A stretch of DNA of 64,000 bases from Daphnia pulex (Eukaryota > Arthropoda > Branchiopoda > Diplostraca > Daphniidae): NCBI RefSeq assembly GCF_021134715.1, contig NC_060020.1:8866001-8930000 (forward strand), in the 5' to 3' direction. Below, piece by piece: positions 1 to 64,000 of the stretch. The notes beneath the pieces are model-generated. The model did not search any database, was not told where the DNA came from, and worked only from the letters and a program-made list of their open reading frames with translations. The position numbers and the translations under genes were made by a program. Position 1 is the first letter of the stretch. Each line of letters opens with the position of its first letter.

Positions 1-209
1 AAAGAAAACACAAAATCAGTCCCTCTAGCGGCAACGCTGAGAGTTGCCCCTTCACGTTTTCGCTGATATAATGTTACTAATAAAGTATTGACTCAAATTC
101 TCCACTATAACAGTGTTATATATATGATCAGTGTGTCATTCTAATAAAAGAGCAATTCATGCAAAAGCATAAGTCATGTATAACTGAGTCGGTTCATTGG
201 CATATACAC

Positions 210-1940
210 CCAACATCCCTCGATGCAAGCGACTGGATGTTGTTTGCGGAGAGTTTCAAACTCCTACAGGAAGTTTGGTCGATGGAAGTGGACTTTTTTT
301 AGGTGGCTAGGAACCGGCAATTGCCGAAATTTTTCAGTTGGATCCCTCAGCCGAATGCGTCGGCATGAACGATCCACTCCCTAAGGTGGACCGATCTTCA
401 TGCGTACGTGTTCCCCCCATTTGTACTGATACCTCGGTGTCTGTCGAAGATCAAGAGAAAATGTACAAACCATGTTCTAATCTGTCCATTATGGCCGGCC
501 CAGACTTGGTTCCTTTTGCTCTTGGAAATGTCAGTGGATCTCCCTCGCATATTTTGGTCTCATCCTCTTCTTCTTCACTCCATCGAATTGGTGGCGCATC
601 TGCTTCTGAAATCGGCAAGTTCTTCTTGTCCTTCTGGATGTCGTCCGGCTTCACTTCGAAGAGCGAGGTTTTTTCCCTCAAGTTATCGGGTTGTCAAATG
701 TTGGTGAATCTACTTTGTTTAATGCTTTAACTTATGTTTAAAATTAGGATGTGATTTGTGAATTTGTTCTGTTAACATACTAGCATTAATTAATCCATTA
801 CTGCGGTTATTATTCCGATTACCATGCAAAGCTACATGATGCTAAGGCGTAATTTTATCGAATATTAGATCAAATAATTTTGTAAAACTATCAGCAGCAT
901 TATTACCTGCCCCACATAAAATACTATGGCAGGCGTGCCAAAGCATACCTGTTATCTTTACAAAATTCATCAATACATTTTGTTTGTCAGCAACCGTTCT
1001 TTTAGAAAAGTTGTCTCGATATTAAAAATACAGCAAATTTGTTGTACTCACATTGATTTTAAGCACCTAACCTAAGAGGTCAACCGCTAAACCATTACAT
1101 CTCTCTAATTCCTTCATGATGAGTGGTAATAGGTAGTACGTCGGAACATGAACGATCCCATGCAAAACCCTTTGACTCATATTTTGCGGTATCTTAATGA
1201 CCCATTTCAGTCCGGTTTGACTTCACAAAACATAAAGCCCTTTTTTCCATGTTGTCCATAATCCTAGATCCTTTTGATGGTTACCGAATTGGTGACGACG
1301 CATCCTCTGGTAGTACGGCTCTTAAAGAGCTGTTTAATTCCACCCCCCCCGGCCTTACTTCCAAACAATGTGGGACCCCGATGTAGTCCTCGCCTATTTT
1401 TCCTCTCTGCCGGATAATGGAGATTTGACCTGAATTGCCTATTCTCAAAAACTTGCCACTTTGATTGCCTTATCCTGCCAACTTCGTGTCTGAGACTGCA
1501 ACCATTTCTGTCACGTCAATCCATGTTTCAAATTCGGCCGCATTCTCTATTTCTCGTCCTCGAAAAACTCAGCATTTGGGCCCATTATTGTCCAGTAGCT
1601 TGTTTAGCTAACTATTGACCGTTCTGCCCCCTTGCGGCAACCAGATTCTGATGCACTATTTATTTCTTTAAAACGTCCACACGCACCGGTTGGTTTGTCC
1701 ACAATTGGTAGGTGGATAAAGCAGTGTTTGGTTTCGGATGGAGTGGATACTACTTTTGGTGCACATTCCACTAGGGATTCAGCTACTTCTAAAGCTGCTC
1801 GTGTTTGAGTTCCAATCGAACAGATTATGAAAGATGCTAGTTGGTCATCAACTTTTAATCGTTTTTACCATTGGTCTTTGCCATCAAACGATGTAGCTCA
1901 GTCTGTCCTCACACATTCAAGTCCACAGCTTTAAATTAGC
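210..1940 (+). mobile_element. Decayed DIRS-type retrotransposon (RNase H end and tyrosine recombinase)
   Basis: Conceptual translation across several frames gives the stretch that follows RNase H in DIRS elements (about 230-720, with FFSWIPQPNAS, YVFPPFVLIPRCLSKI and CPLWPAQTWF). It is followed by a tyrosine-recombinase-like region at about 1150-1934, with SLPDNG near 1415 and an ATSKAAR...EQIMKDASWSS C-terminal block at 1783-1845, ending at a TAA near 1934. Many stops and frameshifts separate these blocks, so the copy is dead. About 740-1140 does not fit and may be an insertion. The order RNase H then tyrosine recombinase is specific to DIRS-like elements, which integrate by recombinase rather than by a DDE integrase. 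I see no complete reverse transcriptase and no clear terminal repeats; the 5' part may lie outside the window. Confidence 0.75.
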
Positions 1941-2099
1941 AGTTAAGGTAGAGCGGAATATGAATATAATTAGGGATTATTCGAGGGTCACATAGCGATC
2001 TAATGAATAATCAAGATTATATGAAATATGAAGTGAGACCAAAACGGTCTCGTTTCTTCCTCCCTTGCCTCCCTTTTTCCTTCATTCATGTTTCTACCA

Positions 2100-2545
2100 G
2101 TTTTCGAACTACCGCGGTATTACTGCGGTACTGCAGTACTACCGCTGGGTTCTACCGCGGTCTTACTTTTTTTAGTACTGTAACTACCGCAGTAACGCGG
2201 CAGATACTTTCGGTTTGCGGTCCCGGTACTTTTTTCTTAAAAATCGCCATCTAACGGCAAAGTATCGAGGCTTTTAAGTGGAGTTTTTTTTTTACAGACG
2301 ATTCAATTTTCAATGTCCCTCCTGCCTAGTGTTCTCACTCGACCAAAATCGATTGAGAAATGGTCGATTGATTAAGTATATAAAAAATCCTAATCGATTT
2401 CTAATCGACTAGAATTGTTACCATCGATTATAATCGATAAATTAATTTTTCTTTGCGTTATAGGATTAAAATCGATCAAAATAAATAAAATAAAAAAGTG
2501 TTAAATTCGATTATAATCTACCCGACTAAAATCGATTAAATTGAG
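2100..2545. repeat. Clusters of short palindromic motifs (ACCGCGGT, then ATCGAT)
   Basis: About 2107-2210 repeats near-palindromic ACCGCGGT/ACTGCGGTA words. About 2338-2540 repeats AATCGATT words in both directions. No open frame of interest runs through either block. They look like degenerate short tandem or foldback sequence; function unknown. Confidence 0.5.
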
Positions 2546-2879
2546 ATAAAAATTTCTCGAATTCTTAAAATTCATTGTTTAGTAACTAATTACGAAAACT
2601 TTTTGATGCTAAAAGACATTCTTCTTAATTATGCTCAAAGTAGTCGGTTGCATAACTATCGCTAGAACTAAGTTCACAATAATATTTCACATAAAATTAG
2701 AAGAATGAGTGAGATTCGTGCACCTCTGAGTTTTTTAACAAAAAATAGCATCACTAGGCCTATCTCAATTTAGTCCAATTTCAGATGTTAAACTAAAGGA
2801 AACCATTCTCAAAAACAGATGATTTATGGCGCGATAAGACAGTACTAATGGATCTATAGCAACTTTTGTGTGTGTGTTT

Positions 2880-3260
2880 TTTGGGTTGTATGCAGCCGTA
2901 GGCAGTACGAAAATGGTGATTTTGGTGAGCGTTCTCTACTAATTTTTTTGACCAGCCGCTAGTTGGTTTTGGACAGAAAAATCGCTGTCCTAGTTTCTGT
3001 GCAGTATGCTGTGCTTGGTTGGTGATCTGGAGTACTCCCTTATTGTACTTGGTTGGTGACTTGGGTACAAGAATAGGCCTAATAGTCAAGTGGTTGTCGA
3101 TTTTTTTCCTCCTTTTTCACTCGTCGGGAAAACAAAATAAGCTTAGGAAATCAGGGGAATTTGGTAAAACTAGGGAAAAATTGGAAAAAATCGGGAAATT
3201 TAGAGAAAAATCGGGAAAAATTGGGGAAAATTGAAAAAATTGGAAAAGTAGGGGAAAAAA
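2880..3260. repeat. Interspersed repeat fragment followed by GGGAAAAATT low-complexity tract
   Basis: The segment around 2960-3020 (GGACAGAAAA..CGCTG..CTAGTTTCTGTGCAG) recurs in diverged form around 25434-25472, which marks an interspersed repeat. From about 3130 to 3260 the plus strand is an imperfect GGGAAAAATT-type purine-rich tract. Similar tracts occur near 33620-33680 and 39470-39560. Confidence 0.45.
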
Positions 3261-4093
3261 TATTCCCATTTTTCCCTTGGTCCACTTACTGAAAGAGTCG
3301 GCAACCCCTCGGCTCCACGCGCGCCTCACGAGCGGAAAGCTCACGACACGTGGTGTGTATTCTTAGATATGTCCGAGATATGTCATATCAAGAATTTTGT
3401 TGTTGTTGTTGTGTTTATTGGATATGATAAGATCTTTGAACAGTTGGACTTATAAAAAACAGAGAAAAATTCATATTTCGCAATATACCTGCTGTGGCGC
3501 ATATCGTTAACGTATAAACTGATGGGAAACGCTTTTAAGGAAAAATCAATGTTAGGGGCTCCCATACAGTTGTAGTGATTAAGATTTCCATAGCTCTCTG
3601 ATTGAACCTTTTAATGTTTCTTAATTTTACTTTTTAGCTCAGCAAACAGACCTATTGATAATTCGCGCTTGCTGCGCCATCAAAATGGGAATCATGGTTA
3701 AATTGCGTCCTAAATAATGGCTGCGTAGCGGAATGACGAATTCCCACTTAATAATAAATTAGACTAGTAAACTTGGAAAAAACATGTAATATTTAATATT
3801 TACTATTTATAAATTTTATCTATGGTCATTTTACCTGCTGTTAACATATTTACTTATGAATAAAAAATAATTTTTTTGTAACTGAAAAATTCATTAAACT
3901 TGTATTTGAATTAACACTGCTGTCAGTGAACGAGAATATGGTATATTATTTGGGATTAATGGAAAAAATATGTAATATCACATAACTCGGTGAATAACAG
4001 GCACAGTATCCCAGGACGGTTTTATACAAGCATAATAATTGCGTCACACACAGATAAGAAAAGGATAAGTGACCATTCAATTACCATTTATTT

Positions 4094-7046
4094 TTATATG
4101 CACGTTAGGTTAAAGCACTCTATTGTATTCAATGAACAACCTCCACACCTATTACATGAACAAAATAGGCCTTCTCCACAAATCCCAAGACTATTCCATT
4201 TTCCTCCACAACGATGCCCTGGCCCCTGTTCATGAAGGCGAAAAGAAATTTAAAAATTTTTATTGTACATGATATTGATTGATTACATTTTCCAAGCATA
4301 AAACCATTGTAGGCCTATCTCTTTAAAAATAATTTTTACAGTTACATAAATACATGGCAATTCAAGCTACACTTGTATAGCCTACTTGTAAGCTCTTACT
4401 AGAATTCCTTCTTTTTGCGGCTCCTTGAAGCAAAATGTATACTAACAAAGTACTATCAACTGTCAAGGTCCCGACACTCCAGAGACTTTCGTTTTAATTT
4501 GTAAGTTTCTTAATCCTTATGGCCGTTTATGGCCAAAGTTAACGAAATTGTTTACCATCTTCTACTTTTGCCGAGTGTTATTATGTAGCTACTTTGGCAC
4601 CACCACTGGGGTGTCGACCAGGATGTACAAGGGTAGCACTCGATTTCTACTATATTCCAAAAATAGATCCGTGCTGATTTGGCAAAAATAAGTAATGCCC
4701 CCACATTAAGTTTACTGCGATGAAGCACTCCGTTTTTCATGTCTCAAGGACGACACCAAAGCTCGCCAAAGCCACTTCGGTTCCACCTCTAATGACCCCA
4801 TACAAAAATTTAAACTCACCAATACGATAATGTTGATATAAGTATCTCTCGACAAAAATATGATCTAATAACAGTATAGGAGATTTGATTAAAACAAACG
4901 AATGTGCGAATAAACCAGACTGGAGATAAAACCTAAACATTCTTGTTATCCTATTAAGACATCGGAAATAGTATACCTATACCACCAGGGATCACGTGTT
5001 TATGCAAAACCGGAGGAATGGCGTATGCCGTTAGAGCGGGAATCTAATATTTTGAGTTCATTATATACAACTATAATTTTTTGGTGATTCAAGTCGCAAG
5101 CAATAAGTACATACCGTTTGAACAATTTATAGTTGATTAATTTAATCGTTTAATAGTTATTTATCGAAATTGTAATTTTGTTTTTCCAAGATGTGCTTTA
5201 TTACACTAATTAAGTTGCATCGTCAGTCCATGTTGTTTATCATCGTTTTTTATTGTGTTTAGTGTCATTCCCCATTCGCTTACAAGAGGATCCTGGAGGT
5301 CTTAAAATTGATCCGAAGAGATTTTTCTGTGGGTTTCGTAATCATTTTATTTTTGATCGTGTGACGATCTTTTCGACACAGTTGCCAGTTTTCGATCGTA
5401 GATCGTCATCAATCGTCATAATTTTGAAAGTGCCAAAACGGTCATTTTTCCTCAATGTCTTATGCTGGTGATTGCCCCCAAAAGTCATATTGATTATTTC
5501 TCAGTGTTTAGACCATATTTTGTTTAAATTATTATTATTTGAAAATGTCTAGTTAAGTTTTTTTTGCATATGGGAAAAATTCATTTTCACTTCAATCTCA
5601 CAATCTGATGCAATAACAGGTACAACTGGGAACAACTAAAATAAATTTCCAAACCCACGCTGCTCGCTGTTTGCGCAAATTGGATTCATTTTTTAGAATT
5701 TGAATCCTTTGATTATTGTTCCATTATTTAACTATTATCTTGCAGGAAATCTAATTTTCCAAATTTTGTCAAAGTAGAAGTTTTGCCTGACGTTTTGTAT
5801 TCTCTATTTCCCATTTCTTCCTCGTCCAAGTTCAAAGATGCCTGTAGCACGTATCTTCTCCTCCATTTTTTTTCACACAAGGATAGCAGCATCCAGAAAA
5901 ACAGTAGGTTTTATATAATTTGTCGAGACTTATTTGTTTAGGCCACAAATTCCATACAAAGCGTGAGTAGCAAGGAATCTGTTTATATTGATTTAGCGCC
6001 AAGCCATTTGAAAGAATTGTTAAAAATTTACAATAGATGGCACACACAACCAAAACTTGGCTTGTAAGGTAAGTTATTGGACTTATTGAGTAAGAATGGA
6101 GCAGGAATGGAGGAATGAAGACGTCGCTGGAAAACGAGCATGAATTGTGACCCTTATGACGCAACTGGATATTGTAAAATTCAAAAGATTACAGAAAACG
6201 GTTCGGTTTGCAGGAAGCATACACCGTCGCACTCTGTACCCTGGTACGGATACCTACGTCACATATAGCTCACATAGGGAAGGGCGGGGCTTTTTCGGTA
6301 CCGTGGGTGAACCAGAACAGGAATATAAGACGTTTAAAAAAATTTCAATTTCTCAAAAGTTCAATTTGTCTCAGACACATATGGAAAAAAATACCGCATA
6401 CAAATAATAATAATAATCCTATACTATAAAAGAATAAGCCTTAATAATAATAATGCTACTATTAAAATACCCAAAACATCATCATCAAGCCATTTCGGTA
6501 TAACCTATAAATTGAGATAAAACTTTGGGAATTCAAAGGGAAATAAAGTAATGCGCTAACAAATAAAACACAATATACCGAGGTAACTACTCGAGTTACC
6601 ATCTCCACACTTTTGGTTATCACTTAACTAATAATAAATTTTTTAAAAAAAAAGCTAAACGGAACCATTTTGATTCAATAAATATATAAAATACGCAAAT
6701 ATAACCTATAATACTCTAGATTTGTAAGACAATGGGAAAAAAATTCGAAAGTATTACATACTTTTGCGCAAATATCCCGGCCACAGTAATCTTTCACTAT
6801 TCCATAAACACAGTTCTGAGGAGTGGGACAATCGGCATTGAAGTTACAAGCTGTGCAACGAGGAGCACTGTTGACACTAAATATGCAAATAATAAGACAA
6901 ATTAAAAATAAATTAGCTAAAGACTAAGATAGGTTATACTTGTGCATTATACAATAAAATTCCTACCGACTAAAACAAACACTGATAAATGCAAGGATGA
7001 GCAAATGCAATCCGGCGTTTTTAAACGGGCGAGAATTTTTCTGCAT
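4094..7046 (-). CDS. Neuroparsin (secreted Cys-rich neurohormone), 3 exons
   Basis: Coding exons on the minus strand are 7046-6967, 6876-6762 and 4225-4094, joined at canonical GT-AG sites with phases 2 and 0. The product is 108 aa. Residues 1-26 form a signal peptide (short basic start, then GLHLLILAFISVCF). The mature part has six Cys in exon 2, ending CGRDICAK, and eight in exon 3, which opens GPGHRCGGKW and contains GICGEGLFCSCNRCGGC. The joined CGRxxCAKGPGxxCGG run is the family signature of neuroparsins, the group that includes locust neuroparsin and mosquito ovary ecdysteroidogenic hormone, with IGFBP-like cysteine pairing. These are brain hormones acting on reproduction and metabolism. 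Most members have 12 Cys; I count 14. The second intron is 2.5 kb and shows no other gene. An AATAAA lies directly after the stop (4087-4092). Confidence 0.9.
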
Positions 7047-7546
7047 CGTAAAGTAACAAACGTCTATACTGACGCAAAAACTGAAGGGCAGCCTTGTTTC
7101 ATGTGAAACGAAATGCCTTAGCATATGACTTGAATCCAGCTTGAAGGCTGATAGAAGAATGAGGCAAGTGATTGCTCTGGCGCTTGCGTTTTTAAATCAA
7201 ACTGGTGTGACTATGAAGTAACAGACTCAATGTCATGTCGTTGCTAACCAGGCTTTGCTTATAATTTGCCTTTTATGATAGAAGTGGCGATGATCTATGG
7301 GTCGGGCCACAGGCACGTGGTCTACGCGTGCCAAAATGGGCAAATTAATGTTTAACGGATGTGTGAAATACCCACTATCCCATGTTTAGAATTGATTGTT
7401 TTTCTTTATCTTATTCAAACGTCTTCTTCACTGCGATTAAAGTTCATTCGCAAAAAAGTAGTTCGTTTTAGCTGTTTTTAATGGTACGTGTCAACGGTCA
7501 TAATTTATAATATTGCATAGTCTTCATTTAAAAATTTCAAGCTACC

Positions 7547-8098
7547 ATGTTGCGTTCGCAATCACTGGGTCAGATTTTGTACAGTATATATAAACTGCCT
7601 GTTGGGTTTTACCAAGGGTTTTACATTCCACACCAACATATTAGACCTTCAGCGAAACCTTTGCTCGGGATCAACACAATTATCAATCCGCAGGCTCATG
7701 TTGCGCTTAATGACTTCAAACACAAAAACGATTCTTTATCTGTAGTTTGTGAACTATGGACTCGTTTGGACTTTCTTGAAATCTGAAGGCTGCTAGATAC
7801 CAAATAGTAGAATGCACTTTACCAAAGTCGTTGGTGAGAATTTTTGTTTAGATAGTTCTTATTAAAATCTTAGGAGTATATACCGAAAGTGCAGACAGTG
7901 AGTAAGATAAAGGGTGTGAAGCCGCGACCTCGGATATCATTAAAGAAAGAAGCGTCCATCCGAATGGCGAATACAAGGCTGGTCCCTCGAATAAAACGGC
8001 TCCCTTTTTTTTATAATCATTCTAAGCCTAAGCGTAAAGATTATTGCGGAATTTATTTTTTTAGCTTTGAATCAATCGAACTGAACGAGAAATTTTAA
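7547..8098 (+). CDS. Possible small gene of unknown function (two tentative exons)
   Basis: An ATG at 7547 opens 65 codons to a possible donor at 7742. A possible acceptor (AATCTTAG, ending about 7873) opens a basic, Lys/Arg-rich stretch (GVKPRPRISLKKEAS) that ends at a TAA at 8096-8098. The phases agree (0/0). A further open stretch at about 8487-8687 on the same strand could be another exon. I recognise no family. Alternative donors exist (for example GTGAGTAAG at about 7898), so the structure is unsettled. It lies between neuroparsin (divergent) and mL40 (convergent), where a small gene would fit, but chance open frames are also likely. Confidence 0.2.
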
Positions 8099-8821
8099 AC
8101 TATTACTTACTGAGCTAATAAGTGAAGTCGTGAGCACGTCAACCGGTCGAGGCGAATGGTTGAAAATGCAAAATGCGTAGAAATTTTGATATAAAGAAAA
8201 TACATCAGTTCTTAGGTCAAAGAAGTCTGTAAATATACAAGAAATATTGCCTAGCGACAGTTTTGCCATGAGTTTAGTCATGCTCAGCTCAGAAGTTGAC
8301 ATATATTCTTGCGATTTCGATAAAGACTTTTCTCAAGCAGTAACTGCTGTGGTCACAGCGAAGCGGTATCAAATAACCAATTAAAGTGTGTTGTCTTTTT
8401 CTTTATCTTGATGAAATAAAACGAGTTTATTTATGAATAAATTTCAAATACCGCACTGATCCCAATATTTGCTCTTTACTTATTTAGGTGTGACCAGTCA
8501 GAATATCTGCCAATTTCACAACATTAAAGTTCCAGAACTTTTGGTTCCATCGGCTAACATTAAAACGGCTAAAGTAGACACAGAGCTCAAGTTTCAGTTT
8601 AAGGAAAATAAGTACAGCGTTGACTACTTGTTTTCCTATTTGTATTTCAAAGCTTTCTTTATCAAATGGAAAATTACAGTTTTTTAAAGCTACTGCGCTT
8701 GATTTAGCGTATTCATTCGATGCCACCTTACTTTATAACTTATGAACTCAATAACGAAATCTATTTTTTTATTGAATAGCATTTAAAAGTCTCATAACTG
8801 ATTCAATATTCCAAAACTGTA

Positions 8822-9678
8822 TTATTTCCACTTTGGTGTCTCATCAATATACTCTCCATCTACTTCATAGTTATTGAGTGGAGGGGTACTGCTAGGTCCA
8901 ACTGCAGTAAAGGGCAGTAATGTGCTATCCGTCTGAATGTAAGAGAAACATTTTATAAATACAAATCACCATACATGACATGATATGTCTCACCTGTATT
9001 GCACCAATGTACAGATTTTCAGATATCTCTCTTAATTGCTCCAAGGCTCGAGATTGTGATGTCCCAATACGATCCACCATTTTCATTTCTTGAAGGTGCT
9101 GTTGATATTTATAGGTACACCAAGCTTTCAAAATGTTTTGTCTCTGCCTCAATAATGGTTCTGGAACTGTTTCTGCCCGCTCTCTTGTCCTAGTTTAATT
9201 TATGTATTGATTGGAAAGGCTTATAATAAGATCTCTGTTACCAATGAGGCACAGTTACCATTTTTCTTTTTGAAGACTGATGGATAAATCAATTTCTTCT
9301 ATTGGTTTTAATTGCTTGACATTTTTCTCAAGTTTCTTGATTGACTTTTCAATCCTCTTCTTTTTCCGTTCTTCCCTAGCTTTGAGAATTTGGGGGTCCA
9401 TTTTTTTCTTTTTTTTCATGGGCTCTGCTCTGAAAATTAAAACTTTAAACTCATCAAATGGAAACAATTAAATATCTTGAGATTGCTATTATCGTCCTCG
9501 ATTACAATAATGGTGTAGAAACTTGTAGAAATGTAGGGAAGTAGATGTTTGTACAAATCATTCTGGATGACAACACCAGGCTTTCCCTAATTCTGTAATT
9601 TGAAAATGAATTGTTAAAAAAGATTAAAAATAAAATTGAATTAAAATGTGGTGAAGTAAACCTTAATATCTTATTCAT
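8822..9678 (-). CDS. mRpL40: Mitochondrial large-subunit ribosomal protein mL40
   Basis: Five coding exons on the minus strand: 9678-9662, 9592-9506, 9429-9259, 9189-8994 and 8932-8822. All phases agree and the product is 193 aa (human MRPL40 is 206). The first ~35 residues are hydrophobic with Arg/Lys, as in a mitochondrial targeting sequence. Then comes the family hallmark AEPMKKKKKMDP, a Lys/Arg-rich helix with RIEKSIKKLEKN and LKPIEEID, a second helix containing AWCTYKYQQHLQEMKMVDR and SQSRALEQLREIS, and a C-terminal LLPF...PPLNNYEVDGEYIDETPKW. The protein belongs to the mitoribosome large subunit. The first two small exons rest on splice phase and presequence character; the other three are firm. 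A TTTATT at about 8767 is a reverse-strand AATAAA candidate. Confidence 0.92.
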
Positions 9679-9729
9679 ATTGTTTCTGAAATCGGAGTTA
9701 ACACTTATTAAACTTAAATGGTACTTCTA

Positions 9730-9860
9730 GAACTTAGAAGTCGAAGCAACGAGCAACGACAAACGAGCGAGCAGGCGACAAAAAGAAAAACGAAGGGATG
9801 TTCCTAAAACGCGAGAACGAAACGCGGAGCGTGAAACCCTAAAACGCGGAGCAGTAAGGT
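9730..9860. promoter_or_regulatory. CpG-rich segment upstream of mL40
   Basis: This short stretch is visibly richer in CG than its AT-rich surroundings. It repeats CGAGC/CGAAC words and a TAAAACGCG..GAGC motif twice (about 9806 and 9840). It lies just upstream of the mL40 start codon (9678, minus strand), so a promoter or 5' leader is the simplest reading. No TATA box was identified. Confidence 0.35.
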
Positions 9861-10440
9861 ATCATTTTTGGTTATAAGAGAACCCTTGAACGTACTACAC
9901 TGCGAAAACGAACGCGAAACACAAAAACGGATAACAAATTCCATGAATTGCTTAAGCAAAGATAGACTTTATCATTTCACAGAAGAGAAGTGCAACATCA
10001 CTCGACATTATCACCGGCACATGCATAGTCATTATCTTAAGCGTCGGACTAAATTAAAATGGTCCATGCGTGCCAGTCACGCTTCTCTCTCGGGAATTCG
10101 GCATCGATTCACAACCGAGCATAAAATAGACAAATCGAGATGATGGTAACACCTTGGGTAACACCTATTTTATACCGTGGTTAACAAGCAGATCGCATTG
10201 GTCGAAAAACTTTTTGTGAAGCCCGTTTCTGAAAAGGGATCCGGGAAGGGCGGACTAGAAAAATCCTAAATTCGCCTATCTTATGCAGAATTGCAAGCAA
10301 TTCTGATTCTGAAAAAAAAATGAATTTAAATCTCTTCTAGTTTCGGAGATATTCGCGATATAAAACGGGAAAAATCAAGAAAATCGAAAGTCTCCTATCG
10401 TTCACTCTATCAGATTCAATTTTTTTTTTTTAAATTTTAT
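9861..10440. other. No gene recognised
   Basis: A 91-codon open frame (9868-10143, plus) is rich in Arg, His and Lys and matches no family I know. Nothing else stands out. Confidence 0.3.
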
Positions 10441-10499
10441 CATTAATTACTGGGTGAGCAATGCTCACTGAGCATGACGGGATCGAATATGACGGTTGC

Positions 10500-11735
10500 C
10501 ACCCGTTTCGGCACTTTTTTCGGCACTTTGAATTTTGTCCGTTTCGGCACCAATTTTTTCTGTTTCGGCACTGCGATTGTATTTTTCGGCACCGCCACCA
10601 GAGGTGGTCCTAAGTATTGGTATTTCGATGTATAGCCACTTTTGTCCGTTTCGGCACTATTATTGTCTGTTTCGGCACCGCCCCCAAAATTCATAAAAAA
10701 TAAATTCCACTAGGTGTCGTGTATATTGTGCAAAGCCTTCTTCTTTTACGGCCACAGAGCTGTGATTCACCCTGGGAGTCAATTTTGTTCGATCCACCCA
10801 CCGACCCTCAGCTGCCTGTGGCAGTTATACCTCACCTATGCCACATGCGTTGCCATTTTACGAAAGTATGATTTTCAATTCCTGTTTTCCGCAAAATCTT
10901 CCCATTGTTTCCACCACGATTCATAGTGAGTAAGCAATTGGCAGCCTAGTGGGTACAGCGGTGGATTCTCATAAAAGAAGTATTAGGTTCTATTCTGTGC
11001 AGGTCATTATCCACTTTTAATCATTTTTCCTTGTTTTTTTCTATATTTTTAAAACGAAATAGATGGAATGCCTAGATTCTGTAAAAAATGCGAGTTTTTT
11101 CTCATTTTTTTAACAAAATCTGAATTTGTTTTCTTTGGCAAGGACTTAGAAAGATTATTTATTAGATTATTTATTCATAAAGTTTATTTGGTCATTATCA
11201 TTAGGGATGACGATATATCGTCAATTTCAGATTTCAGATTCTCGTACTTCTTTAGAATTGAACTGAGTTCTTGGCGTGTAAGCATAGTATTCAGCTTGAG
11301 TGCGGGACATCCGGGTTTGAATCTCTTATGTAATACAATTTATTAGAGGAAATTCATTTTATAACTAAGATGCATATTTTATAACTAACCATGCAAAAAC
11401 GCATTCCCAAACTTTTCTGGAGGAGTTGATGATGAGGTTAGTGGTGATTCTGGGCGGGTTGTGCGAGCTAGGCAGAGGTAGACGTGGTGGATTTGATGGA
11501 GGAAATGAAAATCCCCCTAGATGACTTGAAAAATAATTTTTTGTTTTTGTGCCGAAACGGACACAGTTGCTGCCGAAAAAGACATAATTTGTGCCTAAAC
11601 GGAGAATATTAGTGCCGAAACGGAAAGATTTTTTATGAACGAGGAGATTTTAAATACAAGGGGGGGACCAAGCGTTTTATATGGGTGCCGAAAACGCCAA
11701 AATCGAAAGTGCCGAAAAAAGTGCCGAAACGGGTG
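10500..11735. mobile_element. Foldback-like element bounded by arrays of GTGCCGAAACGG in opposite orientation
   Basis: About 10500-10685 holds roughly seven copies of (C)CGTTTCGGCAC. About 11550-11735 holds a similar number of the reverse complement, GTGCCGAAACGG, some imperfect. The arrays face each other about 1 kb apart. Short multi-copy repeats in inverted arrays are seen at the ends of foldback and some hAT-like transposons, where they act as transposase sites. I see no transposase gene between them. The 83-codon and 105-codon open frames here simply translate the arrays. Confidence 0.5.
10944..11012 (+). mobile_element. tRNA-derived SINE head (degenerate)
   Basis: The sequence has the layout of a tRNA with pol III promoter boxes. 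An A-box-like TGGCAGCCTAGTGGG lies near 10950, followed by an acceptor-like TGGATTCTCATAA and a B-box-like AGGTTCTATTC near 10985. The boxes diverge from a functional tRNA, and AT-rich sequence follows, as in SINEs. Confidence 0.4.
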
Positions 11736-11740
11736 GACAC

Positions 11741-12375
11741 CAATATGACGAGCAGATTACCCGTGGAGGAAGAATCTGCCCGACATCATACTCCGTTTTT
11801 GTGAACAGAAATGAAATCCGATTCGAAATCGTTAAAAATCGTTCCATTAACATATTTTCAAAACTTTGGGGAAAGGGTAAGGATGAAAACGTCAAAAGAG
11901 CTCGGCGCCCAAAATTTTATTTGGCTTTAGTTAAACGTTTTCAATCAAAAATGGATAAGATAGAAAAGCAAGCTTATCAGCTCGCCGCGAAGGGATAGTC
12001 GTAAGCCAGTTGAAAACTGTCTTAAATGACAAATTCAGGGCCTATTGTTAAGTCGAACATATTCACAATTCACACTTTTCTTTACAGACTTTTTGGTCTT
12101 TAAACGGGATTTTTCTGTCCCAGTTCAATTTCCTTGCAAGTTATTTTCGTTTAGTTTGCTTAACTCATATTTTCCTATTTTTACACATAAAGTTCAGTGA
12201 TTGAAATTTAAAAATAACCACTCTTTAGTTGAATTACGAGCCCGAAGGGCGAAGCTAATAATCGCATACTCAGAAAAAAAAGCCATGTCACTTTGTATGT
12301 GTGTATGTAACGCTCCATAGCTCGGTCGTTTTACAACAGATTTCAGACTTTTTGGTCTTGAAAATTAAACAAAAA
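11741..12375. other. No gene recognised
   Basis: AT-rich sequence. The phrase CAGACTTTTTGGTCTT occurs twice (about 12087 and 12345), hinting at another dispersed repeat. No coding signal. Confidence 0.3.
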
Positions 12376-12379
12376 ATAT

Positions 12380-12818
12380 GCGGTGCGACCAGAACAAAAA
12401 TAATTCCATTTACTTAATAAGTTCTCCTGTAATTAATGAAAAACTGCTAAAATAATTGTTTTACGACTAGTGACATCTGGCGGTTGTGACTATAACTTTT
12501 TCACTTAATGACTGGTGACATCTTGCGGTGGCGACTACAACTTTTTCACCTTAGGTTTAAATTCCACTTTCCATTCTTAACGTGATTGTCATTTACTTAA
12601 CGTGTTAACGTTTGCGGTGCGACCAGAACAAAAATAATTTTATTTACTTAATTTTTTTTCCCGTAATTAATGAAAAACTGATAAACTAATTGTTTTACGA
12701 CTAGTGACATCTGGCGGTTGCGACTACAACTTTTTCATTTTAGATCTGGTGATTTTAGAATCTGGTGGTGATTTATTTTTATCTAAAATGAAAAAGTTGT
12801 AGTCGCAACCGCGATGCT
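12380..12818. repeat. Direct repeat (~230-bp offset) with an inverted third fragment
   Basis: A block starting GCGGTGCGACCAGAAC at about 12381 is repeated at about 12614. It includes TAATTAATGAAAAACTG and a CGACTAGTGACATCTGGCGG phrase. A short GTGACATCTTGCGG copy lies at about 12514. At about 12786-12815 the end of the unit returns in inverted orientation (AAAAAGTTGTAGTCGCAACC), giving a small palindrome with about 12716-12747. No open frame. It looks like a tandemly duplicated non-autonomous element. Confidence 0.6.
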
Positions 12819-12909
12819 CTAATTGTAATGTACCCCCCATATTTTTTTTATAATTTTATAATAAACCATTTCCCCATAAAAGACCTTTAAACTTTAAAGT
12901 TTACTCAGA

Positions 12910-13605
12910 TTTATGGGAGGAGCCTATTTTTTGGGGTAAGTGAGGACACTGGGGTGGGTGGTAAGGGACGTCCTCCGTTTTCACCTTAGAATTCATTAAT
13001 AAAATTTAATAAAATTTAAAAAGTGTTCCACTGCATAGACTCTTTGAGTTTATAAATGTTTCAATTAAATTATTGTGTTAATGAACCTTTTTTCTTATAT
13101 ATACAAAAACCCTTATGGAGCAGTAGGACATCCTGCGTTGCTAGGTCAGGAAATCGAGCCTCTTAAAAATGCTCTACGCTGATTGGTCCGTAACTGTCCC
13201 ATATTAGGCAAAAACAGCTTTCCCGATTTCCCGATTACAACTCTTTTTTTAAAAAGTTCATACTGTCTAAATGAATTGATCTAAAATTTTAATTTTTGTT
13301 TTAAACGATCAAGAAATGAATCAGCTTCATTTCCATATTAAATTTACATGCCATTAGCGTTTATTTCTTTTTATAAACATAAAATGGCGGAGACAAAAAT
13401 TTCTAAAAAAAAAACCGTTTTTTTAGTTTTGTCAATAACTCATGCAGTTATTGACAAAAATCAACCAAATTTCATGCCAAAGTAGATTATACAAATTTAC
13501 ATAACATACTAAAAAATTTTAAAGTTTTATTAACATCTACTATTTTTCCCCCCACTGTCCCTTTTGACCCGGTGTCCCGTTTTACTCCAGTCTCCCCTAC
13601 TGCAC
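12910..13605. mobile_element. Probable DNA-element remnant with GTAGGGGAGA terminus
   Basis: On the minus strand, reading from 13605, the sequence is GCAGTAGGGGAGACTGG followed within 20 bases by GGGACAC. The same end occurs on elements at 21.5-22.2 kb and 23.0-24.0 kb. A G-rich, weaker partner lies at about 12915-12975. AT-rich filler between them has no transposase. Confidence 0.35.
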
Positions 13606-13834
13606 CCCGAGCAGAATTTTTCCTATGAATTTTGTAAAAAAAAATGCATTTTTCAAATGGATTTACTGTTAGAAATAAATTTTGAAAATATAAAAGAGAC
13701 ACGTTCATTCTGCACTAGTTTACACCTTTTTACAATAAAATAACTATACAAATGTTCATTAGAAATACTTTACAAAATCCCAAAAATATTAGACAGTAAT
13801 ATGGGGAAGTTGTAGCAAATATTGGATACACGTA

Positions 13835-14045
13835 CAGTATCTTCCATAAAAATCCGAACGCCATTTTTTTTTTCAAACAGCCCAGTTTAATGTATTTTCT
13901 TTTTTTAAACTTTCAAGACTTTATATTATGTGTAGAATTGATTATTTTACAAAGTTCATTTATTAGAATTAAGAAGAAATTGCCCAAATATTTTTTTTAA
14001 ATAAAGAAAGAGACGAAGGTGTTCGGATTTTTATGGAAGATACTG
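13835..14045. mobile_element. Tc1/mariner-like MITE with TA target duplication
   Basis: A 211-bp element with 28-bp terminal inverted repeats starting CAGTATCTTCCATAAAAATC at 13835 and again, inverted, from 14045. The arms differ at about one position. TA dinucleotides flank both sides (13833-13834 and 14046-14047), which is the target duplication of Tc1/mariner transposases. No coding capacity. Confidence 0.85.
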
Positions 14046-14047
14046 TA

Positions 14048-15350
14048 CATAACACCGATTATGTTTACGATTTATACGGGTGTAGCAACGATTACCGCCT
14101 TTTTCTTACCCCACCTCGCTTTTCCTATATTTTTCTTTCCCCCTTAACTAATGCCCCCGAGTAATGATTGATAATTGCCCTTTATAGAATTTGAAAATTT
14201 CCATATGGAACTTTATAAAGAATTCCAATAAATATTGACTTATTATCTCAATAAGAGAAAGATTCATTGAATTCTATTAATTTCTTGTTTCATTTTGTTT
14301 CATACTCATACAGTCACCCTTTTATATACTTTGCCGAAGCTCAAACTATGATGACTAAAATTCACATATTGCCGTCTCGTTTCCATATGTTAGTTAGCCG
14401 ATTTTCGTCTTTATTTTTAGTGAACATTATCCTTTTGGCCTTAACTATAAAGTTCATGTATTTAAAATGTCGTTTTCGCTTAACAACTAGCGTAAATTTT
14501 AAAAATTAACAAATTTCCGGCTTGCTTTGCGTTTATTTCTTCCGTAGCGCGATCAGTGGTTCAGCCTTGAACGCGTCTCCCCCTCCACCGATGCAAATAC
14601 AACTGCTCGAGTTTCCGCACTTTTAAAAAGTGAAAAACCTTACTAACTTAGTGGTTCACCGCTGCTATGAGATGAAAGAAGAATTGAGTAGTAGGAGAAT
14701 TTTTTTCCAAGTATTTTTCACCACTATGATTACCATTAAACTTTCCAAAATTAAATCATGTTATTCACATCAAGACAAACGAAAAAGTGAACAGTTTCTC
14801 AGTAGTGAAAATATCAATTTTTTTTTACTATTTTACCAAACGCAATGGTTCTTGGATAAGAAAATTCTTCTCGGGCACCATCAGGGCGATCATCGCTTAG
14901 GAAAAGCATGGGAATTTACTTTAAACTTCTTCAGATGACTCAAAAGTAAGACTAACTCAAAATTCCCCTCTATCTCTCTCTTAATAAACAGCGAGTCAAT
15001 CTCGCATACATGGGGAATAAGGGTTAACTTTTGCTGCATATAGCATTAGCGATAATTAAAACTATAGCCTATTACCATTATGTATATTTACTACGTTTAG
15101 TTCTCCTGTATGTAAGTATACATATTATTCAATGAGACCACGAAATATAAGTAAAGAAGAATCTCAACCTCGAGGTTAAGGTGTTGAGCTGTGCAGAAGG
15201 TCTAAGGTACAAGTCCTTACTCATCCGTTGTAACAGTTAAATCTCTTACATTGAGTCCGAGCATTCTATGTCAGAAAAGCTATTAATACAAAGACAACCT
15301 ATTTTGTGTTACCAGTGGAGGTTAAAATCTGTTCAGGAATGCATTTTGAT
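14048..15350. other. No gene recognised
   Basis: AT-rich DNA with short open frames (80 and 102 codons at 14267 and 14630) lacking splice logic or family resemblance. Confidence 0.3.
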
Positions 15351-15351
15351 T

Positions 15352-15885
15352 CCATTTAACAAGCCGTCTACAACTCAAAGATATCGTTTTAGGGTTTTTG
15401 ATTTTGCGGAAATCATAGCTGGGGTCGTAAAAATACAAAAATATAAGGGTTCTGTGCAAAATGTTTCGCTAAGTCGATTGGTAAAAATCGCAATCGCCTA
15501 GCGTTTTTAGTTTAGGAGATGTTTGAAAAAAACTGAGAAGAGGTAGCCAAAATTTTGACTTTTTTTCGGTTTTTGTGCAGCAGTTTTCTCGTCAACTGCT
15601 GCACCTAAAAATAATCTAATTGGTTTAAAATGATAGGATAGCCCATCTCTTCAAACTGTTTTAATATTTTTTAAATACTCGGCTTAGAAGCCGAGATATT
15701 AATGATTGAAATTTTGGACAAAATTTCCCAAAATTTCTTCGTTTTTTGGCCATGCCGGGCTTCATCCTATAAGCCACCTAGCGCTCGCGAAAACAACATT
15801 TCCTCCTCATTGCCTTTAGGGTCTCTTGGGGTGGTCTCCCTAATAACGTCAGTCTACACCTATCGAGGGGGAGGTTACCATATCA
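15352..15885 (+). repeat. Interspersed repeat family R1, copy 1
   Basis: Shares ordered blocks with 32096-32600 and, more diverged, 60300-60740. These are TTTGATTTTGCGGAAATC, a CAACTGCTGCACCTAAAAAT block, a perfect palindrome CTCGGCTTAGAAGCCGAG (15678-15695), and TTCATCCTATAAGCCACCTA. All three copies lie on the plus strand. It ends with a GGGTCTC..GGTCTCCC region. No coding frame; it behaves as a non-autonomous dispersed repeat. Confidence 0.7.
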
Positions 15886-18520
15886 TATTTAGCTATAAAC
15901 TCTCTGCTCCCTGATCTCTCCAGATTCGGACAATACACGCAATGCTTTATATGGTTAAATTAATTCCCAAAGATTTCTCTCGCTGTATGACAAGGCTATA
16001 TGCTTTGGCATGAAACACAGCAGTAGTTTTCATGAAGTGTAATCTATCAAACTGGTTCATAGACTTTCAAATGGTGCCTCAGAATTCTTCAATGCAATTA
16101 TAGGAAGGTAAAAAGATACTTGGGATAGTATACTCAAGTATACTAAAAAATAATGTTATTTAAAATGGAATCTCATTGTCCAAAATAATAGTCCAATAAA
16201 CAGAACTTTTTCCTTTTAATAACTTATAACGTGACTGTTTGATAATATTTATAAGGTTATTAAATTAGTTTTTATTAGTGATTAGAAAAAAAATCTAAAC
16301 GTAATACTGACATAATTTTTGGGGCGATATCGGGCAAAGGTGATACTTTATGAGTGTGTAAGTAGTAGGGAAAAAATTTACCATCGTAGCTAATCAGTCG
16401 ATTAGTTATCGATTCTTTAGTCATTGTCCATCTCACCCCAAAGCAATCAATAGTATCTTCCAAACGTAGCCATTAATTATAATGATAACTAAACAAGTGA
16501 TTTTAAAAAAATAATAGCCTACTTTGTTGATAATGATACATTGCCTTATTTTGCATTAAGTATTTAATATTTAACTTGGTTTTTCGTTCATCTCCGGATT
16601 TTTTTAGTTTATTCGTTTGTCAAAGTCGGTCAACCCCCCTCCCCCCCCCCAAAAAAAAAAAGCTTTTGAGTCTGTAACGATGCCCAGGGGATACCGCGTA
16701 GTTGAAAGTGTACAGTACACTTCAAGCTATTAAGACCACCCCCTCGTTTTGCGTGCTTTCTTATGTCGCTACGTGTCTCATTGCACCTCCAAAAACTTTA
16801 CAACGGCAAGAGATAGATTTTTTTTCTTTTTTTCCCGAAGAGAAGAAAAGACGATCTTCAAATCATACACACTTGACATTGTCGTAGGATTTCCCCCCAC
16901 GTCTCTCGTTTACCAATTAAGAACACCTCTTTTTCCCCCATAAGCGCAGTGTTACAACAAATTTTATCTAAAATTAAAAAAAATACTTAGAATGGCGCTA
17001 AAATACTTTTCTTAAAAAAATTTGCGCCGCTTATTTAATGGAATCATGAATTTATTTATTTAAAAAGAATTTTTTTGAAGACCCTTTTCTATCCCTTTAA
17101 GTTTACTACCTCCGAAAATTGAGGGGCGAAAATCGTAACTTCTCCTTGTGCTACTAGGGGCACTGGCGCGCGCGCTATCAGATAACAACAACGCAAACAA
17201 CTCAATTGCAGGACTGCAAAAATTAAGACATCTTTGTCAATTCTTACTAATGAATAATAGATTTTGATTTTCAATTGATTGATTGTATTTTTTATATTGA
17301 AATTCCACATTTAAGTTCTTTGCGTTTTTGTTATCTGGTGAACCCCTCTGTAAAAGCCGGTAAAAGCTGTTGAGTTGAGATGTTGAGATAAAAGTCAAGC
17401 ATTCTACATTCTAGACCGGCCATTTGTTATCACGCAGCTGTTATCTGATCAACGATGAAGAAAGAACAAGAAAGGAGGAAAGAACTTTTTATTTTTATAT
17501 TGGAATAAGTGACGTTGTGAAAAAGGTCGTTCTTTCATAGAATTGCCATCACGAGATGTAAAAAAACGTACGAATTTCGATTTGTTCTTACGGGTTATAG
17601 GCAAATATAACAATTCAAAGGAAATCAACCAATTTTTCATCAGTTTTTTTATTTAAGAAACCAAGTTTTGAGATTGCTTATGTCAGTTCCTTCACTCATC
17701 CTCCATGCTTGATCTTATCATGCTACTTTGAGCAAAAATTCTGTATGACTTTCGTTTCAGTTTGTGCCCAAACAAGAAGAGTTAGTTTAGTTAACCAATT
17801 AAAGGAGAAGTGCTACAGAAAAGGATCTTTACAAAGAATTTTAGCAAGAAAATAAATGAAAAAGGTAGGGAAAGTTTCTTCATGTAAATAACTAAAAACG
17901 TTAATACGGGGGTTATCCACTCAGTATTTGTGTGGACGAATATAAAATAAAATATTCATTTTTTAATATTTTTTCCGTATTTTGTTATTATAAATTTTTT
18001 ACTCAAAATATGGGGTTTACAATTATTTTTCTAGTTGAAAACCGCCTTTTTTATTACTGTCAGAGTGTCGGTCAGCATTCGAATGCCAACAAGATTGTTA
18101 ACGAACAAATAATTTGGGACAACATTTTGTTTTCCTTTTACAAATTCCAAATTCCTTCTATATGACGTTCAGCAAATGATGATTAATGAATACGAAACGA
18201 GAAAATTTTGTGAAAAATCTAGAAAAACTCTTCTCAACTTAATTTTCGTTTTTTTAAATATTTGTTTCATTTTTATTTTTGTTCTTGTTTTTATTTTTTA
18301 CTTAAAATATGGGGGTGTACGAATCTTTTTTCGAGTGGACAACCCTCGCGTTAAAACATGGCTAAAATAAAAAATCCCGTTTACAATTTTCAATAATTTA
18401 GGGTACGAAGAACGATTCACGTTTCAAAAATAAAATAAAATAATGTATATTATACATGCACCTCTTTATGTTAAAATTTCCCCGTATAGTAGGGAGGGCA
18501 CAGATATGTTTTTTTTTCAC
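15886..18520. other. No gene recognised; poly-C/poly-A tract at 16633-16662
   Basis: A C-rich run followed by an A-run lies at about 16633-16662. Open frames of 60-77 codons are AT-driven. I saw no exon with consistent splice phase. Confidence 0.3.
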
Positions 18521-18525
18521 CAATA

Positions 18526-18985
18526 ATGGGGTACGGCGACTTTAATATTAAAAAGAAAACTAGTTACACCAAAAAAAGATAGGAAAAAAACAAAATTAAT
18601 GGCGTATCATTGTTATTAAAAAATATTTACCGAGTTATTTAGGCTCAAAGTGTCACGTGACTGGCGAAAACTGAACTCTGAACGAGGGGTGACCTAATGC
18701 AAATAGTCCGATCTGCGCATGCACAGACTTGGTCACGTGGTCTGAAGCGACCATACAGACCAAGCAGGAATTCTTCCATTGGTCGGTTCAGACCAAGTGG
18801 TCAAGTCTATGCATGCGCAGATCGGACTCTTGCAGCCTGACATCACCATTCGCACCCCTCATTTTTCAAGTGTCAGTCACGTGACCGACACTTTGAGCCT
18901 TGATAAAATGATAACTAGGTAAATTTTGGTGTATTTACTATTTAGTTCGTTTTTTAAATTAAAATCACCATACCCCATTACAAAA
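18526..18985. mobile_element. Long imperfect palindrome (foldback element) with CACGTG cores
   Basis: The outer arms (AATGGGGTACGGCGACTTTAA near 18527; inverted near 18950-18977), middle arms (AGGCTCAAAGTGTC near 18641; inverted near 18885) and inner arms (GTCCGATCTGCGCATGC near 18708; inverted near 18810-18830) nest about one centre near 18770. Together they form a ~460-bp hairpin. GTCACGTGAC-type palindromes sit in both arms. No open frame. The layout fits a non-autonomous foldback transposon. Confidence 0.65.
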
Positions 18986-19062
18986 TGTATTACTATTTGA
19001 TTTTTAAATTGATAATTCTAATTTGTTGTTCCCCTATATTTTTCATATATTTCGCCCATATG

Positions 19063-19338
19063 CAGTCATGCCTGCAAGTTTCTTTAGCAGACAAACTGCT
19101 CTATATGGTTTTATTTGAAGTTGACGGGAGGTATAGCTTAGGAAGCTTACTGTACCTGCCATTTTCGTCAATCTGGTGGGGAAGTTGAAAAAACCGAAAG
19201 GAAGAGAAGAAAAGAATGGAATAGCGCAAAATAAATCCAAAGAGGAGGAAAGGTGTGCTTTTTAGTATACCTTCCGTCAACTTAAAATAAAACCATATAG
19301 AGCAGTTTACCAGCTAAAGAAACTTGCAGGCATGACTG
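19063..19338. mobile_element. MITE with ~75-bp inverted arms
   Basis: CAGTCATGCCTGCAAGTTTC at 19063 recurs inverted, ending at 19338. The arms match through CTATATGGTTTTATTT and the TTGACGG region with few differences. The left flank is TATG and the right flank TATT. Non-coding. A more diverged relative of its interior and right half lies at about 19755-19955. Confidence 0.75.
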
Positions 19339-19754
19339 TATTTTCTTTTTCAATTTTTTCTCCTTTTTCATTCAAAGTTCTTCGTTGAGCAAGTGTTTTT
19401 TTTATGTAGTTCAGCTGTTTGTGAAAAAAATATTAAAGAAATCTGGTTAATAACTACAGAATTTAAGAAATTGAATTAGAGGTAGGAACTAGACCATTCG
19501 TGGTGACGTCATTACAAGAGAGGGCATTTTCAGTGTTCCGTATTTACATTCCAGTCCAATTTTTCCCACGAGCGCCTGTCCAAACAAACTCCCAGCAATT
19601 AAGGTCCTCTGGGAAAATTGCTATAGTTTAAAAATTATGCACAAACTGATTTTAAAATTTTTCTTGACTAATAAAAGAATGAGCACGCTATTATTAAATA
19701 ATATTTAACCTACTAGTTTTCAGTTTTCCGTGTGCTTCAATTTGAAAATTAATG

Positions 19755-19955
19755 GAAGAGATAACGTAGGTAGTTCACCGTACCTCTAAATGCTGTACGC
19801 CATGTTGGGGAAACTGAAGAGGAGAAAAAGAGAAGTGAAAAGAGTAAACAATTAAAGAAAGGGGGGAAAACATGAACTTTGCTATTCCTTCTGTCAAATT
19901 TAAAATAAAATCACAGAGCTATTTGCCTGCCCACGAAACTTTCAATCATGAGTAT
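19755..19955. repeat. Diverged relative of the 19.1-kb MITE
   Basis: The order TAGGTAG...GTACCTC...ATGTTGGGGAAACTGAAGAGGAG...CCTTCTGTCAA.TTTAAAATAAAA...GAAACTTTCAATCATGA follows the interior and right half of the neighbouring element at about 19130-19338, with many substitutions. Confidence 0.45.
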
Positions 19956-20094
19956 CCTAATCTAATTTGTTATTGAAGAATGCCGAGATGAGGTACATCG
20001 GCTACAAGATCTACATCGATAATAAGATGTAGGTAAAAATTAATTATTTTTATTGGCAATTTTCAGTAAATATTGAGACAACAAAGCAAAAATA

Positions 20095-20112
20095 ATGGCA
20101 GATACACATGAG
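20095..20112 (+). CDS. Candidate first coding exon of the ankyrin-cGLR gene
   Basis: ATG GCA GAT ACA CAT GAG followed by a strong donor GTAAGT. It ends in phase 0, which is what the exon at 24247 needs. Joining them would need a 4.1-kb intron containing three repeat elements. Plausible but resting only on splice logic. Confidence 0.3.
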
Positions 20113-20439
20113 GTAAGTTTTCCATCTTTTTATTAGTCATTGTCGTTGCCCACGTCAAAACATACAACTTTGAAGAAATATTTATATTACATTAACAAAT
20201 GTTGTCAAAACGTTTATATAAATGTTAGTAATCATTTTAATATATTGCACTGGGTAACGCGAACTTTTCCACAACATGATTAGAGGCACAGCTCTACATT
20301 AAAGTATACACGTACCCAGTAAAAGATCATCATCTACTATTTACTTTTTTTCTACTATTTTTACTCAAACACATACAGAGAAGTGCACTATTCCATATAT
20401 AATGTAGAAACATTATATTTGACAACGAGTCCACTAATC

Positions 20440-21230
20440 AAGGAGGCCGGATGTGGGGATTTGGGGGTTTCACTTTTTTGGGAAACGACGACTCGCAGCC
20501 AGTTGCCAAAAACCATTTTAATAGGGATTTTCTAGCTATTGTAGTTTTTTATTTATTTAAGAAAAACTAATGGGGGTCACCAGAAATTAAGTGTTTTTTT
20601 TTTATCTTGTAACATTTTGGGAAAACCAGACGGTAAAAAAATTAATTTTTCAGGATCAAAGATTTCCTTAACCATTGGGTTCCTTAACCATGTGTATTTG
20701 GGTATATCTGAAACTGCCAGTCTTGCTCTCACCTCTCCTCAGCTCTATTTCTCTTGAGCTACCTCGGCCCCTTTCTGACTGGTAGTCAATCTGCCAGAAT
20801 TAGTAGCATCTGGAACTCTGAGTATGTCTCGTCACCAATTGGCTCCACCACAAGGCAATTTTTCCAAACAGTCTTTTCCTTATCAGCTCTTCATAATCGA
20901 AACTTCGACCCAATGTCGGTGTATTCTAGCTGATTTCTGGACACTGCCCTTAACTTCCACTATCACTGTTTATAATTCTCTGCCACCTCAGTCTGTCTGT
21001 TTGTCGAAGACGTAGAATCAACGCATCCCTTTTTGTTTTCATGTCCTCGTTCTCAAAAAGAAGAAAATTAAGAAAGAAATTTAAATTCCGTATCCGGGAA
21101 AATAGCTCCGTCAATTGGCCCCATCCGCTTCCTTTGTCACACAAATCAGGCAGTTTACGTTGGCACATACAGGCCACTAGAGTTTTTCGCAAGCTTTTTG
21201 TGGTCACTCATTTATCCGTCTTGCCGTGAA
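20440..21230. other. No gene recognised
   Basis: Open frames of about 63-85 codons on both strands at 20824-21229 look like transposon-derived text, but I could not assign a family. Confidence 0.25.
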
Positions 21231-21469
21231 TTGCTCTAATTCTCGATAAGCTGAAAATATTTTAGACGAGGTAACCTACCAATTTCACTGGACGTGATTC
21301 TGTCATCTCTAACAGTAATCAAATTGTTCCTCTCACCTCATATTTTTTTTGCTGCCATTGCAATTATCTGAACGAATATTCTCCAATTCTATCTTTTCGT
21401 CTCTTATCAGTCATTCTGACCAAACTCTAAGAATCACGACCTGTACCCCCGAGGTCATTTGTAGCTATA

Positions 21470-22238
21470 GAGACCGGGGCTATGTGAGGCACGGGGCTAA
21501 AATGTACAGGGCAGTTTTGAGTTGTACATTTTGTTTAAAAATTCTGAAATAAATACAGCGTATTTTAAATGATGTTTTATTTATCCAATAAACTTTTTTT
21601 CCTGAATTTCCGATTAATTTTGCGAGTTTAATGGGAAAAACAAAAAAATTGGAATCGGAAAAAACGTGACGTTTAGTTTTCAATTTTTTTATACTTCTAT
21701 AAATAGTTTTATAAAACCCAGAAAACTATTTGATAGGGTTTTCTTTCTCGTTTAAGATAGTATTTTTATTTTATAAAAAATATTTTTCTGAGTATTTGAT
21801 AATTTAGTTTATTTAATGTTGTTTGGGTCCGGGTTAAATGGTACAGCCATCTGTTGCCAAGTAAACGACCAAAAAAGATCGAAAAAAGACATCTTCTTTT
21901 ATTGCTCCACTTATACTCAATAGAATGAATAAAATTACAGTAATTCTGAAAGAGAAATGAATTTTCTTTTCACTAATGTGTCTTTCAATAAATTTAATCC
22001 ATCCGTCGCAGAGAAAAATGATGTTCTGTTTTGCCCCTGGCTCTGTTCCGTTTAACCCTAAAAATTTGTTTTCCTTCATTTTTTCCTCTTTACATTTAAT
22101 TAAATAACTATTACATAGTTTAACGAAAAAATATTAAAAAATAACCTAATGTTGAGAAATGCATGGGAATCACTCCTATACTTGTAAATTGGCAGCGTAA
22201 AGAAAAAAAGTGTCCCACATAGCCCCGGTCTCCCTTAC
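21470..22238. mobile_element. Non-autonomous element with GAGACCGGGGCTATGTG inverted ends
   Basis: A 17-bp perfect inverted repeat GAGACCGGGGCTATGTG (21470-21486 and 22216-22232) brackets ~760 bp of AT-rich sequence without a transposase. The right end read inward is GTAAGGGAGACCGGGG...GGGACAC, matching the ends at 13.6 and 23.96 kb. Confidence 0.6.
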
Positions 22239-22379
22239 GGGCGTCATCAGCAGGCGGTACAGGTCCAAGCTAAGCCAGGTACTTTATGCGATGTCAAGGC
22301 GTGTGTCCTGGTATTTAAACGGCTTCAGGGAGGGCCACACATCTTCTTATCTCATTTGTTGAGTCTGCATCAAAGAATG

Positions 22380-22500
22380 GAAAGTGTTTGCGTCCGCTTT
22401 TCTAGGCATACAAAACGCGTTTGACTCAGTGTTCCCTATCTCACCAGGAAGCTGTTCTTTCATTCAGCAGATTTTACCTCTTGGAAGGAATCGTAACAAA
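22380..22500 (+). pseudogene. Fragment of non-LTR (LINE) reverse transcriptase
   Basis: A short frame reads AFLGIQNAFDSV, close to the FLDIxxAFDSV block around the first catalytic Asp of LINE reverse transcriptases, with that Asp apparently replaced by Gly. Frames are broken on both sides. A relic at most. Confidence 0.35.
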
Positions 22501-23012
22501 ACACTCCCAAGAATCCGCAATTGCAACCCACAACCTACAAATAGTTTGTGATTCTGTAGTAATTTTACGGCTTCAGGAAAAATATTCTTGAATCCCATAA
22601 AAACGTCATTCCTTATTTTCTCCCTAAACTTTTACGCTAATTGGTCAGACCCTCGTTAACCTTTCTTTTCGTCCAATTCGTCTATGCCAAGCATTCACGC
22701 TACCAGTTTCATTTTTGACACTTTCCTGATAAAGCGATTTGTTGTTCAAAGAAAATTGACATTTTGCACCGTCAATTAGATCTATTCAAGAACTACTGAT
22801 ATTTATAGAAAGCCAATAGAATTGGTATACGATGAAATAACGAACGATCAATTCATCTTTATTATAAGAAATTTTATTTATTTTACTAAGAAATAATGAT
22901 GACTGCTCCCTTACAAAAATAATGTACCATGCGTTAATACATTGCGTTATGTAACAAAAAAACACCAGTTAAATCGAAAAAAATTGAGGAGGTTTATCCA
23001 ATACCTGTCCTA

Positions 23013-23959
23013 AGTAGGGGAGAGCGGGGTCACTCAGGACAAAAAAAATATTTTCCCAATATCTCTTAAACTGTACATAATTTTTTTAAACAAATTGAAC
23101 AAACAGCATTGTTAAACACTCCGATATCTATGTCCCCTAATTTTTTCATAAAGATCAGATCATTATTTTAGCTGTAATCAAACTTTGAAAAATAATGGGA
23201 AAAACAAATTTCAGATGGGGAAACTGGACAGAGAGGGGGGTGATAAAACACATGGTTATAACTCTAATGCTATTGCAAAACTATTGAAAATGAAATTCTT
23301 AATAGATACTTTCGTCATTAAGGTAATATAATATGTAAAAAAAATAATAGTAATAAAGATAATATGTTATCAAACATTGGTATTTAATGCTGGGGAGGGG
23401 GTGGAATGGACAACGCAGCGCTAAAAATGTAAAAAGAGGAGGGGCTTAGAAAATTTCAAGTATGGAATCACAAATAAAAGTAAAGAGGGTGTTTTTTTAC
23501 AAAATCATGTTGTTTGTTTACAAAAAAAAATTTTAATATTTTTATAGCCTACTGCTCTTACAGTCCATTATTACCCCAAAAAAGATGACCAGTATTACCC
23601 GCATCAAAGACATTTTTCTAAATCATTATTATTCTGAAACGATTAACCGTAACAATACAATTTTTACACAACATGAAAACAGAATGAATAAAGTATTTTA
23701 TTCAACAATCAAAAAACTTTTAACCGTGGAGGTTGATTAATTAAACAAAAAACTATGGCAATGACAAACATAAAATTTGACCGCCATTTTTTATTATTGC
23801 TATTACTCAAAAATTATTAGCAGGATTTTACTTAAACTTTTACCCTGTAGTTGTTATGAAATTCTTCATTTCACACTATTTTTTTTCCTCATCCCCACCG
23901 TCAGTTAAGGAGCTTGTCCCACCTGGTACGTGTCCAGCATGACCCCGCTCTCCCCTACT
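23013..23959. mobile_element. Non-autonomous element with AGTAGGGGAGAGCGGGGTCA inverted ends
   Basis: Perfect 20-bp inverted repeats at 23013-23032 and 23940-23959 enclose ~950 bp of AT-rich DNA with no transposase-length frame. This G-rich terminus is of a type found widely in arthropod genomes. It lies in the proposed first intron of the ankyrin-cGLR gene. Confidence 0.7.
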
Positions 23960-24246
23960 GCATATTAAATATACATGAAAATATAAATTTTTATATTGTA
24001 TGGTATATTATTTACATTTATGTACTATAAATCTATTTATTTACTTTTGTGAAAAGATAATCCCAAAGATTTTGCCAAAAGGCATCTTGTTTGGTACTTC
24101 TTTAATAGACCTTTATACTTCGATCAAAATCGATTACATATAAGTTTTACATATTAGTAATTATTCTTGATAATTTTAAAGATAATGTTGATACTATGCA
24201 AAGAAGGTAACATAAAAGCTCATCTTCTCATGAATGTATTTTTTAG

Positions 24247-27200
24247 TTGACTGAGCTTATGATGTCCTTGTGCGAAAATTCAGCCTTACAGACTGATTTT
24301 GGAATTCAAATGCATCGTTTGGTTAAAAAAGGAGGTTAGTAAATACAACCATTTAATTTTTCTGCATTTGTGTTTGAAATAACGATATTGCTGTATGCAC
24401 AAGCTGATGTAAACAGGAAAACTATTGGAGGTCGCACCCCACTCATGATTGTCTGCTGGAAAAATAGAAGAGAGAATGTTGTGGGTAAGTGTGATGTAAT
24501 TTGTTTGTTTTTTTAAGGAAAGATGCAAGTGTGACCAAACGATGTGTCTTTTTGTAAATTCAACATATTACTAGTGTGAATAGTGTAGTATGGCTCAGGT
24601 AAACCGCTCTTCACTCACCCCTCTCCCATGGGTACGCGCCACCCCCCGCTTGACCCCCCTTCCTGGCCGGCTTGGGAAGCGCGTCAGCTCAGTAAAACTC
24701 AAAACTTTGAACGCGTTTTACTGGAATTTCCGCTCATTTGCACACCCTAAACTCAATGCTGAAAATGATCAGCGTAAGGAGATCTGCAACTCTATACCTT
24801 TCTTTTTTCGATATTAGAAAACCTGTCTTGCTAGGGAAGAGCACATCAATATTTTTAATATACCAGTATTGAATCATGTGTTCCCCTTCCTTATTCCTAG
24901 TTCTCCATCCTTATCCCTTAACTAGCCTCCAGATTGGTTTCATCCCTGATGTTGATATGCATTCTTATATCAATATACTAACAAAGGTTTTAAGTAAAGC
25001 TTTTTTCAGAGATGTCTTTTGGCTTAAAATAATGAAAATTCAATTTTAAAAATCAAATCAATCCTAAATTTTTTAAACTCCTTCCTATTGTTTTTATTGT
25101 AAGTTCGAATTACTTGCAGCAGTGAGCGAAGGGGAGAGAGCAGGATCACCATGTCTTTTTATTTTAATCTTTAATGATCAATAATCGGTTTGTGTAATCT
25201 ATAACAGGAAGTTTAGTCCATTTAGTTTTATTAAAAAAAACACCTTTTCAGCATTCTAAACTGCCTCGTTTCAAGGTGAGACGTAGCCTAGTGCTGACGG
25301 TGTGTATAGTTTTCCGTTTTTCAGCAAATTCATTTTTTCTTACCCTGAAAACTCCTTCGATTTACTCGGATATAAACTTAAGTTTCCTTTTTTTCTACAA
25401 ACAAATACTTGTAAGTAGTTTACCAACCCGTTTAGGACAGAAAATCACTGTTCTAATTTCCGTGCAGGATATTGTACCATGGCGTAGGGTGTTTGTAGCT
25501 TGATAATTCTCCAGCAATGGATTATTATCCTGCAGTTTAACTCTTTCTATAATCTCTTACTATTGATCTTAATCTTTCAGTGGCGTAGAGTAGTCAGGAT
25601 CTTTTTTTTGTTCTCTAGGTCACTGTCATAAATCTTGTGTAGAATTCGACGAACAAATAATAAAGTAACCTTCAAATCTTTTGAATATTTCTATTTAGAA
25701 GTCGTCAATATTTTATTGTCCTATGGTGCAGATGTAAAAAAAACAGACGATTTCGGGTGGAATGCATTGCAATTTGCTTGTCGGTAAAATCTCTGTAGAT
25801 TAGCATTATGCTTTTATAACACCCAGCTAATATAAAAGGTTGAGTACTAAGATATTTTTATTACATGAAAAGGTATAACTGTACACCACAATTGCCATCA
25901 ATTATTGATGTGTTATTAAAACATGGAATTGACGTGAACGCGAAAACCACAAACAAATGGAATTGCCTCCATCAACTTTGCAAATATAATTCTGGAGAAA
26001 AACTTTATCAAGTTATTGCAAGTTTAATAAGACATACTATAAATGTTAATGCTCAGACCAGCAAAAAAGACACGGTTAATAAGCAAATTTAAATATTTTC
26101 ATTAAATTGTACTTAAAATAGTGTAACATTTTACTCTTCATATTTAAAAAAATACCTTCAGGCTCTGCATTTACTTACCCGTTATTGTCGACGAGATTTT
26201 AGTGCAATTTTTCAATTGCTGATAAATGCCGGAGCTCGAGTCGATTTGGTCTCGTCCAATGCTGCATGTTTTATGTAAATATGCTGTCGGACTGGATTTG
26301 ATTGGTGTCATGGTAGACATTTAGAATTTAGAAGTACCTGATACTTTTTTTAAAATTTTTAAGAACAAGCTCTGCATATTGTTTGTCCCGTTACAGAATA
26401 ACTTGATTAACTCTTGTCAAACCATGGTTGATTGTTTCGATTACTATAAAGCAACAGCAATAGTCTATGCTGCCAGACTAGGTGGGAATATTCAAAATCG
26501 ATTTGTTAACTGTCTAAAACTTAGATGTGTTTTCCATTATGTAGGTTGTGCGAAAACCGTTAGCTTCCTTTTGCCATATTCGCATCATAACGTAATTGAT
26601 ATATTTGGGCAAAACGTAAGTTAGTTTATATTAATTATAATATTGCAGATTTATAGGTAACTAAATGTTTTTATTTTCTTATTCCTATTTAATTGTATGG
26701 ATAGGTTATCGATCATTTAAACGATGTTTTATCAAACTCTTTTCCCTTATGCATTTGCTGTCGAAGAATGGATTCCTTCCTTCCACCGGAACTACTTGAA
26801 AAATTGAGTACAAAGAAGCCATTTCATGCAAAATTGAGTGGTATTGATAGAGATGCGTTAGAGAGAGCAATACCAAGGCGCATCGATTACGGGTTTACTA
26901 ACACAAACCGAGAAACGTAGTGAACATTTCATAACTAAATTCAAATCGAACTTTTTAACACCAACAAGTTCACGATTCAATCAAGCCATGTAAGGCCAGA
27001 TTTGGGTTTAAATTTTCAGAAATCTTGACTGGGCGTCGGAACCTGTCTCAATGTACTCCATTTTATTCAAAATTTATCATAATGAAAGTATGTCGACTAA
27101 ATCGTTTGGGCATGTATTTTTAGGTAAATACATAGGAAAACTAACAATTGATATTGTTAGAAATAATTCAAGATATACAGTGAGCAACTAAAGTGTCCGG

Positions 27201-30200
27201 ACACCCGAGAGAACCTTATGGAAAACCGCTGTTTTCGCAAGACGAAAAAGTGGTCAAATTTTTATCCGATTTTAATGAAAATTTTTTCGTAGGTTCTCTC
27301 GGGTGCCAAGAACAACCCTAACGTTTTTTTGAATTTTAAAACAAAGGGAAGGGTAGGTTTTTATCCGAGGCAAAAGTGTCCGGACAGTAGAGAGGCCCAT
27401 ATGTAAATGGCCTTACTTTGACTCACCTCCACTCACCAATCGTGATTCACGCGTGCCATAGAGGAAATGCAGATTTTTTTTTAAAGACATTTTGCGTTAC
27501 TCAAGCACTTTTCAATGAGTCACAATCGGAACTCAAAGTAAGCCCATTTACATATGGGCCTCTCTACTGTTCGAGTGTCCGGACACTTTTGCCTCGGATA
27601 AAAACTTACCCTTCCCGTTATTTTAAAATTCAAAAAAAATTAGGGTTGTTCCTGGCACCCGAGAAAACCTACGAAAATTTTTTTATTTATATCGAATGTA
27701 AATTTGACCACTTTTTCGCCTTGCGAAAACAGCGGTTTTCCATAAGGTTCTCTCGGGTGTCCGGACACTTTAAGTGCCCACTGTTACCATAACAATGTTG
27801 ATTGTTAGCGATAAAACAATCGTCCTAACAACAATCGTCCTTAAAAACTATTTAGAAATCGCGGTTTGCGCCGTTCGATTTGCTGATAAGTTTTGAATAA
27901 GAGGATTCATTGCGACTCGCTCCGGCGCATTTCAAGATTTTAACAACCAAAAACCCTCCATTGGCATGATTGAGCTGTGGAATTGTTTTTTAATTTTTTA
28001 AATTCAGTATTCACACATGGTTTCAACAAAAGTTTACATAGTATTAAGCTTTATGTGAACCATGGTTAAAGAAATGGCTTTTAATAATGTCAATTTGGTC
28101 TAGTATTATTCAGCTACCTTCTGGAAACGCTTGGAATATTATCAAAGATGTATGGACGACAGATTCCGATCTTGATACAACCAAAATTCTACAATTTTTG
28201 TCTAAACACGCTCATCAAATGGACGATAAGCTCGGCAAAGTTGGTTGTTCTCAAAATCACTGTCATTGGTGTGCTGCCACAAATGCAGTTTGCGAGGTAT
28301 GCTTGTGTCCTTATATTCCCTTGTATGTTTGTGGATTTATCCGTGTCGTATAATATAGTTTACATTATCCCTGAGGACAGAAGGTTTAGGGGCCTTTAAT
28401 GCATCAAAAATCACAGTAGTCTGCTGAAAGACACATCTGAAAATCTTTATTAGGATTTTTCAACAATCAGAATCAAGAAAATCGCAAAAAATAATTAAAT
28501 CTATTTTTAAGCTAAAGTTTGTAAATGTAAGGTTTGAAAAAGTTTGATGATACACATCATTCCGTTAAGTTAGACATCAAACTACGTGACTCTTTCAACC
28601 TTTTGGAGTCATAAAAACGGTGAAAAGCGGCAATTTTTTTATTTTCGGTGTCAGCCTATTTGGACATTTTTCCGATGGTTCTAAATCTTAAAACAGATGA
28701 ACAGATGACAGCATTTTTATCAATACCCAACTTCAAAATTACCCTAATTGATTTACCTATGAAAACTAATTCTAAATTATAAAGGCGCTAAAGGGGTTTT
28801 ACTTCGCTTACCATCATTATTTTTCTTCAAAACTCGCACAGGTGATAGAAAACATGGTCAAGAGGGAAGATTTCATTTTCTAAAATACTCCCTCGGGAAA
28901 GGAACGGGGCGCTCCTTACTGCACCAGATTTTTTTTTAAAATAACAGCCATTGTTTTTATATTTCTATTAAAGTTTACATATTTTTAGACTTCAAAACGT
29001 TCAACCAACAAGCGTATGAGGGAACCAGCGGTTCCATTTCTTATCCTTTCCTATCTTAGACAACAAGAGCTATTAAATGGGAATATGTTATTAATCTTTG
29101 ATCATTAGAAAGTTTGTATAAAAGCAACGAAGAAATTATGCATTTCCCGTTTCGTTGTTTCAGTATGTCAACCAATTAGTGATCACCGTTGCCCATTTGG
29201 ATAACCGATTTCAAGGCGAAATAATTCAGTATGGAAGGTAAATATTTTGAATTTATTCGTGTCATATTTAAAAACTAGTTCACGACAAGGGAAATAAAAA
29301 ACTAATCAATTACACAGAAATTGGTTATAAGAAATATTTTTGTGGGATCACAGTTCATTAAGTTAATCAATTAATTTTTGGAATAAAAGAAACCATTTCC
29401 GGACATCTACAAAACTTGCCAAAAGTATAAGTATGGGTGAAGGAGCTTATGGGAAAAAACAATTTTTGGAACGATCTGGTTAATTCAAATCCTTATGGAG
29501 TACGATTTCCTTTAGGGGAGGGGATTGATATTAGCGTTCGGTAAAGCATTACTGGATTTTTTAGAATTTAATGATCACGGGATGTAATTTTTGTGACGTA
29601 TTTTGTGACGTAATTATCAGTTTTTCCGAGAGGGCCTAAAGGGAATGGAGCTCCTTTTTAGGTCTGTATTTAATCCAAAGATAACATTTTTATTGCTTGA
29701 TCCACCTTAACTAATTTCAATTCTAAAGCGGATTAAATAGGTTTTTCCTTTTTTCTCTCACCTCCGTTCTATACACACACTCTATTATTCTCCACACACA
29801 TAACTAACGAAGCATTTTTTAATTGGACCTTTGCAATGTAATTATTGTGAAGGTCAAAAGTAGCCCCATTTCCTAATGCACCTTTCCCATCCATATTAGA
29901 AATTCAAACAATGGAAGCGATATCACTCTTCCCATAAACGCTCTCACCGTACCTGTACTTTGCCTAGTGCACTAGATGCCTTCTGAAACTACCTTTTGTG
30001 CAAAGAACACTAAAAATGGCCCCCGAAGTATTTTAAAAAATGAAAATATGAAGGCTATAAAATGTGAGCCAAATGCTAATGTTGTTTAACGTGTTGCTCA
30101 ATAAGCTATTCATATATCTATTCATTGAAGTCCATTAAGATGTAATAATAAGGTTAGTGTTGGACAAACCGTACCCATATTAGACAGTTTAAGTTTTACC

Positions 30201-33200
30201 CGGTTATTTCCCAGTCTCCCAGAGCATGGTACCTTTTCCTTTAAAAACTTTTTTTTTAAGCTCTTCAGCTCACGAATTTAAAAAATCATGACTCTGAAAA
30301 TCAAAAATTTTTTTTCATTTTTTGAGTTTGGGGCGTAAAACTGGACAGAGTCTTAAATGGTACAATGGTAAAATTTATAAGAAAATTGCATAATAAAGAG
30401 ATAACAATAATGATATCGATTATTAAATGTTGATAATATAACAAAGTAAAACGGATTTTCTTACTTGAAAAAGAAAGCACATAATTTTCTCGTTTACCTC
30501 CTGCCGCAACCCTCAAAATAAAATTACATTACGGCCAACAATAAGACCTTAAAAAATTACTAATCATTTATTCATACTTATTAAAATCATACTTTTGCTT
30601 CAGTAATGTAGAGTATTGAGTTTCCTATGGAATTACGTATCAATTCATTTTATCACTAATCATAACTTGATATAACGGGTAACTTAGCTATGAAATTTTT
30701 AATTAATTTTTTTTCCTATTTTCTTTGTTTCTATTTGCTTTTATTTCTTAAATTACTCCAGATTTTTCAACCGACAATAAATTAAAGTACGAGCTACTGT
30801 TACACTTAACAGAAAAACAAAGTTAAAATTTAGATTTTTAAAACTATGTAGACTTCGCACTGTCCACTAAACGGTGTCCAACATCGGTTCGGTCTCTGTT
30901 AAAAGAGTAGGCTAACGTCCAAAGTTGCCAGTTCGATGAAATTGTGAAAAATCGATTTGACACGAACCAGTAACAGTTCTTGCATGGCGGATTATGGAGT
31001 TTCGCCCGTTTTAGTTTTAGTTTTTAATTTCCCCATTTCAGTCTTTAACTACAATTACTACCGAGGGGAAATAAATCTTAAAAGATTACCTGATAACTAA
31101 GGAATGTAGTTATCTAATTAAGAATAGCAACTGAAGATGACTGAAATGGTAAAATTAAAAACTAAAACTAAAACGGGCGAAACTCCATAAGCCGCCATGC
31201 GAGAACTGTTACTGGTTCGTGTCAAATCAATTTTTCACAATTTCATCGAACTGGCAACTTCGGACGTTAGCCTACTCTACTGGGTGTTGTGAATTTAATT
31301 ATTTATTAATATAAACATATTTCAAGTTCTGCCGAAAACTCAAAAATTATTGCACCGGACGAATTCGATTTCATGGTAGTATTGGCTAATTTCAAAGAAG
31401 ACGAAAGAAAATACTACGACGGAAAATACGTTGTTCTTTATGATGGTGATGAATCGTCGTCAATTTTTGAAAACGAGCAAGACGGAAGTACATCTTCAGC
31501 GAAATTATTGTATTATTTGTAAGAAGCATGAGGCAATTTCAGTAAATTAAATTCATAATAATTTTTTGTTTTGTTTTCTAACATAGTTACTTGCTCTTAG
31601 CGGATGCTGTGAACCGGATAAATCATCTCAACGTTTTATTCCACAATATAAGGTAATTCCATGAGATTGTAAAAATAACACTGCAATTTGGCAACTCTGG
31701 ACGATACTGAAAAAAGACATTTTAATTTCCATTTTTTTTTAATTTAAGATTTATCTAAATAAAAATCTAAAAAAACAGGGGAAAAATATAACCATCCACC
31801 ACAATAAAGAGCTAACGTAGCTGTATTTTCTAGATTAGTTTTATTGCATTTTCTGCTTTTAGCAGCCATGGCAGTTATGTCTAAGAAAGAAGCCAAAGTG
31901 AAGTTATTAACATAAGATCATCTCGGCTTTTCAAAGATATTTGTATCGTATATTATTCTTACCCAAATGAAAATGTTTAAACAATCACGTCAACTTTGGC
32001 AAGATACAAATACTACCCAAAATTTCCGGACAGATAAAAGCAGTTTACGGAAAAACGCGTAAAAAAATAAACCGCTAACACGAACATAGATTCGAGCTTT
32101 AACAAGCGATCCGCCACCAAAGGACCGTTTTGGGCAGTTTTGATTTTGCGGAAATCGTCGCTGGGGGGTCGAAAAACTAACAAATAGATGTTTTTTTTGG
32201 AAAATTTTGCACTAAGTCAATTGGTAAAATCCGCAATCGCTTCTTTTGTAGTTTGTAGTTTACAAAAAAAAATTAGGGGGGGAGGCTAAATTTTGACTTT
32301 TTCTTCTTGTCAACTGCTACACCTAAAAATAATCTAATTGTTTTAAAATGATGGGAAAGCTTCAACTGATCTTCAAACTTTTTCAGGGTTTTTCAATACT
32401 CGGCTTAGAAGCCGAGATATTAACGATTAAAATTTTGAAATAAATCTAGTCCATTCTTCGTTTTTTGGCCATCCCAGCCTTCATCCTATAAGCCACCTAG
32501 CCCTGGCCATAACAACATTTTCCCCCTCTTTTCCTTTAGGGTCTGTTGGTGACCACCCCCTTTTCCCTGGTGTAGGCTGACGTTAAGAGGGAGACCCCAA
32601 CAAAAATTAAGAATTCAAAACAAATTATAATTTTTTCTTTGAACGATGTTAGAAGTCCTTACTTAAGAATTCATTGTTATTTTAATAATACAGCAGTGGT
32701 TGTTTCGTCATAAAAGTCTTTAATCAATATGTTTTTTTCAGTTTTTCAGAAACTTGCGTTACGTTAGACTGCTTCTATAGAGGAAAGGAAGTCATTCACC
32801 CAGGACAATACGTTTTTAAATTAAGCATTGACATAACTGTTGGAGTAATTGGTTCACAAACCGATACAGTTCCTCTGCCTTTGCCTTCATCATTTCGCCT
32901 AGTAAATAGCTCTAATAAGGATGATAAGTACTTCTTGGTACCACACCGACAAGTTGCTGGAAGTGAAATCAGCGGCTGGAAACCGTCTTTTCCTACAGTG
33001 GAACGCAATGCATTTCACGCATTTGATCCCGTAGTCACTCGCTGTTATTGCCTTTTGAAATTATTTGTTTTACTTGTTTCGCATATTGAGGAATGTTTTG
33101 GGAAAACAAAACCTTCGTCGTATGCAATTAAAACATGTTTATTCAATTACGTAAAAAAAAATCCTCCACCTTGGGAAAAACGATGTATAGTGAAACATTG

Positions 33201-33411
33201 CATAGGAATTTGCACAGAATTTCTTGATACAAAGGAAAAAATCAATTCTTTTTTTGAAAAATCTCTCACAGTTTACGTGATTAAATATGAAAGTAGATAT
33301 GTTATGAACAAAATCAGAGATCGACTAAAGTCGGCACAAGAATCATCTTGTATTTCATCAAATATTTGTTCATGCAAAGGACTCAATATTTCTAATTGTA
33401 TTTTATGTTGA
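24247..33411 (+). CDS. Ankyrin-repeat / Mab-21 (cGAS-like receptor) nucleotidyltransferase fusion
   Basis: Exons: 24247-24334, 24404-24484, 25699-25783, 25873-26074, 26162-26312, 26364-26481, 26545-26615, 26705-26916, 28104-28296, 29164-29237, 31327-31518, 31587-31652 and 32742-33411. Splice phases agree except within 26162-26312. The first seven exons give about five or six ankyrin repeats (GADVNRKT..GRTPLMIVC, GADVKKTDDFGWNALQFAC, GIDVNAKT..WNCLHQLC, NVNAQT..DTALHLL). A linker leads into a Mab-21-type nucleotidyltransferase: G-S (codon split by the 29237/31327 intron), x11, E-F-D (31361-31369), and the third acid in KLSIDITVGV (Asp at 32830). The C-terminal Mab-21 helical domain ends in a Cys-rich tail. 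In cGLRs this fold makes cyclic dinucleotide messengers after sensing nucleic acid. No vertebrate-type Zn thumb is visible. The frame slips near 26255. The upstream start is uncertain. Confidence 0.8.
27178..27783. mobile_element. Palindromic Tc1/mariner-like MITE (606 bp) in the cGLR intron
   Basis: Long inverted arms of ~230 bp start CAGTGAGCAACTAAAGTGTC at 27178 and mirror at 27783. The phrases GTGTCCGGACAC, AACCTTATGGAAAACCGCTG and AAAAGTGTCCGGACA occur in both arms. CAGTG termini and a left TA flank fit Tc1/mariner (the right flank is TTA). The centre is near 27480. The 124-codon frame at 27418 is only a translation of one arm. It lies between the exons ending at 26916 and starting at 28104. 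Confidence 0.85.
30904..31278. mobile_element. MITE family M2, copy A, in the intron that splits the cGLR active site
   Basis: Arms of ~130 bp, starting AGAGTAGGCTAACGTCC on the left and mirrored on the right, include AGTTGCCAGTTCGAT and AGTTTCGCCCGTTTTAG. The centre is near 31090. The same family occurs at 40963-41678. It has no coding capacity and sits 49 bp before the acceptor of the exon at 31327. Confidence 0.85.
32096..32605 (+). repeat. Interspersed repeat family R1, copy 2
   Basis: Closely follows the copy at 15352-15885 block by block, including the CTCGGCTTAGAAGCCGAG palindrome at 32399-32416 and TTCATCCTATAAGCCACCTA. It lies in the last intron of the ankyrin-cGLR gene. Confidence 0.7.
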
Positions 33412-34085
33412 TTATTATTATTTTGAAAATCACGTTTGTTATAAAGCACGATATTTAAATCCAGATTTTTCTTCAATTAATGTTTAAAATACACCATCAA
33501 ATTATTAATTCCTATTATAAGCATCTTCATTAACAAGTTCTCGGCTCTATGAGACCACATTTTGGTGGAATGTTTCATCACACGATGTTTCCTCGATGTG
33601 AAGTCCTTGAGAAAAATGTAGAAAAAGAAGGAAACTCGGGAATTTTTTTAAATTTTGAGAAAATTCAGGAAATCTTAAGAATTGCTTTAAATAAGTTTAA
33701 TTATGATTAGTTTGTCAAATTTAACTAATTCTGGTTAACTACTTGTGAAATATTATTATATTATTATTATATTTTTATTATCATATATTATTATGTTCTT
33801 AACAAAATGTCATTATTATGATATACTTTATTCCAACCAAAAAGTAGCAGACAGGCAAAAAGTCGTGCACAGTTTACGCCAATGTGCACCACTGCGGCCG
33901 ATAGCAGAACGAAATATTTTGTTTTTCTTGATAGATGGCGTATTGGTATCGTTGGTGTATCTTTTCCATTTCTGCAGACGCATTTTCCTTTTAGTTTAAC
34001 TATACGCCACTCCGTGGAACTTAAGTAAAGAGCACTTGTTTGTGAAAAGACCGGTTTAGAAACAGAAACCGTAGACAATTCATTA
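33412..34085. other. 3' flank of the cGLR gene; no gene recognised
   Basis: AT-rich sequence with a GAGAAAATTCAGG-type low-complexity tract near 33600-33680 and TTATTATTA runs near 33750-33800. No convincing AATAAA directly after the stop, so the 3' end of the transcript is unknown. Confidence 0.3.
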
Positions 34086-34089
34086 TGAT

Positions 34090-35810
34090 AAATTTATGAA
34101 AGATTCGTGGACCAATGAGCCGACTTTAACACGGATTCGACGGAAACGCCCCTAAAGACTGCCTTAGAGGCTGTGGCTCCCTGAGTCGAGTATGCTGAAA
34201 AAGAATCCGGCTTCAACCCGGCATCCGAAAGGCAAGACTTGAGCCAGTGACTTTAAAGAGTAAATTCGTTCAAAAGTCGGAACACACGCGTTACGGAAAT
34301 ATAATATTCCAAACAGCCCACCGGGCAACAAAAGCCATTCAAACGGACAGAACGCATGATTTGAGAAGGCCAGCCAGACGATTGAGCATTTTTAAGGCGA
34401 GAAAAATAGAATTAATCGGCAAAATCTGAAATTGAAATTGAAGAATGAGAAATCAAATATAATTCAGAAACACCCAAAAGAGTTATAAAAGCTAACATTG
34501 CAAATTTTTTTGATAGGGTAACAAGGCTTAAGGAGCCGCTCGGGCTTAAAAACTGAATTGGATTAACGACGACATCTGGGTAAGGTAATTGTAACAACCT
34601 TTCAGAAGCTACAACACCAATAGATGCTGTCCAAGATTGTAACCATCGATGGGGTCACGGTCATCCATAGCATAGAACGATGGAGGTTTAGGGAAGCCGC
34701 AGAGAAACCGACAGGAAATAAATTAGACAGATAGTCCATGATATCGGCTAGAGAAGGCGATAAGGTATTCCAATGTTTTTGAGGACACCAATCCATCCAT
34801 CGCTTCCAAACAAAGGACTTCTAATCCTGATAACCTCCAGATGCTGAACTGGAAACTCCTCCACAGCAACCTGTGCGGCTCTAAGGAATTAATAAGAAAA
34901 GGATTGAATAAAAAACGTGCTGAATATCTGTAGACACCTGCAAAAGAAAGAGGACAACGGTTGCGACCGCTATAAAAGAAACACCAGGACCACAGCTACC
35001 CGATCAAGTTTAATTTTTTTCAAACAAAAAAGGATTAAGGCAAAGGGAGGAATAGCTTTAGTCTAGCATAGCCTTTCAAATCAGCTCAGTTCGAAGTAAA
35101 GGCATTTACTGCAAATGTTCAAGGTTGTGGCAACCAAGAAACAAAATCAAGTTAAGCGTTTCAAGCGGAAGCAAAAAGGTCAATGTCATTTGCCAAATAT
35201 TTGCCAATTTTCCGAATACATCCGACAAGAGCATATAGTTACTTGGGCCTAAAGAACTCGAGATTCTTCGTCAGCGACGATGTTGGAGTTTCCTGATAAA
35301 TGGGGAGAAAAAACATAAATATTAAGGACTCCACACCACAAAACGGCAATTTCAATCAGCGTTAGAGAACGAGTCTCGCCGCATTTGTTAATATAAGCGA
35401 CCGCAGTGGAATTATTCAATAAAATATGGATCGAAATATTAGTCGACGAAGCAGTGTAAACCTGAAGCGCAAACAAAGCGCCCAACAGCTTGATTTCATT
35501 AATATGAGTGATTTGTCTTCCAAGACCATGGCCCCAAGACCCTATCACATCACAGACATCTCCGCACCCATGAAAGGAGGCATCGGAGAAAACAATCAAA
35601 ACGTGGTTGGTAAAAAAAAATTTGCCATCAATCAAAGTCGCTTCTAGCATCCGGTGTGAGCGAGACCAAAATATCTGAATCGGAATGTTAACACTGGCTA
35701 CCTTTTTTACTGGCAACCGATATGGGTGGCACTGACTACCTATAAGCAACGACACCTGCAACCCAGCAAAGATGGCAACAATGGTCAGAGTGGCTACCTT
35801 TTTTCCAATA
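34090..35810 (-). mobile_element. Decayed DIRS-type retrotransposon, minus strand
   Basis: A 170-codon open frame (35761-35249) is an RNase H domain: VFSDASFHGCG, the HINEIKLLGALFALQ helix, and NNSTAVAYINKCG. It ends with a degenerate HLSGNSNIVADEESR, which in intact copies reads HLPGxxNxxAD. After a gap come tyrosine-recombinase pieces: LADIMDYLSNLFPVGFSAAS at about 34740, SLSLVTLSKKFAMLAFITLL at about 34520, and ATASKAVFRGVSVESVLKSA at about 34160, where the catalytic HxxR is replaced by YSTQ. Several stops interrupt the recombinase. The RT part upstream is missing or unrecognisable. This is a second, opposite-orientation member of the class at 0.2-1.9 kb. Confidence 0.8.
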
Positions 35811-36654
35811 TAAATTTTAAAAAAATGTGTTGGTAAAAATTGTTAGCAACCCTTTGGGTTGTTGGATTGCGAGAAGATATGAAGAATAAATAAAGATTTA
35901 AAGGATATAAAACTTAAACAATTAATCTAAAATGAAAAATCTGCTCTGTAATTCATCTTCGACAATCACAGTTTTTTTCAAACAATGAAATCAATGTGGA
36001 AAGATACGAAGCAAAACTCTAGAAAATAATCCTTTAAATTAGTTAATCAAAATCCAAAAAGATTTAGTCACACTTCTTATATTGCCTTCGTGTTTTCATT
36101 TTCTCTTTTAACAACATTATCAAGAAGCCACCGTAACAGTCCACCGAGATGGATGTAAAAAAACCGAAGTGTTGCGTGAAAGTGCGGAAACCAATTGGCA
36201 GTTGAACAAGAAGATCGGATTAGGGAATTGAATGTCTCAACATTCTGTATAGATAAAATTAGTGATTGGATAGGCTATGATTAAAAAAAAAGTATATGTA
36301 CACGCCATTTCCTTCACGTGGTCGGCAGTCGTTCTCTCTCTCTTTCTCCACGTGGAGTTGGTCTCGTGGTCTATCTGGTTGCTAAGTCTTTCTCAATACT
36401 CGTGCGGACGAGAAAACCTGGGATTGATCTCGTTTATGTTCATTTATCATCGGATGGTTCTTATTTTTGAGGATTCATCTCGATTCACATCACTCAACTT
36501 TGAGTCTCAACGTCCATCTTTTTTCATCATCGATCCTTGCTTTTATCTCTATGCCAAGAAAGAGAAGCAGTGGAATCAGACGGGCAATACAGGCTGCTGT
36601 GTACGAGCAAAATAAAATCTTCGGCAAGAAGCCAACGCACAATTTGGAGAAGCC

Positions 36655-36780
36655 ATTCAACCTCAAGTCGCTGAACCTCAAGTCATTCAACCTCAAGTTG
36701 CTGAACCTCAAGTTGCTGAACCTCAAGTTGCTGAACCTCAAGTCGCTTAACCTCAAGCTGTTCAACCTCAAGCGATTAAT
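36655..36780 (+). repeat. 15-bp tandem repeat (CCTCAAGTYGCTGAA), ~8-9 units
   Basis: Imperfect 15-bp units repeat without gaps. In the frame that reads QPQVAEPQV the array is ended by a GAA-to-TAA change; another frame (LNLKSLNLK) stays open, which explains the artificial 137-codon frame here. It lies at the start of the BEL/Pao relic and may have been a repeat in its gag. Confidence 0.7.
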
Positions 36781-37959
36781 CAGAAATAAATGGAGGAACA
36801 CATACGGCAGGCAGTGGGAATTTTCAACATTATTCAAGATCTTCATCGCAGAATACCTCCTCAGCTACTACCACCAGTGAGGATTTTGGCTCAACAGACA
36901 GCGGGAAATTTTCGATTTAAAAACGCTATTCAGCCCGTATCAACGAGAGAAGACGAACACGTTCTTCAGTTGGCGCATGAAAACGAACACGTTCTTCAGT
37001 TGGCGTATAAAGACGAAGCTTAAATCTCATTCGTGTTTCTTGAATTGCATGGTTGACAATTCGAAAGAGTCATTCGGTCGGTAGTTCAGGGAGCTTTCTA
37101 TGTATTAAGCCAATCGTCAATACAATCATGTTGCTATTCACTATTCAATCATCTCGATAGTTGTCTCTTCTCATACATCATAGTGAATCTCCAAAGCTTA
37201 CAGTGCGCGTTATCCTCGTGGACTTGGTCAATCTCTACTCTCCTCTCGCATTTCAAGTCAACAGTCGACTGGCTTTTCACTCATCATTCATAGCTGTGAA
37301 ATCATCAACCTCGTGGCCACGCTTGGCCCAACTCTTTCTCTGGTTACCAAGCTTGGTTTCCATCGCTAGTAGCTGACAAGCTAGCATCATCATCTCCGAA
37401 ATTCACCATTTCATTCGACAAAAATTGCGAGTTGGCTTCCCTAACGTCCAAACGTGGTGGCAATCGCGGTGCAGTTACTCGACTCATCGCCAAAATTTCC
37501 GACATCATCGCCGATGCTGCTATGGACAGAGATCGAAATATCCACGAGCTGAACAAGAAGTTGGGAGATCTTCACGACAAGATCAAGGTAGTTGAACACT
37601 TTACGGAAGAGTCTATTAACCGAAATAGAAATCCTTGAAGATAGTGAGAGTTCATCCATCATCGCTCAAGCCTCCCAAGAATTGGAATGTTATGTTTACG
37701 GGAGCAAACTAATCAAATAAGGAGTCGAAGAAAAGAGAAATTCCTCCTGTCCGAAAACTTTACTGTCCGTTTTGTGATGGCGAACACTGGCCTACTGATT
37801 GCACTACCGTCAAGACAGTTGAACAACGGTAGGAAGTTGCAAAGACAAAAAGACTTTGTTATAACTGCCTCAGAAAATGCCATCCAGCAGGAACGGAGTC
37901 CCTTCTTCGTTTCGTGAATGTCATCGACCTCAACACACTAGCCTCCACAAGCCGAATAA

Positions 37960-38240
37960 ACCTCGAATTATTGGTGCTACTATACTCTCATGGTCTCTTC
38001 CAAGAACAATTGCAGCATGGATGCATAACATGGCCCGGGTTCGATCCCCGATGAAGTTAAATTTTAAATTTTTCCCAACCGATAGACGTCCGTTTTTGGA
38101 CGTCCATGGATTTCCAAGTTTGACGTCCATAGGGGAGGACATTAGTATATCCTGTAAACATCCATAGGAAGTCCAACTTGGATATCCAACTGGATAGGAA
38201 CTGACATCCATGGTATATCCTATGGATATATCTGTGCTAG
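37960..38240 (+). repeat. tRNA-like box and GGATATCC repeat inserted in the BEL relic
   Basis: GGCCCGGGTTCGATCCCC at about 38033 is a near-perfect pol III B box. It is followed by AT-rich sequence and then iterated GGACGTCCATGG / CCATAGG / GGATATCC palindromic words to about 38230. This looks like a SINE body or a separate palindromic repeat that landed between the zinc knuckle and pol-tail parts of the BEL relic. Confidence 0.4.
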
Positions 38241-38539
38241 TAGGGAAAGAGAAAGACGTAGCCTCATCCATGATAAGAGACCACGCAGAGAATGGAAGTT
38301 CGCTGTAATCGAAAATCTCATCCGTAGCACTGATGGCGAAATCCGAGCTGCTGACATCCGCACGGCGAATGGGAAAATGAATCCCCCCATTTCTAAACTC
38401 TATCCACTCCAGGTGACTGAGCCGGCCAGCGCTCTGACTGAAATTTCGTCTGGCCCGGCCATCGTTCCAGCACATACACGTCCGGTCCGAAAATGCGCGG
38501 CCAAAGCAGCAGTAAAAAAGGATTTTTGAAGAGGAGTAG

Positions 38540-39700
38540 CAGCCGAAGTAGCTACATTCCCGGTCCGTGAGAATGTCAGAAAATCTTTCATTTTGCTAAT
38601 CTTCTTTCTAGCCTCCGGCTTTTTACCCTATCGTCTTTTGTTTTCACCACATTCCTTTCTCACCCCCTTCTTCTCCCCCTCTCCCTTAATTTTTCAGTTC
38701 GCACCTTCGTTTTGACTTCGGTCAGTCGCACAATTCTGAGCTCTCATTTTCGGATTGTACCAACCTAGCGGATTCACCTTAACATACACAACGTAGGACC
38801 ACATTATTTAAAAAGAGTTTCATCTCTTATTTGAAGCAAAAGCACATTTCGAAGCCGTGACTCCAAACTCTAGATTTTTACGACAAGTCTATAGAAATAT
38901 TTCTCAATGTGAAAGAACGAAATTCGTGAGTTGAAGCCAAAGACGTGGAAGACTCACTATCTATGGCTGGATAAAAAAGGAAAATACAGACGCAGTCTGC
39001 AAGAACTGTGCGGACAAGACACGGGGAGGACAAAAAAGTTCTTAGGACTGGAGGGGATATGGCATATCACGTTCATAAAACGTTAGTGCTGCAATCGTTT
39101 TTGCGTTGGAGGAGCTATATACAGAATTTTCTACATCGTAAAAGTGGAGAAGGAATTTTTCAAGTAAAATTGGTAGCACTTTGACGGTCATTAAAAAAAT
39201 TGAAAACAATTTCTCTTTCAGGAACCACACTAGTCGTCTTTTTCCATGGTTTCCACCAATGTTATACATACATATGCAGCCTTCCTCCACCTGATATCCC
39301 CTCTGTGAGAAAAGGGTCTTTATTTTCCCCAAATCGTCGAAGATGTAAAACTTTTTGTTGCCGAATGTCTAAAATAATGGTAGATTTGTAAATGTTATGA
39401 AACGTCGATTGCAAAAGTGTTATTTGAAAAATGTCTTTAATTTATAACATTTCTTGAGAAAAACCGTGAAGAGGGTAAAAAATATTACGGAAACATTAAG
39501 AAATTTTGAGAAATCACGGGAAATTTTGGGAATTTGAGAATATCTGAGAAATTACGGGAAGACAAGGTAGCAAACAGGGAAAAATGTCTCGATGTGCATC
39601 TTGAAAAGGGTTGGCAACCCAATGGCACATAAGTTTAGTTCCACTAATGCCAAGACATCAGTACGTGACACATGATATCTCTGGTCCTCATAAAACGAAG
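38540..39700. other. No gene recognised
   Basis: A pyrimidine-rich stretch (about 38600-38700) is followed by AT-rich sequence. A 96-codon minus frame (39332-39042) has no recognisable family. A GGGAAATTTTGGG-type tract lies at 39470-39560. Confidence 0.3.
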
Positions 39701-39703
39701 CAA

Positions 39704-39970
39704 TCAAAATTTCAAGTGGAACACAATCATTGACCACCAGCTGTCCGAGCAGCTGTCCTTCCGTATATGTAGTATGTCAAAGCACAATCGTATAAAAGGC
39801 ACAAATTTCGTACTCTTGAGGACGCAGTCGACGCTGCGCTCATAGCAAACAGTGATCTCGCTACTGGCACTTTTGGTGAGGGCGTAATGGCAAATCTGCA
39901 TCAGATTCTCCACGTAAGACGAGGCCGTGCCTGAAGACAAAACGCACGCTAAAATTGTCGGCTGCATCAT
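39704..39970 (-). CDS. Hypothetical short secreted protein (low confidence)
   Basis: An 89-codon frame from an ATG at 39970 starts MMQPTILACVLSSGTASS, a passable signal peptide. It continues with five Cys (ICHYALTK, VCYERSVDC, RLCF). An upstream in-frame ATG at 40003 would weaken the signal peptide. There is no family match, no intron evidence and no clear promoter, so it may be a chance frame. Confidence 0.25.
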   Translation of the reverse strand: MMQPTILACVLSSGTASSYVENLMQICHYALTKSASSEITVCYERSVDCVLKSTKFVPFIRLCFDILHIRKDSCSDSWWSMIVFHLKF

Positions 39971-40480
39971 CTGAGCTGACCTATTTGGTTTGATGAGGTG
40001 CACGACGTTTTCATTTTTAAAACACTAAAAAGTGAAGTAGTGTGTTCCCCCACAATAAATCGAGCTCATCGCAGTCTACCCATTCTGGAATCGCACGAAC
40101 CAAAATGTACTAGAAAATGTTGTATTCGCAAATGTATTTTCAATTTATATGGTATAAAGTACAAAGATGAATTGTGCACGACTAATCTTTACAGATTACA
40201 GGGTAGCCTATAGACTGTGGAATAAATATAATTTTTTTCTGATTTTAACTAGGAATCCGAGCTTGATCTTCTCTCCATTCAGAGGGCATAATTTTATGGT
40301 ATGTTATTGTAAAGCCTACTATAATATTATAGGTAGAGGACTTCAGTTCTCTTTTAGCGTCAACACAAAATACGATCAAAAAATGTGTATTAGATTTAAT
40401 AGATGAGGCTAAAAGTAAATTTGGGTATACGTTCTGTAATCTTCGTATCGTATATTAGTAGTCAAGCAATCTTTCGTGCG

Positions 40481-40615
40481 GGAGGGAAAGCGCACCTCTA
40501 TTTCTAGTAGTAGTGCAGCCATTTCAAGAGACTCGCGTCGCTGCAGATGTGATCACGAGTCTCTTTTTGCAATCGCTGCACTATACTACTAGAAATTTAG
40601 GAGCGCTTTCCCTCC
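40481..40615. mobile_element. 135-bp near-perfect hairpin (mini foldback element)
   Basis: GGAGGGAAAGCGC at 40481 is mirrored at 40615. The arms (~58 bp) match through TTTCTAGTAGTA, GTGCAGC and GAGACTCG with a few mismatches, around a ~17-nt loop near 40548. No open frame. A tiny MITE is the simplest reading. A transcribed hairpin (small-RNA precursor) is possible but unusually long in the stem. Confidence 0.7.
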
Positions 40616-40809
40616 ATTTCTTCTTATAATTATTTTCCTAAGCTTAAAATAACGCGATCGAAGACGAAAAAATATAAGAAAATCCAGCAGGTCTTAATGA
40701 TTAACATAAATTTATTTCGAAATAAACACAAATGTCTTTCATACAAAAATTAAAAAAAAGAAACAAGTACGGACGGGCCTTATGGGACATAAGGCCCGTG
40801 TGATATTGT

Positions 40810-40860
40810 GGCAATGGTTTTTTTTTTTTAGGGGGGGGGGGGGCGGGGGGCGGAGAAGTA
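40810..40860. repeat. Poly-T / poly-G tract
   Basis: A run of T followed by a run of G with a single C (about 40818-40853). Simple sequence; may be length-variable. Confidence 0.8.
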
Positions 40861-40962
40861 GGTGCAAGCTTAGTCTCAGCAGGCCCGCGGATAGGGTATA
40901 GGGGGACAACACTCCTTACCAGGACGCAGCCAAGCAGCCGATCTTCGTGGCAATAGATTCAA

Positions 40963-41678
40963 TAGAGGTGGCCAACGTCCGAGTTTCCAGTTCGAATAAA
41001 TCGAATAAGAAAAATGGACGCGAACTGTAATCGTTCTTGCATGGTGGTTTATGAAGTTTTGCCGGTGTCATTATTAGTTTTTTTTTTCCCATTTCAGTCA
41101 TCTTCAGTTCCCATTTATAATTTGATAACTACATTCCTTCGTTATCAGGTGATATTATTATTTTTATTTTACCTCGATATTCATTTTAGTTTATTTATTA
41201 TTTATTTTTTTGTAACCGTCCGTCCCGTCCCGTCCGTCATTAACCGTTTATAAAAATATATCCATTTCTTGCCGCCCAAGGGAAGAATGGGAAAAAGAGA
41301 CGAAGAAGAAGCTTAAGAGGAGACAAAGGGGTGCAGTAGTGCACGGGGTTCCCTCTTTGCTCGGGGCAGGAATCGCAGGATGTACTATACTAGTCTTTGT
41401 AAACATCCAAAATGCCGTTTTCTTAAAAATTAACAATAAATAAACTACAATGAAAATCGAGGTAAAATAAAAATAATAATATCACCAGATAACGAAGAAA
41501 CGTAGTTATCCAATTATAAAAGGGAACTGAAGATGACTGAAATGGAAAAATAAAACTAATAATGACACCAAAGAAACTCCATAAGCCACCATGCAAGAAC
41601 AATTACCAGTTCGTGCCCAATTTTTTTTTTTTTTTTCGCTTTAATCGAACTGGCAACTTCGGACGTAAGCCACTCTAT
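40963..41678. mobile_element. MITE family M2, copy B, just downstream of the IQ gene
   Basis: Inverted arms starting near TAGAGTGGC..ACGTCCGA match copy A at 30904-31278 (AGTTTCCAGTTCGA, TTCTTGCATGGTGG, CATTTCAGTC, GATAACTACATTCCT). The centre is longer (~716 bp in total) and AT-rich. It ends 167 bp from the stop codon of the RIIa/IQ gene (41845, minus strand). It contains several TTTATT words that would act as AATAAA for that gene. Confidence 0.85.
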
Positions 41679-41844
41679 TTGCCACAACAAATATGATAGT
41701 TAGTTTGTAAAGAAACCTATACGGTATACTACTTAACTTTCATAATCTTAAACTTAAAAGCATTCCTAAATTGTTTCTAACTAGTAGGCCTATCAAAATG
41801 TAAGTACGTGGAAATATCCGTTCATCTACGTATCTTCGAGGAAA

Positions 41845-44800
41845 TTATTTCGAAGCTGAATTATTTTCTCTCAAATGTTGTACTCTTTTACGATCTTGGT
41901 GTCCTCGAAATCCGGATTGAATTTTTGTCGCAGCAGCATTTTCTAGTTCAGCTGAAGTTACGTTTGATCTGGCAGCTGCATTTCGAATTAAATCGTCGCA
42001 CTCATATACTATTGTTTTTTCCGCACTAGTATTATCAAGTTCAATTTCATCTGCTTTCTTTGCGTACGTTAATTCAGCTTTGAAATGTTTAACTCGTTTG
42101 CGATCTTGATGTCCTCTATAACTCGCTTGAATTTTTGTGGCAGCAGCGTTTTCTAGTTCAACCGAAGATACTTCTGGTTGAGAATGTTTAAGAGCATATT
42201 CATCAGAATTAATCTGAAGCGTTCCTTGAACATGCTGATTTTCTTCATTCTCTATTACTATATTTTCGGCTACTTGACCTTTAAGATGCTGTACTCTTTT
42301 CCGGTCTTGATGTCCCCGATAACCAGCCTGAATTTTTGTTGCAGCAGCGTTTTCTAGTTCAAACAAAGTTATTACTTCTGGTTGAATAGGTTTAAGAACG
42401 CAATCGTCGGAAATAAACGAAATAGATTCTTCATCATAATGTTTTTTGTCATGATCTAATACTTGATTTTCTGCTTTTTGATCTTTAATGTGTCGTACTC
42501 TTTTCCGATCTTGATGGCCTCTATAACTCGCTTGAATTTTTGTTGCAGCGTCGTTTTCTTGTTCAAACGAGATTGTTTCTGGTTGAGTAGGTTTTAGAAC
42601 AATATCGTCAGAAATTAACTGAATAGATTCAACTGATTGATTTTCTTTTTTGTCTAATACTTCATTTTCTGCTATTTGACCTTTAAGATGTTGTACTCTT
42701 TTCCGATCTTGATGCCCCCGATAACTAGCTTGAATTTTTATTGCAGCAGCGTTTTCTTCTTCAAACGAGGTTACTTCTGGTTGAGTAGATTCAAGAACAT
42801 AATCATCAGAAATAAACGGAATAGATTCGTCATCAGATTGATTTTCTTCAATGTCTAATGCTTGATTTTCTGTTATTTGATCTTTAAGATGTTGTACTCT
42901 TTTCCTATCTTGATGTCCCCGATAACTAGCTTGAATTTTTGTTGCAGCGGCGTTTTCTTGTTCATATGAAGTTACTTTTGGTTGATTCGATTTAAGAACA
43001 TATTCATCGGAAATAAAAGGAATAGATTCTTCATCAGATTGATTTTCTTCATTATTGTCGAATACTTGATTTTCTGCTATTTGATTATTGACTTTAAGAA
43101 GTTGCACTCTTTTCCGATCTTGATGTCCCCGAAAATTAGCTTGAATTTTTGTTGCAGCAGCGTTTTCTTCTTCAAACAATAAGGATACTTCTGGTTGTGT
43201 AGATTTAAGAACATAATCCTCGGAAATAAAAGGAATAGTTTCATTATCATATGGATTTTCGCTATTGTCTAACATTTTATTTTCGGAAATTTGATTTTTA
43301 AGATGTTGTACTCTTTTCCGATCTTGATGTCCCCGATATCCAGCTTGAATTTTTGTTGCAGCGGCGTTTTCTACTTCAATCGAAGTTATGTAAGGTTGAG
43401 TCTGTAAAACAAAGTCGTCAGAAGAATTAAGGTCTGTGGTTTTAACAAGTTGAGTTTTATCAATATCCACAATATCAGGATTCGTAATATGATCTTTTAA
43501 TTCTCTAACTCTTTTACGATCTTGATGTCCCCGATAACCAGCTTGAATTTTTGTTGCTGCAGCATTTTCTACTTCAATCGAAGTAAAATTCACTTGATTA
43601 CTGTGAATATCTTTGTAAGAATCATTCAAATTAGTTGTTTCATCAAATTGAAGAGTTTCAGTGATAACAGCTGAATTGGGCTGTATACTGTCATAACGTA
43701 ACTGATCTTTTAAATTTTTTACTCGCTTCCGATCTTGATGTCCTCGATAACTAGATTGAATTTTAGTGGCAGCAAAGTTTTCTTGTTCAGTTTCTAGTAG
43801 ATTTTGAGTTTCCTCTATGTATTCGTCGGAATCATTTTGAACAATTTCTTTCTCAAAAAGTCGAGGTTCATCGATGCCCACTGCATCAGGGTTGGTTTTT
43901 TTATCTTTGAATTGTTTTGTTCTTTTACGATCTTGATGTCCCCGATAACTAGCTTGGATTTTTGTTGCAGCAGCGTTTTCTAGCTCAATTAAAGTTAGAT
44001 TATGTGGGTTATGTTGGATGATTTCGTGAGAACCAAATAACTTTGTTGCTTCGTCAAACTGAACTTCGTCGCTCTCCAACATACCAGTTGCTGTTATTTT
44101 ATCTTTCAAATGTTTTACACGTTTTCTGTCTTGCTGTCCACGATAACCAGCTTGAATTTTTGTAGCGGCGGCATTTTCTATTTCGTCGTTTAAATGTTCA
44201 TCCTCTTCATTGTTCGTTACCTGATTTTCGTCAAACTGATTTTGCATTATTTTTAAACGTTTTCTATCTTGATATCCTCGATAACCAGCTTGAATCTTCG
44301 TTGCAGCTGCGTTTTCCTGCTCTTCCTCAAAGTTCCGCTTTATCTTAGGAATTTCATCTTGTTCCAGGTAATTATAATTTAAGCTTTGCGGCGAGTTTTC
44401 TTTTGGTTGCCAAGATGATTCCAAAAGGCCATCGTTGGTAGTTTCATTGGATTCGACATACAACTCAAAAACAACCTCTGGATCAGAGGTTACAATTTCG
44501 TTTACCGTGTTATCCACTATCGTAGTAGCACTACTATTTTTTTCTTCGTCAGAATTTGTTTCACTTTCCTGGTTATCTTCGATGTTTGATGTGTCTGGTA
44601 TGGTTGGACTATTGGGAATGTCTGGTATTGAAGATATAATAACATAAGAATCAATAAGCTGAATGTTATTGATTTCTTCTCCATTAGGCATGGATTCTTC
44701 TGTAACGTCATTGACTTCGTTGACATTGGCTAATAGTGCCTGAGCAATTTCTTCGTCATTATCATTATTTTGAACTTCGTTGATTTCCCCTTCAGGAGTA

Positions 44801-47800
44801 TTTTCTGAAAAAGGTATAGTGGAGTTAGGTTGAGGTGTATCCGTCATAAATAAAGCAACTGAGGCAATTGTTTCGGTAACGCCAGCAAGAGCTTCAGATA
44901 ACCCGTCGTCATGATCATTATCCTCTAATGATTTTTCCGATGTAGATTCCAATGCAGAAAACTGATTCCCTTCCATAGAAATATTTCCCTCTGGATTATT
45001 GTCCGTTGGTTCGGAGGTATCGTCGTTTGATTTTACAATCTCTTTTTGATCAGAGGCGAGGTTCAAATCTTTGCGCGTCTTGTAGCCACGGAACGAAGAT
45101 TGAATTTTGATGGCTGCAAGATGTTGCTGTTCTTCTTCTAACTCAATGTCTTTCTGCAATTTGCTCCAGATTTCTTCTTCGTCATCATTAGATGCATCTT
45201 GGTCAACCTCTTCAAACAAGGCGTTATCGTCTTGATCTACTGCGACGTTGTTTTCAATCTCTTTTAAATCCGTGTCATCATGGCTATCTCCCGACTCAAC
45301 GTTTTGTTCATTAGTGTCCTTCAAATGATCCTCATTATCACTAGGGGTAATCATGTTATTCTCCAGTAGGCCTATTGTCGTTTCATCATCTAAATTTGTT
45401 GTATTTTCTGTGAGGTCAGCCAAATGATCGCTCAAGTTAGAAACGGTTTCTATCTCTCCTAGTACACACGGGGCCGATTCTGCTGAATTTTCTTCTTGTT
45501 GTGGTGCGGCATCTTCCTGTTCAATCCATTCTAAAATGCTCTTTGATATTTCAGAATTGGTTTCTGCTTCGGTTATTGTTGTGTCATTTTCTTCTTCGTC
45601 ACTTCTTAACATGTTTGCTGAGGCGTCGTAATTGTGCACTTCTTCGGTTTCTGAATTATTTTCTTGACATGCCATAACATCTGAACTTAAAGGTTGGTTA
45701 AGATCGTCATCTTCGTTCAATTGAGGACTTGAGATTTTGTCTACAAATGGACTATGATTAGAGTCGGACCATTCGTTGTCTTCGGTCACTACAGCTCTTT
45801 CATCGGTAGGTATGGTCTCACCCATGTCCGGCGGATAAATGTTTTCCTCTTGGAGATCGACACTAGGCTCAGGATTTTCTGTCAATGGAGCATTTTCCGA
45901 AATTTCATCATCGCAATGACTTTCTAATCCCGATGGGTCATCTTGCATTTTTTCAAGTTCAAGTTTATCCTCTGGCATTTCAATATTTGAATAATCAATT
46001 TGTTGAGAATCTTCTTCCGTTAAAAGATCATTTTCGATTTCAATGTCAGCTTTTTCTACATACTCATTCATTTCAGGACTGCCTGTTTTTTCAAATTCTT
46101 CCTCGAAGCCGTTGTCTTCTTGAGATTCAGCTTCCTTGTCACTTGCTTCGCAATTTTCTTGATCCAGTTGAGCACCTTCTATTGCCCCAGTTGAAAGTAC
46201 TTCCGTCGCTTCTAAAACAAAGTCCACGGTATTGTCGGAATTAATCATGTTTGATTGAGGAATGTTGTCTCCGTCCTGTTCATTAATTTCATCTATCGGA
46301 TCAACAGGATCAGTAAAGTCTTGTTCTATTAATGATTCAACAAACTCTTCCGTTTGCGCCTCTAAATTTTCTTCTGTGCAATTAATTTCATCGTCGGTCC
46401 TTCCTTCTAAAACTTCTTCCAATACACCATTATCCACGGAGATCTTTTCAACCGATTCCGAGTCAATTACATCGGTATTGTATGTACAAGCTTCTTCCCC
46501 ATCTGTTTGAACGTTATCATCAATTTCTTTTGTTTTGTCTTCTTCATTGCTTTCTTTTAATTCAATTTTTTCGACTTCCCCCTCGATATGCTCGTTTTCA
46601 AATTCTTCTTCCTTGTTCTCAACCAAATCTACCGAGGGCGTGTCAATTTCCGTATTTTGGTTAGTTGCCATTATTTCTCTCCTTGCTCGATGCCCTCGAT
46701 ATGCTGACTGTATTTGAATAGCAGCAAGATTCATCTCATCTGTTACCTAGAAAAAGATTTGAATCCATTAATGGTAGAATGGAAGAACTCAACAAATTCA
46801 ATGTTCCCTTACAGGTTATTTCTCGAAAATAGAGTGTACTAAAGTGAGTCTACAGTATCTACAAAATAATTAAATTAAACTTACTTCGTCAATGGGTACT
46901 GATGGTAGATCCGGTTCTGAATCGAGAATGTTTGAAGCCGAAGTAACTCGGCGGTTCACATCAAATGAATCCGCTGCTTCTTTAAAATCCTCCGAATTCT
47001 TGGGGATTTCTGATGAACCACTGGTTGGTCTACTTAATGATGTGAAAATCACACTTCGAGGAGACTCCAGAGTCTTCGAAGTTACAATAGCAGCTATCGT
47101 CACGGGCGAAGAGTCGTGATCTGACATGGACTCGTCTAAGGTTGGCGGAGGGGACATATCACCTTCCCTTTCAGTTTTCTCTTCGTTTAGTTCCAGCAAC
47201 TCTTTTTCAAAATCATCCGTTTCTTTAATTTCTTCATTGAGTTGGTCGTTGTCACTCCTTCTAGCTGGACTTGTGCTAACCGAGTTTCTCTTTATTGATA
47301 AAGAAGTTGCAGCATGCGATCCTGGAAAGGAGTTTGGATCGGCTAAATATGAAAAAAAAAATTATAATAAATTATTATTATTATTTTAAAAAAGGATTAA
47401 TTATGACCGGTTGTGTGAAACAAATAGTACTGATAGTACCATACTCAGAATTTCCTCTTCCCATCATGTTTTTTATGTTTTACTTTATATCGATAATTTG
47501 TCAATCAAATAGATTGTAAGCGATGCATATGTGTTTGTGCACATATTGCACATATTATTATTCAATGTTTCCCGAATTAAGTGCAACTTGTCCCTCAAAA
47601 TTCCTTTTAGCAAAATCAATTTAGAAATAACTAGCCTAGTAAAATAGTTCGCACAGGAGTTTCAAATTTTTACGCTATGTGCGGAAGACTATTACAAACA
47701 TACTGTATCAAATCAAGACAAAAGTTTTTTTTACGATTATTTTTATTTTTCGGGACTTCCGTCGAACTGCCTAACTTGGGACCGTGTCCAAGCTGGGAAC

Positions 47801-49002
47801 GGTCTCCTTATTATGAACTGTATTACAGCCAAAAGAAAGTCCGCCCCCCTCCACCCCCCCCCCCCTCCCGAAAATACCTTCCCAAATACATTAGAATTGC
47901 CATGGTGATATGTTAATCCACAATTTGGAGAATATCCTTTAATTTGAACAAATCCACGAAATGATTTTTACCAACAAATTAAGAAAATGAAGAATTTGAC
48001 TCACATTTGCGACAAAGTGAAAGACCACACCCCATTTTGCAGTATTAACCAGAATAACTGAGTCTATTTATAGAATCCTACAACAACTGAAGTGCGCACA
48101 GCAAAAGTTTTTTTTTCCGGAATTGTTCACTTCCGTCGATGATTTTTTTTCTGTATTTGAAGAATTTGTGTCAAATTTTCAAAAGAATATTTACAAAAAT
48201 ATTTCACGATCAATTTCGATATAGTAAAACTGTGATCCACAAATTTGGATTTCGTTTAAAGAAAATTTGCACTTCATGTCGTCATCGTCCAGAGTTGGCT
48301 TGGCCAATTGCTGACGTAGGGTTCCAAATGTAGTAACGGATTATATAATGGTCAAATGCATATGTATTTCCAATGAGTATAATAAGTAAAAAATTTGGTA
48401 TTCGCCGAATAACTGAGGTATTTCGAAACAAAACAACTTAACACACCATCCTCTGCCACTGCTATTTAACTACTGCCAGCTTCTCTAGCTTTAACCGTCT
48501 AACGACAGAAATGAAAGCTGTGTGGTCCTCTATAGTCTACACCACGCATCATAATGAAAAAAAGTACTAACTGAACAAATCTTAAGGATGTTCTATATAT
48601 AAATTCAAATAAAGTTGAGAATGAGAAATACTCGCAAGTCCGTCTGTAAATTGCGAAAAAATGTACATAAACTGATAAGTTAAGGCCGAAGCCACAAAAA
48701 GAACGCAATCGCGAAAATTTAGCTGTGTTTCGCAACACACAGCAATAATTCAATTAGAGAAAATTGTAATTAAATTAAACCAAATTAGACAAACATACAT
48801 TCAACAACTTTCTTACATCTTTATGAAATTCAATTAACTTACTTCCGTTTCTTGCTTCGACAAGTTGATGGAAAAAATCTGCAGCAAACTCATAAACGTT
48901 ATCTGGTTGTTTGCAAAGGATTTCTTTGGTCAAACAAAACATCAAGTGATCTAGCGTTTCAGGGATTTTCATCTTGTGACATAACAGATTTGCTTGGCTC
49001 AT
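41845..49002 (-). CDS. RIIa (dimerization/docking) domain protein with 15 IQ motifs
   Basis: Three coding exons, 49002-48843, 47342-46885 and 46746-41845, join in phases 1 and 0 to give 1,839 aa. Exon 1 encodes a RIIa-type dimerization/docking helix pair (IPETLDHLMFCLTKEILCKQ then PDNVYEFAADFF), as in sperm protein Sp17, CABYR and PKA RII. The middle is acidic and low-complexity. Exon 3 has one IQ motif at its start (IQIQSAYRGHRARRE), one near 45090, and thirteen near-identical ones (KIQASYRGHQDRKR type) from about 44300 to the stop. Sp17 has one DD domain and one IQ motif, so this looks like an expanded relative. DD proteins dock AKAP-like helices in flagella and IQ motifs bind calmodulin, so a ciliary or sperm-tail scaffold is inferred. 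Three conserved phases support the model. Confidence 0.85.
41850..44330 (-). repeat. Coding tandem repeat: 13 IQ units of ~194-209 bp
   Basis: The phrase GATCTTGATGTCC (reverse complement of the IQ core codons) recurs at about 41894, 42103, 42304, 42507, 42706, 42908, 43117, 43318, 43520, 43729 and 43930, with two further variants upstream. Spacing is 199-209 bp. Units share the IQ helix and an acidic spacer (ENQSDEESIPFISDEYVLKS type), showing recent internal duplication without frame loss. Confidence 0.9.
47343..48842. other. First intron of the RIIa/IQ gene
   Basis: A 1.5-kb AT-rich intron with an ATT microsatellite near 47360-47390 and a C-rich run near 47846-47872. No other coding signal. 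Confidence 0.6.
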
Positions 49003-49034
49003 TGTAGATTCCCAGTTGAAATGTAATACGATTC

Positions 49035-49112
49035 ACAGCGAAGCGGCAACTGCCTTAGTGGCTAAATGGTGCACTTGCCAAACAAGCAATGGTTTACTTG
49101 AGACAAACCTCG
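49035..49112 (+). repeat. tRNA-like remnant (SINE or tRNA relic) at the RIIa/IQ 5' end
   Basis: GCCTTAGTGGCTAAATGGTG followed by CACTTGCC and a stem-like AAGCAATGG resembles a tRNA 5' half with A box. The expected B box is degenerate. It lies on the strand opposite the neighbouring gene, within 110 bp of its start codon. Confidence 0.3.
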
Positions 49113-49683
49113 GACAATACAACTCCAAACTTCTAGCGGTTGCCATGGAGCCACACTCGAAACATTATTTCAAAACGGTCTTGAAGCATTGCATCGCTAA
49201 ACCACGCCAGACCAACTGATGGAATAAATGAATCCGAACACAAACAGTCTCCTAGCAACACATACGTAATCATCTTTTATCGAATAAACATACTACCGGT
49301 AGTACTTAATCGGTATTACACGACCAAAGCTATCAAGCTACTTTTTTACTTCTTGTTAGCATGAATTAAATTTCACTTATAAGCATTTCTTTCTTTTTTT
49401 ATTAATTTTTTAAAATCTTAATACCAATCTTTTAATCAAAATTTTATACCGACGAAAAATGTAGTTTTATCGATTTATTCTGATCGGAAAGCCTACCACA
49501 CCAGTGGGTTTCAATGCATATTATAGAAAACAAAAAATGTTACACAGGATCTTTTTTTCTGGGTCGCCCCAGTTATAACAGATCAGTATCAGCATCAGAT
49601 AACTCAGGTAGGACTAATTGCTTTTCTCAATTACATTTTAAGAGTACAAACATAATTCAAGTCTTCCATTATTTATAATTTTT

Positions 49684-52781
<3,098 letters not shown>

Positions 52782-52979
52782 TTTGCGATAACGTTTTTGA
52801 AGAACTTCTTTTATTAAAAAAACAAAACAAAAAGACATTCAAAAAAAAATCTAAACGCTAAATTTGCAAATAACGCATTGGAAATAGTAACAATATCAAC
52901 AAACCAGATAAAAGTGTGGTGCAAACTTTTTTCACCGTTCGGCATTGAAAGTCCGTACGGCTTATTACGAGACTCAAAT

Positions 52980-53444
52980 CATAGCCTACTCTATATAGGA
53001 AGCCGAAAGGAAGGATATCTCTCGCGTGTTGGAAAAGTGAAGCCTACTTTGCTCACCTTTCCTCCGATTTCGCATCTTCCAAGTGGACCCAGGGGGGCCA
53101 TCTGGTGAGCGAAATAATGACACGCCCTCCGAAATTTCGAATGTTATGGTTTGGGGGATTACCCTGTAATTTATGAACGCACCATTAATATGTTGCCGTG
53201 AGGGATTTCATGACAATGTTACATGGAACGGTGTACATTATTGTTTAGTGAATGGCCCTTCGTAGCCATTTAACAATCATATCGATAGAAACGTAAACAA
53301 ATCTGTGTTTTCAAATATCGCCACTAGACGATAAATTGGCTCCCGTGGGTCCACTTAGGGCGGAGCCAAATAAGAGGAAGGGAACCCAAATTGGCTTCCA
53401 AAAAAAGGCCAAACCTTTCGGCTTCCTATATAGAGTAGGCTATG
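52980..53444. mobile_element. 465-bp inverted-repeat element with 31-bp ends and 7-bp target duplication
   Basis: Perfect 31-bp terminal inverted repeats (52980-53010 and 53414-53444) start CATAGCCTACTCTATATAGG. The direct repeat CTCAAAT flanks both sides (52973-52979 and 53445-53451). Subterminal regions are also loosely inverted (AAGTGGACCCA near 53082; inverted near 53350). There is no transposase frame. A 31-bp CA-initiated end is reminiscent of P-superfamily transposons, but the 7-bp duplication leaves the superfamily open. It lies in the intergenic region shared by divergent DCAF8 and UGP. Confidence 0.9.
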
Positions 53445-53953
53445 CTCAAATGAAGTCTACAGTACTATACGTTGTTATTCAAACAGCTGTTCACGATCAA
53501 ATGAACAACCTTGCGTTCGGTGCAGAGATAAAAAACAAAAAAAAAAGAAGACTAAACAAAAACTAAGGTTGTTCAAAACATAGAATTACACTATTGTTGA
53601 TATTTTATAAGCATTTTAGAAAAATCGTACCTTTTCCAAAGAATGCGTAAGTTTTCAAAAACGGATTTATGACGACGATCAGAAGCATACATTTTGCCAG
53701 TAGTGGTGCATCACACACCCGTTGTACGCGCTTATTGCCATTTAAATTTGGGCACCAAAGTGTTCGTGGCAGCATTGACTCACAAATGACCTTGAAACGT
53801 TGTGACATTTGCCGCTTCGCACAAGTATTTTGTACATAACCGGCAGGTTGAAACAACGATTGCCAACGTGACGTTTCACCAGCGTCGTTAAAACTATATT
53901 CACATCACTGCTCTCGAGAGTGTTAAGACTGCTTTGCTTTCCCACAAGAAGAA

Positions 53954-56428
<2,475 letters not shown>

Positions 56429-56541
56429 AATTTTTCAGCAGTTATTAATCAAAAGAGTTGCTTGTAATCTTGTTATAAAGCTAGTCTTGCCAATATTTGA
56501 ATAGCAGATCTGTAGTCATTTGTAGCAATAGAAATATATTC

Positions 56542-56547
56542 AATAAA
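56542..56547 (+). terminator. Candidate polyadenylation signal of UGP
   Basis: AATAAA 114 bases after the UGP stop codon, the first such hexamer downstream. Confidence 0.5.
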
Positions 56548-56559
56548 TCATTTACAAGT

Positions 56560-57845
56560 TGTTATAGAAGCCAAGATTTGTTGTGAATTTATCCTTTCCG
56601 CTTGTTAGTTCTACGCTCTCGCATTGTTAAATATGTTTTCCTGATCATGAGTGGCGTTAGGCAGTTAAATAATTAAAAAAAAAAAAAAAAAAACATAGTT
56701 GATGGTAATGTATTGAGCAATCGTGAAATAGAAGGAAAAATCAATGTTAGTAATGAACCACCAAAACTGCTGTCCTAGAAACGAATTGTATTGCTTAAAA
56801 TATCGCAATTAGAACTTAGCAGCGGGTGAGTTGACTTCAAAGTGCAAACATATTTTATATCTGGTATTGATGGAATGTAAACAGAGAAAATAATGATCAT
56901 TTAAAAATTGTGTGTTACCAAGCTACTTTAAAAATTACGAAATCCTTTGGAAGAACATTCGGGACTAGTAGAACAACTTACAAGAAGAATATAGGTTACA
57001 GAAATGAGGCCAATGCTAACCCAATGTCGTTCGTCGCAAGGCCATTTTGATCTCTTGCTTGCTCACTTCGAAACCGTGCGCTGCGCTAAGAACAATTTTA
57101 GTTCAGTTAAAGGGAAAGTCCATTCTACCTGGAATCATTTGATTTAAGAAAATTAAACTGCATTAACGCAATCAATAGGGGCATCATGAGAATGCTTCAA
57201 TATGCTAATTACTTTAGGTAACAGACTGAAAAGAATAACTGGTAAACATGAGCGACCGAACGTAGTTCAACTTGATCAATTTACAGGTAGAAGTGTAGCT
57301 AATTCACTTACACTTTGTTTTTTAAGTTGACTTCAACTTAAATACAAGGGATAGTTATTGGATTCGTCCGCCGAGGACATAGACGCCCTAGTAATTGTTA
57401 CATAGTAGAGTAGATGCTTTGCAATACTGTTGACAGAGCCATACGAAATAACCTTGGTTTGTTGTTGGAGAAGGTAAATGCTGCACGATCAGCACTCCGC
57501 AAAGTAGGTCACCTCCACGCAAGGCGAAGAATTGTTCAATTCTCTTTCATTTCATGTCGAAATACGGTGCCGTTCCAGTAGCATTTCGCAGCACCTCCAA
57601 TTCTATTGTAATTGTTATTTAAATTGCGAGTTATACAAGTAAGTCAGAGATCGTTTGGAAATTTGTGTTGCATCAAGTTGAACGGAATTCCCCAACGGTA
57701 TTTTCTCATTTCAAATTGTTTTAATAATTTATTATATTCACAACCAAAGCGAAAAATCGATCGAAAGTTCTTTATTTTTCATAATTACTCCCTTGTTTTA
57801 TTTCCTAAAGTCCCCGTTCATTTGTTTCTTAATTAAATGTGATTG
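56560..57845. other. UGP-CCDC9 intergenic region
   Basis: Contains a 19-base or longer A-run near 56675-56693. The CCDC9-like start codon directly follows an acceptor (GATTGCAG, ending 57848), so a non-coding first exon must lie in this region or further upstream. I could not place it. Confidence 0.4.
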
Positions 57846-57848
57846 CAG

Positions 57849-59819
57849 ATGTCGAAAGAGGAGCGTGAAGCTGCCATCAATCAAAAGATTGAGGAAATTC
57901 GTAGGAAAAACGCAACCATAACGCAGCGATATCAAGTAGGATATTTAACAAGATATATTTTTAAAAAATTCTTTATAACATTTGATACAACTATCACCAG
58001 GAAATAGAAAATGATAAAAAGAACGCGGAAAATTTTAGTCTAGTAGCAACCCAACGCATGAAAACGCGTTCCGTGACTGAAAATGACGTTGACGACAACA
58101 GTCCCACCGTGAAACAGCCAGCAGCAGCGCGCCCTGAAAAAAGCGAAATGAATCGTGAGCCAAAAGAGCCGCGCAAAATAAAAAAAAAGCATTCCGTTTC
58201 CGATTTGGCTGCGACTACTGACTTTCGTCCCCAACGATTAACAGAGGTCTGTAGCTACAACCGATAATTGACTTAGAATTTATCACACGATTATGAATAA
58301 TGAACGTAAATGTATTCTTGTCACATTTAACAGAACGATTTGCCTCCACCGGATCCGGTGTTTTCCTACCTAACCGACCGGTTGCGGGAGGGAGCCTTTT
58401 GCGCACCCATCAGTCCGGCAGCCAATCGCAGACACAGCACGTCATCTCAATCCAGTGAAATGAGTATCGGCAGTAGTAGCCGAAGCAATAATTCTAGGAG
58501 GACCTCGACGACTTCCAACTCATCTTGGACGAGTGACACATCTTCAAAGTATGACGGCTTTTCCAATTATCAGCCGCCGAGGAGATATTCGGTGGTAGGT
58601 CATCCCTGCAATCTTACAATTTTTTTTTTTTAACATAATCTAAATGGAAAGTAAAATTCACCCGTTTCAACGTTATCCATGGAATTTGGATTTCCAATTT
58701 CATGGAAATTGGAAACCTTTTTTTTTTTTTTTGCATTTGCTCATCATTTGACAAGATTATTCTTGTCATACACGTAAAACTTTTTGGCTAATTTAATTTT
58801 GATCTGGTATACAGTGCCGTGATTACGTTCGTAATCGACGGTTGAGTGAGCAACTGAATACTTCTGACGAAAAAGAAGATGAACAGTGGAATTACAATAA
58901 GCAAGGCCAATTCCAACAGAATAATAAAGATTTTAAGAAATCATTTCAAAGCAACACTGCTGCTCGTGATCGGGAAACTGGAAAAGTTACATGGTATTTT
59001 CCTATATTTCTTCCTTTCGCTTTTTAATCCGTTACTTTATTTTATAAGGTGAATTTGTATACTGTTACTTAGTCCGAAGTATAATTTGTTAAAAATATCT
59101 TATACACTGGGTTTACCGAAAAACCCTCAAATAATAGAGACTTGAATCTAGTAAAAATCTGATTCGAGTAATATTAATTTTGTAAAATTTTTTTTACTGA
59201 CAAATAGCTTATTTAAATTTGAACTTATGAACGACTAATGAATATTGATCTAAAAATATATACACACTGATTATGCGACATTAATAATTAAACAATGTCC
59301 TGCCTATAAACTGTATATACAGGGTATCATCGGATGGACCGGAATCCCAGATTAGCGAGATTACTGGAGGTATTCAAAAATGTTGAGATCAATTCATCTT
59401 GTCTCATTGAATTTATATATTTTTTAATATCACTTAGGATCCACATTGCAACCTTGGAAGAGAGAAATATCTGTGACAAATTCCAGGTCCGAGTATGTGA
59501 CAAATTGGCGTGATCGACACATCGGCTACACTACTACTGCAGAAACAGGTATTAACGCGGTACATTTTATCAGATAGTCGTTGAAAACCTATTTAGCCAT
59601 AAAATTCGAAAGAAATGAAATTATTTAATATCTTTGCATTAGAAATGCGGGAAGAACTTAACACACTAGCTATATTGGAAATTACTAATAGTGATTTAAT
59701 TTTTAAAATTCCATATAGATTTTACTTCCATTGATGAAGGTGTAGCGCAGCTTGCGGTGTCTGTTGAAGACCCAAATAACAACAATGACATGATCAACCA
59801 TAACATGCCGATTGTTTGA
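57849..59819 (+). CDS. CCDC9-like coiled-coil protein
   Basis: Seven coding exons: 57849-57935, 58001-58246, 58334-58594, 58815-58993, 59323-59369, 59438-59548 and 59719-59819; 343 aa with consistent phases. The N terminus (MSKEEREAAINQKIEEIRRK then NATITQRYQEIENDKKNAE) matches the conserved start of CCDC9/CCDC9B, whose core reads RIEALRRKNEALxxRYQEIEEDRKxAE. The rest is disordered: basic and Pro/Glu-rich (residues ~45-110), then a Ser-rich block (SSEMSIGSSSRSNNSRRTST), and a motif CRDYVRNRRLSEQL. Vertebrate CCDC9 has been linked to exon-junction-complex mRNPs; I carry that over only as a possibility. The ATG lies right after an acceptor, so a 5' non-coding exon exists. Confidence 0.8.
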
Positions 59820-60299
59820 AACAAAAATGGAATCAAATCACTCGCTGATAAACACAGTTTTTTTTATAAAGTTTGAACAGACCAGTTCTTCCTGTTAAAT
59901 TATTTGTTTTGTATTTATTTACTTCTAACAGCTTAGCCGTAGCTATTCTGCTGAACGGAGGTTAATATTCGGGTCCTTTTTTAGGTATCATTTTGATCTT
60001 TTCTTTCTTCTATTTAAGTTAAATAATTTATGTGTGTCTGTGGCTTTTTTGGAAATCTATTAATTACAACAAGTCTCTGAAAATCTACATTAATTTTTTT
60101 AAATTTTAACTGTATATAGATGTCATCAAAGATCAAACGAATTCTTAAACCGATTTCGATTTGCACAATAATTAAGTTCGCTCACAAAATGTTTCAAAGA
60201 TTTATGTGCAATGTAAAACATCTTTTGGCTAGGTATATTGGGTTGCCAATAGAAAGGTGTGTAGAGGAAGGTAAGCGGGATGGTGGCCGTCGCCCAATG

Positions 60300-60745
60300 A
60301 GATCAAAAGTGATTGATTTTGATTTTACGGAAATCTTATCGCTAACGGTAAAAAAATTATAAAGTCGTTAATTATTTTGTTTGGAATTTCCGTAAAATTG
60401 ATTGTTCAAATTGCAATTTCCTAGCTTTTATAGTTTTGGAAAAAATTATAGCAAAAACAAACCTAAAAGAGTAGCCGAAAAATCTTATTTTCTATGATTT
60501 TTTACAGCAGCTTTTTAGGCAACTAGTCCACCTAAAAATTGTCTAATTATATAAAAAGTAAATTTCATCCTAGCTCTCTAAACATGTTGCGCCGTTTTTC
60601 ATTGGCTTTGTAGCCAAGATGTTAACAATTAAAATTTTACAGAAATTGTTTCGTTTTGTGAATTTTCAGCCATCATTTTCTCCAAGCTATCTAGCGTTCA
60701 TAGGAACAAACTCTTCAGCTTTTACTGTTTGGCTGCGAAAAAAAA
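60300..60745 (+). repeat. Interspersed repeat family R1, copy 3 (diverged)
   Basis: Follows copies 1 and 2: TTTGATTTTACGGAAATC (60317), CACCTAAAAATTGTCTAAT (60529), GGCTTTGTAGCCAAGATGTTAA (60604) and TTTCGTTTTGTGAATTTTCAGCCATC. Identity is lower, so this is an older copy. It lies just downstream of the CCDC9-like gene. Confidence 0.55.
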
Positions 60746-63100
60746 AACATTTTCGGCAAAAATAATGGACTAAAAGGGGTGTTAAAGTTTGTTACATTGA
60801 CCCAAGCTTCCAATATTTTTTTAAAATTTATTATTTAGTAACTATCGATTCTGCGATGGATTTACAATATTTAAATTTATGGGCGCAGCCAAAATGGGTG
60901 AAGTAGGTGACGCACGGTAAATTTAATGTCATTGGCTTAAATCTAAATAATAAAAAAAAATATTGGTTATAAAGTGACTGGATTTTTTCTATGACGTGTT
61001 AAATTTCATTATTTATTTTATTTATAATAATTTCGGTAAACACACAAAATACCCTTCTTTTCATTCCACATCGTAATAGTAAACTTTTCTAAACATACGT
61101 ACAAATAACAACTAAAAAAATTAACGCAAACGATATCCAATCGTATTGATAAATTCACCACTAGATCGATTATAATTTAACCGCTACCGAAAAAAACAAA
61201 TTGCCCTGCTCCCGGAATCCGCTGGACGGATCGTTTTTTCCGCCATTCTCTTTCAGTCTTTCCTACATCATCGTTATGTTGCAATGAACGTACGTTGATA
61301 CTGACGTACCAGAATCAACATGATCAGATATGAAGTTTAAGGCTTATCTTGGTAAAAACCCTCTTGGTAAACCAAAAGGAAATAATGTAAATTGTGGTAA
61401 GTAAATCCGTTTTGTTTCGCGCAATTTTTCAGAGTATTTTTTCTTCGATATAGAGAGACTGATACTGCCAAAAACTGGTGGTAACATTTTGGATGTATTA
61501 ACATTTTTTGCGCGATAAAGAAGTATATCAAAAGTATTATTACAATAATATTAATACCACTCTTTTTCTTATTCAAATAATTGTGAGAAACTGTTCCGTG
61601 CATACGTATCAGTTGCATGACATACAATGACGCAATCAATTAACCACTGCGTACTACATGTTGTGTGGGCTACAATAATTTATCAATTAAAACGTTGTAA
61701 TTTAACTTAAATTAAGACATAACCCTCTCCAGATTTTTTAAAAATACTTGCGAATAATAACACCCGCTGAGTAGGCAATATTTGAATTTTTGGCGGTGAA
61801 ACTTGATATGTTGATTTGTTTCAATTTTCCGAAGATATTATTTATTGAGGATGGTAGAAGAACTGTGTAAATCGAAAAATAGACAAATATGAAGTCATTA
61901 GTATTTAGGACAGAAATCGCATATTCGTCAGTTATCGATGTTTCATAGTCCTAAAATTTAAAAGTTTTAGTAATCGATACGATACGTTAGACCAAGAGCA
62001 ACTTTTCGCATCTCATCTCGTGAGAGATGCGGCATTGTGCGGCATTAAAAAAAAGTCAGAGAGAAAGCAATTTATATACAAAAAATGTATTGGCTATGCA
62101 GACGTTGGTACAAGCGGTACAAAAAAAAAGGCCAAGTAAACAAAAAGAAAGTTCAAGAGGGAGGGTGGTGGTGGTGGTGGAAGTGTAGTTCCCATGTCTC
62201 AGAAGGATGGGTGGGTGGTAGACTATGAGAGAGAGAGAGAGGAGGACATGTTTCCGTGTTCTGAAGCCCAAACCTTTGTGAGAAAATACTGTTCGAGCCA
62301 AGGCTGTATTGAAGATGAGCAAAGATGAAAACCATGAAAGCGTAGAGGCAGATTTCCTTCAGATAGCAAGCGTAAAACGAGATGTGCGAGAATATGGACA
62401 TTTTGCCATTTGGTCGAGCGACCCGTGTTGTCTAACATTTAGAAAGTAAGATTATGTTGAGAGGGTGGGTAGCTTCATTCAAAGCGTTTGGATCAATTCC
62501 TTATTCTACTCGGGTATCAAAAGCTGCCTTCTTTACAGCATCCTTCGTCAGAGGTGCTTCCAAAATACACACATTTTTCTTTATAACATCAGCACCTTTC
62601 CGTGGGAAATCGATCGTCTGGTGTTACGATTTCGTGGCCCGTCAAACCGTAGTTGACCATGAAAATGAGAGGAGGAGGATTAGCTAAGTGCAAAGGTAAG
62701 GAGGAGATGGTGGATGGAAATGTTACGAACACGGAACGTTTTTAGAGGGGAGCTAAATGTTTGGAGAGCAACAATCGACTTGGATTCGGCCATTGCAAAT
62801 GGTCGAACAAGCCAAGAAAAACCCCACACGATGACGATCTCGAATCTGTTTTAAAAAGAGCAACCTCTCTTCTTAAAAATTCTAATACTTTCTTTCATTC
62901 AAGCAGAACACTTGGCAAAATCGGCGGCAAACTATTCTAATAATGAAGTAATACAGAAGGTGGTGGAGAAAGAAAAGATGAGAAGGGATACAGAAACTGA
63001 CCAAATATCAGGAAACAAAATATCAAAGTATGGGAGAGGAAAAGGTGAGGATTATGTGTAAAATTAATTTTTTTTTTGTTTAAAAAATGAACGCTATCCA
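60746..63100. other. No gene recognised; simple repeats at 62158-62250
   Basis: AT-rich DNA with a (GGT)n run near 62161-62180 and a (GA)n run near 62226-62244. The overlapping open frames here (62056-62440 minus, 62454-62687 plus) are driven by these simple repeats or lack family resemblance. Confidence 0.35.
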
Positions 63101-63115
63101 GTACGCCGTAGAGCT

Positions 63116-64000
63116 TTATTCTTCGCTGGCTTGCACCGTTTCGGAGTTTTCGGAAGCCACCTCTGCTTTCTTTTCACTCTCCTAAATTAAACAAAGAACC
63201 ACATGATTCAATTCGCTGATTAACCAATATTAAAATGTATAATGGCTGATTATTACCTGGACAGGCTCGGCTTCAATCACGGGTTGAGCGGATTCCTGTT
63301 CATTTGTTTCAACGGCGACTTCTTCAACTGGAGCCTCTTCGGCAGCAGGTGCAGACTCACTAGCTTCAGTTTCCTAATATGGCGAAAGAAAAATGAACAT
63401 TTCCAACCAACTCAAATTACCGCCCCCCCCCAAAAATAACTTAATATAGACTGAAATTCAATCCGCTTTCATTCATTCTTTCAATTGAAATCAAGTCACG
63501 TATTACGACTGGCTGCAAGCGTTGACACTCATAGTTGAAAACTACACGAAAGGGTCGTGGTGGGCAGTAAGGAAATACTCAAGATGGCGAGGAATGACTA
63601 GACTGCGTCACTCGAGACGCCAGTCTTGGTTACACGCGAAGAATGCGCAAGTTCTCTCGTCTTAGGACTTACTGGTTGAGCGGGTTGAGTTTCAACTTCA
63701 GATGCCACAGCTTCTTGGGCTGGAGCGTCCACTTCCTCCTGTTTAGGTTCTTCGGCGGCTGGGGCGGCAACCTCCTCGCTGGCTGGGCTCGACTCAGGTG
63801 TGGTCTCCTGTTTGTCTTCAACTACAGCGGCTGAGTCCTCCTTAAAATAAAATGCAATCAAATAACAATGAGTGTGGGGGGAAGAACACGAGAACAAAAT
63901 TCTGCTGACGAGACAAACAGTCAAGTCAGGTCAAGTCGGTTGGCTAATGAGGGCCCAAAAATACCTTGACGGGAGCGGTCGTTTCCTCGGAGCTGGCTTC
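63116..64000 (-). CDS. Glu/Ala/Pro-rich protein, 3' exons only (gene runs off the window)
   Basis: Four exons on the minus strand, all in phase 0: 64000-63965 (partial), 63840-63673, 63373-63257 and 63181-63116, ending at a TAA (63116-63118). The 128 visible residues are almost entirely Glu, Ala, Pro, Val, Ser and Gln (EEVAAPAAEEPKQEEVDAPA, APAAEEAPVEEVAVETNEQE). Each exon begins with Glu at a codon boundary and ends with GTAAG-like donors, so exons could be skipped or duplicated without frame loss. The N-terminal, family-defining part lies beyond the window, so no function is assigned. Glu-rich tails of this sort occur on several unrelated proteins. Confidence 0.75.

What the first reader, a model, noticed from the sequence alone, without database searches (positions are those of the whole stretch)
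24247..33411. Ankyrin repeats fused to a catalytically intact cGAS/Mab-21-like nucleotidyltransferase
Thirteen exons with mostly agreeing splice phases join an ankyrin array to a Mab-21 fold. The G-S-x11-E-F-D spacing is the same as in human cGAS (G212-S213...E225-D227), and the third acid sits in KLSIDIT (compare SVDIT in cGAS). Known cGLRs of flies and vertebrates are short single-fold enzymes. An ankyrin sensor or scaffold on the enzyme would suggest protein-triggered rather than, or in addition to, nucleic-acid-triggered messenger synthesis. The architecture may define a crustacean cGLR group.
Basis: partly seen in the sequence, partly recalled or inferred. Interest (0 to 1): 0.92.

Follow-up and report, generated by a model that had tools for sequence, protein, structure and literature searches.

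The report
Water-flea ankyrin–cGAS-like receptor gene
A crustacean gene joins a protein-binding ankyrin array to a cGAS-like enzyme of the kind that raises immune alarms in animals; it belongs to a small family in this genome, the architecture is already reported in corals, and this copy may have a reading-frame break in its ankyrin part.

Summary
Thirteen exons at 24247-33411 encode ankyrin repeats, a Cys/His linker and a cGAS-like nucleotidyltransferase (single-sequence match to cGAS 1.5e-5; family profile 3.1e-17) with G-S, E, D and the third D in place. Seven further family loci were found in the genome; in three of the eight, ankyrins and enzyme share one uninterrupted frame of 757, 780 and 861 aa, so the fusion does not rest on splice guesses.

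Two corrections. The exon 5-6 junction fits only with a frame change inside exon 5 (about 26255-26262), or with a weak donor at 26239 or whole-exon skipping, each of which drops ankyrin sequence; this copy may be damaged. Its enzyme half keeps 54 of 57 family-invariant residues. And ankyrin-cGLR fusions are in print, including in a coral (PMC9980059).

New here: a crustacean family with C-x-W-C, often with H-x-H, beside the enzyme (7 and 5 of 8); Tyr, Cys or Val before Gly-Ser in 7 of 8 where the published pattern has Gln/Thr; one member without catalytic acids. STING is encoded. Activation by a protein partner is plausible, untested.

The parts
24247..24334 (+). exon 1: family N-terminus (SLCENS) and start of the ankyrin array; in-frame ATG ATG inside, true start not fixed
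24404..24484 (+). exon 2: ankyrin repeat
25699..25783 (+). exon 3: ankyrin repeat
25873..26074 (+). exon 4: about two ankyrin repeats
26162..26312 (+). exon 5: ankyrin sequence with an internal frame change at about 26255-26262 (stop TAA 26276-26278 in the entry frame); alternative end at 26239 with a weak donor
   Evidence: single place in the genome
26397..26481 (+). exon 6: ankyrin sequence
26545..26615 (+). exon 7: last ankyrin repeat (GCAKTVSFLL)
26705..26916 (+). exon 8: linker with LCICC (26747-26761); aligns with the C1 paralog
28104..28296 (+). exon 9: linker with HAH (28207-28215) and CHWC (28261-28272) ahead of the spine helix
29164..29237 (+). exon 10: spine helix and catalytic Gly (29233-29235)
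31327..31518 (+). exon 11: catalytic Glu (31361-31363) and Asp (31367-31369), APDEFDF
31587..31652 (+). exon 12: nucleotidyltransferase core
32742..33411 (+). exon 13: third catalytic Asp (32830-32832, SIDIT) and C-terminal lobe, stop TGA
27177..27784 (+). inverted-repeat element inside intron 8, dispersed in the genome; not part of the product
30904..31278 (.). inverted repeat (140-nt arms, 96%) inside intron 10; not part of the product

Best explanation
This is one member of a family of ankyrin-cGLR genes in a Daphnia-like genome (eight loci found). Shown here: six of eight loci pair ankyrin repeats with a cGAS-like nucleotidyltransferase, three of them in a single open frame; seven of eight keep G-S, E, D and D; STING is encoded in the same genome. 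Inferred: the ankyrin array binds a protein (a pathogen product or a host partner) or holds the enzyme in place; binding is relayed through the Cys/His linker, a possible zinc knuckle directly ahead of the spine helix, to the nucleotidyltransferase; the enzyme makes a cyclic dinucleotide that acts on STING. In the window copy the enzyme half looks intact and constrained. Its ankyrin exon 5 has a frame problem, so full-length protein is doubtful unless exon 5 is shortened or skipped (both keep the frame) or the change is an allele or assembly effect.
For: Single-sequence match to cGAS 1.5e-5; profile of 8 members 3.1e-17 to cGAS and 2.4e-14 to cGAS-like receptor 1; profile of 5 of the 8 members 9.1e-18; PADLOC oligonucleotide-cyclase model 0.00035. 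Ankyrins plus enzyme in one frame in L019, L020, L024; L024 joins the family by profile comparison (97.2%, 4.1e-11). Window linker aligns with these paralogs. 54 of 57 invariant residues kept. C-x-W-C in 7 of 8. STING_LBD match 6.7e-8, above cut-off.
Against: Frame problem in exon 5 and three weak donors in the window copy. No transcript evidence. Two of eight loci (the tandem C10 pair in L021) show no Pfam ankyrin match in their open frames. The enzyme half of L024 alone finds no cGAS in the PDB at E up to 5. Pfam scores the enzyme below cut-off in the window and does not list PF03281 for L019, L020, L021 or L024 at E up to 0.1. All eight members fail a literal reading of the published active-site pattern. 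Ligand, metal and product are untested.
Confidence: 0.55

Rival explanations
1. The window copy is a recently broken pseudogene of this family: the frame change in exon 5 ends the protein inside the ankyrin array, and the enzyme half is still preserved only because the damage is young.
For: In-frame stop at 26276 in exon 5; frame-keeping splice alternatives have donors of 4 of 6 or less and drop ankyrin sequence; three further weak donors; no second copy of exon 5 in the genome.
Against: The enzyme half is open over five phase-matched exons and keeps 54 of 57 invariant residues. A donor at 26239 (3 of 6) is no weaker by that count than the model's own donor at 26312 (3 of 6), and skipping exon 5 also keeps the frame. 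A small difference could be an allele or an assembly error.
Confidence: 0.35
2. A nucleic-acid-activated cGLR in which the ankyrins only localise or dimerise the enzyme.
For: Sp-cGLR1 is a dsRNA sensor in print, while the ligand of Sp-cGLR2 is unknown (PMC9980059). The other seven enzyme domains have calculated pI 7.57-8.97.
Against: The window enzyme half has pI 6.67 and net charge -1.3. The Cys-rich stretch of cGAS (its zinc thumb, a recalled name) falls in an insertion relative to this family in the alignments.
Confidence: 0.3
3. A Mab-21-type developmental protein rather than an immune receptor.
For: Mab-21 and cGLRs share homology; PF03281 matches weakly; Mab21L1 appears at 0.96 in the single-sequence PDB search.
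Against: The family profiles do not list Mab21L1 at E up to 1 or up to 10; the genome's own Mab-21 gene scores 19% probability (0.0012) against the family, while L024 scores 97.2% (4.1e-11). No tree was built.
Confidence: 0.05
4. Two neighbouring genes, an ankyrin gene and a cGLR gene.
For: Intron 8 is 1187 nt long and holds a mobile element; its donor at 26916 is weak.
Against: Three paralogs have both halves in one open frame; exon 8 and 9 sequence aligns with paralogs across the junction.
Confidence: 0.04

Closest known systems
Ankyrin-bearing cGLRs (Stylophora pistillata and others, Li et al. 2023, PMC9980059)
   Same: Ankyrin repeats fused to a cGAS-like nucleotidyltransferase (passages, section 5).
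   Different: Here a crustacean family; C-x-W-C/H-x-H linker motif; Tyr, Cys or Val before Gly-Ser in 7 of 8. Whether the coral proteins share the linker was not checked (no sequences or supplements seen).
Vertebrate cGAS
   Same: G-S-x11-E-F-D, third D in S-[IV]-D-[IL], C-terminal lobe; sequence match over about 290 residues.
   Different: Ankyrin array at the N-terminus; the Cys-rich insertion of cGAS is absent and a Cys/His cluster lies ahead of the spine helix instead.
Mab-21 / Mab21L family
   Same: Homologous fold family; PF03281 weak match.
   Different: Sequence closer to cGAS.

Membership tests
cGLR (cGAS-like receptor) | Homology to cGAS across nucleotidyltransferase core and C-terminal lobe | tested here: met
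   window residues 58-349; profile positions 53-352. Not met by L024 alone; L024 joins only through the family profile.
cGLR (cGAS-like receptor) | Published active-site pattern h[QT]GS-X8-20-[DE]h[DE]h-X50-90-h[DE]h (PMC9980059 section 5) | tested here: inconclusive
   0 of 8 members match my literal coding. The window has Y for Q/T and 99 residues for 50-90. The cGAS chains printed have N before T-G-S, so they break the literal pattern too.
cGLR (cGAS-like receptor) | Acidic residues of the active site | tested here: met
   E, D, D present in the window and 7 of 8 in all; lost in the C5 copy
cGLR (cGAS-like receptor) | Predicted structural homology to known cGLRs | tested here: inconclusive
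   single-sequence model of exon 13 only, mean pLDDT 38.4, unusable; no fold search run
cGLR (cGAS-like receptor) | Synthesis of a cyclic nucleotide | not testable with these tools
   needs biochemistry
Ankyrin-cGLR fusion | Ankyrin repeats and cGLR domain in one protein | tested here: met
   one frame in 3 of 8 loci, joined exons in 3 more (window among them), no Pfam ankyrin match in 2
Mab-21 family (PF03281) | Score above the curated cut-off | tested here: not met
   19.8 bits against 24.1

The most novel reading that the evidence does not exclude
Crustaceans built an NLR-like receptor family out of cGLRs: an ankyrin array that recognises proteins, a metal-binding C-x-W-C/H-x-H hinge that relays binding, and a cyclic-dinucleotide synthase output to STING, with at least one catalytically dead member (C5) acting as decoy or regulator.
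Probability: 0.2. Interest if true: 0.75.

Novelty: new variant of a known kind. Interest (0 to 1): 0.5.

Why it matters
If ankyrin-cGLRs sense proteins, cGAS-STING signalling in invertebrates is not only a nucleic-acid alarm. Daphnia is a laboratory animal, and three family members hold ankyrins and enzyme in one genomic frame, so domain constructs can be cloned without solving splicing (L024 has an early in-frame Met; the L019 and L020 frames have no Met ahead of their ankyrins and probably need a 5' exon). The linker motif and the changed residue before Gly-Ser may let other surveys find members that curated models miss: of five family proteins scanned, none reaches a Mab-21 cut-off.

Tried and rejected
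Two-gene reading: set aside because of single-frame paralogs. Splice choices that avoid the exon 5 frame change: listed (introns of at least 45 nt, ending in exon 6 at 26481); all have donors of 4 of 6 or less and drop ankyrin sequence, as does whole-exon skipping. Structure prediction of exon 13 alone: mean pLDDT 38.4, not used; no fold search was run. A viral-contig scan with alignment A1 failed as too variable and was not pursued. Three weak hits on C10, C2 and C9 read by eye as broken 3' copies of the C5 gene and are not counted as members. C4:3000328, a Mab-21_C match in an 822-aa frame, was not compared with the family. Full-length L019 and L024 against the PDB gave capped lists (60 of 279 and 60 of 344 shown) filled by ankyrins, so they say nothing on cGAS. 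NCBIfam gave ankyrin effector models far below their cut-offs and other weak matches, no cGLR model.

Paper searches. I found no paper on ankyrin-cGLRs in Daphnia or crustaceans in their listings: (ankyrin, cGAS-like, crustacean) held 0 papers, (cGLR, Daphnia) one paper, an immunoglobulin-superfamily review seen as a listing, one paper on mTORC1; one search held 36 papers of which 20 were listed. One search held 4 papers; only PMC9980059 was opened (passages; section 5). PMC4202315 was seen only as the start of its abstract in a listing.

Full report
What is there. The window is C4:8866001-8930000 of a 133.2-Mb, 13-contig assembly. Size and contig number fit a Daphnia pulex assembly; that is recalled and not tested. 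On the plus strand, 13 exons from 24247 to 33411 join to a protein of about 724 residues, two of them X at the exon 5 frame change. Seven introns are 63-89 nt and five are 867-2089 nt. The ankyrin half matches Pfam Ank at 1.5e-19 up to the frame problem and Ank_2 at 6.8e-29 when read across it. The enzyme half (397 residues) matches cGAS chains in the PDB at 1.5e-5 by single-sequence search, over residues 58-349; Mab21L1 is listed there at 0.96. Pfam Mab-21 matches below its cut-off; a PADLOC oligonucleotide-cyclase model matches at 0.00035.

A family, not a single oddity. Searching the same genome with the enzyme half gave 17 matching places; three further searches with other members added no locus. 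They resolve into eight loci: the window; L019 (C6); L020 (C10); two tandem copies in L021 (C10); L022 (C1); L023 (C5); L024 (C6). Three more places (C10:4194453, C2:7641776, C9:4359167) read by eye as broken copies of the 3' end of the C5 gene and are left out of the counts. L019, L020 and L024 carry ankyrins and enzyme in one uninterrupted frame of 757, 780 and 861 residues, with Pfam Ank_2 matches of 4.5e-26, 1.1e-16 and 5.6e-19. Only L024 has an early in-frame Met; the other two probably have a 5' exon. L022 and L023 carry ankyrins upstream, in L023 in the same frame as the start of the enzyme. The two L021 copies show no Pfam ankyrin match in their open frames. So six of eight loci have ankyrins, three of them in one frame with the enzyme. 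L024 is the most distant (17-22% identity to the others): its enzyme half alone finds no cGAS in the PDB at E up to 5, and the window query found it at only 0.0042, but it joins the family by profile comparison (97.2%, 4.1e-11), where the genome's ordinary Mab-21 gene does not (19%, 0.0012).

The enzyme. The profile of the eight members lists 42 PDB sequences at E up to 1, of which 40 are cGAS or cGAS-like receptors (two of these entitled only 'Uncharacterized protein'), best 3.1e-17. A profile of five members, leaving out the second L021 copy, L023 and L024, gives 9.1e-18 and 40 of 45 at E up to 10. Neither list contains Mab21L1. G-S-x11-E and the third D are in place in seven of eight. The eighth, C5, has S and H where E and D should be (LFAP-DSFHF across an intron that I placed by GT-AG and alignment) and T for the third D: a natural contrast showing that retention is not automatic. 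The window copy keeps 54 of 57 residues that are invariant in L019, L020, the first L021 copy and L022; gapped columns were skipped. When each of those four is left out in turn, with the window among the references, they keep 54 of 66, 60, 60 and 67. Against the same 57 columns the second L021 copy keeps 48 and C5 keeps 37.

The linker. Between ankyrins and enzyme, seven of eight members have C-x-W-C directly before the spine helix, and five of eight have H-[SA]-H shortly before that. Five of the seven full-length members examined have L-C-x-x-C after the ankyrins (the second L021 copy was not in that set). In the five-member alignment the only invariant cysteines before the G-S motif, within the part aligned, are those of C-x-W-C. 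A zinc knuckle is the natural reading; it is inferred, not tested. The Cys-rich stretch of cGAS (its zinc thumb, a recalled name) appears as an insertion relative to the family (alignments).

Trouble in the window copy. Exon 5 enters in one frame and runs into TAA at 26276-26278, while recognisable ankyrin sequence (LHVLCKYAVGLDLIGVM) continues in the next frame from 26262. With the frame change allowed, all 12 junction phases fit; without it, the exon 5-6 junction with the 26312 donor does not. Splice sites were picked with phase and paralogs in view. Canonical alternatives that keep the frame exist: a donor at 26239 (3 of 6 to GTAAGT, the same count as the model's own donor at 26312) joined to 26397 drops the end of exon 5; donors with 4 of 6 drop most of it; skipping exon 5 also keeps the frame. 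Exon 5 has no other copy found in the genome. I cannot tell a true mutation from an allele, an assembly error or an altered splice pattern.

How it most likely works. Shown: domains, motif, collinearity, family, presence of STING (three pieces at C6:5057870-5058605, best 6.7e-8, two above the cut-off). Inferred: the ankyrins bind a protein, the linker relays, the enzyme makes a cyclic dinucleotide, STING responds. The near-neutral window enzyme half (pI 6.67) and the missing Cys-rich insertion speak mildly against DNA binding of the cGAS type, but the other seven are more basic (pI 7.57-8.97), so nucleic-acid activation stays open.

What is known. Li et al. 2023 (PMC9980059; [quoted passage not shown] The architecture is therefore not new. 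The words Daphnia, crustacea and arthropod do not occur in that main text; its tables were not open to me, so these genes may already be in its list. Against its active-site pattern all eight members fail in my literal coding: the residue before G-S is Y, C or V in seven (T only in the second L021 copy), and the spacing to the third D exceeds 90 in four of the seven measured. The cGAS chains themselves break the literal pattern (N before T-G-S), so this is a lead and no exclusion.

Limits. No transcript data, no second crustacean genome, no tree, no usable structure model. The claim of a crustacean-wide group was not tested.

Noticed in passing
window 41845-46746 (-): A 1633-aa open frame with many IQ calmodulin-binding motifs (Pfam IQ 4.7e-77, 15 stretches).
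   Followed up: partly
window 27177-27784: Inverted-repeat element in intron 8 with many dispersed relatives: 85 matching pieces listed, itself included, a lower bound.
   Followed up: partly
window 30904-31278: Inverted repeat with 140-nt arms, 96% complementary, in intron 10.
   Followed up: no
L023 (C5), about 2504-5487 (-): Ankyrin-cGLR paralog that lost all three catalytic acids, a possible pseudoenzyme; three broken copies of its 3' end lie on C2, C9 and C10.
   Followed up: partly
window gene, L022, L023 against L019, L020, L024: Intron positions in the enzyme half differ: 0 of 4 window introns mapped share a column with the 2 of L022 or the 2 of L023, while three paralogs have no intron within the fusion frame. 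Intron gain or loss seems frequent here.
   Followed up: partly
L020 5431-7846 (-): Next to the C10 ankyrin-cGLR lie two overlapping long open frames with ankyrin-like repeats; one has an NC/LRAT-like stretch (recalled resemblance; not scanned).
   Followed up: no
window 34412-35842 (-): Open frames resembling a DIRS-type retroelement (recalled resemblance); no Pfam match at 0.01 for the two pieces scanned.
   Followed up: partly
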